Positions 1-36,194 of a DNA stretch of 36,194 nucleotides are shown here, piece after piece. Source of the DNA: Cellulomonas cellasea (GTDB lineage Bacteria; Actinomycetota; Actinomycetes; Actinomycetales; Cellulomonadaceae). The notes under the pieces are model-generated. The model saw nothing but the letters and a program-made list of their open reading frames with translations, made no database searches and was not told the DNA's origin. Position 1 is the first letter of the stretch; each line of letters begins with the position of its first letter. The position numbers were made by a program, and so were the translations under genes. The DNA is taken from NCBI RefSeq assembly GCF_006538745.1, contig NZ_BJLR01000002.1:1-36194 (forward strand), written 5' to 3'.

Positions 1-338
1 ACGCGCGTCAGCCGTTCACCGAGCCCTTCACGGAACCCTTCACCGAACCGTTCACCGAGGCGTACGCGCGTCAGCCGTTCACCGAGCCCTTCACGGAACC
101 GTTCACCGAACCGTTCACGGAGCCCTTCACCGAGGCCTACGCGCGTCAGCCCTTCACCGAACCGTTCACGGAGCCGTTCACCGAGCCGTTCACCGAGCCG
201 TTCACCGAGGCGGTCGGCGGTCGCACACCCGTCCGTGCACCGGCGGCGTCCCGTCCTCGTCCCGGCCGGCGTGAGCTCGCCGAGGCGTACTGGGCCGGCT
301 ACCTGACCGCGCGGTACCACCGCGCGCAGGGGCGCTGA
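1..338 (+). CDS. 3' end of a PFTE-tetrapeptide-repeat protein (partial)
   Basis: The reading frame is open from the left edge (first full codon at base 3) to TGA at 336-338, about 111 residues, so the start lies outside the window. Three blocks of exact PFTE tetrapeptides (4, 5 and 5 copies, bases 12-209) are separated by the spacer AYARQ. A short basic, Pro/Arg-rich linker and a helical-looking tail (ELAEAYWAGYLTARYHRAQG) follow. All 14 tetrapeptides are identical in amino acids, while their codons vary only synonymously (CCG/CCC, ACC/ACG, GAG/GAA), which argues for a translated, selected repeat. The stop is 4 bases before the GTG of the next gene, so the two are probably co-transcribed. I do not recognise the family. 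The missing N-terminal part would decide whether this is a tail on an enzyme or a stand-alone repeat protein. Confidence 0.8.
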   Translation, partial: ARQPFTEPFTEPFTEPFTEAYARQPFTEPFTEPFTEPFTEPFTEAYARQPFTEPFTEPFTEPFTEPFTEAVGGRTPVRAPAASRPRPGRRELAEAYWAGYLTARYHRAQGR

Positions 339-342
339 GCGC

Positions 343-1446
343 GTGACGGTCACGGCCGGGCGTCCGGGGGGCGGGCGCGCAGGGAGCACGTCGGGACGCG
401 GGCTGCGCCTCGTGCACGCGGCCACCGGCGGCGCGGCGGGCGGCGTGCGGTCCCCGGGCCGCCCCGGCGTCGACGAGGAGGGCGCGCCGGGAGCGGTGCG
501 CCCGCTGCGCCTCGTGTGCGGGGTCGACCTCGTGCACGAGCTCGAGGAGCAGGTCCTCGAGCTGCGCGCCGACGGACCGACCGTCGCGCACCGCGCAGCG
601 CTCGCGGACCTGCTCGTCGCCTGGGCGCAGAGCCTGGTCGGGCTGCACGGCACGCCGGTCCCGTCCGCGACGCCGGCCGTGCCGCTTCCGTGGGTGCTCG
701 AGCCGGACCGTCTCGCCGGGCACGTGGACGGTCCGCACGCGGCGGCCGGGCGCGCGTGGGCGGTGCGGCAGCACCCGCGGGTGCGCCGTGCGCTCGCCGC
801 CGCCCGCGCGGGCTGGGCGACGGACCGGTGGGTGCACGACTCCGGGCCCGACGCCGTGCTCGTGGTGCGGGACGCGGGGAGCGGCGACGGCTCGCTCCTG
901 CCGGTGCCGGGCGGGTCAGCGGACCTCGCGGGGACGTCGGCCGTCCGCGGTCCGGCGGACGGCGCCTGCGACGCCGCCGCGGCCGCGGCCGCCCAAGCCG
1001 TCCAGGTCGTCGATGCCGTCCCCACCTCCGAGGCCGTCGACGCGGTTCAGGCAGTCGGCGCCGTCGACCCCCTCGACGCCGTCGACGCCGTCGACGCCGC
1101 GGAGCGTGCCGGGCGCCGTCCCGTCCTGCGCGCGCGCCTCGTCGGGGCCGGCCGCGGCGATCCCCGCTGGGACGTCGCCACGGCGCTCGACTGGCTCGCT
1201 GTGCACCTCGCCCCGGCGCTCGACCCGGCGTGGGACCTCGACCCGGTGGCCGGCTTCATGCGCGCGTACCGGGCGCACGGTGGCGACGCCGAGCCCGACC
1301 GCGCGCTCGCCGTGGCCCGCACCGTCGCCACGGCTGCCGCGTGGAGCGACGCGCTCGACGAGCGGACGGAGGACCCGGACGACGACGATCTCGCCTGGGT
1401 CGCCGGCCTGTGGGCGCGGCCGCTCGCGCTCCTGGCGCCGAGGTGA
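343..1446 (+). CDS. Degenerate aminoglycoside-phosphotransferase-like (APH/ChoK fold) protein
   Basis: This is a 367-residue protein with a GTG start 4 bases after the preceding stop. The second half resembles the APH kinase-like fold. A stretch around residue 165 (VHDSGPDAVLVV) looks like the catalytic loop HGDxxPxNVLV. A later stretch, GRGDPRWDVATAL, matches the segment after the metal-binding Asp, where family members read roughly D-W-E-x-A-G-x-G-D-P-x-W-D. The catalytic-loop Asn is replaced by Ala, and the metal-binding Asp appears deleted (LVGAGRGDP). Between these motifs lies a low-complexity insert rich in VDA/DAV (about bases 955-1110). Family assignment is by motif only. If the alignment is right, this is a pseudokinase or a strongly diverged kinase. 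It probably works with the PFTE protein upstream. No substrate can be assigned. Confidence 0.6.
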   Translation: MTVTAGRPGGGRAGSTSGRGLRLVHAATGGAAGGVRSPGRPGVDEEGAPGAVRPLRLVCGVDLVHELEEQVLELRADGPTVAHRAALADLLVAWAQSLVGLHGTPVPSATPAVPLPWVLEPDRLAGHVDGPHAAAGRAWAVRQHPRVRRALAAARAGWATDRWVHDSGPDAVLVVRDAGSGDGSLLPVPGGSADLAGTSAVRGPADGACDAAAAAAAQAVQVVDAVPTSEAVDAVQAVGAVDPLDAVDAVDAAERAGRRPVLRARLVGAGRGDPRWDVATALDWLAVHLAPALDPAWDLDPVAGFMRAYRAHGGDAEPDRALAVARTVATAAAWSDALDERTEDPDDDDLAWVAGLWARPLALLAPR

Positions 1447-1551
1447 GCCGGGTCGACACGCCCCCTCGCCGCAGGCCCGCGCCCCGGTAGGGCTCCGCGC
1501 ACGCACCGGGTCCGCAGGGGGGACCACGTGCGTCGCGTCGGCGCCCGGACG

Positions 1552-1587
1552 CACGAGAGCCCGGTCCGCAGGGACCGGGCTCTCGTG
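1552..1587. terminator. Perfect hairpin terminator after rplA
   Basis: A 16-bp perfect inverted repeat (1552-1567 with 1572-1587) with a 4-nt loop GCAG sits between the convergent ends of the APH-like gene (+) and rplA (-, stop at 1610). No U-tract follows on either strand, as is common in high-GC actinobacteria. It probably stops transcription from both sides. Confidence 0.8.
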
Positions 1588-1609
1588 GCGTGCAGTGCGG
1601 GGACGGAGG

Positions 1610-2332
1610 TCAGGCGGCCTCGCCGTCCTCCTCGGTCAGGTTCCGCGTGCGGTTCTGGTCCACGAGGATGCCGGGGCCGTTCGTCGTCGAGAACGTCGCC
1701 TTCGCGATGTAGCGACCCTTCGACGAGGCGGGCTTCAGACGGTTGACCTCCTCGAGCGCGGCCGCGTAGTTCTCGACGAGCTGCACGTCGGAGAACGAGA
1801 CCTTGCCGATGATGAAGTGCAGGTTCGCGTGCTTGTCGACGCGGAACTCGATCTTGCCGCCCTTGATCTCGGTGACAGCCTTCGCCACGTCCATCGTGAC
1901 CGTGCCGGTCTTCGGGTTCGGCATGAGACCACGCGGGCCCAGGACCTTGCCCAGTCGACCGACCTTGCCCATGAGGTCGGGCGTCGCGACGGCGGAGTCG
2001 AAGTCGGTGTACCCGGCCGCGACCTTCTCGATCAGCTCGTCGCCACCGACCTCGTCGGCACCGGCGGCACGCGCCTGCTCGGCACGCTCACCCGTCGCGA
2101 AGACGATGACGCGGGCCGTCTTGCCCGTGCCGTGCGGCAGGTTGACGGTGCCGCGGACCATCTGGTCGGCCTTGCGGGGGTCGACGCCGAGACGGAACGC
2201 GACCTCGACGGTCGAGTCGTACTTGGTGGTCGCCGTCGCCTGCGCGAGACGCACGGCGTCGAGCGGGGCGTAGAGGCGGCCGGCCTCGATCTTCTCGGCG
2301 GCGGTGCGGTACGCCTTGCTGTGCTTGCTCAT
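1610..2332 (-). CDS. rplA: 50S ribosomal protein L1
   Basis: This is a 240-residue protein of normal family length. It contains the characteristic L1 segments [21 protein letters not shown] near the N-terminus and [14 protein letters not shown] in the middle. L1 forms the mobile stalk at the E-site side of the 50S subunit and binds 23S rRNA. In E. coli it also represses translation of its own L11-L1 mRNA. The ATG at 2332 is preceded by a good Shine-Dalgarno AAGGAG 5 nt away. It follows rplK on the same strand after 118 nt and is the last gene before a perfect hairpin. Confidence 0.98.
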
Positions 2333-2450
2333 CTGCTCTCCTTGGCTGGCAGTCGTGGTCGTCGGGCCGCACAGGGCCCTGCCACTGGTCCTTCTCGGGT
2401 GGTGCGTGCGGGTGGTGCTGCTCCGGCCCGGGGGCCGGGGTGGGTCGAGG

Positions 2451-2882
2451 TCAGCCCTCGACCTTGATGCCCATCGAGCGGGCGGTGCCGGCGATGATCT
2501 TCTCGGCGGCGGCCACGTCGTTGGCGTTGAGGTCGACGAGCTTCGTCTGCGCGATCTCGGTGACCTGCGCGGCCGTCAGGGTCGCGACCTTGACGGTGTG
2601 CGGGGTCGGCGAGCCCTTGGCGACGCCGGCGGCCTTCTTGATGAGCTCCGCGGCGGGCGGGGTCTTCGTGATGAACGTGAAGGACCGGTCCTCGTAGACC
2701 GTGATCTCCACGGGGACCACGTCACCGCGCTGCGACTCGGTGGCCGCGTTGTACGCCTTGCAGAACTCCATGATGTTGACGCCGTGCTGACCGAGCGCCG
2801 GACCGATCGGCGGCGCAGGGGTGGCCGCGCCGGCCTTGATCTGGAGCTTGATCAGGCCGGTGACCTTCTTCTTGGGGGGCAT
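2451..2882 (-). CDS. rplK: 50S ribosomal protein L11
   Basis: This is a 143-residue protein of usual length. The N-terminal domain contains the conserved Pro-rich helix region ([20 protein letters not shown]), which contacts elongation factors and thiopeptide antibiotics. The C-terminal rRNA-binding domain is complete. L11 organises the GTPase-associated centre on 23S rRNA and is needed for the RelA/Rel stringent response. The ATG at 2882 follows GGAAGG with a 4-nt spacer. It lies between nusG (94 nt upstream) and rplA, the standard bacterial order. Confidence 0.98.
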
Positions 2883-2976
2883 GATGCCTTCCGTTCGTGT
2901 CGTGGGCCGACGCCGTGGGCGATGACCCGGTTGCAGTGCGGCCCGGCGGTGCCGGGCCCGCAGGTGTGCCGCTCGG

Positions 2977-3888
2977 TCAGATCTTGGCGACCTGGCCGAA
3001 CGACAGCTCGACCGGGGTCTCCCGGCCGAAGATGGAGACGAGCACCTTGAGCTTCTGGCTCTCGGGGTTGATCTCGGAGATCGTCGCGGGCAGCGTGTCG
3101 AACGGGCCGTCGGTGACGGTCACGGACTCGCCGACCGTGAAGTCGACCTTGATCTCCGCGGCGGCGGCCTTCGTGCCGGCCTTCGGGGCCGCCGGCGCGA
3201 GCGACGGAGCGAGCATCGAGAAGACCTCGTCCAGCGTGAGCGGGACGGGCTGGTGCGTGTGCCCGACGAAGCCCGTCACGCCCGGCGTGTGGCGCACGGC
3301 GCCCCACGACTCGTCGGTCAGGTCCATGCGCACGAGGACGTAGCCGGGGATCCGGACGCGGCGCACGACCTTGCGCTGCGCGTTCTTGATCTCCGTCACC
3401 TCCTCCATGGGGACCTCCACCTGGTGGATGTAGTCCTCCATGTTGAGGCTCTGGGTGCGGTTCTCGAGGTTCGCCTTCACGCGGTTCTCATAACCCGCGT
3501 AGGAGTGGATGACGTACCAGTCGCCGGGCTGCGAGCGCAGCTGGGCCTTGAACGCGGCGATCGGGTCCTCGTCGACGTCGGGCTCGTCGTCCTCGACCTC
3601 GTCGACGGGCTCGGCGTCGTCCTCGTCCTGCTCGACCGGCTCGTCGTCCTCGGCCTCGTCCTGCTCGGCCGGCTCGTCGTCCTCGGCCTCGTCGGCCGGC
3701 TCGTCGTCCTCGGCCTCGTCGTCAGCGCGCTTGGCGCCGTCGGCGGCACCGGTCGTGGCGGTGTCCTCGTCGGACGCGGGGTCGGCAGTGCCCGCTGCGG
3801 GCGCCTCGACCGCCGAGATCGACGCCAGGGCGTCCTCGAGCTCGGTCTCGGCAGCACCCTGCTCGGACTCGTGCGACTCGTACGTCAC
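2977..3888 (-). CDS. nusG: Transcription termination/antitermination factor NusG with a long acidic N-terminal extension
   Basis: This is a 303-residue protein, far longer than the roughly 180 residues of E. coli NusG. The canonical core starts near residue 110. The NGN domain (about 122-225; [20 protein letters not shown]) binds the RNA polymerase clamp. The KOW domain (about 250-303; [16 protein letters not shown]) can contact Rho or S10. Residues 1-108 are disordered and very acidic, with imperfect [10 protein letters not shown] repeats at about 57-104. An Ala/Pro/Lys-rich linker (about 227-246) separates NGN and KOW. The start is GTG at 3888 with only weak Shine-Dalgarno similarity. Acidic N-terminal tails are known in actinobacterial NusG, but length and repeats vary. 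It lies downstream of secE in the classical order. Confidence 0.97.
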
Positions 3889-3990
3889 GTGGAAACCTGC
3901 TTTCTCGACTGTCTGTGGTGCGGACCGGCGTGCGCTGCGCGCGAGAGCCGGTGTGCTCCGGCGCGGAGCCGGAGGTGCGGTCGCCTGCGG

Positions 3991-4278
3991 TCAGGCGCCG
4001 AAGACCCAGAAGGTCAGGCGGCCGACCCCGAGGTCGACCAGGGTCACGAACGCCATGACGACCGCGACGAACGCCAGCACGACGCCCGTGTACGTCACGA
4101 GCTCGGAGCGCGTCGGGCGCACGACCTTCTTGAGCTCGGCGACGACCTGGCGGAAGAACAGCGCGACGCGGGCGACGAAGCCCCGACGGGCTGTCTCGGT
4201 GCTCGCGGGCTTCGGGCGCTCGGTGCGCGGCGCCGAGCCCTCGGCGCCGGACGCCGCTGCCGGTGCGGATTCGCTCAC
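3991..4278 (-). CDS. secE: Preprotein translocase subunit SecE
   Basis: This is a 95-residue single-span SecE, the short actinobacterial/Gram-positive type. A charged N-terminal region of about 30 residues is followed by the amphipathic segment VALFFRQVVAELKKVVRPTR, typical of SecE. One membrane helix follows (about 61-84). SecE clamps the two halves of the SecY channel. The start is GTG at 4278, with GGGGA upstream. It lies 102 nt before nusG and just downstream of tRNA-Trp on the same strand, so the tRNA and the transcription/translation genes may share transcription. Confidence 0.97.
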   Translation of the reverse strand: MSESAPAAASGAEGSAPRTERPKPASTETARRGFVARVALFFRQVVAELKKVVRPTRSELVTYTGVVLAFVAVVMAFVTLVDLGVGRLTFWVFGA

Positions 4279-4379
4279 AGCTGTCCCCTACGTGTGTCGT
4301 GTGGCACCGACGCCCGTGAGGTGCAGCGCCGGACCGTCGCTTTGCCGGACCCAGCTGGGCGCCGGACCGTGACCATGCG

Positions 4380-4452
4380 CAGGGCAGGCGAGACTCGAAC
4401 TCGCAACCGCCGGTTTTGGAGACCGGTGCGCTACCAATTGCGCCACTGCCCT
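4380..4452 (-). tRNA. trpT: tRNA-Trp (anticodon CCA)
   Basis: A 73-nt cloverleaf reads on the minus strand. The acceptor stem is AGGGCAG/CTGCCCT with discriminator G, the anticodon loop is CTCCAAA, and the T-arm contains GTTCGAGTC. No CCA is encoded. It is immediately upstream of secE, the common bacterial order tRNA-Trp, secE, nusG. Confidence 0.96.
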
Positions 4453-4557
4453 ACGGCGTTCTCCGTCGCCACGACCAGCACCTGCGCGCGCAGCGGTCCT
4501 GGTGGGAACCACTCGTGGGCACGGCTCATCATGGCGGACGTCAACCGCCGGGGAACC

Positions 4558-4587
4558 ACTGTACGCGACGAGCGGCGCAGGGTCGAA
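4558..4587 (-). promoter_or_regulatory. Candidate promoter for tRNA-Trp/secE
   Basis: On the minus strand TTCGAC (4587-4582) is followed after 18 nt by TACAGT (4563-4558), close to the TTGACA/TANNNT actinobacterial housekeeping consensus. Initiation would fall near 4551, about 100 nt upstream of tRNA-Trp. The intervening leader holds a 10-bp direct repeat, GGGAACCACT on the plus strand (4504-4513 and 4551-4560). This is prediction by eye only. Confidence 0.4.
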
Positions 4588-4728
4588 CCCGACGCGATCG
4601 AGGCGTGCTCGCGGCCTCGGCGGCCCCGCGGAGCGTCGGTCCGGGCAGGGCGCCCCACCCCCAGCCCGGACCGCACCCACGACCCGACCGGTGGCCGGGA
4701 CGCCCGGCGGCCGGTCGCCCGCGTCTGC

Positions 4729-4734
4729 CAAGAT
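4729..4734 (+). promoter_or_regulatory. -10 box of a leaderless promoter for the aminotransferase gene
   Basis: CAAGAT ends 7 nt before GTG at 4742, so transcription would start at or next to the start codon. No Shine-Dalgarno sequence is visible, consistent with a leaderless mRNA. Confidence 0.45.
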
Positions 4735-4741
4735 GACGCCT

Positions 4742-5977
4742 GTGAGCCAGCACACACCCGCCCAGCCCGCGTCCGCCCGCTCGCGCGTCTCCGCGCGCAT
4801 CGCCGCCATCGCCCCGTCCGCGACGCTCGCGGTCGACGCCAAGGCGAAGGCGCTCAAGGCCGCCGGACGCCCGGTGATCGGGTTCGGCGCGGGCGAGCCG
4901 GACTTCCCGACGCCCGACTACATCGTCGAGGCCGCCGTCGCCGCCGCGCACGACCCGGTCAACCACCGCTACACGCCGGCCGCGGGGCTGCCCGCGCTGC
5001 GCGAGGCGGTCGCCGCGAAGACGCTGCGCGACTCGGGCTACGCCGTCGACGCGTCCGCGGTGCTCGTCACGAACGGCGGCAAGCAGGCCGTCTACCAGGC
5101 GTTCGCGACCGTCGTGGACCCGGGCGACGAGGTCCTGCTGCCCGCGCCGTACTGGACGACGTACCCCGAGGCGGTCCGGCTCGCGGGCGGCGTGCCCGTC
5201 GAGGTGTTCGCGGGCGCCGACCAGGAGTACCTCGTGACGGTCGAGCAGCTCGAGGCCGCGCGCACCGAGCGCACCAAGGTCCTGCTGTTCTGCTCGCCGT
5301 CGAACCCGACCGGCGCGGTGTACTCCCCCGAGCAGACCGCGGAGATCGGGCGCTGGGCGCTCGAGCACGGCATCTGGGTGCTGACCGACGAGATCTACGA
5401 GCACCTCGTGTACGACGACGCGCAGTTCACGCCGATCGTGCGCGCGGTGCCCGAGCTCGCCGACACGACGATCGTGCTCAACGGCGTCGCCAAGACCTAC
5501 GCGATGACGGGCTGGCGGGTCGGCTGGATGATCGGCCCGGCCGACGTCATCAAGGCCGCGACGAACCTGCAGTCGCACCTCACGTCCAACGTCGCGAACG
5601 TCTCCCAGCGCGCCGCCGTCGCGGCGCTCACGGGCGACCTGTCCGCGGCGCACGCGATGCGGACGGCGTTCGACCGTCGGCGCCGGACGATGGTCGAGAT
5701 GCTCGGCACCATCGACGGCGTGCGGATCCCGGTGCCCAAGGGCGCGTTCTACGCCTACCCGTCGGTCGAGGGCGTGCTCGGCCGGACGATCCGGGGCGTG
5801 ACGCCGACGACGTCGGCCGAGCTCGCGGCGCTGATCCTCGAGCAGGCGGAGGTCGCGGTCGTACCCGGTGAGGCGTTCGGGCCGAGCGGGTTCCTGCGCC
5901 TGTCGTACGCGCTCGGGGACGACGACCTCGCCGAGGGCGTCGGCCGCATCCAGGCGCTGCTCGCCGACGCCGACTGA
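4742..5977 (+). CDS. Pyridoxal-phosphate-dependent aspartate-type aminotransferase (class I/II)
   Basis: This is a 411-residue protein. Fold-type I motifs are present: substrate-side [11 protein letters not shown] near the N-terminus, GGKQAVYQ, the PLP-phosphate/ring segment [19 protein letters not shown] with the PLP-binding Asp/Tyr, and the Schiff-base lysine K251 in [16 protein letters not shown]. It catalyses amino transfer between aspartate (or a related amino acid) and 2-oxoglutarate in the cytoplasm. The start is ambiguous: ATG at 4733 is 9 bases further upstream in the same frame. I chose GTG because CAAGAT is correctly placed as a -10 box for it. An aminotransferase next to secE, divergent from tRNA-Trp, is common in actinobacteria (aspC-like in Streptomyces). 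The exact amino-acid specificity is not readable from sequence. Confidence 0.92.
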
Positions 5978-6079
5978 CCCGTCCGCGGCACCCGCCGCCC
6001 GCACGTCCGACAGGTCCGCCCGACGGCGGCATGCCCGGGTCCGGTGCGCCGCCGGGCGCTCCAGCGCCGGGCGCTCACG

Positions 6080-6133
6080 GCTCGTGCCCGTGTCCGCTCG
6101 TGCCCGTGTCCACCGAGCGGTGGACACAGGCAC
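6080..6133. terminator. Tandem 16-bp duplication running into a hairpin after the aminotransferase
   Basis: GCTCGTGCCCGTGTCC occurs twice in direct tandem (6080-6095 and 6096-6111). The second copy forms the left arm of a 15-bp hairpin (6100-6114 with 6119-6133, one mismatch, loop GAGC). It lies in the 205-nt gap between the aminotransferase and the ABC ATPase, so a terminator is the simplest reading. An operator for the ABC/TCS cassette is an alternative. The rest of the gap holds only another short repeat of GCCGGGCGCTC. Confidence 0.5.
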
Positions 6134-6182
6134 CGTCGTGCGGTGGCTACCGGTGCCGCCGTCGCGGGGCCACGCTGGAGCC

Positions 6183-7100
6183 ATGACCCCCACCGACCTG
6201 GCCCTCGAGGCCCGCGGCCTGCGCAAGCGCTACGGCGACAAGCAGGCCGTCGACGGCCTCGACCTCGCCGTGCACCGCGGCGAGATCTTCTCCGTCCTCG
6301 GCCCGAACGGCGCCGGCAAGACGACGACCGTCGAGATCCTCGAGGGCTACCGCGAGCGCGACGGCGGCGAGGTGCGCGTGCTCGGCGAGGACCCGCAGAC
6401 CGCTGGGCGCGAGTGGCGCTCGCGCATCGGCGTCGTGCTGCAGGACACCCGTGACCTCGCCGAGGCGAACGTCGGGGAGCTCGTCCGGCACTTCGCGGCG
6501 TACTACCCCCGTCCGCACGACCCCGAGCACGTGATCGACCTCGTCGGGCTGCGCGACAAGGTCCGCACGCGCGTGCGGCAGCTGTCCGGGGGCCAGCGGC
6601 GGCGGCTCGACGTCGCGCTCGGCATCGTCGGGCGGCCCGAGCTGCTGTTCCTCGACGAGCCGACCACGGGCTTCGACCCCGAGGCCCGGCGCTCGTTCTG
6701 GGACCTCGTGCGCGACCTGCGCGACCAGGGCACGACGATCCTGCTGACGACGCACTACCTCGACGAGGCCGAGCAGCTCGCGGACCGCGTCGCGGTCGTG
6801 CAGGACGGGCGGGTCGTGGCGCTCGACCGGCCGTCCGAGCTCGGGGGACGCGCGGCGCGGCTCGCCGTCGTCCGCTGGGTCGAGGACGGCGTCCCGCGCG
6901 AGATCCGCACCGACGAGCCGACCCGCACCGTCGTCGAGCTCGCCGGCCGCTGGGCCGACGCCCGCGGCTCGGCGGCCCCGCTCGAGGTGCCCGGGCTGCA
7001 GGTCCTGCACCCGAGCCTCGAGGACGTCTACCTCGCGCTGATCGGCGTCGAGACCTCCGTCGCACCCGTCGTCCCGACCCTGCAGGGGAGCACCCGATGA
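6183..7100 (+). CDS. ABC-2-type exporter ATP-binding protein (DrrA-like)
   Basis: This is a 305-residue nucleotide-binding subunit. It has Walker A GPNGAGKTTT, a Q-loop (VVLQDT), signature LSGGQRRRLDVALG, Walker B LLFLDEP and H-loop TTHYLDEAEQ. The C-terminal roughly 80 residues form the extra domain seen in drug and lipid ABC-2 exporters. It powers export by the permease encoded next, whose ATG overlaps this stop (ATGA at 7097-7100). ATPase, permease, histidine kinase and LuxR-type regulator in one operon recall the B. subtilis YvfRSTU/LnrJKLMN linearmycin-resistance type, in which the two-component system senses the exported amphiphile. That function is an inference here. Confidence 0.93.
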   Translation: MTPTDLALEARGLRKRYGDKQAVDGLDLAVHRGEIFSVLGPNGAGKTTTVEILEGYRERDGGEVRVLGEDPQTAGREWRSRIGVVLQDTRDLAEANVGELVRHFAAYYPRPHDPEHVIDLVGLRDKVRTRVRQLSGGQRRRLDVALGIVGRPELLFLDEPTTGFDPEARRSFWDLVRDLRDQGTTILLTTHYLDEAEQLADRVAVVQDGRVVALDRPSELGGRAARLAVVRWVEDGVPREIRTDEPTRTVVELAGRWADARGSAAPLEVPGLQVLHPSLEDVYLALIGVETSVAPVVPTLQGSTR

Positions 7101-7963
7101 CCGCCGCGACCGCCCCGACGACCCGGTCCGAGCTCGCACGCCCGGAGGCGCTGCCCGGCACGCTGCACCTCGGGCTCGTGCGCGCGCGGCTCGAGCTGCG
7201 GCAGTACTTCCGCGAGCGCGACGCGGTCGTGTTCATCTTCCTGTACCCGGTGATCATGCTCGCGATCTTCGCGACGGTCTTCGGGCAGGACGGCGCACGC
7301 GTCGGGCCCGACGGGGGCACCGTGCCGTTCGCGCAGTACTTCCTGCCCGGCATGGTCGCGACCGGCGTGATGCTCTCGAGCTTCCAGTCGCTCGCGATCA
7401 CGATCGCCGTCGAGCGCGACGAGGGTGGGCTCAAGCGGCTGCGCGGGACCCCGCTGCCGGCGGCGGCGTACTTCCTCGGCAAGGTCGGGCAGGTGCTCGT
7501 CGCCTCGGCGCTCCAGCTCGCGCTCCTGCTCGCGGTCGCCGGGCTCCTGTTCGACGTCGCGCTGCCGACCGCCCCCGACCGCTGGTTCACGTTCGCGTGG
7601 GTGTTCCTGCTCGGGACGGCCGCGGGCTCGGTCCTCGGGGTCGCGTTCTCCTCGGTCCCGCGCACCGGGCGCAGCGCGAGCGCCGTCGTGACGCCCGTCG
7701 TCCTGGTGCTGCAGTTCGTCTCGGGCGTGTTCTTCATGTACGACGCGCTGCCGACCTGGATGCAGCAGATCGCGTCGGTGTTCCCGCTCAAGTGGATGGC
7801 GCAGGGCATGCGGTCGGTGTTCCTGCCCGACACCTACCTGCCGATGGAGGTCGCCGGCTCGTGGGAGCACCCGATGACCGCGCTCGTGCTCGCGGTGTGG
7901 GCCGTCGTCGGTCTCGTCCTCGGGGTCCGCACGTTCCGCTGGACGCGGCGTGACGCGGGCTGA
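7097..7963 (+). CDS. ABC-2-type transporter permease
   Basis: This is a 288-residue integral membrane protein with six predicted membrane segments. The first starts after the coupling-helix-like stretch ELRQYFRERDAVVFIFLYPVIML. The C-terminal half includes SGVFFMYDALPTWMQQIASVFPLKWMAQGMR, typical of the ABC-2 membrane domain. It pairs with the ATPase encoded immediately upstream (4-nt overlap) to form an exporter, probably a homodimeric permease. The histidine kinase gene overlaps its 3' end by 14 nt. The substrate is unknown. Confidence 0.92.
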   Translation: MTAATAPTTRSELARPEALPGTLHLGLVRARLELRQYFRERDAVVFIFLYPVIMLAIFATVFGQDGARVGPDGGTVPFAQYFLPGMVATGVMLSSFQSLAITIAVERDEGGLKRLRGTPLPAAAYFLGKVGQVLVASALQLALLLAVAGLLFDVALPTAPDRWFTFAWVFLLGTAAGSVLGVAFSSVPRTGRSASAVVTPVVLVLQFVSGVFFMYDALPTWMQQIASVFPLKWMAQGMRSVFLPDTYLPMEVAGSWEHPMTALVLAVWAVVGLVLGVRTFRWTRRDAG

Positions 7964-9479
7964 CGAGCCGCGCGCCGAGCGGCCGGCCGCTGCCCCCACG
8001 GGTGGCGACCGGCCCATCGGCGCGCACGGGGCGCTGCACCGGATGGGCCTCGCGCAGGCCGACGCCACCGACCCGGCCGACCGGCCCGCGCGGCGCCCGG
8101 GCGCCGAGCGCGCGGAGTTCTGGGCCCGCACGCTGCGCGGGTGGGACGTCGCGTTCTACGTGATGGTCGCGATCGCCTGCGCGTCGTTCCTGTTCGACGG
8201 CCACGACCCGGCGGAGACGACGGTCTCGTTCGCCGCGATGGCCCTGCTCGCGACCGCGTACACCGCGATCGGGCGCCGGGCCGCGCTGCGGGGGGACGCC
8301 CGGCTCGCGCACACCTACCTCGCGGTGCTCGTCGTCGTCGTCGTGCTCGTCGTCCGCCTCGAGCCCATGGGGACGCTGCTGCTGTTCATCGCCTACTCCC
8401 AGATCTGGTTCTTCTGCCAGCGCCGGACCACCGCGGCGGCCATCGCGCTGGTGCTCGCCGTCGGAGCATCGGTCGCGATGGGCCTGCGCGGCTGGGCCGA
8501 CCGCGCGCAGTGGGTCGAGATCGCCGGGCAGATGGGCATCGGCCTGATGTTCAGCGTGCTCCTCGGGCTGTGGATCACGCAGATCGCCGAGCAGAGCGAG
8601 GAGCGCGCCGGCCTCATCGAGCGCCTCGAGGCCGCGCAGGCCGAGCTCGCCGCGACGAACCACGCCGCGGGGGTGCTCGCCGAGCGCGAGCGGCTGGCGC
8701 AGGAGATCCACGACACGCTCGCCCAGGGGTTCACGAGCGTCGTGATGCTCGCGCAGGCGGCCGGCGCCGAGCTCGACCGTGGGGCGGTCGACGCGACGCG
8801 GGGCCGGGTCGAGCAGATCGAGGACGTCGCACGCGAGAACCTCGCCGAGGCGCGGGCGCTCGTCGCCGCGTTCGGACCCGCCGGGCTGCAGCAGCAGGGT
8901 CTGCGCGACGCGCTCACCCGCCTCGCCGAGCGGTTCGCCGCCGAGACCGGCGTCCAGGTCGACGTGGACCTCGGGCAGGACGCACCGCTCTCGCGCGACA
9001 CCGAGGTCGTGCTGCTGCGGGGTGCGCAGGAGGCGCTCGCGAACGTGCGCAAGCACGCCGACGCCCGGCGCGTGCGGCTGCGGCTCGGCGTCGACGACGG
9101 AAGCGTCGAGCTCGAGGTGCACGACGACGGCCGCGGCATGCCGCCCGAGATGAGCCGCGGCGTCGGTCTGCGCGGGATGCACGAGCGCGTGCGCGCGGGC
9201 GGCGGGACGCTCGACGTCGGCGCGGCGCCGGGCGGCGGGACGCGGGTGCTCGTGCGGATGCCCGCGGCGGGGGTCGACGGGGGCGGGGGTGCCCCAGCCG
9301 GGGGTGCCGGGGGTGCCGGGGTCGGCGGTGCGGCAGTCGGCGGTGGCGCGGTCGGTGATGCGGCGATCGGCGACGCGGCGGTCGAGGGTGCCGGGGTCGG
9401 CGGAGAGGGCGCGGGCGATACTGGCGCCCGGTCCGCGAGCGCCGCGGCCCCGGCCGGCCGACCCGGAGGAGCATCGTGA
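7950..9479 (+). CDS. NarL/DesK-type sensor histidine kinase with Gly/Ala-rich C-terminal tail
   Basis: This is a 509-residue membrane kinase with a GTG start overlapping the permease gene by 14 nt. About six membrane helices (residues 65-207) with little extracytoplasmic sequence suggest sensing within the membrane. A coiled coil follows (EERAGLIERLEAAQAELAAT), then the HisKA_3 H-box (ERLAQEIHDTLAQG; phospho-acceptor H254) and an HATPase domain with N-box NVRKHADA and G-boxes DDGRGMP and GVGLRGMHER. After the ATPase domain comes an unusual tail of about 75 residues rich in Gly/Ala/Val. The response regulator start overlaps the stop (GTGA). It presumably phosphorylates the regulator to control the upstream exporter. 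Confidence 0.93.
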   Translation: MTRADEPRAERPAAAPTGGDRPIGAHGALHRMGLAQADATDPADRPARRPGAERAEFWARTLRGWDVAFYVMVAIACASFLFDGHDPAETTVSFAAMALLATAYTAIGRRAALRGDARLAHTYLAVLVVVVVLVVRLEPMGTLLLFIAYSQIWFFCQRRTTAAAIALVLAVGASVAMGLRGWADRAQWVEIAGQMGIGLMFSVLLGLWITQIAEQSEERAGLIERLEAAQAELAATNHAAGVLAERERLAQEIHDTLAQGFTSVVMLAQAAGAELDRGAVDATRGRVEQIEDVARENLAEARALVAAFGPAGLQQQGLRDALTRLAERFAAETGVQVDVDLGQDAPLSRDTEVVLLRGAQEALANVRKHADARRVRLRLGVDDGSVELEVHDDGRGMPPEMSRGVGLRGMHERVRAGGGTLDVGAAPGGGTRVLVRMPAAGVDGGGGAPAGGAGGAGVGGAAVGGGAVGDAAIGDAAVEGAGVGGEGAGDTGARSASAAAPAGRPGGAS

Positions 9480-10105
9480 ACCCCGTCCGCGTCCTGGTCG
9501 TCGACGACCACCCCGTCGTGCGCTCGGGGCTCACCGGGCTACTCGCCGCCGAGCCGGACATCGAGGTGGTCGGCGAGGCCGCGGACGGGCAGGCGGCGGT
9601 CGACGCCGCCCGCGCACTCCGGCCCGACCTCGTGCTGATGGACCTGCGCATGCCGGTGCTGGACGGCGCCGCCGCGACCGCCCGCATCCGCGCCGAGACG
9701 CCGTCCGTGCACGTGCTGGTGCTCACGACGTACGAGACCGACACCGACATCCTGCGGGCCGTCGAGGCCGGGGCGACCGGCTACCTGCTCAAGGACACCC
9801 CGCGCGAGCAGCTCGTCGCCGGGGTGCGGGCCGCCGCGCGCGGGGAGTCGGCGCTCTCCCCCACGGTCGCCCGCCGGCTCGTCGAGCAGCTCCGGTCCGA
9901 CCGTGACCGGCTCAGCGCGCGCGAGCTCGAGGTGCTCGCGGGCGTGGCGCGTGGGCTGTCGAACGCGGCGATCGGGCGCGAGCTGTTCATCGCCGAGGCG
10001 ACCGTCAAGACGCACCTGCTGCGCACGTTCACCAAGCTCGGGGTCGACGACCGCACGCGCGCGGTCACCATCGCGATCCAGCGCGGGATCCTGCCGGCGC
10101 CCTGA
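9476..10105 (+). CDS. NarL/LuxR-family response regulator
   Basis: This is a 209-residue two-domain regulator. The receiver domain has acidic residues in VVDDHPVV, phospho-acceptor D56 in LVLMDLRMPV, and conserved Thr and Lys in VLTTYE and YLLKDTPRE. The C-terminal GerE/LuxR helix-turn-helix includes LSARELEVLAGVARGLSNAAIG and ATVKTHL. The GTG start overlaps the kinase stop by 4 nt, so the pair is translationally coupled. It likely binds upstream of the ABC ATPase gene at about 5978-6182. Confidence 0.95.
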   Translation: MNPVRVLVVDDHPVVRSGLTGLLAAEPDIEVVGEAADGQAAVDAARALRPDLVLMDLRMPVLDGAAATARIRAETPSVHVLVLTTYETDTDILRAVEAGATGYLLKDTPREQLVAGVRAAARGESALSPTVARRLVEQLRSDRDRLSARELEVLAGVARGLSNAAIGRELFIAEATVKTHLLRTFTKLGVDDRTRAVTIAIQRGILPAP

Positions 10106-10120
10106 CCGGGCGTGCGCCGG
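10094..10120 (+). terminator. Possible terminator overlapping the response-regulator stop codon
   Basis: CCGGCGCCC (10094-10102) can pair with GGG (10108-10110) and CGCCGG (10115-10120) across a bulge. The hairpin is imperfect and includes the TGA. Confidence 0.3.
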
Positions 10121-10421
10121 TGCGGCATCGGCAGGGGGGCTACAGGGGACGCAAGGTTGCCGGGCTGCGGCGACGCGGGTTGCGGGGCAGCGGCGACGCG
10201 GGGTCGCAGGGACGCGGAGCTGCCGGGCTGTGGCGACGCGGGGACCGGGGCTGCGTGGAGCCGTCGTCGCGCGGCTGCCGGCGACGCCGTCAGGGCCGGT
10301 GCGGCGCTGCTGCCGACCGCCTCGGCGGCGTCCGCCCGTCACCCGGACGAGGGCCGGAGGCGGCGGCCACCCGGGGTCCCGGACTCCCGCGGATGTCGTT
10401 CGTGCCCCGATACTGTGCGGT
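10106..10421. other. 316-nt intergenic stretch with degenerate GCGGCGACGCGG repeats
   Basis: No convincing gene is present. Several imperfect copies of a short unit occur between about 10140 and 10260, for example GCCGGGCTGCGGCGACGCGG and GCCGGGCTGTGGCGACGCGG. The region ends in the leaderless promoter of the next gene. It could be a non-coding repeat remnant or a decayed coding tail. Confidence 0.4.
10411..10416 (+). promoter_or_regulatory. -10 box of a leaderless promoter for the anchored His/Pro-rich protein
   Basis: TACTGT fits TANNNT and ends 5 nt before ATG at 10422, placing the transcription start at about the first base of the start codon. No Shine-Dalgarno sequence is seen. Confidence 0.5.
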
Positions 10422-11594
10422 ATGCCCGAAAGCCTGAGCATCGTCGCCGGCGGCACCGCTGCCGTCGTCATGCTCGGCGTGGGCGTCTCCGTGATCTTCG
10501 CCGAGCCGAACGGACCCCGCGGCGCCGTCGCCGAGCCGATGGTCGTGACCGTCCCGCCCGTGATCGACCCCGCGCCCGCCTCGCCGCCCGGGTCCGCCGG
10601 GCAGCCGGCCGCGCGCGCAGGCGAGGGCGACGACCTCGACGCCGGGGACGACGCAGGACCGGCCGTCGAGGTGCCGGCGATCGCGCTCCGGCCGGAGGCG
10701 GCGTCGATGTCGGGGAGGTCGGCGGCGGTGCGTCAGGACGACGCAGCGCACGCCCGTCGCGCGGCTGCCGGGTCGGCGCAGGGCGGGCGAGCGGCGCGGG
10801 TCACCGGCGCGGCGGCGGACGAGGCGCGGTCGCGTGCTGTTCCCCCGGGCCCGACGGCGGCGGACGCGACGTCGCGGCCGTGGGGCGGAGCGGAGCGGTC
10901 GACCGGTGCGACGCCACGGTCGGTGCGGTCGTCCGAGCGCGCGGCAGAGGCGGAGGCGGACGGCCGAGGCGAGCGCACCTGGTCGGCGCGGTGGTCGAGC
11001 GACGCGGCCGGGACCTGGGCGCCGGGCGGCTCCCGCGGTGCGGACGAGCACGTGCACGCGTCGCGGCGCCCTGACGCGGATGCTCGCGGCCTCGCCGCAT
11101 CGCGCGCGGCCGTCCGAGAGGTGCCGAGGGGCCGAGAGAGCCGGGCCGGCGAGGCCAGGAGCCCGCAGTCCCCGGCGCGACAGGCGGGGCGCTCGCACGT
11201 CCCGCCCCCGCAGGTCCCCGCGACGCGGGTCCCCGCCCCGCACGTGCCACCACGCGACGTCCCGCCGGCACAGGTTCCCCGCCCGCACGCCGCACCACGT
11301 CCGGTCCCGGCGGAGCACGCCCCCGCTCAGGCCGCGCCGGCTCATCCGCAGGCGCCCGCACCACGCACCGAGGCCGCCCCGCCTCCCCCGCCGAGCGGTC
11401 GCCACCCCGGACGCGCCGACGCACCCCGTCCGACCCGCGGCCGGGCGGACGCGACCTCCGCGCACCCTCAGACACCGGCGTCGGCCCCGCGCCACGCGGA
11501 CCCTGCCCGGCCCGGCCACCAGAGCGGTCACCGTGGCGCCCCGGGCGCTGTCCCGCACGGCGGTACCCCCACCACCCACGGCGGGACGTGGTGA
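10422..11594 (+). CDS. Membrane-anchored Pro/Ala/Arg/His-rich low-complexity protein, coupled to a two-component system
   Basis: This is a 390-residue protein with one hydrophobic segment at about residues 7-26. About 360 residues of low-complexity, presumably extracytoplasmic sequence follow. The middle is Ala/Arg/Ser-rich with scattered Trp. The last 150 residues are Pro/His/Arg-rich with a repeated x-V-P pattern (HVPPPQVPATRVPAPHVPP). I recognise no family. Low complexity and extreme GC raise the question whether it is real, but a leaderless promoter sits at the ATG and the stop overlaps the start of the next gene (TGATG at 11592-11596), which favours translation. His-rich tails often bind metal ions, and Pro-rich ones can span the cell wall. 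Either could present a signal to the kinase encoded next. Confidence 0.65.
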   Translation: MPESLSIVAGGTAAVVMLGVGVSVIFAEPNGPRGAVAEPMVVTVPPVIDPAPASPPGSAGQPAARAGEGDDLDAGDDAGPAVEVPAIALRPEAASMSGRSAAVRQDDAAHARRAAAGSAQGGRAARVTGAAADEARSRAVPPGPTAADATSRPWGGAERSTGATPRSVRSSERAAEAEADGRGERTWSARWSSDAAGTWAPGGSRGADEHVHASRRPDADARGLAASRAAVREVPRGRESRAGEARSPQSPARQAGRSHVPPPQVPATRVPAPHVPPRDVPPAQVPRPHAAPRPVPAEHAPAQAAPAHPQAPAPRTEAAPPPPPSGRHPGRADAPRPTRGRADATSAHPQTPASAPRHADPARPGHQSGHRGAPGAVPHGGTPTTHGGTW

Positions 11595-13114
11595 TGCGCT
11601 CGGCCCGACGACGCCGGGGCCGCGCGCCGCACGACCGCGTCGCGCACCTGACCGTCCGCGCGCGCGTGCTCTCGGCCGTCCTGCTGCTCGCGGCGCTCGC
11701 GGTCGTCATCGCGGGCGCGACCGCGTACCTGCTGCAGGCGCAGCGCACCGACAAGCGCATCGACGACTCGCTCGTCCGCGCGATCGACGTCCTGCGCTTC
11801 GTGACCGCCGAGGGACCCGACGCCGAGCGCAACCCCGAGCTCGAGTTCACGACCGTGGCCGACCTGCTCTACGCGGCCGTGCAGCGTCGCGGGTTCACCG
11901 AGCACGAGGGCGTGCTCGCGCTCGTCGACGGCGAGCCGCGCTGGCTCGCGTCGACGTCGGTGCCGCTGCGCCTCGAGGCGGACGAGGAGCTGCTCCGCCG
12001 GCTCGCCGCGGTCTCCCCCGACGACCCCGTCGAGCTGCAGACCGTGCGCACGTCGGTGACCGAGTACCGGCTCGTCGCGATGCCCGTCTCCGTCACGGGC
12101 GACCCGCACCAGGGCCTGTTCGTCGTCGCCATCGACCGGCGGGCCGAGATCGCGACGATGTCGAAGGTCTACACCTCCTACGCGTCGGTCGCGCTGGGCT
12201 CGCTCCTCGTGATCGCGCTCGTCGCGTGGTTCGTCGTCGGGCGCCTGCTGCGGCCCGTGCGGCTGCTGCGCGACACCGCGCGGCACATCACCGAGTCGGA
12301 CCTGTCGGAGCGCATCTCGGTCAGCGGCTCCGACGACCTGTCCGACCTCGCGCGCACCGTCAACGCGATGCTCGACCGCCTCCAGAACGCGTTCGGGTCG
12401 CAGCGCGAGCTGCTCGACGACGTCGGCCACGAGCTGCGCACGCCGCTGACGATCGTGCGCGGCCACCTCGAGCTGCTCGACCCGGACGACCCCGACGACG
12501 TGCGCGCGACCCAGGCGCTCGCGCTCGACGAGCTCGACCGCATGCACCGGCTCGTCAACGACCTGATGACGCTCGCGACGGCCGAGCGGCCGGACTTCGT
12601 GCGCGTCGCCCCGACCGACGTCGGGCGGCTCACGGACGACGTGCTCGACAAGGCCCGCGGGCTCGGGGACCGGCGCTGGCAGGTCGCCGCCCGGGCCGAC
12701 GCGACCGTGCTCGTCGACTCCCAGCGCGTGACGCAGGCGTGGCTCCAGCTCATCGCGAACGCCGTCTCGGTGTCCGCGCCGGGCACGTGGATCCGCATCG
12801 GCAGCGAGATCCGCTCGGGCCGGGTGCTGCTGTGGGTGCGCGACGAGGGCCCCGGCGTGCCGCCCGAGGAGGAGGCGCGCATCTTCGAGCGCTTCCACCG
12901 GGGCCGCGCCGACCGCATCGGCCGCCGGGGCGACGGCGCCGGTCTGGGCCTGCCGATCGTCGCTGCGATCGCCGCGGCGCACCACGGCCGCGTGACCCTC
13001 GAACGGCCGCCGCTCGGCGCGGGCACCGGAGCCGTCTTCGTACTCGACCTGCCCGCGCTGGACCTCGTCGAAGAACCCCGCCTCACCCCCGCCGAGCTGT
13101 TGGAGCAGACATGA
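11594..13114 (+). CDS. OmpR-type sensor histidine kinase (HAMP-HisKA-HATPase)
   Basis: This is a 506-residue kinase. The first membrane helix is at about 22-44 and the second at about 196-216, flanking a sensor domain of about 150 residues. A HAMP domain follows (RLLRPVRLLRDTARHITESDLSERI). The HisKA H-box is LLDDVGHELRTPLTIVRGHLE (H279 is the phospho-acceptor). The HATPase domain has RDEGPGVPPEEEARIFERF and GAGLGLPIVAAIA. I chose ATG at 11594 because it overlaps the stop of the upstream gene. In-frame GTGs at 11588 and 11591 add two residues at most. The regulator gene overlaps its stop by 4 nt. The signal is unknown. Confidence 0.94.
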   Translation: MRSARRRRGRAPHDRVAHLTVRARVLSAVLLLAALAVVIAGATAYLLQAQRTDKRIDDSLVRAIDVLRFVTAEGPDAERNPELEFTTVADLLYAAVQRRGFTEHEGVLALVDGEPRWLASTSVPLRLEADEELLRRLAAVSPDDPVELQTVRTSVTEYRLVAMPVSVTGDPHQGLFVVAIDRRAEIATMSKVYTSYASVALGSLLVIALVAWFVVGRLLRPVRLLRDTARHITESDLSERISVSGSDDLSDLARTVNAMLDRLQNAFGSQRELLDDVGHELRTPLTIVRGHLELLDPDDPDDVRATQALALDELDRMHRLVNDLMTLATAERPDFVRVAPTDVGRLTDDVLDKARGLGDRRWQVAARADATVLVDSQRVTQAWLQLIANAVSVSAPGTWIRIGSEIRSGRVLLWVRDEGPGVPPEEEARIFERFHRGRADRIGRRGDGAGLGLPIVAAIAAAHHGRVTLERPPLGAGTGAVFVLDLPALDLVEEPRLTPAELLEQT

Positions 13115-13788
13115 CACAGATCCTCATCGCCGAGGACGAGGAACGCATCGCCGCGTTCATCGCCAAGGGCCTGCGGTCCGAGGGCTTCGCGACCGCGACG
13201 GTCGCGACCGGTGCGGAGGCGCTCGCGCTGGCCCGCACCGGGGAGTACGCGCTGCTGGTGCTCGACCTCGGGCTCGCCGACATGGACGGGTTCGACGTGC
13301 TGCGCCAGCTCCGCGAGACGGGGGCGCGCCTGCCGGTCATCATCCTCACGGCGCGCAGCTCGGTGACCGACACCGTGACGGGTCTCGAGTCCGGCGCCGA
13401 CGACTACATGGCCAAGCCGTTCCGGTTCGAGGAGCTCCTCGCGCGCGTGCGGCTGCGGCTGCGCACCCCGCAGGTCGTCGGCGAGGTCGCGACGCTCACG
13501 CACGGGCCGCTCCAGCTCGACCTGCGCACCCGCCGGATGCGGGTCGGCTCGCAGGAGGTCGACCTGTCGGCGCGCGAGTTCGCGCTCGCCGAGACGTTCC
13601 TGCGCCACCCCGGGCACGTCCTGAGCCGCGAGCAGCTGCTCTCGCAGGTGTGGGGATACGACTTCGACCCCGGCTCGAACGTCGTCGACGTGTACGTCCG
13701 GTACCTGCGCAAGAAGCTCGGTGCCGAGCACTTCGACACCGTGCGCGGGGTCGGCTACCGGCTCGTGGACGCGACCGCGGGCGTCTGA
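13111..13788 (+). CDS. OmpR/PhoB-family response regulator
   Basis: This is a 225-residue protein. The N-terminal receiver has acidic pocket AEDEERIAAF, phospho-acceptor D52 in LLVLDLGLADMDG, Thr/Ser in ILTARSS and Lys in MAKPFRFEELLAR. The C-terminal winged helix includes LSAREFALAETFLRHPGHVLSREQLLSQVWG and VVDVYVRYLRKKLG, ending VRGVGYRL. The ATG overlaps the kinase stop (ATGA), so the two form a standard coupled pair. Targets cannot be read from the window. The upstream His/Pro-rich gene is a plausible autoregulated target. Confidence 0.96.
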   Translation: MTQILIAEDEERIAAFIAKGLRSEGFATATVATGAEALALARTGEYALLVLDLGLADMDGFDVLRQLRETGARLPVIILTARSSVTDTVTGLESGADDYMAKPFRFEELLARVRLRLRTPQVVGEVATLTHGPLQLDLRTRRMRVGSQEVDLSAREFALAETFLRHPGHVLSREQLLSQVWGYDFDPGSNVVDVYVRYLRKKLGAEHFDTVRGVGYRLVDATAGV

Positions 13789-13894
13789 CGCAGGGCCCGG
13801 GCCGGCGCGTCCGGGCCGGCGCGCGAGGTCCGGGGCACGGCGCCGCAGCGCCGCGTCGGCGTGGGCCCGGGCGGCCGACCGCCGCGCGTCCTGG

Positions 13895-13900
13895 CACACT
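13895..13900 (+). promoter_or_regulatory. -10 box of a leaderless promoter for adenosine deaminase
   Basis: CACACT (one mismatch from TANNNT) ends 6 nt before GTG at 13907. No Shine-Dalgarno sequence is present in between. The 118-nt gap upstream also carries a direct repeat CCGGGCCGGCGCG. Confidence 0.4.
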
Positions 13901-13906
13901 GGCGGC

Positions 13907-15001
13907 GTGCGAGACGTGGCCCTCCTCCCCAAGGCCCACCTCCACCTGCACTTCACCGGCTCGATGCGCACCGCGACCCTCGGCGACCTCGCCGAGCAGT
14001 CCCGGGTGCGGCTCCCCGCGGCGCTGCTCGACGGCGACCCGCTGCGGGTCCCCGCCGACGAGCGCGGCTGGTTCCGGTTCCAGCGCCTGTACGACGCGGC
14101 CCGGGCGTGCGTGCGCAGCGAGGCGGCGCTGCGCCGGATCGTCGACGAGGCGGCCGCGGACGACGCCGCCGAGGGCTCCGGCCGGCTCGAGCTGCAGGTG
14201 GACCCGACGTCGTACGCGCCGTACGTCGGCGGGCTGTCCGCGGCGCTCGAGATCATCCTCGACGAGGCCCGCGGCGCGAGCGCACGGCACGGCGTCGAGG
14301 TCGCGCTCGTCGTCGCCGCGTCGCGCATGCGCCACCCGCTCGAGGCCCGGACGCTTGCGCGGCTCGCCGCACGCCACGCGGGCGAGGGACCCGGTGAGGT
14401 CGTCGGGTTCGGGCTGAGCAACGACGAGCGGCGCGGGGACACCGAGGAGTTCGCGCCGGCGTTCGCGATCGCCCGCCGCGCGGGCCTCGCGTCCGTCCCG
14501 CACGGCGGCGAGCTGCTCGGCCCCGAGCACGTCGCGGACGTCCTGGACCACCTCGCACCCGACCGGCTCGGGCACGGCGTGCGGACCGCCGAGGACCCCG
14601 CGCTGCTCGCCCGGGTCGTCGAGAGCGGGGTCGCGCTCGAGCTGTGCCCCGCGTCGAACGTGTCGCTCGGCGTGTACCGGCAGGCGTCGGACGTCCCGCT
14701 GCGGGCGCTCGTGGACGCGGGTGCGACGATCGCGCTCGGCGCCGACGACCCGCTGCTGTTCGGCTCGCGCCTCGCGGCGCAGTACCGGACCGCGCGCGAC
14801 GTGCACGGCTTCGACGACGACGCCCTCGCCGGGCTCGCGCGGGGCTCGATCCGGGCGAGCCGTGCCAGCACCGCGACGCGGGACCGGCTGCTCGCGGGCG
14901 TCGACGCGTGGCTCGCGACCCCGCCGGGCGGCCCTTCGGACCCACCGCCGGGGCACGAGGTACGAGCCGCGCCCTCGGCGACGCCGGCCGACGCGGGCTG
15001 A
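13907..15001 (+). CDS. Adenosine deaminase-family protein
   Basis: This is a 364-residue metal-dependent amidohydrolase. The metal-binding HxH is in LPKAHLHLHFTGSMR at the N-terminus. Further family motifs are FGLSNDER, the His of VPHGGELLG (catalytic region), RLGHGVR, LELCPASNVSLG and the terminal metal/catalytic pair in LGADDPLLFG. It converts adenosine or deoxyadenosine to inosine in purine salvage, although some ADA-like proteins act on other purines. The GTG at 13907 was chosen because it directly follows a -10 box and begins just before the first motif. The last 20 residues are a poorly conserved Pro/Ala tail. It stands alone, convergent with the CU044_5270-like gene. Confidence 0.9.
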   Translation: MRDVALLPKAHLHLHFTGSMRTATLGDLAEQSRVRLPAALLDGDPLRVPADERGWFRFQRLYDAARACVRSEAALRRIVDEAAADDAAEGSGRLELQVDPTSYAPYVGGLSAALEIILDEARGASARHGVEVALVVAASRMRHPLEARTLARLAARHAGEGPGEVVGFGLSNDERRGDTEEFAPAFAIARRAGLASVPHGGELLGPEHVADVLDHLAPDRLGHGVRTAEDPALLARVVESGVALELCPASNVSLGVYRQASDVPLRALVDAGATIALGADDPLLFGSRLAAQYRTARDVHGFDDDALAGLARGSIRASRASTATRDRLLAGVDAWLATPPGGPSDPPPGHEVRAAPSATPADAG

Positions 15002-15083
15002 CGCGAACGAGGCGGGACGACGCGGCGACGCGCCCGACGCCCGGCATCCCGACGGGGCCACGGCACGCTGCCCACGGACGACA

Positions 15084-15136
15084 CCCGCCGCCGGCACCGC
15101 CCGCCGTACCGCCCGCCCGCCGCCGGCACCGCCCGC
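15084..15136. repeat. Direct 21-bp repeat in the convergent gap
   Basis: A 21-bp sequence beginning CCCGCCGCCGGCACC is present twice with no mismatch (15084-15104 and 15116-15136), 32 bp apart, between the 3' ends of the deaminase and the CU044_5270-like gene. No clear terminator hairpin was seen here. Confidence 0.7.
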
Positions 15137-15160
15137 GTCAGTGCTCAGGCGCGCAGCCGC

Positions 15161-16261
15161 TCAGGCGCTCTCGTCGACCCACGCCCGGGTGAGGTAAGCG
15201 TCGAACCCGACGACCGCCGGCGCGGGCACCCCGTACCCCGCGGACTCGTCCACGAGCACGCGCTCGACCCCGACGAGCGACCCGTCCGCGGGGTCGACGA
15301 GCAGGATGGGCCGCACGGGCGCACCGACCTCCGACCCGACGGTGATCGCGACGGCCCGCCGCCCCGCACGGTCGAGCACCCCGCCGAGGGTCACGAGCCG
15401 CTCCTCGCCCGCGAGCGCCGACCACACCGCGGCGTCGACCCGCCCGCTGACGACCGCGCGCTCCTGCACCCGCGCCGTCCCCTCGAGCAGGCACACCGCG
15501 GTCTCGTCGGGCGTGGGCTCGCGCGCCGCGCACACGGTCCCGTCGAGCAGGCGCTCGCGCAGCACGTCGGGCGTGAGGCCGGCGAGGGTGTCGAGCGTCG
15601 GGGCGTCGCTCGCACCGGGACCGAACGTCTGCTCCTCGGGCGGCTCGGACGCCGCGCCCCCGTCGGGCAGGCGCCCGCCGACCTCGAGGGGCTCCCCCGA
15701 GCGCTCGATCATGCGCAGGGACCCGTCGGGCCGCACCCACGTGTCGACCGTGCCCGGCACGACGGCGGCGCGCGTCCCGCGGCTGTCGGTCGTGCCCTCG
15801 AACGTCCAGCGCGCGACGTGCACGTACTGCACGTCACCCGTGCGCGGCGGCTCGACCCGGGCGCTCGCCGCGTCCGCGAGCGAGGCCAGCACGGGGGCCG
15901 CCTCGTCGCCGGTCGCCTCCGCGAGCTCGGTGTCGACCACGAGCCCGTAGCTCAGCAGCGGCGGGGTGTCGGCGACCGCGCGGGGCGTGCCGAGCGGATC
16001 GGCGAGCACCGCGACGGCGACGGCCGTCACCGCGGCGACCCCGACCGCGACCCGCACCGGCAGACCGTCCCGGGTGCGGCCCGCTCGCGCGCGCACCTCG
16101 CGGGGCAGGGGCCGGCGCGACGGGTCGGGCGGGGTGCGGACGATCCGGTCGAGGGCCTCGCGTGCGGCGGGGCGCTCGTGGGCCCGGTCGAGCACGCGCT
16201 CGGGCACCGGGTTCGCGCCGCCGAGCAGCGCCCGGACCTTGTGGACCTCGTGGTCGTTCAT
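15161..16261 (-). CDS. CU044_5270-family membrane protein, partner of the ECF sigma factor
   Basis: This is a 366-residue protein. Its N-terminal cytoplasmic region of about 80 residues starts MNDHEVHKVRALLGGANPVPE. One membrane helix follows (about 83-101, VAVGVAAVTAVAVAVLADPLG) and then a large extracytoplasmic domain of about 260 residues. This layout, with DTWVRPDGSLRMIE and an acidic C-terminus, matches the actinobacterial CU044_5270 family, usually encoded directly after an ECF sigma factor. The ATG overlaps the sigma factor stop (ATGA at 16258-16261). A role as membrane-bound regulator or anti-sigma-like partner is inferred from context; no classical zinc anti-sigma motif is visible. 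Confidence 0.82.
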   Translation of the reverse strand: MNDHEVHKVRALLGGANPVPERVLDRAHERPAAREALDRIVRTPPDPSRRPLPREVRARAGRTRDGLPVRVAVGVAAVTAVAVAVLADPLGTPRAVADTPPLLSYGLVVDTELAEATGDEAAPVLASLADAASARVEPPRTGDVQYVHVARWTFEGTTDSRGTRAAVVPGTVDTWVRPDGSLRMIERSGEPLEVGGRLPDGGAASEPPEEQTFGPGASDAPTLDTLAGLTPDVLRERLLDGTVCAAREPTPDETAVCLLEGTARVQERAVVSGRVDAAVWSALAGEERLVTLGGVLDRAGRRAVAITVGSEVGAPVRPILLVDPADGSLVGVERVLVDESAGYGVPAPAVVGFDAYLTRAWVDESA

Positions 16262-16866
16262 CGGCGCCGCGGCGCGAGGCCCCGGCGCCCGGGGACCTGG
16301 TCCTCGTGCGGGGCGGAGGCGGCGTGCGGGTCGACGCCGCGCGTCGGTGCGTCGTCCTCGACCGCGTGCCCGGCCTGGACGAGCCGCTCGAGCCGGTGGC
16401 GGGCCCGGTGCAGGCGCATCGCGGCGGTCCCCGGCGAGCAGCCCAGCACGCGCCCGAGCGCGACGAGGTCCAGGCCGTCCCACGCGACGAGCTGGAGGAT
16501 CTCCTGGTCGCGCGGGGCGAGCTTGCGCATGACGCTCGAGGCGAGCATCCGGTCGGTCACGATCTCGGCGGGGTCGATCTCGACGATCGGGACGCCCGCC
16601 GCGAGCCCGGCACGGACGCGCACGTCGAGCCGTGCGGCCCTCAGCCGGGCGCGCTGGGAGTTCGCGAGGATGTTGCGCGCCACGACGATGAGCCACGCGG
16701 TGCGCGCGTCGGGCTCCTCGGGCAGGACGTCCGCGCGGTGCCACGCGACGGTCAGGGCCTGGGCGGCGACGTCCTCGGCGACGTGCCAGTCGGTGCGGCG
16801 GGCCGCGTACCCGAGCACGACGGGGTACAGCTCGGCGAACATCGCCGCGAACTGGTCCTCGTCCAC
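16258..16866 (-). CDS. ECF-type RNA polymerase sigma-70 factor
   Basis: This is a 202-residue protein. The sigma-2 region starts near the N-terminus (FAELYPVVLGYAARRTDWHVAEDVAAQALTVAWHR), followed by the TAWLIVVARNILANSQR stretch of region 2.4. The sigma-4 region is MRKLAPRDQEILQLVAWDGLDLVALGRVLGCSPGTAAMRLHRARHRL, a helix-turn-helix for the -35 element. The last 40 residues are an Arg/Pro-rich tail. The GTG at 16866 is preceded by AAGGGG about 7 nt upstream. It overlaps the downstream membrane protein gene by 4 nt, so the two are coupled. The signal and regulon are unknown. Confidence 0.93.
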   Translation of the reverse strand: MDEDQFAAMFAELYPVVLGYAARRTDWHVAEDVAAQALTVAWHRADVLPEEPDARTAWLIVVARNILANSQRARLRAARLDVRVRAGLAAGVPIVEIDPAEIVTDRMLASSVMRKLAPRDQEILQLVAWDGLDLVALGRVLGCSPGTAAMRLHRARHRLERLVQAGHAVEDDAPTRGVDPHAASAPHEDQVPGRRGLAPRRR

Positions 16867-16937
16867 GTGCAGCCCCTTCGTGACCTCAGGGGCGAGTGTA
16901 GGCACACCCCCGCGGCCGCGGGAGCGTCGGGCGCGCG

Positions 16938-17459
16938 TCAGCAGCTCGTCGCGGTCGCGTTCTGGATCAGGGACCGCGCACCGGCGAGCCAGCCGCCGAC
17001 GGCCTGGTTGCGGGTCCAGGGCCCCGCGCACACGCTGCGCCCGCCGCCGCCCGCGGTCTCGTAGAACGTCGACCGCTTCGACCGCTTGTTCGCGTACGAG
17101 CCGATCGGCACCGCCGGGAGCCCGATCACGGCGCCGGGCTGGTTGAACTGGAAGAGCGTCCCGCCGTAGAGCGAGGCGGTCCAGATGCACGTGGTGCCGG
17201 ACGCGCAGTCGCTGTACGAGAGGGTCCCGACCTCGGCGCGCGTCACGAGCACCGCGCCGCCCTGCAGGCTCACGGTCTCGAGGACCCGGTGGCCGGGGTC
17301 GGCGGCGGGCTCCTCCTCGGGCAGCACCGGGGCCGCGCCGAGGACGAGCGAGGCGATGCCGAGGAGAGCGGTCAGCATCGTGCGGCGGTCCCGCGCGCTC
17401 CCGAGCGAACGGTGCAGCGCGCGGGAGGCGGAGCGTGCCCAGTCCAGGAAGATGCCCAT
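16938..17459 (-). CDS. Secreted peptidase-inhibitor I36-like protein
   Basis: This is a 173-residue protein. An N-terminal basic stretch precedes a hydrophobic export or anchor segment (about 27-44, TMLTALLGIASLVLGAAP). The mature part has four cysteines. DCASGTTCIWTASLYGG, followed by SYANKRSKRSTFYET and a final SVCAGPW, resembles the I36 (Streptomyces SMPI-type, beta/gamma-crystallin-like) inhibitor family. Such proteins are exported and can bind metalloproteases, but many annotated members are untested. It starts 2 nt after the murB stop, so it is probably expressed with murB. The first 20 residues are unusual for a signal peptide, so the start may lie downstream at an internal Met (residue 28). 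Confidence 0.75.
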   Translation of the reverse strand: MGIFLDWARSASRALHRSLGSARDRRTMLTALLGIASLVLGAAPVLPEEEPAADPGHRVLETVSLQGGAVLVTRAEVGTLSYSDCASGTTCIWTASLYGGTLFQFNQPGAVIGLPAVPIGSYANKRSKRSTFYETAGGGGRSVCAGPWTRNQAVGGWLAGARSLIQNATATSC

Positions 17460-17461
17460 AC

Positions 17462-18625
17462 CTACACCATGTCCGACATCGACCGGTTCTCACCAGGGGA
17501 TACCCGGGAATCTCGGACCGGGGTGCCGTCGGGGTCGTCCAGGCTCGCGTTCACGAGGACGGGCTCGGGCTCGAGCTCGATCCCGAAGCGCGCCCGCACG
17601 CCGTCGCGCACCGAGCGGGCCAGCGCGAGGACGTCCCCGGCGCGCGCGCCGCCCCGGTTCGTCAGGGCCAGCGTGTGCTTGGTCGAGACCGCCGCCGGAC
17701 CCGGCAGCCCGTGCCCCCGCCCGAACCCCGCCTGCTCGATGAGCCACGCGGCGCTCGTCTTGGTGCGCCCGTCGCCCGTCGGGTAGCGCGGCGCCGCCTC
17801 GGGCAGCAGCGCCGCGACCTGCGCGTCGAGCACGGGGTTGGTGAAGAACGACCCGGCGCTCGCGGTGTCCGGGTCGGCCGGGTCGAGGACCATGCCCTTG
17901 CCGCCGCGCAGCGCGAGCACCGCGGCGCGGACGTCCGCGAGCGGCGCGCGCTCCCCGACCTGCACGCCGAGCGTGCGGGCGAGCTCGGCGTACGCGATCG
18001 GCTCCGACAGCGGGCCGATGCGGAGCTGGAACGTCACGTCGAGCACCACGTAGCGCGGCGTGGGACCCCACGGCGAGCGGGGGTCGCCCTCGACGGGACG
18101 CATCGAGCGCTTGAGCAGCGACGTGCGGTACCCGAACGCCAGGTCGACGAGCGGCAGCGTCCGCACGCGCGCGCGTCCGCGGTCCCACACGCGCACCACC
18201 GAGATGGTCTGCGCGACCTCCTGGCCGTACGCGCCGACGTTCTGCACGGGCGTCGCACCGGTCGAGCCGGGGATGCCGGAGAGCGCCTCGATGCCGACGA
18301 GCCGCGTCGCGACCGCGTGCGCGACGACGTCGTCCCACGGTGTCCCGGCCGGGACCGTGACGGTGACGCCGGCGCACGCCGAGGCGTCGGGCGTCTCGAC
18401 GCCGGTCCGCACGTCGCGCACGACGACGCCGTCGAACCCCGCGTCGCCGACCAGCAGGTTCGAGCCGCCGCCGAGCACGAGCAGCGGCTCGCCGGCGTCG
18501 TCCGCCGCGCGGACCGCGTCGACCAGCTCGGCCTCGGTGCTCGTCTCGACGTAGCGCCCGACCGGACCGCCGACGCCGAGCGTCGTGAGCGCGGCGAGCG
18601 TGGGCACGGAGGCGGCTGTCGTCAC
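17462..18625 (-). CDS. murB: UDP-N-acetylenolpyruvoylglucosamine reductase
   Basis: This is a 387-residue type I MurB. The FAD-binding N-terminus contains LTTLGVGGPVGRYVE, VLGGGSNLLVGDAGFDGVV and ASAGVTVTVPAG-like segments. The substrate region is ALSGIPGSTGATPVQNVGAY and LAFGYRTSLLKR. The catalytic Ser is in TASAGSFFTNPVL and the catalytic Glu in FGIELEPEPVLV. It reduces UDP-GlcNAc-enolpyruvate to UDP-MurNAc with NADPH, an essential step of peptidoglycan precursor synthesis in the cytoplasm. The GTG start overlaps the upstream MFS stop (GTGA) and is also placed 6 nt after TAACCT, so it can be read from the MFS operon or from its own leaderless promoter. Confidence 0.97.
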   Translation of the reverse strand: MTTAASVPTLAALTTLGVGGPVGRYVETSTEAELVDAVRAADDAGEPLLVLGGGSNLLVGDAGFDGVVVRDVRTGVETPDASACAGVTVTVPAGTPWDDVVAHAVATRLVGIEALSGIPGSTGATPVQNVGAYGQEVAQTISVVRVWDRGRARVRTLPLVDLAFGYRTSLLKRSMRPVEGDPRSPWGPTPRYVVLDVTFQLRIGPLSEPIAYAELARTLGVQVGERAPLADVRAAVLALRGGKGMVLDPADPDTASAGSFFTNPVLDAQVAALLPEAAPRYPTGDGRTKTSAAWLIEQAGFGRGHGLPGPAAVSTKHTLALTNRGGARAGDVLALARSVRDGVRARFGIELEPEPVLVNASLDDPDGTPVRDSRVSPGENRSMSDMV

Positions 18626-19950
18626 CGTGTCAGGTTATCGGTCGGCGGGACGTCCGCCGGGGCGCCGTCCGCCGGGGCCGCGTGCTGCGCCGCCGGCTCG
18701 GTGGGCGCGGCCGCCCGCACGACCAGCAGCCCGACGAGCACCGGGACCGCGATCGCGAGCAGCGCCTGGCGGTACCCGATCTGGTCCGCGAGCAGCCCGA
18801 GCAGCGGGGGCCCGGCCAGGAACGCGGAGTACCCGACGGTCGAGACGACGCTCACCCGCGCCGCGGCGCGCAGCGGGTCGTCGCTCGCCGCCGACATGCC
18901 GACCGGGAACCCGAGCGCGGCGCCCATCCCCCACAGCACGACGCCGACGAGCGCGAGCCACAGCATCGTGTCGGGGACGAGCCCGAAGACGAGGAGGCCG
19001 ACGAGCGAGAGCGCCGCGCACAGCCGGAGCACGGTCACGCGCCCGTACCGGTCGAGGAGGTTCGTGCCGAGGAAGCGCATCGCCGTCATCGCCGCGACGA
19101 ACACGCCGAACACGAGCGCGCCGACGGTGTCGTCGGTCCCGAAGCCGTCGACGACCGCGAGCGCGACCCAGTCGTTCGCGGAGCCCTCGGTGAGCGCGGC
19201 CGCGAGCACGACGAGGCCGATGAGCAGCGTGCGGGGCTCGAGCCAGGCGCCGAACGCCCGGCGGGCGACCGCCCCGGTGCTCGAGTCGGCGTGCTCGGCG
19301 TGGCCGGCCGCCGGGAGGAAGCGCCGGACGCACCACGCGACCCCGATGCAGGAGACGACGAGCACGGCGGGCAGGTGCACGTGCACCGGCACGTCGAGCC
19401 GCGCGGCGAGGGCCGCGAGACCGGCCGCGACGACCGTCCCGAGCGAGAACCCCGCGTGGTAGCGGGGCATGACGGTGCGCCCGAGCCGCTGCTCGACGAT
19501 CGCGCCCTCGAGGTTCATCGCCGCGTCCCAGACCCCGGTGCCGACGCCGAAGACGACGAGCCCCGCGCCGACCACGACCGCGTTGCCCATGGCGACGCCC
19601 GCGGATGCGATGACGAGCCCGGTCGCGTTGACGAGCGCGAACCCGAGCACGGTGCGCGCGGCGCCGAGCCGCGTGACGATGACGCCGGAGAGCGGCAGCG
19701 ACACGAGCGACCCGACCGAGCCGACGAGCAGGAGCACGCCCATCTGCGCCGGGGTCAGGCCCAGCCCGTCGCGCACCGCGGGCAGGCGCGAGGCCCAGCT
19801 CGAGAAGTGCGCGCCGTTGAGGACGAAGACGAGGAACACGGCGAACGACGCCGCCCGGACGCGTGCGGGGTCGACGGCCGGTGCGCCGGTGACGTGCGGG
19901 GTGCTCGACATGGGTCGGTCGGCTCTCTCGTCGAGGGGGCGGGCGGTCAT
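18622..19950 (-). CDS. YbjJ-like MFS transporter, second of a tandem pair
   Basis: This is a 442-residue protein with about 12 membrane helices. The first-loop motif FSSWASRLPAVRDGLGLTP, LGRTVMPRYHAGFSLG and ALTEGSANDWVALAVVDGF place it in the YbjJ-like branch of the major facilitator superfamily. It is a paralogue of the gene immediately upstream and shares each of these motifs. I chose ATG at 19950, which overlaps the upstream stop (ATGA). ATG at 19911 would give 429 residues starting MSSTPHVTG and fits the family start slightly better. The 3' end overlaps murB. The substrate is unknown; small polar molecules are a family-level guess. Confidence 0.88.
   Translation of the reverse strand: MTARPLDERADRPMSSTPHVTGAPAVDPARVRAASFAVFLVFVLNGAHFSSWASRLPAVRDGLGLTPAQMGVLLLVGSVGSLVSLPLSGVIVTRLGAARTVLGFALVNATGLVIASAGVAMGNAVVVGAGLVVFGVGTGVWDAAMNLEGAIVEQRLGRTVMPRYHAGFSLGTVVAAGLAALAARLDVPVHVHLPAVLVVSCIGVAWCVRRFLPAAGHAEHADSSTGAVARRAFGAWLEPRTLLIGLVVLAAALTEGSANDWVALAVVDGFGTDDTVGALVFGVFVAAMTAMRFLGTNLLDRYGRVTVLRLCAALSLVGLLVFGLVPDTMLWLALVGVVLWGMGAALGFPVGMSAASDDPLRAAARVSVVSTVGYSAFLAGPPLLGLLADQIGYRQALLAIAVPVLVGLLVVRAAAPTEPAAQHAAPADGAPADVPPTDNLTR
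18632..18637 (-). promoter_or_regulatory. -10 box of a leaderless murB promoter inside the MFS gene
   Basis: TAACCT on the minus strand (18637-18632) is followed after 6 nt by the murB GTG. The box lies in the last codons of the upstream MFS gene. It would let murB be transcribed without that operon. Confidence 0.5.
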
Positions 19951-21491
19951 CGGGCGGCCGGGGCGGCGTAGACGGGGTCGAGCTCGTGCGCGGACGCGCG
20001 TCCATCCTCGCCCACGGGTCCGACGACGCGGGAGACGAGCGCGGCGAGCGCCGGGTCGTCGGACGCGGCGGTCGGCGTGGCCGGCGTCGGGGCGGACCGG
20101 GGACCGGCGGACGTCGCCGCGGCGGGCGCGGGTGTGCCCGCCTCCGACGGCTCGACCCGCGCGACGCGGCTCGACAGGCTCACGCTCACGACCATCGCGG
20201 CGGCGATGAGCACGAGCGCGTGGCGCGCGCCGAGGGACTCCGCGGCGAGCCCGAGGAGCGGCGGCGCGGCCAGGGAGGCGACGGAGGAGAACGCGGAGAC
20301 GACGGCGACGCGGCCCGCGGCGAGCATCGGGTCGTCGGACGCCGCCGCGATGCCGAGCGGCACGGCGAGCGCGGCGCCGAGGCCCCACGCGACGACGCCC
20401 GCGCCGGCGAGCGGCAGGGTCGGCGCGAAGCCGAACACGAGCAGGCCGACGAGCGAGACGACGCCGGACGCGCGGAGCACGGCCACCCGCCCGTAGCGGT
20501 CGATGAGCCGCGTGCCGAGCAGCCGCACGACGGTCATCGCGGCGACGAACGAGCCGAACACCGCGGCCCCGACGGCCTCGGGCTGGTCGAAGCCGTCGAC
20601 GACGGCGAGCGCGAGCCAGTCGTTCGCGGAGCCCTCGGACAGCGCGGCGGCCATGATGACGACCCCGATGAGCACGGTGCGCGGCTCGCGCCACGCGTCG
20701 AGCGCCGAGCCGAGACCGCGGCCGCGCGGCGCGCGCGGCGCCGGCACGCCGGGCGTGGCCGGCACGTCGGCGAGCACGCGCTCGCGCACCGGCCGGGACG
20801 CGACGACGACGTGCGGGATCGACAGCACGCGCCACACCGTCCCGAGGACCGCGGTCACGAGGAACTGGCTGAGCAGCGGCACGTCGAGGTGCGCTGCGAC
20901 CGCGCCGATGCCGGAGCCGAGGACGGCGCCGATCGAGAAGGCCGCGTGGAACTGCGGCAGGACCGTGCGGCCCATGCGGCGCTCGACCGACGCGCTCTCG
21001 ACGTTGAGCGGGACGTTGCCGACCGCGAACGAGACGCCGGTCAGGAAGATGCCGACGGCGAGCAGCGGCACCGAGCCGAGGGTCGGGCCCGCGCCGATGA
21101 GCACGTACGCGAGCGCGAAGCCGACGGTCGAGAGCAGGAGCGCGATCCGTCCGCCCCGCCGCGTGACGAGCACGCCGGCGACCGTCGCGGTCGCGAGGGC
21201 TCCGAGCGAGCCCGCCAGCAGGACGGAACCGAGCTGCCCCGTCGAGAGCTCGAGCGCGTCGCGGACCGAGGGGATCCGGGCGAGCCAGCTCGAGAACGTC
21301 AGGCCGTTGAGCGCGAACAGGCCCATGAGCACCCAGCGGGCCCGCACGAGGGGCAGGTCGGCCGAGGTCCGGGCGGGCGCGGCACCGGCGGGCACGGCAC
21401 CGGCGGGCGCGGAACCGGCCGACGAGCGGGCGGCCGTGGCGGAAGGGACGGGGGCAGCGACGCGGTCGACGCGGTCGCGCGGGTGAGTCAC
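19947..21491 (-). CDS. YbjJ-like MFS transporter, first of a tandem pair
   Basis: This is a 514-residue protein. A non-conserved Ala/Pro/Gly-rich N-terminal extension of about 48 residues precedes the first membrane helix (LMGLFALNGLTFSSWLARIP). About 12 helices follow, with LGRTVLPQF-like RMGRTVLPQFHAAFSIGAV and ALSEGSANDWLALAVVDGF. These motifs are shared with the downstream gene, so the two arose by tandem duplication. GTG at 21491 has GGAG 6 nt upstream. Its promoter region contains two LacI-type palindromes and is divergent from the LacI gene, so repression by LacI is likely. A solute exporter or sugar transporter role is inference. Confidence 0.88.
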   Translation of the reverse strand: MTHPRDRVDRVAAPVPSATAARSSAGSAPAGAVPAGAAPARTSADLPLVRARWVLMGLFALNGLTFSSWLARIPSVRDALELSTGQLGSVLLAGSLGALATATVAGVLVTRRGGRIALLLSTVGFALAYVLIGAGPTLGSVPLLAVGIFLTGVSFAVGNVPLNVESASVERRMGRTVLPQFHAAFSIGAVLGSGIGAVAAHLDVPLLSQFLVTAVLGTVWRVLSIPHVVVASRPVRERVLADVPATPGVPAPRAPRGRGLGSALDAWREPRTVLIGVVIMAAALSEGSANDWLALAVVDGFDQPEAVGAAVFGSFVAAMTVVRLLGTRLIDRYGRVAVLRASGVVSLVGLLVFGFAPTLPLAGAGVVAWGLGAALAVPLGIAAASDDPMLAAGRVAVVSAFSSVASLAAPPLLGLAAESLGARHALVLIAAAMVVSVSLSSRVARVEPSEAGTPAPAAATSAGPRSAPTPATPTAASDDPALAALVSRVVGPVGEDGRASAHELDPVYAAPAAR

Positions 21492-21545
21492 GAACAGCTC
21501 CAGAGCGGGGGGTGCAGGCCGGCGGAAGTGGTGGGCGCCGGAGAA

Positions 21546-21563
21546 GATCGAATCGATTCGATC
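21546..21563. promoter_or_regulatory. Perfect 18-bp LacI-type operator
   Basis: GATCGAATCGATTCGATC is a perfect palindrome with the central CG and AATCGATT core typical of LacI-family operators. It lies 55 bp upstream of the MFS start and on the same side as the divergent LacI gene. Confidence 0.8.
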
Positions 21564-21580
21564 CTGGCGCACGAGGCCGG

Positions 21581-21594
21581 TCGAATCGATATGA
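21581..21594. promoter_or_regulatory. Second, imperfect LacI-type operator
   Basis: TCGAATCGATATGA keeps the TCGAATCGAT half of the first operator with a degenerate right half. The two dyad centres are 33 bp apart, about three helical turns, so dimers would bind on the same face of the DNA. Confidence 0.6.
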
Positions 21595-21615
21595 GGATGG
21601 TGACCAGTCTGCGGG

Positions 21616-21621
21616 TACGCT
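21616..21621 (+). promoter_or_regulatory. Candidate -10 box for the LacI gene
   Basis: TACGCT fits TANNNT and lies just downstream of the second operator. A transcript from here would have a leader of about 80 nt that includes AGGAGG at 21693-21698. Confidence 0.35.
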
Positions 21622-21707
21622 GGCCGCGGCGTCAACCGGCGTCGCGCGATGTCACGCCGGATCACCCGCGACCGCCCCGGCGGCGCTCCCGCAGGAGGCG
21701 GTGCACC

Positions 21708-22769
21708 CTGTCGAACCAGCGACCCACGCTCGCGGACGTGGCCGCCACGGCCGGGGTCTCGGTCTCGACCGCGTCGCTCGCGTTCTCCGGGGCCGGCCCC
21801 ATCGCCGCGACGACGCGCGACCGCGTGCTGGCCGCGGCGTCCGAGCTCGGCTACAGCGGGCCCAACCCGCTCGGCCGCCAGCTCCGCAGCGGGCGCTCCG
21901 GCATCGTCGGCGTCGTCATCGGCGACGCTCTGCGGCGCTCGTTCCGCGACCCCGTGTCCATCCAGGTGCTCGACGGCCTTGTCGACACCCTCGGCGTCCT
22001 GGGGCTCGGCGTGCTGCTCATCCCCGGCTCGACCGGGCCGGGCGCGCCGCTCGTCGACCCGCTCGTGGAGTCCGCCGCGATGGACGTCGCGGTCATCATG
22101 TGGGGCTCGACCCCGCACGACCCCGTGCTCACGACGCTGCGCCGCCGCGGCGTCCCGGTCGTGCTCCTCGAGGGCCAGGCGACCGAGGGCGTCGCCGCCG
22201 TCGGGATCGACGACCGCGCCGGGATGGCTGTCCTCGCGCAGCACCTGCTCGACCTCGGCCACCGCCGGATCGCGACCGTGACGCTCCCGTTCGACCAGGC
22301 CCGGCGCTCGGGGCCCGTCGACGACGCCCGCCTCGCCGCCATCGAGTGGCAGGTCACGCGCCGGCGCCTCGCGGGCGTGCGCGACGCGGGCGTCGACCTC
22401 CTCGAGACGTGGGAGACCCCGGCGTCTCTCGTCGAGCACGGGGCCGACGCCGGCCGCGCCCTGCTCTCGCGCCCCGACCGCCCGACCGCCGTCGTCGCGC
22501 AGTCCGACCTGCTCGCGTCGGGTGTCGTGCTCGCCGCGCGCGAGCTCGGGCTCCGCGTGCCGCAGGACGTGTCCGTCGCGGGCTTCGACGGCCTCGACCT
22601 GCCGTGGCTCGCGCCCGACTCGCTCACCACCGTCGTGCAGCCGCTCCAGGCCAAGGGCGTCGCGGTCGGCAACGCCGTCGAGGCGCTGCTCGCAGGGTCG
22701 CAGCCCGAGTCTGTCGTCCTGCCGGTCGAGCTCCGCGTCGGCACGACGTCCGGCCCAGCCCCGTCCTGA
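21708..22769 (+). CDS. LacI-family transcriptional regulator with probable CTG start
   Basis: This is a 353-residue protein. The helix-turn-helix at the N-terminus is PTLADVAATAGVSVSTASLAF with hinge LAAASELGYSGPNPLGRQLRSG. The periplasmic-binding-protein-like sensor domain runs from about 58 to the end, with VAAVGIDDRAGM, LGHRRIATVTLPF, VVAQSDLLASGVVLAARELGLRVPQDVSVAGFDG and LTTVVQPLQAKG. No ATG, GTG or TTG in frame fits the usual start just before the helix-turn-helix. CTG at 21708 does, giving (M)SNQRPTLADV, and has AGGAGG 9 nt upstream. In-frame ATGs at 21591 and 21597 would add about 37-39 Arg-rich residues. It is divergent from the MFS pair and probably represses both directions. Confidence 0.9.
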   Translation: MSNQRPTLADVAATAGVSVSTASLAFSGAGPIAATTRDRVLAAASELGYSGPNPLGRQLRSGRSGIVGVVIGDALRRSFRDPVSIQVLDGLVDTLGVLGLGVLLIPGSTGPGAPLVDPLVESAAMDVAVIMWGSTPHDPVLTTLRRRGVPVVLLEGQATEGVAAVGIDDRAGMAVLAQHLLDLGHRRIATVTLPFDQARRSGPVDDARLAAIEWQVTRRRLAGVRDAGVDLLETWETPASLVEHGADAGRALLSRPDRPTAVVAQSDLLASGVVLAARELGLRVPQDVSVAGFDGLDLPWLAPDSLTTVVQPLQAKGVAVGNAVEALLAGSQPESVVLPVELRVGTTSGPAPS

Positions 22770-23055
22770 CCCGCCGCCCGCCGGCACCCGGGGGGCACCC
22801 GGCGGCACCGGGCGCCCCGCGACCGCGTCTGCTCGGCACCTCGCTCCGCGACAGCATCGCTGCCCAGCGGCGCGGGCATCCCGCGCCGCGTCCGCCCGGC
22901 GTCCCGCGCAGCGACGGCACCCGCCGCTGCCCGGCGCCTCGCGTAGCGACCGCAACCCGCCGTGCACCGCTCCGGCGCCCGGCACGGCCCCCGCACACGC
23001 CGCAGGGGCCGCCCGACGTCCGACCGTGGACGTGGAGCGACCCCTGCGCTCGTGC
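22770..23055. other. 286-nt gap between convergent genes
   Basis: No gene was found in this stretch. It is GC-rich with short degenerate CCCGGC/CGCAGCGAC repeats and no long perfect hairpin. Confidence 0.4.
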
Positions 23056-24549
23056 TCAGTGCCCGGACAGGCCGTTCTTCTGGAACGGGTTCGCACCCGC
23101 CGCGGCCATGAGGTACCAGGACGTCGCGCCGACGTGCTGCACCTGGAAGTAGCCGAAGCCGAAGCCCGTGTCGATGAGGCTCGACGCGGCGACGACCCCG
23201 CCCCCGGCCGCGAGCTCGACGCCGCCGAGGTGCTGGCCGGCCCCGAGCTCGGACTGCGCGACACGGACCTGCTCGAGCAGCGCCTCCGCGCGGTGGCGGT
23301 CACGGCGTCCGCCGCGGTCCGCGTACGACGCCGCGAGCTGCGCGGTGCCCTCGAGCCAGACGCCCTGCGGGTGCACCGTGATGCCGTTGTACTGCGCGGT
23401 CGAGGTCAGGCTCGCGGTGCTGAACGTGACGCCGGAGACCGTCACGCCGTCCGGGAGCTGCGACGTCGGGGCGTCGGGCTGGTCCGTGACGGCGAGCGCC
23501 GAGCCGGCCCAGTCGAGCGAGCTCGCGTAGCGCCGCTCGCGCAGCGCGATCCAGCTCCACGTCGCCGGGTCGAGCGGGAGCGGCTCCCGGTTGATCTCGA
23601 CGCCGTCGTTCGTCCCGGTGTAGAAGGTCCCGACCGCGGGCTCCCACATGCGGTCGACGAACGCGCGGGCGTGCGCCGCCGCCTCGCGCCACCGCCGCTG
23701 GCCGGTCGCGCGTGCGAGCAGCGTGAAGAACGCGACGCAGTCGATGTTGTGCTCGGTCGAGCCGTTGGGCACGGGCTCGTTGGCGCCGTTCACGCCGAAC
23801 GAGAAACCCCCCAGCGGCGCCTGCGACCACGTGTTCGTCGTGATCCACTCGCCGATCCGGACCGCCGCGTCGAGGTACCTGCGCTCGCGCGAGCGGAAGT
23901 ACAGCTGGACGAGCGCGACGCCGGGCCAGGCCATGTCGCCGACCGCGGTGCCGAGGAACCCGAACTGCCAGCCGATGTTCGCCGTGCCGTCGGGCAGGAC
24001 GAAGCCGTAGGGCTGCGGGGTGCCGTCGTAGAACGTGTATGGCCCGACGTTGTAGCCCTGCCGCAGGCGCCCGTCGGAGTACACCGGGTCGTGCTCCATC
24101 GCGTACACGAGGCCGTCCGCGAGCACGCGGGCGTGCTCGGGCACCCCGCGCTCGGACGCCAGGAGTGCGTTGATCGCGAGGGCGTTGTCGTAGACGAACG
24201 CGGTGCTGAACAGCCCGAGCTCGTCGGCGTAGCTCTGCGCGAGCCGGGGGCCGGGGTTGACGTCCGGGTACGCGTCGGTCGCGACGCGGAGGAACTCGAG
24301 CGCCGCACGCCGGGACTGACGGTCCCCGCCGTACCCGTGGCCGTGGCCGCCGCCGGTCGCGAGGGGCCCTTGGGCGGTCGCGCCGCCCGCGGTGCCGAGC
24401 ACGGCCCACCCGGCAGCACCGACGCCCGCGGCGGCGAGGAAGCCGCGCCGGGTCAGCGCAGCGCGGTCGAGGACGTGGCGCGAGGTCGGGTCCGAGGGAC
24501 CGGCCACGAGGAGCGACGGCTGCGCGGCGGATGATGCGGTCTCGTGCAT
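23056..24549 (-). CDS. Tat-exported protein with predicted alpha/alpha-toroid (six-hairpin glycosidase-like) fold
   Basis: This is a 497-residue protein. A twin-arginine signal (LTRRGFLAAAGVGAAGWAV, R34-R35) precedes a likely cleavage near residue 60 and a Gly/His-rich linker. The mature part has repeated amphipathic helices with FVYDNALAINALLA, YSDGRLRQGYNVGPYTFYDG, LGGFSFGV, STEHNIDCVAFFTLLARATG and FGFGYFQVQHVGATSWYLMAAAGANPF. These are typical of (alpha/alpha)6-barrel carbohydrate-active or bacterial Tat-pathway proteins. I cannot name a glycoside hydrolase family or substrate. ATG at 24549 is preceded by GGGGA. It is convergent with the LacI regulator. It could belong to the same carbohydrate response, but no LacI operator was seen in front of it. 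Confidence 0.8.
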   Translation of the reverse strand: MHETASSAAQPSLLVAGPSDPTSRHVLDRAALTRRGFLAAAGVGAAGWAVLGTAGGATAQGPLATGGGHGHGYGGDRQSRRAALEFLRVATDAYPDVNPGPRLAQSYADELGLFSTAFVYDNALAINALLASERGVPEHARVLADGLVYAMEHDPVYSDGRLRQGYNVGPYTFYDGTPQPYGFVLPDGTANIGWQFGFLGTAVGDMAWPGVALVQLYFRSRERRYLDAAVRIGEWITTNTWSQAPLGGFSFGVNGANEPVPNGSTEHNIDCVAFFTLLARATGQRRWREAAAHARAFVDRMWEPAVGTFYTGTNDGVEINREPLPLDPATWSWIALRERRYASSLDWAGSALAVTDQPDAPTSQLPDGVTVSGVTFSTASLTSTAQYNGITVHPQGVWLEGTAQLAASYADRGGRRDRHRAEALLEQVRVAQSELGAGQHLGGVELAAGGGVVAASSLIDTGFGFGYFQVQHVGATSWYLMAAAGANPFQKNGLSGH

Positions 24550-24595
24550 GTGGTTTCCCCATCCCGGGGCCGCGCCGGTGCGACCCCCCGGGGAT

Positions 24596-24601
24596 ACCGT
24601 A
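24596..24601 (-). promoter_or_regulatory. Candidate -10 box for the Tat-exported protein
   Basis: TACGGT on the minus strand (24601-24596) is about 46 nt upstream of the ATG at 24549. No good -35 was seen at 16-18 nt. Confidence 0.3.
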
Positions 24602-24723
24602 GTGACACGATTCACGAACCGGAAGAACCGGGCATCGACTCCCCCCGATCGGGTAACGAGCCGGCGCATGATGGGCCGCGGGCGGAGCGCCGATCGGGTG
24701 CGTGCGGGAGCGGGCAGACGGGC

Positions 24724-25152
24724 TCAGGAGAGCCGGACGACCGCCTGCGCCTTGCCCAGCACGCGGGCGCCGCCCGACGTGACCGTGAGGTCGACGCGGA
24801 CCGTGCCGGCGTCGGCGTCGAGCGCCCCGACCGTGGCGACGACCTCGACCACTGCGTGGCCCGGGTCGGGGACCGGGACCGGACGGGTGAACCGGACCTG
24901 GTAGTCGACGACCGCACCCGGGTCCTGCGCCCAGTCCGCGACGACGGTGGCCGCGGCGCCCATCGTCCACATGCCGTGCGCGATGACGCCGGGCAGACCG
25001 ACCTCGGTCGCGACGCGCTCGTTCCAGTGGATGGGGTTGAAGTCACCGCTGGCGCCGGCGTACCGGACGAGGCGCGCGCGGTCGACGGTGAGCTCGGCGC
25101 GGCCGACCTCCTGGCCGACGGCGAGGTCCGCGAGGACGGGGCGGCCACTCAT
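24724..25152 (-). CDS. MaoC-family hotdog dehydratase subunit (HadB-like)
   Basis: This is a 142-residue single-hotdog protein. The hydratase-2 signature is clear: YAGASGDFNPIHWNERVATEVGLPGVIAHGMWTMG, with catalytic Asp and His in the D-x-N-P-x-H motif. In mycobacteria the homologue HadB carries the catalytic residues of the (3R)-hydroxyacyl-ACP dehydratase of FAS-II. Its partner HadA is encoded immediately upstream; the stop and start share one base (TGATG at 25150-25154). In an organism presumably lacking mycolic acids the natural substrate is unclear, and a general hydroxyacyl dehydratase is the safe reading. Confidence 0.9.
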   Translation of the reverse strand: MSGRPVLADLAVGQEVGRAELTVDRARLVRYAGASGDFNPIHWNERVATEVGLPGVIAHGMWTMGAAATVVADWAQDPGAVVDYQVRFTRPVPVPDPGHAVVEVVATVGALDADAGTVRVDLTVTSGGARVLGKAQAVVRLS

Positions 25153-25601
25153 CAGGAGCCCTCCCCGCGCACCGCGAGCGTCGAGACGACGGTCGCGACC
25201 GGTGCACCGTCCGCGTCGGCGATCTCGGCGCGGGTCGTGATCATCGCGAGGCCGGCGCGCTCGGTGATCGAGTCGACGTGCAGGACCGTCACCAGGCGGT
25301 CGCCCGCGTGGATGGGTCGGTGGTGCGTGAACCGCTCGTCGGCATGCACGACCCGGCTGAAGTCGATCCCGGCGGCCGGGTCGGTGAACAGCTGGGCCTC
25401 GGCACGCTGCGCGACCACGACCGCGAAGGTCGGGGGCGCGATGACGTCCGGCTGACCGAGAGCGCGCGCGGCATCCACGTCGGTGTGGGCGGGGTGCGTG
25501 GCGCACACGGCGTCCGCGAACTCACGGAGCTTCTCGCGTGCGACCTCGTAGGGCGCGTTCGCGGGATAGGTGCGTCCCGCGTACTCGGTGTTGACCGGCA
25601 C
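25152..25601 (-). CDS. MaoC-like N-terminal hotdog dehydratase subunit (HadA-like, UPF0336)
   Basis: This is a 149-residue hotdog-fold protein. It starts VNTEYAGRTYPANAPYEVAREKLREFADAV and contains DVIAPPTFAVVVAQRA and HADERFTHHRPIHAGDRL, matching the FAS1-DH-like N-terminal MaoC family (UPF0336, mycobacterial HadA). In that family this subunit lacks the D-x-x-x-x-H catalytic pair and heterodimerises with the MaoC subunit, here encoded directly downstream. The start is GTG at 25601. It follows rpmG by 21 nt, the conserved actinobacterial order rpmG, hadA, hadB. Confidence 0.9.
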   Translation of the reverse strand: MPVNTEYAGRTYPANAPYEVAREKLREFADAVCATHPAHTDVDAARALGQPDVIAPPTFAVVVAQRAEAQLFTDPAAGIDFSRVVHADERFTHHRPIHAGDRLVTVLHVDSITERAGLAMITTRAEIADADGAPVATVVSTLAVRGEGS

Positions 25602-25622
25602 GGCTGGCGTGGGCGCCAGGCG

Positions 25623-25793
25623 TCAGCGGGTCTCGCGGTGCGCCGTGTGACGACCGTCGCGCGGGCAGAACTTCTTCAGCTCCAGGCGGTCGGGGTCGTT
25701 ACGACGGTTCTTCTTGGTGATGTAGTTCCGCTCCTTGCACTCGGTGCACGCGAGCGTGATCTTCGGGCGGACGTCGGAGCTCTTGCTGGCCAT
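25623..25793 (-). CDS. rpmG: 50S ribosomal protein L33
   Basis: This is a 56-residue protein, too short to stand out among shadow frames. The translation begins [19 protein letters not shown] and continues [23 protein letters not shown], ending TAHRETR: unmistakable L33. The first zinc-ribbon pair (C16, C19) is intact. In the second knuckle only C43 remains and the usual fourth Cys is Asp (FCPRDGRH). The ATG at 25793 follows a purine-rich GAGGTGGCAAG stretch. The gene lies between tRNA-Met and hadA, as in many actinobacteria. Confidence 0.96.
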
Positions 25794-25875
25794 GGTCTTG
25801 CCACCTCTCGCGCCCCGGGGCGCAACGTACTGGTCGCACGCGTCGCCGGCCGACGCGCGGTTGTGTTCTTGGCGG

Positions 25876-25949
25876 TAGCGGGAGCGGGACTCGAACCCGC
25901 GACACCACGATTATGAGCCGTGTGCTCTAACCACCTGAGCTACCCCGCC
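25876..25949 (-). tRNA. tRNA-Met (anticodon CAT)
   Basis: A 74-nt cloverleaf reads on the minus strand. The acceptor is GGCGGGG/TCCCGCT with G-U pairs at both ends and discriminator A. The anticodon loop is CTCATAA and the T-arm GCGGGTTCGAGTCCCGC. The paired 1-72 position suggests elongator rather than initiator. A lysidine-modified Ile tRNA cannot be excluded from sequence. It stands before rpmG. Confidence 0.94.
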
Positions 25950-26011
25950 TTCATCGGTGCGCGGGGGCCGCTCCGCTCTTGCGAGCGTCACAGCCCCCGA
26001 CACACCAACAG

Positions 26012-26084
26012 AGCCCCGAAAGGGAATCGAACCCTTGACCTTCTCCTTACCATGGAGACGCTCTGCCGACTGAGCTATCGGGGC
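26012..26084 (-). tRNA. tRNA-Thr (anticodon GGT)
   Basis: A 73-nt cloverleaf reads on the minus strand. The acceptor is GCCCCGA/TCGGGGC, the anticodon stem is TCTCC/GGAGA with loop ATGGTAA, and the T-arm contains GGTTCGATTCC. The order tRNA-Thr, tRNA-Met, rpmG is the same as in mycobacteria. Confidence 0.95.
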
Positions 26085-26094
26085 AGCGCGTGCA

Positions 26095-26124
26095 AGGTTA
26101 CACGGGCCTGGCCGTCGCTGCGAA
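26095..26124 (-). promoter_or_regulatory. Promoter of the tRNA-Thr/tRNA-Met/rpmG unit
   Basis: On the minus strand TTCGCA (26124-26119), an 18-nt spacer and TAACCT (26100-26095) lie 10 nt before the 5' end of tRNA-Thr, a position expected for a tRNA promoter. Confidence 0.55.
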
Positions 26125-26330
26125 ATCGGGCCCCGTCGGGCGGCCATGCGGGAGCCCCGGACACCGCAGCGGCGCACCGCAGCGCCCCGCCTGCTCACCC
26201 GAGCGGCGTGCCGCATCGTGAGACCGCGGTGACTCCAGGCGGGTGATCTGCGCCCGCGCAGAGCCCCTGATCTCGGGTGAACCGAGCGGGAACGGCTGCG
26301 CGGCGCCGCGGCGTCCGTCAGAGTACGTCC

Positions 26331-26534
26331 GTGCCCATCGACGATGCCCTCCGCGTGGAGATCACCGACGCCGACGTGCGCGCTGCCAAGCGGGACTGGC
26401 TCGCGGCGCGTGACGGCGGCGAGCCCGCCGTGACCGTCGAGACCACGTTCTGGCTCTACCGCACGCTCATGTCGACGCAGGCCCAGCAGCTCGCGGACGA
26501 CCTGCGCCGCGCGCGCCGCGCCGACCACCCCTGA
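26331..26534 (+). CDS. Small hypothetical protein (67 aa)
   Basis: This is a 67-residue soluble, helical-looking protein with many charged residues (VEITDADVRAAKRDWLAARDGG ending in QAQQLADDLRRARRADHP). GTG at 26331 has TACGTC just upstream, so it could be leaderless. Codon choice (G/C at third positions) fits coding. I recognise no family. An in-frame earlier start at 26277 would add an Arg-rich, unlikely N-terminus. Confidence 0.6.
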   Translation: MPIDDALRVEITDADVRAAKRDWLAARDGGEPAVTVETTFWLYRTLMSTQAQQLADDLRRARRADHP

Positions 26535-26619
26535 CCCAACTCCCTCCGGCGTCCGCCACCCCGCCCACCGGCGGGTGGCGAAACGTTTAGGGAAGTCGCG
26601 GGCGACATATCGGGCGTGC

Positions 26620-26625
26620 CAGCAT
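26620..26625 (+). promoter_or_regulatory. -10 box of a leaderless promoter for the lipoprotein gene
   Basis: CAGCAT ends 7 nt before ATG at 26633, with no Shine-Dalgarno sequence in between. Confidence 0.35.
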
Positions 26626-26632
26626 CCCCGCC

Positions 26633-27082
26633 ATGTCCACCCGACGGCGCACGTCGCCCGCAGCAGCCCTCGCCCTCGTCCTCGGCCTCGCCCTCACGGC
26701 GGGGTGCACCGGCTCGTCGGACGAGCCCGCCGACGCCGGGTCCACGGGCGGTGAGCTGACCTGGCCCGAGGCGATCGACGTCGAGGAGGCCGAGGGCGAG
26801 TTCTGGGTGGTGTGGACCGGGGTCGCGGAGTCGGGCGCCGACGTCGAGGCCGCGCTCCAGCCGTCGGTCGACGCGCTGGCCGAGGTCGGGTACGACACGC
26901 TGCCGTGGGACCCGAAGTGCCAGTCGGGCGCCGAGGAGAGCCTCATCGCCCTCACGGGCTACACCGACCCGCTCGGTGTGGGCGTGCCCTTCGCCTCCGC
27001 CGAGGACGCCGGCGCGTTCGACACGCTCTACGAGGGTGCGGTCGTGACCGTCACTCCCGGCACCCACACCTGCGCCGCCTGA
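26633..27082 (+). CDS. Putative lipoprotein of unknown function
   Basis: This is a 149-residue protein. A basic N-terminus (MSTRRR), a hydrophobic core and the lipobox LTAGC (lipidated Cys25) mark it as an exported lipoprotein. The mature part is acidic and contains two further Cys (PKCQSGAE and THTCAA) that could form a disulfide. No family was recognised. It is monocistronic and followed by the hairpin shared with tRNA-Tyr. Confidence 0.82.
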   Translation: MSTRRRTSPAAALALVLGLALTAGCTGSSDEPADAGSTGGELTWPEAIDVEEAEGEFWVVWTGVAESGADVEAALQPSVDALAEVGYDTLPWDPKCQSGAEESLIALTGYTDPLGVGVPFASAEDAGAFDTLYEGAVVTVTPGTHTCAA

Positions 27083-27194
27083 CCCCGCCGGCCGCGGAGG
27101 GCTCCGCAGCAGACCGCGCACCGCAGCCGCGCACCGCAGACCCGCACACCCAGCCCCTCACGCGGCCGTCCCGCACGCCGCACTCCCCTGCACA

Positions 27195-27235
27195 GCAGAA
27201 CGGGCGTCCTCTCGTCGAGAGGACGCCCGTTCTGC
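27195..27235. terminator. Bidirectional perfect hairpin between the lipoprotein gene and tRNA-Tyr
   Basis: Two 20-nt arms are perfectly complementary around a single central T (27195-27214 and 27216-27235). In practice the loop is about 5 nt. It lies 6 nt beyond the 3' end of tRNA-Tyr on the minus strand and about 110 nt after the lipoprotein stop on the plus strand. There is no U-tract. Confidence 0.8.
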
Positions 27236-27240
27236 CTGGG

Positions 27241-27322
27241 TGGCGGGTGAGGGATTCGAACCCCCGTAGGCGTTGCCAGCTGATTTACAGTCAGCCCCCT
27301 TTGGCCACTCGGGTAACCCGCC
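27241..27322 (-). tRNA. tRNA-Tyr (anticodon GTA)
   Basis: An 82-nt class II tRNA reads on the minus strand. The acceptor is GGCGGGT/ACCCGCC with discriminator A. The anticodon loop contains TGTAAA (GTA), and a long variable arm is followed by the T-arm GGGGGTTCGAATCCCTC. Confidence 0.95.
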
Positions 27323-27355
27323 AGGGTCGCGCACCGCGGACGGCGTGCGCGTGGA

Positions 27356-27361
27356 AGGATA
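27356..27361 (-). promoter_or_regulatory. -10 box for tRNA-Tyr
   Basis: TATCCT on the minus strand (27361-27356), preceded by TGC (an extended -10), lies 34 nt upstream of the tRNA-Tyr 5' end. Confidence 0.45.
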
Positions 27362-27580
27362 GCAACGAATCCGAGGTGCGTGCGCATCCGCCCAGCCGCT
27401 GCCCCTCGCGGCGAGCGCACCGCCCGGCCGGCGCGCCGCCGGACCGGGGAGGCGCACGGAGCAGACCGGGAGGCGCCGGGCACCGTACGGTGCTCGTGGT
27501 CGCCGCGCACGCACCCGACCGACCGCAGGACACACCGAGAGACGCCGGGCCCCTCGGGGCGCCCGGCAAGGAGGACAACC

Positions 27581-28078
27581 ATGGCGAGCGAGTCGTCGTT
27601 CGACGTCGTCAGCAAGGTCGACCGGCAGGAGGTCGACAACGCGCTGAACCAGGCCGTCAAGGAGATCCAGCAGCGCTACGACTTCAAGAACGTCGGGGCG
27701 TCGATCGCCTGGAGCGGCGAGAAGATCGTCATGGCCGCGAACTCCGCGGAGCGCGTGCTCGCGATCCTCGACGTCTTCGAGACCAAGCTCATCAAGCGCG
27801 GGATCTCGCTGAAGTCGCTCGACGTGGGCGAGCGCGAGCCCAAGCCGTCGGGCAAGGAGTACCGCCTCGAGGCCCTGATCAAGGAGGGCCTGAGCAGCGA
27901 GATCGCCAAGAAGATCGGCAAGCTCGTGCGCGACGAGGGCCCCAAGGGCGTCAAGTCGACGATCACCGGCGACGAGGTGCGGGTCTCGGCGAAGAGCCGC
28001 GACGACCTGCAGGAGGTCATCGCGCTGCTCAAGGGCGCCGACCTGGACGCGGCGCTGCAGTTCACGAACTACCGCTGA
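27581..28078 (+). CDS. yajQ: YajQ-family cyclic-di-GMP-binding protein
   Basis: This is a 165-residue protein of normal length. Family motifs are [19 protein letters not shown] at the start, [45 protein letters not shown] and the C-terminal [18 protein letters not shown]. It has the double ferredoxin-like fold. YajQ proteins bind nucleotides or cyclic-di-GMP; in Xanthomonas the homologue modulates a transcription factor. The role in actinobacteria is unclear. ATG at 27581 has a strong AAGGAGG 6 nt upstream, in contrast to the leaderless genes nearby. Confidence 0.95.
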
Positions 28079-28146
28079 GCGGACGCCCGCGGCCGGTGCG
28101 ACCGGCAGCTGCGCGGGGCAGCGTGCGAGGCAGGCCCGAGGGCAGC

Positions 28147-28187
28147 GTGCGAGGGGCCGGTCGTCGTCGACGACCGGCCCCTCGCAC
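28147..28187. terminator. Bidirectional perfect hairpin between yajQ and the FAD oxidoreductase gene
   Basis: Two 20-nt perfectly complementary arms around a central T (28147-28166 and 28168-28187) lie between the convergent stops at 28078 and 28196. There is no U-tract. Confidence 0.85.
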
Positions 28188-28195
28188 GTCCGGTC

Positions 28196-29410
28196 CTACA
28201 CGTCGACGGTCGCAAACCGGGCGAGCGTGAAGGCGGCCAGGTCCGGCGCCGCGGCCGACGGGTCCGCGGGGCCGACGGCGAGGTCGGCGAGGAGCTGGCC
28301 CAGCGCGGGGGCGAGCGCCGCGCCGTCGCCGCCGAAGCCCGCGCCGACGACGACCGGCCCGACGCGGTCGACGAGGAAGCCGCCGTCCGGGGTGGTCGTC
28401 GCCGTCCGGGTCACGGGCTCGGCGCGGTCGGGGTCGAGGCCGGGCAGCCACGCCTCGACGTACGCGCGCAGGACGTCCGGCCCGGCGCTCGTGGCGGGCG
28501 CGTCGGCCTCCGCGTCCTGGGCCGGCACCCGGTGGCCGACGACGGCCCCGATGCCGGGCACGTGCCGCCCGTCGACCGCGAGCGCCGGGTAGCCCTCGTC
28601 GACGCCGAGCGAGCCGCGCGCCTCGGCGTGGGCCTCCGGGTCGACGTGGTGCGTGAAGCTGACCCACTCCTCGCCGCGCAGCGACGCGTCCCGCGCGGCG
28701 AACCGGGCCGGCTCGGTGCGGGCGACGCGGATCTCCGGGAGGTGCTCGAGGCCGGGGACGCCGTCGACGAGCCCCGCGGTCGCCGCACCCGCGGCGACCA
28801 CCACGGCCCCGACGACGAGCTCGTGCTCGGGCGTGTAGCCGCTCTCGTTCACTCCCCCGGCGACGCGGACGCGGGCGCCGCCGTCCTCGGTCGCGGTCAC
28901 GGCGAGGACCTCGGCGCCGTGGCGCACCGTCGCACCGTGCGCGACGGCCTGCCGCTGCAGCAGGGCGACGGTCCGGCGGGCGTCGACGCGCGCCGCGGAC
29001 GGCTGCACGATCACGCGGTCGTCGAACCGCATGCCGGGCCAGCGCTCGCCGGCCTCGGGCCCGGTGAGGTACTCGAACGGCGCTCCGCACGCGAGGAGCG
29101 CCTCGGTGACGGGCCGGACGGCGCGCACGGGGCCGTGCTCGACGCTCGCGACCGGTGTCAGCAGCTCCTCGCCCGACTCCGACCCCAGCGTGACCCACCA
29201 CGCGTGCGCGGACTGCGCGAGGCGGACGTACGCGACGTCGGGGTGCGCGAGCCGCACGATCTGCTCGTCCCCGGTCTCGGGGAGCGCGACGTCGGCCGCC
29301 TGGCGCTCGAGGAGCACGACCGGGACGCCCCTTCGCGCGAGGGCCCAGGCCGTCGCCGACCCGGCCGCCCCGCCGCCGACCACGGCGACCTCGTACGCGC
29401 GTTCCCCCAT
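28196..29410 (-). CDS. FAD-dependent oxidoreductase, sarcosine/N-methyl-amino-acid oxidase-like
   Basis: This is a 404-residue protein. The N-terminal dinucleotide-binding motif is VAVVGGGAAGSATAWALARRGVPVVLLER. The body follows the DAO/monomeric sarcosine oxidase pattern, with IVRLAHPDVAYVRLAQ, TGPEAGERWPGMRF and C-terminal TTTPDGGFLVD plus VVGAGFGGDGAALAPALGQLLADLA. The Cys that carries covalent FAD in monomeric sarcosine oxidase (five residues before the TPD motif) is Arg here, so the flavin is probably non-covalent. It likely oxidises a secondary or N-methyl amine with O2. The start ATG at 29410 has GGAGGG 6 nt upstream; GTG at 29431 is less likely. It stands alone. Confidence 0.87.
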   Translation of the reverse strand: MGERAYEVAVVGGGAAGSATAWALARRGVPVVLLERQAADVALPETGDEQIVRLAHPDVAYVRLAQSAHAWWVTLGSESGEELLTPVASVEHGPVRAVRPVTEALLACGAPFEYLTGPEAGERWPGMRFDDRVIVQPSAARVDARRTVALLQRQAVAHGATVRHGAEVLAVTATEDGGARVRVAGGVNESGYTPEHELVVGAVVVAAGAATAGLVDGVPGLEHLPEIRVARTEPARFAARDASLRGEEWVSFTHHVDPEAHAEARGSLGVDEGYPALAVDGRHVPGIGAVVGHRVPAQDAEADAPATSAGPDVLRAYVEAWLPGLDPDRAEPVTRTATTTPDGGFLVDRVGPVVVGAGFGGDGAALAPALGQLLADLAVGPADPSAAAPDLAAFTLARFATVDV

Positions 29411-29725
29411 GACCGTCCCTCCGTCGTCCACCGCTGTGCCTGAGCGGGCCCGGCACCGACCTGCGCCCGGCGTGCACCGCCCCTGTGCCGCCCGGCCCTC
29501 GTCGCTCGCGGACCCCCGCGCACGAACCGGCTCACGCTAGCGCCCGTCCCGCTCGTCCGCTTATGTCCGTTCACAGGGTGACCCGGCGCGGACCGCGAAC
29601 CGGGCGGGACGCGCGCGCGTCACCCGGATGCGCGCCGTGGTGCACCCGGACGCGACGGAGCGGGTCGACGCGCTCGGCGGTCCGCCCTCCCGGACGGCGG
29701 CCCGCTCGCGGCTCCGCGGGCGCGG
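29411..29725. other. 315-nt intergenic stretch between two minus-strand genes
   Basis: No gene was found. It should contain the promoter of the FAD oxidoreductase and the end of the htpX transcript. The least GC-rich part is around 29558-29575, a possible minus-strand promoter, but no convincing -35/-10 pair could be fixed. Confidence 0.35.
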
Positions 29726-30592
29726 TCACGCCGGCGGCAGGCCCGCCATGCGCTGCAGCCGGGCGATGCGGTCGGGCATCGGGGGGTGCGTCGCGAAGAT
29801 CCGGCCGACCCCGCCGCCCCGGAAGGGGTTTGCGATCATGAGGTGCGAGACGTCGACGAGCTCGCGGTCCTGCGGGAGCGGGCGCACCTGCGTGCCGAGC
29901 TCGAGCTTGCGCAGCGCCGACGCGAGGGCCAGCGGGTCGCCCGTGAGGCGCGCACCGTCCTCGTCGGCGTCGTACTCGCGCGTGCGGCTGACCGCGAGCT
30001 GGACGAGCATCGCGGCGAGCGGCGCGAGGATCGCCATGGCGAGCGCGGCCAGCGGGTTGCCGCCGCGGTCGCGGTCGTTGCCGCCGCCGAAGATGAGCAT
30101 CATCTGAGCGATCGAGGTGATGACGCCCGCGACGGCCGCGGCGACGCTCGACGTGAGGATGTCGCGGTTGTACACGTGCATGAGCTCGTGGCCGAGCACG
30201 CCGCGCAGCTCGCGCTCGTCGAGCAGGGCGAGGATGCCGTCGGTGCAGCACACGGCCGCGTTGCGCGGGTTGCGGCCCGTCGCGAAGGCGTTGGGGGCGG
30301 CCGTCGGGGACACGTACAGGCGCGGCATCGGCTGGCGGGCGGCGGTCGAGAGCTCGCGCACGATGCGGTACATCGCGGGCTGCTCGAGCTCGCTGACCGG
30401 TTGGGCGTGCATCGCCCGGATCGCGATCTTGTCGGAGTTCCAGTAGCTGTACGCCGTCGTCAGCACGCCGACGAGCGCGAACACCCAGATCAGCCGGCCG
30501 TTCCCGATCACCGTCCCCAGGGCCAGCAGGACGGCCCAGAGCACGCCGAAGAGCGCCGCGGTCTTGAGCCCGTTGTAGTGCTGGTGACCCAT
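29726..30592 (-). CDS. htpX: Membrane zinc metalloprotease HtpX
   Basis: This is a 288-residue M48 protease. Two membrane helices lie near the N-terminus (about 12-50). The zinc-binding site is HELMH (135-139) with the third ligand Glu206 in SRTREYDADEDGA. Two more helices lie between (about 150-170 and 181-200). Further family motifs are AAPNAFATGRNPRNAAVCCTDGIL and, near the end, FATHPPMPDRIARLQRM. HtpX degrades misfolded membrane proteins together with FtsH, with the active site facing the cytoplasm. ATG at 30592 was chosen as the start of the conserved MGHQHYNGLKT. It is divergent from the amino-acid ABC operon. Confidence 0.96.
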   Translation of the reverse strand: MGHQHYNGLKTAALFGVLWAVLLALGTVIGNGRLIWVFALVGVLTTAYSYWNSDKIAIRAMHAQPVSELEQPAMYRIVRELSTAARQPMPRLYVSPTAAPNAFATGRNPRNAAVCCTDGILALLDERELRGVLGHELMHVYNRDILTSSVAAAVAGVITSIAQMMLIFGGGNDRDRGGNPLAALAMAILAPLAAMLVQLAVSRTREYDADEDGARLTGDPLALASALRKLELGTQVRPLPQDRELVDVSHLMIANPFRGGGVGRIFATHPPMPDRIARLQRMAGLPPA

Positions 30593-30663
30593 CCGTGCGC
30601 CGCTCCCCTCGGTCCGTGCGTGCTTCCCCCCGGACAACGCGCACGGGCACGGCGACGTTCCCT

Positions 30664-30669
30664 TAGTGT
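30664..30669 (+). promoter_or_regulatory. Candidate -10 box for the amino-acid ABC operon
   Basis: TAGTGT fits TANNNT and lies 66 nt before ATG at 30736 in the divergent gap with htpX. GGAG upstream of the ATG indicates a leadered mRNA. No clear -35 was found. Confidence 0.3.
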
Positions 30670-30735
30670 GCTGACCCTGCGGGCCCGCCGACGCGCCCCA
30701 GGACCCCCACACCCCCGAGCACCTCGGAGACACCC

Positions 30736-31572
30736 ATGCGCACCCCCCGCGTCGTCGTCCTGGCCGCTGCGAGCGCCCTGGCGCTCGCGGCGTGTGCGCC
30801 CGTCGACGAGACCACCGAGGAGACCGGCGAGGGCTCGACCGGCGGCTACGTCACCGAGGGCACGCTCACCGTCGCGACGTCCGACCCCGCGTACGAGCCC
30901 TGGGTCGTCGGCGACGACCCCGCGAGCGGCGAGGGCTTCGAGGCCGCCGTCGCGTACGCCGTCGCGGACCGCCTCGGCTTCGCGGCCGAGGACGTCGAGT
31001 GGGTCACGGCGACGTTCGACCAGATCATCGCGCCCGGCGCCAAGGACTTCGACTTCGCGATCAACCAGGTGTCGATCAGCGACGAGCGCCGCGAGAACCT
31101 CGACTTCTCGTCGAGCTACTACGACACCGCGCAGGCCGTCGTGACGCTCGAGGGCAGCCCGGTCGCGGGCGCGACGACGATCGCGGAGCTCCAGGGCGCG
31201 CGGATCGGGGCGATGGTCGGCACCACGAGCCTCGACGTCGTCACCGAGACGGTCGCGCCGACCACCGACGTCGCGACGTTCAACGACAACGACCAGGTCA
31301 AGCAGGCCCTCGTGGCCGGCCTCGTCGACGCGATCGTGGTCGACCTGCCCACCGCGCTGTACATCACGGCGGCCGAGCTCGACGGCGGCGTGCTCGTCGG
31401 CCAGCTCCCCGCGGGCGACGACCCGGACCAGCTCGGGCTCGTGCTCGACAAGGACTCCCCGCTGACCGACGAGGTCACCGCCGCGGTCGACGCGCTGCGC
31501 GAGGACGGCACGCTCGCCGAGCTCGAGACCCGCTGGCTGACCGACGCGGCCGGCGCACCCGTCCTCGGCTGA
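30736..31572 (+). CDS. Amino-acid ABC transporter substrate-binding lipoprotein
   Basis: This is a 278-residue exported protein. The lipobox LAAC gives lipidated Cys20. The mature part is a family 3 solute-binding protein, with TLTVATSDPAYEPWV, GFEAAVAYAVADRLGF, FDQIIAPGAKDFDFAINQVSISDERRENLDFSSSYY, AELQGARIGAMVGTTS and a C-terminal LDKDSPLTDEVTAAVDALREDGTLAELETRW. It captures a polar amino acid outside the membrane and hands it to the permease encoded 21 nt downstream. Ligand identity cannot be read. Confidence 0.94.
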   Translation: MRTPRVVVLAAASALALAACAPVDETTEETGEGSTGGYVTEGTLTVATSDPAYEPWVVGDDPASGEGFEAAVAYAVADRLGFAAEDVEWVTATFDQIIAPGAKDFDFAINQVSISDERRENLDFSSSYYDTAQAVVTLEGSPVAGATTIAELQGARIGAMVGTTSLDVVTETVAPTTDVATFNDNDQVKQALVAGLVDAIVVDLPTALYITAAELDGGVLVGQLPAGDDPDQLGLVLDKDSPLTDEVTAAVDALREDGTLAELETRWLTDAAGAPVLG

Positions 31573-31593
31573 CGGCCCGCTCATGACCGGCCG

Positions 31594-32472
31594 ATGACCA
31601 GCACCCACGGCTGGGTGCCGTCCGCGCTCCAGCAGGAGCGGCTCGCCTACCGCCGGGCGCGCGGGCGACGGTCGACGCTCGTCGCGCTCGCGAGCACCGT
31701 GGCCGTCGCCGCGGTCGCGGTGCTCGGGCTCGTGGCGTCGCCCGGGTGGCCGCGCGTGCGCAGCTCGTTCCTCGACCCCGAGGTCGCCCGCGCCGCGCTG
31801 CCCGTGGTGCTCGAGGGCCTGTGGCTCAACGTGCGGGTCATGGCGGTCTGCGCCGTCCTCATCGTGGTCGTCGCGCTCGCGCTCGCACTCATGCGCACCG
31901 CGCGCGGGCCGGCGCTGTTCCCGCTGCGGGCTCTCGCGACCGGGTACGTCGACGTGTTCCGCGGGCTGCCGCTCCTGCTCGTGCTGCTGCTCGTCGGCTT
32001 CGGGCTGCCGGGGCTGCGGCTGCAGGGAGTGCCGACGTCGGCGGTCCTGCTCGGGGGGCTCGCGCTCGTGCTGACGTACTCCGCGTACGTCGCCGAGGTG
32101 TTCCGCGCGGGCATCGAGTCGGTGCACCCGTCGCAGGTCGCCGCGGCCCGGTCGCTCGGCCTCACGCACGGGCAGGCGCTGCGTCACGTCGTGCTCCCGC
32201 AGGCGTGGCGGCGCGTGGTCCCGCCGCTGCTCAACGACCTCGTCGCGCTCTCGAAGGACTCGGGGCTCATCTCGATCCTCGGGGCGGTCGACGCGGTGCG
32301 GGCCGCGCAGATCGAGACCGCGCGGTACGCGAACTTCACGCCCTACGTCGTCGCCGGGGTGCTGTTCGTGCTGCTCACGATCCCGCTGACGCGCGTGACC
32401 GACGTGCTCGCGCGGCGCTCGGGCTGGCTCGGGTCGCAGAGCGGGCTCGCGGGCGGGGGTGCGCTGCGATGA
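31594..32472 (+). CDS. Amino-acid ABC transporter permease (HisM/GlnP-type)
   Basis: This is a 292-residue membrane protein. A first helix at about 27-47 (VALASTVAVAAVAVLGLVA) precedes the standard five-helix core, starting near LEGLWLNVRVMAVCAVLIVVVALALALMR. The EAA-type coupling motif is conserved: GIESVHPSQVAAARSLGLTHGQALRHVVLPQAWRRVVPPLLN. YVDVFRGLPLLLVLLLVGFG is the typical HEQRO-family segment. Only one permease gene is present, so the channel is probably a homodimer. The ATPase gene overlaps the stop (ATGA). Confidence 0.94.
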   Translation: MTSTHGWVPSALQQERLAYRRARGRRSTLVALASTVAVAAVAVLGLVASPGWPRVRSSFLDPEVARAALPVVLEGLWLNVRVMAVCAVLIVVVALALALMRTARGPALFPLRALATGYVDVFRGLPLLLVLLLVGFGLPGLRLQGVPTSAVLLGGLALVLTYSAYVAEVFRAGIESVHPSQVAAARSLGLTHGQALRHVVLPQAWRRVVPPLLNDLVALSKDSGLISILGAVDAVRAAQIETARYANFTPYVVAGVLFVLLTIPLTRVTDVLARRSGWLGSQSGLAGGGALR

Positions 32473-33233
32473 CGGCCGGGCCGGTCCCCGGCGCCGCTCC
32501 CCCGCTGCTGCGCGTCTCGGGGGTCCGCAAGGCCTTCGGCGACCACGTCGTGCTCGACGGCCTGTCGCTCGACGTGCACGCGCACCGCGTCGTCGTGCTC
32601 ATCGGCGCCTCCGGCTCGGGCAAGTCCACGCTGCTGCGCTGCGTCAACCTGCTCGAGGAGGTCGACGACGGGACGATCGAGGTCGAGGGGCGGGACGTCA
32701 CAGACCCCCGGGTGGACGCCGACCGGGTCCGGGCGCGCATCGGCATGGTGTTCCAGTCGTACAACCTGTTCCCGCACCTGCGGGTCCTCGACAACGTCGC
32801 GCTCGCGCCCCGGCTCGTGCACGGGGCGTCGCGGGCGGAGGCGCGGGACCGGGCGCTCGCGATGCTCGAGCGCGTCGGGCTCGCCGGGAAGGCCCGCGCG
32901 TTCCCCGACGAGCTCTCGGGCGGCCAGCAGCAGCGCGTCGCGATCGCCCGGGCGCTCGTCGGCCGGCCCGCGCTGATGCTGCTCGACGAGGTCACGAGCG
33001 CGCTCGACCCCGAGCTCGTCGGCGAGGTCCTCGAGCTGCTCGCCGACCTCAAGGAGGACGGCGTGACGATGGTCGTCGCCACGCACGAGATGGGCTTCGC
33101 GCGGCACGTGGCCGACGAGGTGTGCTTCCTGCACGCGGGGCGGGTGCACGAGCGCGGGACGCCCGAGCAGGTGCTCGGGGACCCGCAGGAGCCGCGGACG
33201 CAGGAGTTCCTGCGCCGGTTCACCGCGCGCTGA
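32469..33233 (+). CDS. Amino-acid ABC transporter ATP-binding protein
   Basis: This is a 254-residue ATPase. It has Walker A GASGSGKSTLLRCVNLLEE, Q-loop MVFQSYNLFPHLRVLDN, signature LSGGQQQRVAIARALVG, Walker B LMLLDEVTSALDPELVGEV and H-loop VATHEMGFARHVADEVCFL. The Glu in LLDEVTSALDP and the GlnQ/HisP-like length fit polar amino-acid uptake. It completes a three-gene importer, is translationally coupled to the permease (ATGA overlap), and is followed by a hairpin. Confidence 0.96.
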   Translation: MTAGPVPGAAPPLLRVSGVRKAFGDHVVLDGLSLDVHAHRVVVLIGASGSGKSTLLRCVNLLEEVDDGTIEVEGRDVTDPRVDADRVRARIGMVFQSYNLFPHLRVLDNVALAPRLVHGASRAEARDRALAMLERVGLAGKARAFPDELSGGQQQRVAIARALVGRPALMLLDEVTSALDPELVGEVLELLADLKEDGVTMVVATHEMGFARHVADEVCFLHAGRVHERGTPEQVLGDPQEPRTQEFLRRFTAR

Positions 33234-33280
33234 AGCCGGTCGGGGCGGCGACGCGGTCCACGGCCGAGCCGGGCCGGACG

Positions 33281-33323
33281 CGCCGACGGCGCCCGGGTCA
33301 CGAGGACCGGGGCGCCGTCGGCG
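33281..33323. terminator. Bidirectional hairpin between the ABC operon and the ferredoxin reductase gene
   Basis: CGCCGACGGCGCCC (33281-33294) pairs with GGGCGCCGTCGGCG at the right end (33310-33323). An inner GGTC/GACC extends the stem, with a small bulge. It lies between convergent stops at 33233 and 33340. Confidence 0.8.
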
Positions 33324-33339
33324 GTGCAGCGTGGAGGGC

Positions 33340-34737
33340 TCAGTCCTGCGCGAGCTCCCGGCCGAGCGAGATCGAGACCATGTGGTCGCGCGGGACGAGC
33401 TTGACCCGCTCACGCCCGTGCGGCTCGCCGAGCGAGCGCTCGTACGCGTCGAGGAGCTGCCAGCCCGACCACTCGATGACGTCGACGTCGCGCTGCGCGA
33501 GGAAGTCGATGACCGCCTCGGGGTCGCGGTCGGCCGCCGTGAAGAACGGGTTGTCCGGGTCGGTCGGGTCGCCCGCGTCCTCCGTGAGGTGGCGGATCGT
33601 CTCGCTCGCGTCGGACTTCGTGTGGCCGATGAGCCCGACGGGCCCGCGCTTGATCCAGCCGGTCGCGTACACGCCCGGGACGCGCTCGCCGTCGACGTCG
33701 ACCACGCGGCCCTCGCGGTTGGGGATCACTCCCGCGACGTCGTCGAACGGGATGTCGACGAGCGGGGAGCCGAAGTAGCCGACCGCGCGGTACACGGCCT
33801 GGACCGGCCAGTCGTGCAGCTCGCCCGTGCCGGTGACGTTGCCGTCGCCGTTGAGCGCGGTGCGCTCGGTGCGCAGCCCCACGACCTTGCCGTCCTCGCC
33901 GAGCACCTCGACGGGCTTGTGCAGGAAGTGCAGGTGGATGCGCCGGCTCGCGGTGTTCTCCTCGGGCTCCTTGAGCGTCCAGTCCGTGAGGGTCTTGACG
34001 ACCTGCTTGGTCTGGTTCGAGGAGTGGATCGCGGCCATCGAGCCCTCGTCGAAGTCGAAGTCCTCGGGGTAGACGATCACGTCGACGTCCGGCACGTGCC
34101 CGAGCTCGCGGAGCTCGAGCGGGGAGAACTTGACCTGCGCGGGGCCCCGGCGGGCGAAGACGTGCACGTCGGTCACGGGCGAGGCCTTGAGCTGCTCGTA
34201 CACGTTCGCGGGGATCTCGGTCGGCAGCAGGTCGTCCGCGTGCTTGGCGAGGATGCGCGCGACGTCGAGCGCGACGTTGCCCGCGCCGAGGACCGCGACG
34301 TGCTGGGCCTCGAGCGGCCACGTGCGGGCGACGTCGGGGTGGCCGTCGTACCAGGACACGAAGTCCGCGGCGCCGTACGACCCGTCGAGCTCGATGCCCG
34401 GGATCGCGAGCGAGGCGTCGCGGATCGAGCCGGTCGAGAAGATCACCGCGTCGTAGAACTGGCGCAGGTCGTCGAGCTTGAGGTCCGTGCCGTAGTCGAC
34501 GTTCGCGAGCAGGCGGATGTCACCGCGCTCGAGGACCTTGTGCAGCGCGACGATGATCTGCTTGATCCGCGGGTGGTCGGGCGCGACGCCGTAGCGCACG
34601 AGGCCGAACGGCGCGGGGAGCCGCTCGAACAGGTCGATGCTGACGTCGAGGTCGGTCTTCGACAGGATGTCGGCCGCGTAGATGCCGGCCGGGCCTGCGC
34701 CGACGACGGCGACGCGAAGGGTTCGGTTCGTGCTCAC
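33340..34737 (-). CDS. fprA: Ferredoxin/flavodoxin-NADP+ reductase (FprA/adrenodoxin-reductase type)
   Basis: This is a 465-residue two-dinucleotide-fold flavoprotein. The FAD motif is VAVVGAGPAGIYAADIL, followed by LPAPFGLVRYGVAPDHPRIK, a hallmark of the FprA family. The NADPH motif is VAVLGAGNVALDVARILAKH. ATGWIKRGPVGLIGHTKSDASETI is the conserved C-terminal FAD-contacting segment. It transfers electrons between NADPH and ferredoxin, feeding for example P450s or Fe-S pathways. GTG at 34737 starts just before the first fold. It is divergent from the secreted beta-propeller gene and seems monocistronic. Confidence 0.95.
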   Translation of the reverse strand: MSTNRTLRVAVVGAGPAGIYAADILSKTDLDVSIDLFERLPAPFGLVRYGVAPDHPRIKQIIVALHKVLERGDIRLLANVDYGTDLKLDDLRQFYDAVIFSTGSIRDASLAIPGIELDGSYGAADFVSWYDGHPDVARTWPLEAQHVAVLGAGNVALDVARILAKHADDLLPTEIPANVYEQLKASPVTDVHVFARRGPAQVKFSPLELRELGHVPDVDVIVYPEDFDFDEGSMAAIHSSNQTKQVVKTLTDWTLKEPEENTASRRIHLHFLHKPVEVLGEDGKVVGLRTERTALNGDGNVTGTGELHDWPVQAVYRAVGYFGSPLVDIPFDDVAGVIPNREGRVVDVDGERVPGVYATGWIKRGPVGLIGHTKSDASETIRHLTEDAGDPTDPDNPFFTAADRDPEAVIDFLAQRDVDVIEWSGWQLLDAYERSLGEPHGRERVKLVPRDHMVSISLGRELAQD

Positions 34738-35143
34738 GGGACGCGGACGCCTTCCGGGTCGAGGAGGCCCTGGCAGCTCTGGACCCGCGGGCCTGCGTCG
34801 TGGCCGTCATCGCGTCGGCGGGGGATCACGTCGGCGGTGCAACACGTCACGGGGCCCACGGCGCTGCCGGGCGCACAGGTGCGGAAAGCCAGCATACGTC
34901 GCGAGCCGCCCGCCCATCTCACGGGGCGCCAGCATGCGGACACCCCCGTGGACGGCGTGGGCCGCGGCTCCCCGGAGGCACGTGTCCGCCGCCTCGGTCA
35001 GACTGGGCCGCGCTGCACCGGTAGGGGCCCGCCACGGGCCCGCGCGCCCGACGGACGCGCACCGGTGCCCTCGTCGGGCAGCGGGGGACGGCGGGCCGCC
35101 GCCCGACGGGACCGACGGCACCCGTCGACGGAGGGGTCCACCG
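34738..35143. other. 406-nt divergent intergenic region
   Basis: No gene was found. It must hold promoters for fprA (-) and the beta-propeller gene (+). The only -10-like site I can point to is TATGCT on the minus strand (34896-34891), with no good -35. GGAGG at 35130-35134 is the ribosome-binding site for the plus-strand gene. Confidence 0.35.
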
Positions 35144-36181
35144 ATGCACTCCCACCGCACGTCCGGCACGTCCCGCACGCCCGCACGCACCTCCCGGCGC
35201 TCGGCGTGCGCCGCCGCCGCGGCCCTGCTCCTCGTCGCCCTGCTGCCCGGGACCGCCGGCGCGCACGGCGGGGACCACGACCGCGGCCACGGCACCGAGC
35301 GGCCGACGAGCTACCTGCTCGACCCGGTCGGCGCCGCCGCCGACGACGTCTTCCCCGAGGGGATCGCGGTCGCGCGCGACGACTTCTACGTCGGGAGCAC
35401 GACCGACGGCACGATCTACCGCGGCGACCTCGACGAGCCGGTCGCGACGCCGTTCCTGCCCGGCGGGGCCGACGGCCGCACCGCCGCGATCGGGATGAAG
35501 GTCGACCGCGGGACGCTGTTCGTCGCGGGCGGCGCGACGGGCCGGTTGTTCGCGTACGACCTGCGCAGCCGGACGCTCGTCGGGTCCTGGCAGGTCGAGC
35601 AGACCGGCGCGCCCACGTTCCTCAACGACGTCGCGGTGAGCCCGCGGGGTGACGTCTACGTCACCGACTCGCTCCGGCCGTACCTCTACCGGGTCGACGC
35701 GCGCGAGCGGCGGACGACGCAGACCGAGACGCTGCCCGTGCACGTCGCCTTCGAGGGCACCGCGCTGACGTACACGACCGGCTTCAACGTCAACGGGATC
35801 GCCCTGACGCGCGACGGGCGGTACGCCGTGCTCGCGCAGTCCAACGCGGCGGCGCTGTTCCGCGTCCGGCTCGACGACGGGGACGTGCGGCGCATCGACC
35901 TCGGCGGCGAGGCGGTCGCCGGGGACGGCCTCGTGCTCGACGGGCGGCGGCTGCACGTCGTCGAGCGCCAGGGCGACCTCGGGCAGGTCGTGACGATCGA
36001 GCTCGACCGGCGCGTCACGTCGGGCACCGTGGTGAGCCGGACGACCGACCCGTCGTTCGACGACCCGACGACCGCGGCGCTCGTGCGCGGGAGCCTGCTC
36101 GTGGTGAACAGCCAGTTCGGCGAGCGCAACGCGGGCGAGGCGCCGGACCCGTTCACGGTCTCGCGCATCCCGGTGCCCTGA
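35144..36181 (+). CDS. Secreted SMP-30/gluconolactonase-like beta-propeller protein
   Basis: This is a 345-residue protein. An Arg-rich N-terminus and hydrophobic core (ACAAAAALLLVALLPGTAGA) form a Sec signal with likely cleavage after residue 40. The mature protein begins with a His/Asp-rich patch (HGGDHDRGHG). Repeated blade-like segments follow: FPEGIAVARDDFYVGSTTDG, MKVDRGTLFVAGGATGRLFAYD, FLNDVAVSPRGDVYVTDS, NGIALTRDGRYAVLAQS. This matches six-bladed SMP-30/NHL-type propellers, which include lactonases and structural proteins. Catalytic function is not assured. It ends 13 nt before the window edge, so a downstream partner cannot be judged. Confidence 0.83.
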   Translation: MHSHRTSGTSRTPARTSRRSACAAAAALLLVALLPGTAGAHGGDHDRGHGTERPTSYLLDPVGAAADDVFPEGIAVARDDFYVGSTTDGTIYRGDLDEPVATPFLPGGADGRTAAIGMKVDRGTLFVAGGATGRLFAYDLRSRTLVGSWQVEQTGAPTFLNDVAVSPRGDVYVTDSLRPYLYRVDARERRTTQTETLPVHVAFEGTALTYTTGFNVNGIALTRDGRYAVLAQSNAAALFRVRLDDGDVRRIDLGGEAVAGDGLVLDGRRLHVVERQGDLGQVVTIELDRRVTSGTVVSRTTDPSFDDPTTAALVRGSLLVVNSQFGERNAGEAPDPFTVSRIPVP

Positions 36182-36194
36182 CCGGACACCCACG

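Follow-up and report, generated by a model that had tools for sequence, protein, structure and literature searches.

The window analysed here is a stretch of 36,194 nucleotides from Cellulomonas cellasea, and it corresponds to contig C2 (NZ_BJLR01000002.1) of this genome (G000) from base 1. The contig break falls inside a tandem PFTE array, within the gene for a NAL1-like serine protease of the S1 type. The first features of the window are:

3..338, forward strand: 3' end (tail and stop) of the NAL1-like serine protease gene, with an uncut counterpart in genome G016 (L082)
12..59, forward strand: PFTE block 1, 4 units (sequence count)
60..74, forward strand: spacer AYARQ (sequence)
75..134, forward strand: PFTE block 2, 5 units (sequence count)
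135..149, forward strand: spacer AYARQ (sequence)
150..209, forward strand: PFTE block 3, 5 units (sequence count)
270..335, forward strand: C-terminal stretch with the [FY]W.G[YFW] motif (sequence and model of the relative L123)
343..1446, forward strand: open reading frame of unknown family, beginning 5 bases past the protease stop
1610..2332, reverse strand: rplA (ribosomal protein L1), border of the module slot (Pfam)
2451..2882, reverse strand: rplK (ribosomal protein L11) (Pfam)
2977..3888, reverse strand: nusG (Pfam)

An earlier note on this DNA counted 14 exact PFTE units, arranged as blocks of 4, 5 and 5 that AYARQ separates, and saw no DNA variation other than synonymous changes. A recount confirmed both statements. 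At the DNA level, the 14 units (12-209) comprise six distinct 12-mers, all synonymous: only the third positions of Pro (9 CCG, 5 CCC), Thr (10 ACC, 4 ACG) and Glu (9 GAG, 5 GAA) differ, and the Phe codon is TTC throughout. The reading frame (3-338) continues past the array into a C-terminus that is kept in relatives. Within its own genome, a DNA pattern for two units gave 19 matches, none of them outside the end of C1 and the beginning of C2, and the reversed pattern gave 0. A chance or non-coding repeat was ruled out by the frame, the synonymous pattern and the relatives. A pattern match at G000:C7 was judged by eye to be unrelated sequence.

Since the window begins at the contig break inside the array, the gene starts on C1, and this contig supplied the missing upstream part whose retrieval the earlier note had proposed. 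The 5' part of the protease gene lies at G000:C1:305109-306580, and the end of C1 carries the same array and overlaps the start of C2 exactly over 94 bases. Provided that the two contigs simply overlap, the array would hold 2+5+4+5+5 = 21 units. The protease gave trypsin-like fold matches in structure comparison, and its Pfam Nal1_C score was 24.9 bits, below the cut-off of 26.1. Residues H172, D214 and S303 are invariant in 10 of 10 NAL1-like proteases, and from their position we take them to be the His-Asp-Ser catalytic triad. In AlphaFold models, each built with 12 sequences behind it, residues 353-568 of L123 (linker and array) were coil with short helices only near 361-370 and with pLDDT below 50 nearly throughout; the counterpart of the C-terminal [FY]W.G[YFW] stretch was modelled as a helix. 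The array forms a low-confidence and probably disordered tail of the protease. A cell-surface protein fragment was ruled out, because the upstream contig encodes a protease. The surface, cell-wall spacer and modified-peptide roles suggested previously are unsupported for the tail of a protease in which no signal peptide was obvious by eye and whose gene has ECF sigma factor and TPR-CHAT genes as neighbours.

Among 200 genomes of the family, the two-unit pattern was present in 23, own genome included, and a draw from the phylum found it in 1 of 396, namely the same genome. In 22 of the 23 family genomes the matches were in-frame arrays of the PFTE-protease kind, although the contig of G175 holds the tail end only. 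The match in G153 was rejected as a PFTE array, as it sits in a different short frame. That frame (G153:C42, L097) contains PEPFTEPFTEP, two units, and the module queries had no match in that stretch. G005 and G063, family genomes of one further genus, present PFTQ in place of PFTE. The arrays together hold 509 PFTE, 28 PFTQ and 10 variant units, a tally that takes in both contig halves of split arrays and therefore counts about five G000 units twice. Arrays differ freely in how many copies they hold (13-36 in the complete S1 ones) and in the size of their blocks, and the unit is nearly constant. Arrays reach contig ends in G161, G170 and G175, and the G091 gene is broken just before the array. 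The relatives and their copy numbers had been put forward as a check, and the peptide reading hung on this frame being in use: the frame is kept in 22 genomes, array-bearing frames run on into the C-terminal stretch where complete, and copy numbers differ between genomes.

Between units of the S1 arrays (21 rows), the synonymous difference was 0.38-0.63 per site and the nonsynonymous one 0-0.057, for units chosen by a loose pattern that admitted some but not all variants. This excess bears out the earlier claim of selection on the peptide rather than plain slippage. For glutamate, GAA made up 162 of 470 codons (34%) inside the arrays versus 19 of 385 (5%) elsewhere in the same genes, across 21 S1 array rows whose units are not independent. 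The enrichment of this rare codon hints that mixed codons may be selected as well, perhaps for repeat stability. Adjacent units were more unlike in codons than shuffles in 6 of 17 arrays (P < 0.05) and not in the other 11; L100 and L101, among the positives, are near-copies, and L103 leans the opposite way.

The protease belongs to a module bounded by rplA and rplJ (both assigned by Pfam). Its other members are an ECF sigma factor, a TPR-CHAT protein and a small protein called CPR after its carboxypeptidase-regulatory match. On contig C1, the TPR-CHAT, CPR and sigma genes run back to back from rplJ to the S1 gene. The sigma factor is ECF-type (TIGR02937, 48.6 bits, cut-off 42.9; this is not a group-54 model), the CHAT domain matches PF12770 (91.7 bits, cut-off 24), and CPR has a weak PF13620 match (23.2 bits, below the cut-off of 32.3). 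The TPR-CHAT fold is that of Csx29 and separase in structure comparison; its sequence profile gave one weak match to solved structures, IFT88 (E 0.033). His744 and Cys784 are invariant in 12 of 12 TPR-CHAT proteins and, from their position, would be the catalytic pair. Among the 22 PFTE genomes, the sigma factor and CPR were each found in 21 and TPR-CHAT was found in 20, with contig ends accounting for the misses; both PFTQ genomes (G005, G063) have all three.

For the open reading frame at 343-1446, neither Pfam nor PADLOC nor NCBIfam gave a match at the limits applied; its relatives occur in 11 of the 26 loci compared and are absent from the two PFTQ loci. CPR (L006:3729-4226; counterparts L082-L106 and L222-L308) nearly always ends in [ST]P.[FIVLM][ED][ILV], alike in modules with the S1 protease and in the subtilase (S8) modules described below. 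L290 and L298 differ, L103 is cut, and no CPR with this end motif came from L096, L097, L105, L107, L223 or L301. Elsewhere in the genome, a CHAT protein unrelated to that of the module (L007:6393-8522, G000:C30) bears DPFTEAFTDQVRDPFTEPFVEPFTEH between its N-terminal part and CHAT, and its gene adjoins a DUF7379 gene. No close orthologue was found among 101 family genomes, where matches outside its own gene covered the CHAT part only (about 29-37% identity) or PFT arrays. Besides, a second TPR-CHAT (35% identity) and sigma factor (32%) lie on G000:C29 (L221:6996-11117), a stretch in which the S8 query had no relative. PADLOC returned nothing for the Cellulomonas module proteins; the S8 protein matched a subtilase weakly, and the C30 CHAT protein had weak matches to BovA and SAVED_CHAT.

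A wider scan of named genomes gave 245 NAL1-like stretches, of which the best 80 were used. Twenty of these 80 have a sigma gene, and all 20 are Cellulomonas. In the other 60, which include four more from Cellulomonas (L139, L144-L146), no sigma, CPR or TPR-CHAT gene was found within the stretch at E 1e-5. Tails with at least two PFT[EQ] were present in 16 of the 20 sigma-linked loci, the four misses being contig-end cuts, versus 0 of the 60 others. Several of those others (L139, L151, L162, L169, L156 and more) bear different low-complexity tails such as IKDK, KDKE, KEFK x19, EKPE and PGQA, so repetitive tails recur in the family. The Nitriliruptoraceae protease L130 has a C-terminal FW.GY after a Cys-rich tail without PFTE.

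With the sigma protein as query, 13 sigma loci from other genomes were fetched. Seven of them encode a subtilase of one type, with tandem peptides between the N-terminal region and the catalytic domain: NPFTRS, NPFTRT, NPLTRG, NPYHSG, HPYDSS, NPYGTRT and GYGDGV. The subtilase of L223 and L231-L234 is more distant and free of such repeats; no subtilase was found at L230. Using one subtilase as query, we obtained 38 high-scoring relatives among the loci returned. A 5-mer occurring at least three times was found in the linker of 31 of the 38 versus elsewhere in the protein in 1, and one occurring at least twice in 37 versus 10. Overall, 30 subtilase loci showed 24 different linker motifs, six of them in two genomes each, with about 3-8 copies per array. 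DNA units vary at synonymous sites within these arrays as well; the nonsynonymous difference is near zero by construction, since exact units alone were taken. The neighbour counts cover the 27 of the 38 loci that were seen with flanks. The 20 loci with flanks fetched gave TPR-CHAT in 20, sigma in 19 and CPR in 18 (L301 is without sigma and CPR, and the CPR of L303 was seen only in the separate C-terminal motif comparison), and the seven sigma-found loci, also among the 38, have all three.

A tree of 46 TPR-CHAT proteins, midpoint-rooted and with nesting judged against five OUT rows (the L099 TPR-CHAT is cut), covers both kinds of module. The 15 TPR-CHATs of S1 modules form one clade (100/100) that lies among the subtilase modules relative to the OUT rows, with PFTQ (L085, L086) beside PFTE inside it (89/70). 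Five subtilase modules are nearest to it (joint clade 99/95), and the same slot (nusG-rplK-rplA, module, rplJ) was found in 5 of 28 loci tested, exactly these five. Their subtilases carry PYTQPH x5, PYTQPF x6, HPFTQS x5, HPFTQS x6 and, in L300, STPLP x2. L291, one branch further out, carries two PYTIPH copies and was not seen in the rpl slot within the stretch examined. The S1 gene sits across the sigma gene from the old subtilase position, in the opposite direction. No subtilase was found in the G000 module, which has no space for one between rplJ and the S1 gene on C1, and no S8 match was listed genome-wide in G000, G005, G041, G057 or G083 (in G000, 4 of 21 first-look candidates were scored). 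Thus, in one slot and with related sigma, CPR and TPR-CHAT proteins, a serine protease with a different fold took the place of a subtilase. A P[FY]T[QE] repeat occurs both on this S1 newcomer and on four of the five same-slot subtilases. It is possible that the new gene captured the old subtilase linker. The unit-by-unit upkeep of PFTE after the exchange suggests that the repeat is in use.

A repeat on both sides of a carrier exchange points at a recognition sequence. Our main reading, to which we give a probability of roughly 0.55, is that the array marks the serine protease of a sigma/TPR-CHAT module with a multivalent tag of short PFTE peptides, and that a partner recognises this tag in trans. 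The conserved reader would most likely be TPR-CHAT; sigma or CPR are less likely. TPR-CHAT would dock on or cut the tandem repeats. In subtilase modules, a cut at the repeats would separate the catalytic domain from the N-terminal region; in Cellulomonas, the tail would either help to recruit the NAL1-like protease or be trimmed. The protease pair could then control the ECF sigma factor or its small neighbour CPR. A broader reading, for which the odds seem to us somewhat short of even, is a lineage-specific tandem peptide code in actinobacterial sigma/TPR-CHAT modules, where the separase-like protease or another fixed partner would read the repeats of a client protease, and the code would drift between lineages, stay uniform within an array and be carried over when the client is swapped.

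Several observations speak against a tag. The tail could come from an old subtilase linker without any reader. One of the five same-slot subtilases (L300) has two STPLP copies without PFT, some S8 motifs lack P[FY]T (GYGDGV, GYGSGV, GMYGTN), and the sigma/TPR-CHAT loci L223 and L231-L234 have a repeat-free subtilase of another type. Other NAL1-like proteases bear unrelated repetitive tails without the module, and copy number is very uneven between the S8 arrays and the complete S1 ones. Moreover, the S1 modules are one clade of one named genus, so the pairing of tail and module and the swap each count about once.

The best-placed alternative, still unlikely, is a flexible spacer or entropic linker from the protease to the C-terminal helix, with unit identity arising from duplication and codon constraints. 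The mostly coiled, low-pLDDT region of L123 and the very different low-complexity tails of other NAL1-like proteases (KEFK, IKDK, PGQA) agree with it; however, a spacer requires neither that PFTE be upheld unit by unit amid synonymous variation nor that an unrelated same-slot subtilase have a P[FY]T repeat in its linker. Subtilisins self-process between the N-terminal region and the catalytic domain, which is where the subtilase repeats lie, and the repeats could be sites cut by the carrier protease itself for autoactivation. We consider this more doubtful than a spacer: the carrier changed to an unrelated fold, yet a similar motif is present, and the S1 array is C-terminal. Finally, self-assembly or condensation that clusters the protease through regularly spaced Phe would suit a predicted coil with Phe every four residues in 13 to 36 copies (complete arrays), but it is improbable given subtilase forms with only about 3-8 copies and an S1 unit stricter than a sticker-spacer model requires.

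To our knowledge, few bacterial caspase-like TPR-CHAT proteases have a known substrate, and the 24 linker motifs are ready-made candidate peptides for testing. If true, the tag reading would reveal how a protease cascade could switch sigma factors of an ECF group for which control without an anti-sigma factor was proposed.

When compared to known systems, the closest is the ECF54 sigma group, whose neighbours include a carboxypeptidase, a subtilase and CHAT, and for which proteolytic control without an anti-sigma factor was proposed (PMC8999054). Since these neighbours are described there, the module type is already known. The sigma factor and the CHAT neighbour are common to the Cellulomonas module, where no subtilase is present and the protease beside sigma is of the NAL1-like S1 type, tailed with PFT[EQ]; tandem repeats are unmentioned in the part of the ECF54 description available to us. 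Neither the S1 exchange nor tandem peptides in the linkers of such module subtilases were found in the open-licence literature by repeat-letter and topic searches. The exchange and the tandem tags would be the new elements of an otherwise known ECF54-type module, within the literature searched.

The PFTE protease itself can be likened to rice NAL1 (NARROW LEAF 1) and its bacterial trypsin-like relatives, with the below-cut-off Nal1_C score noted above; all 60 other NAL1-like homologues among the best 80 of 245 lack the PFT[EQ] tail of the Cellulomonas protease. VMAP/effector-associated conflict systems combine trypsin-like and caspase-like peptidases, as the Cellulomonas module does, and the word CHAT occurs 0 times in the main text of the paper on them (PMC7159879). 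In Craspase (Csx29 with Csx30 and CASP-sigma), the counterpart of TPR-CHAT is reported to cut a sigma inhibitor (PMC10028731). The TPR-CHAT fold and the putative catalytic His/Cys pair are common to both systems, whereas the Cellulomonas module adds a second, serine protease with tandem repeats.
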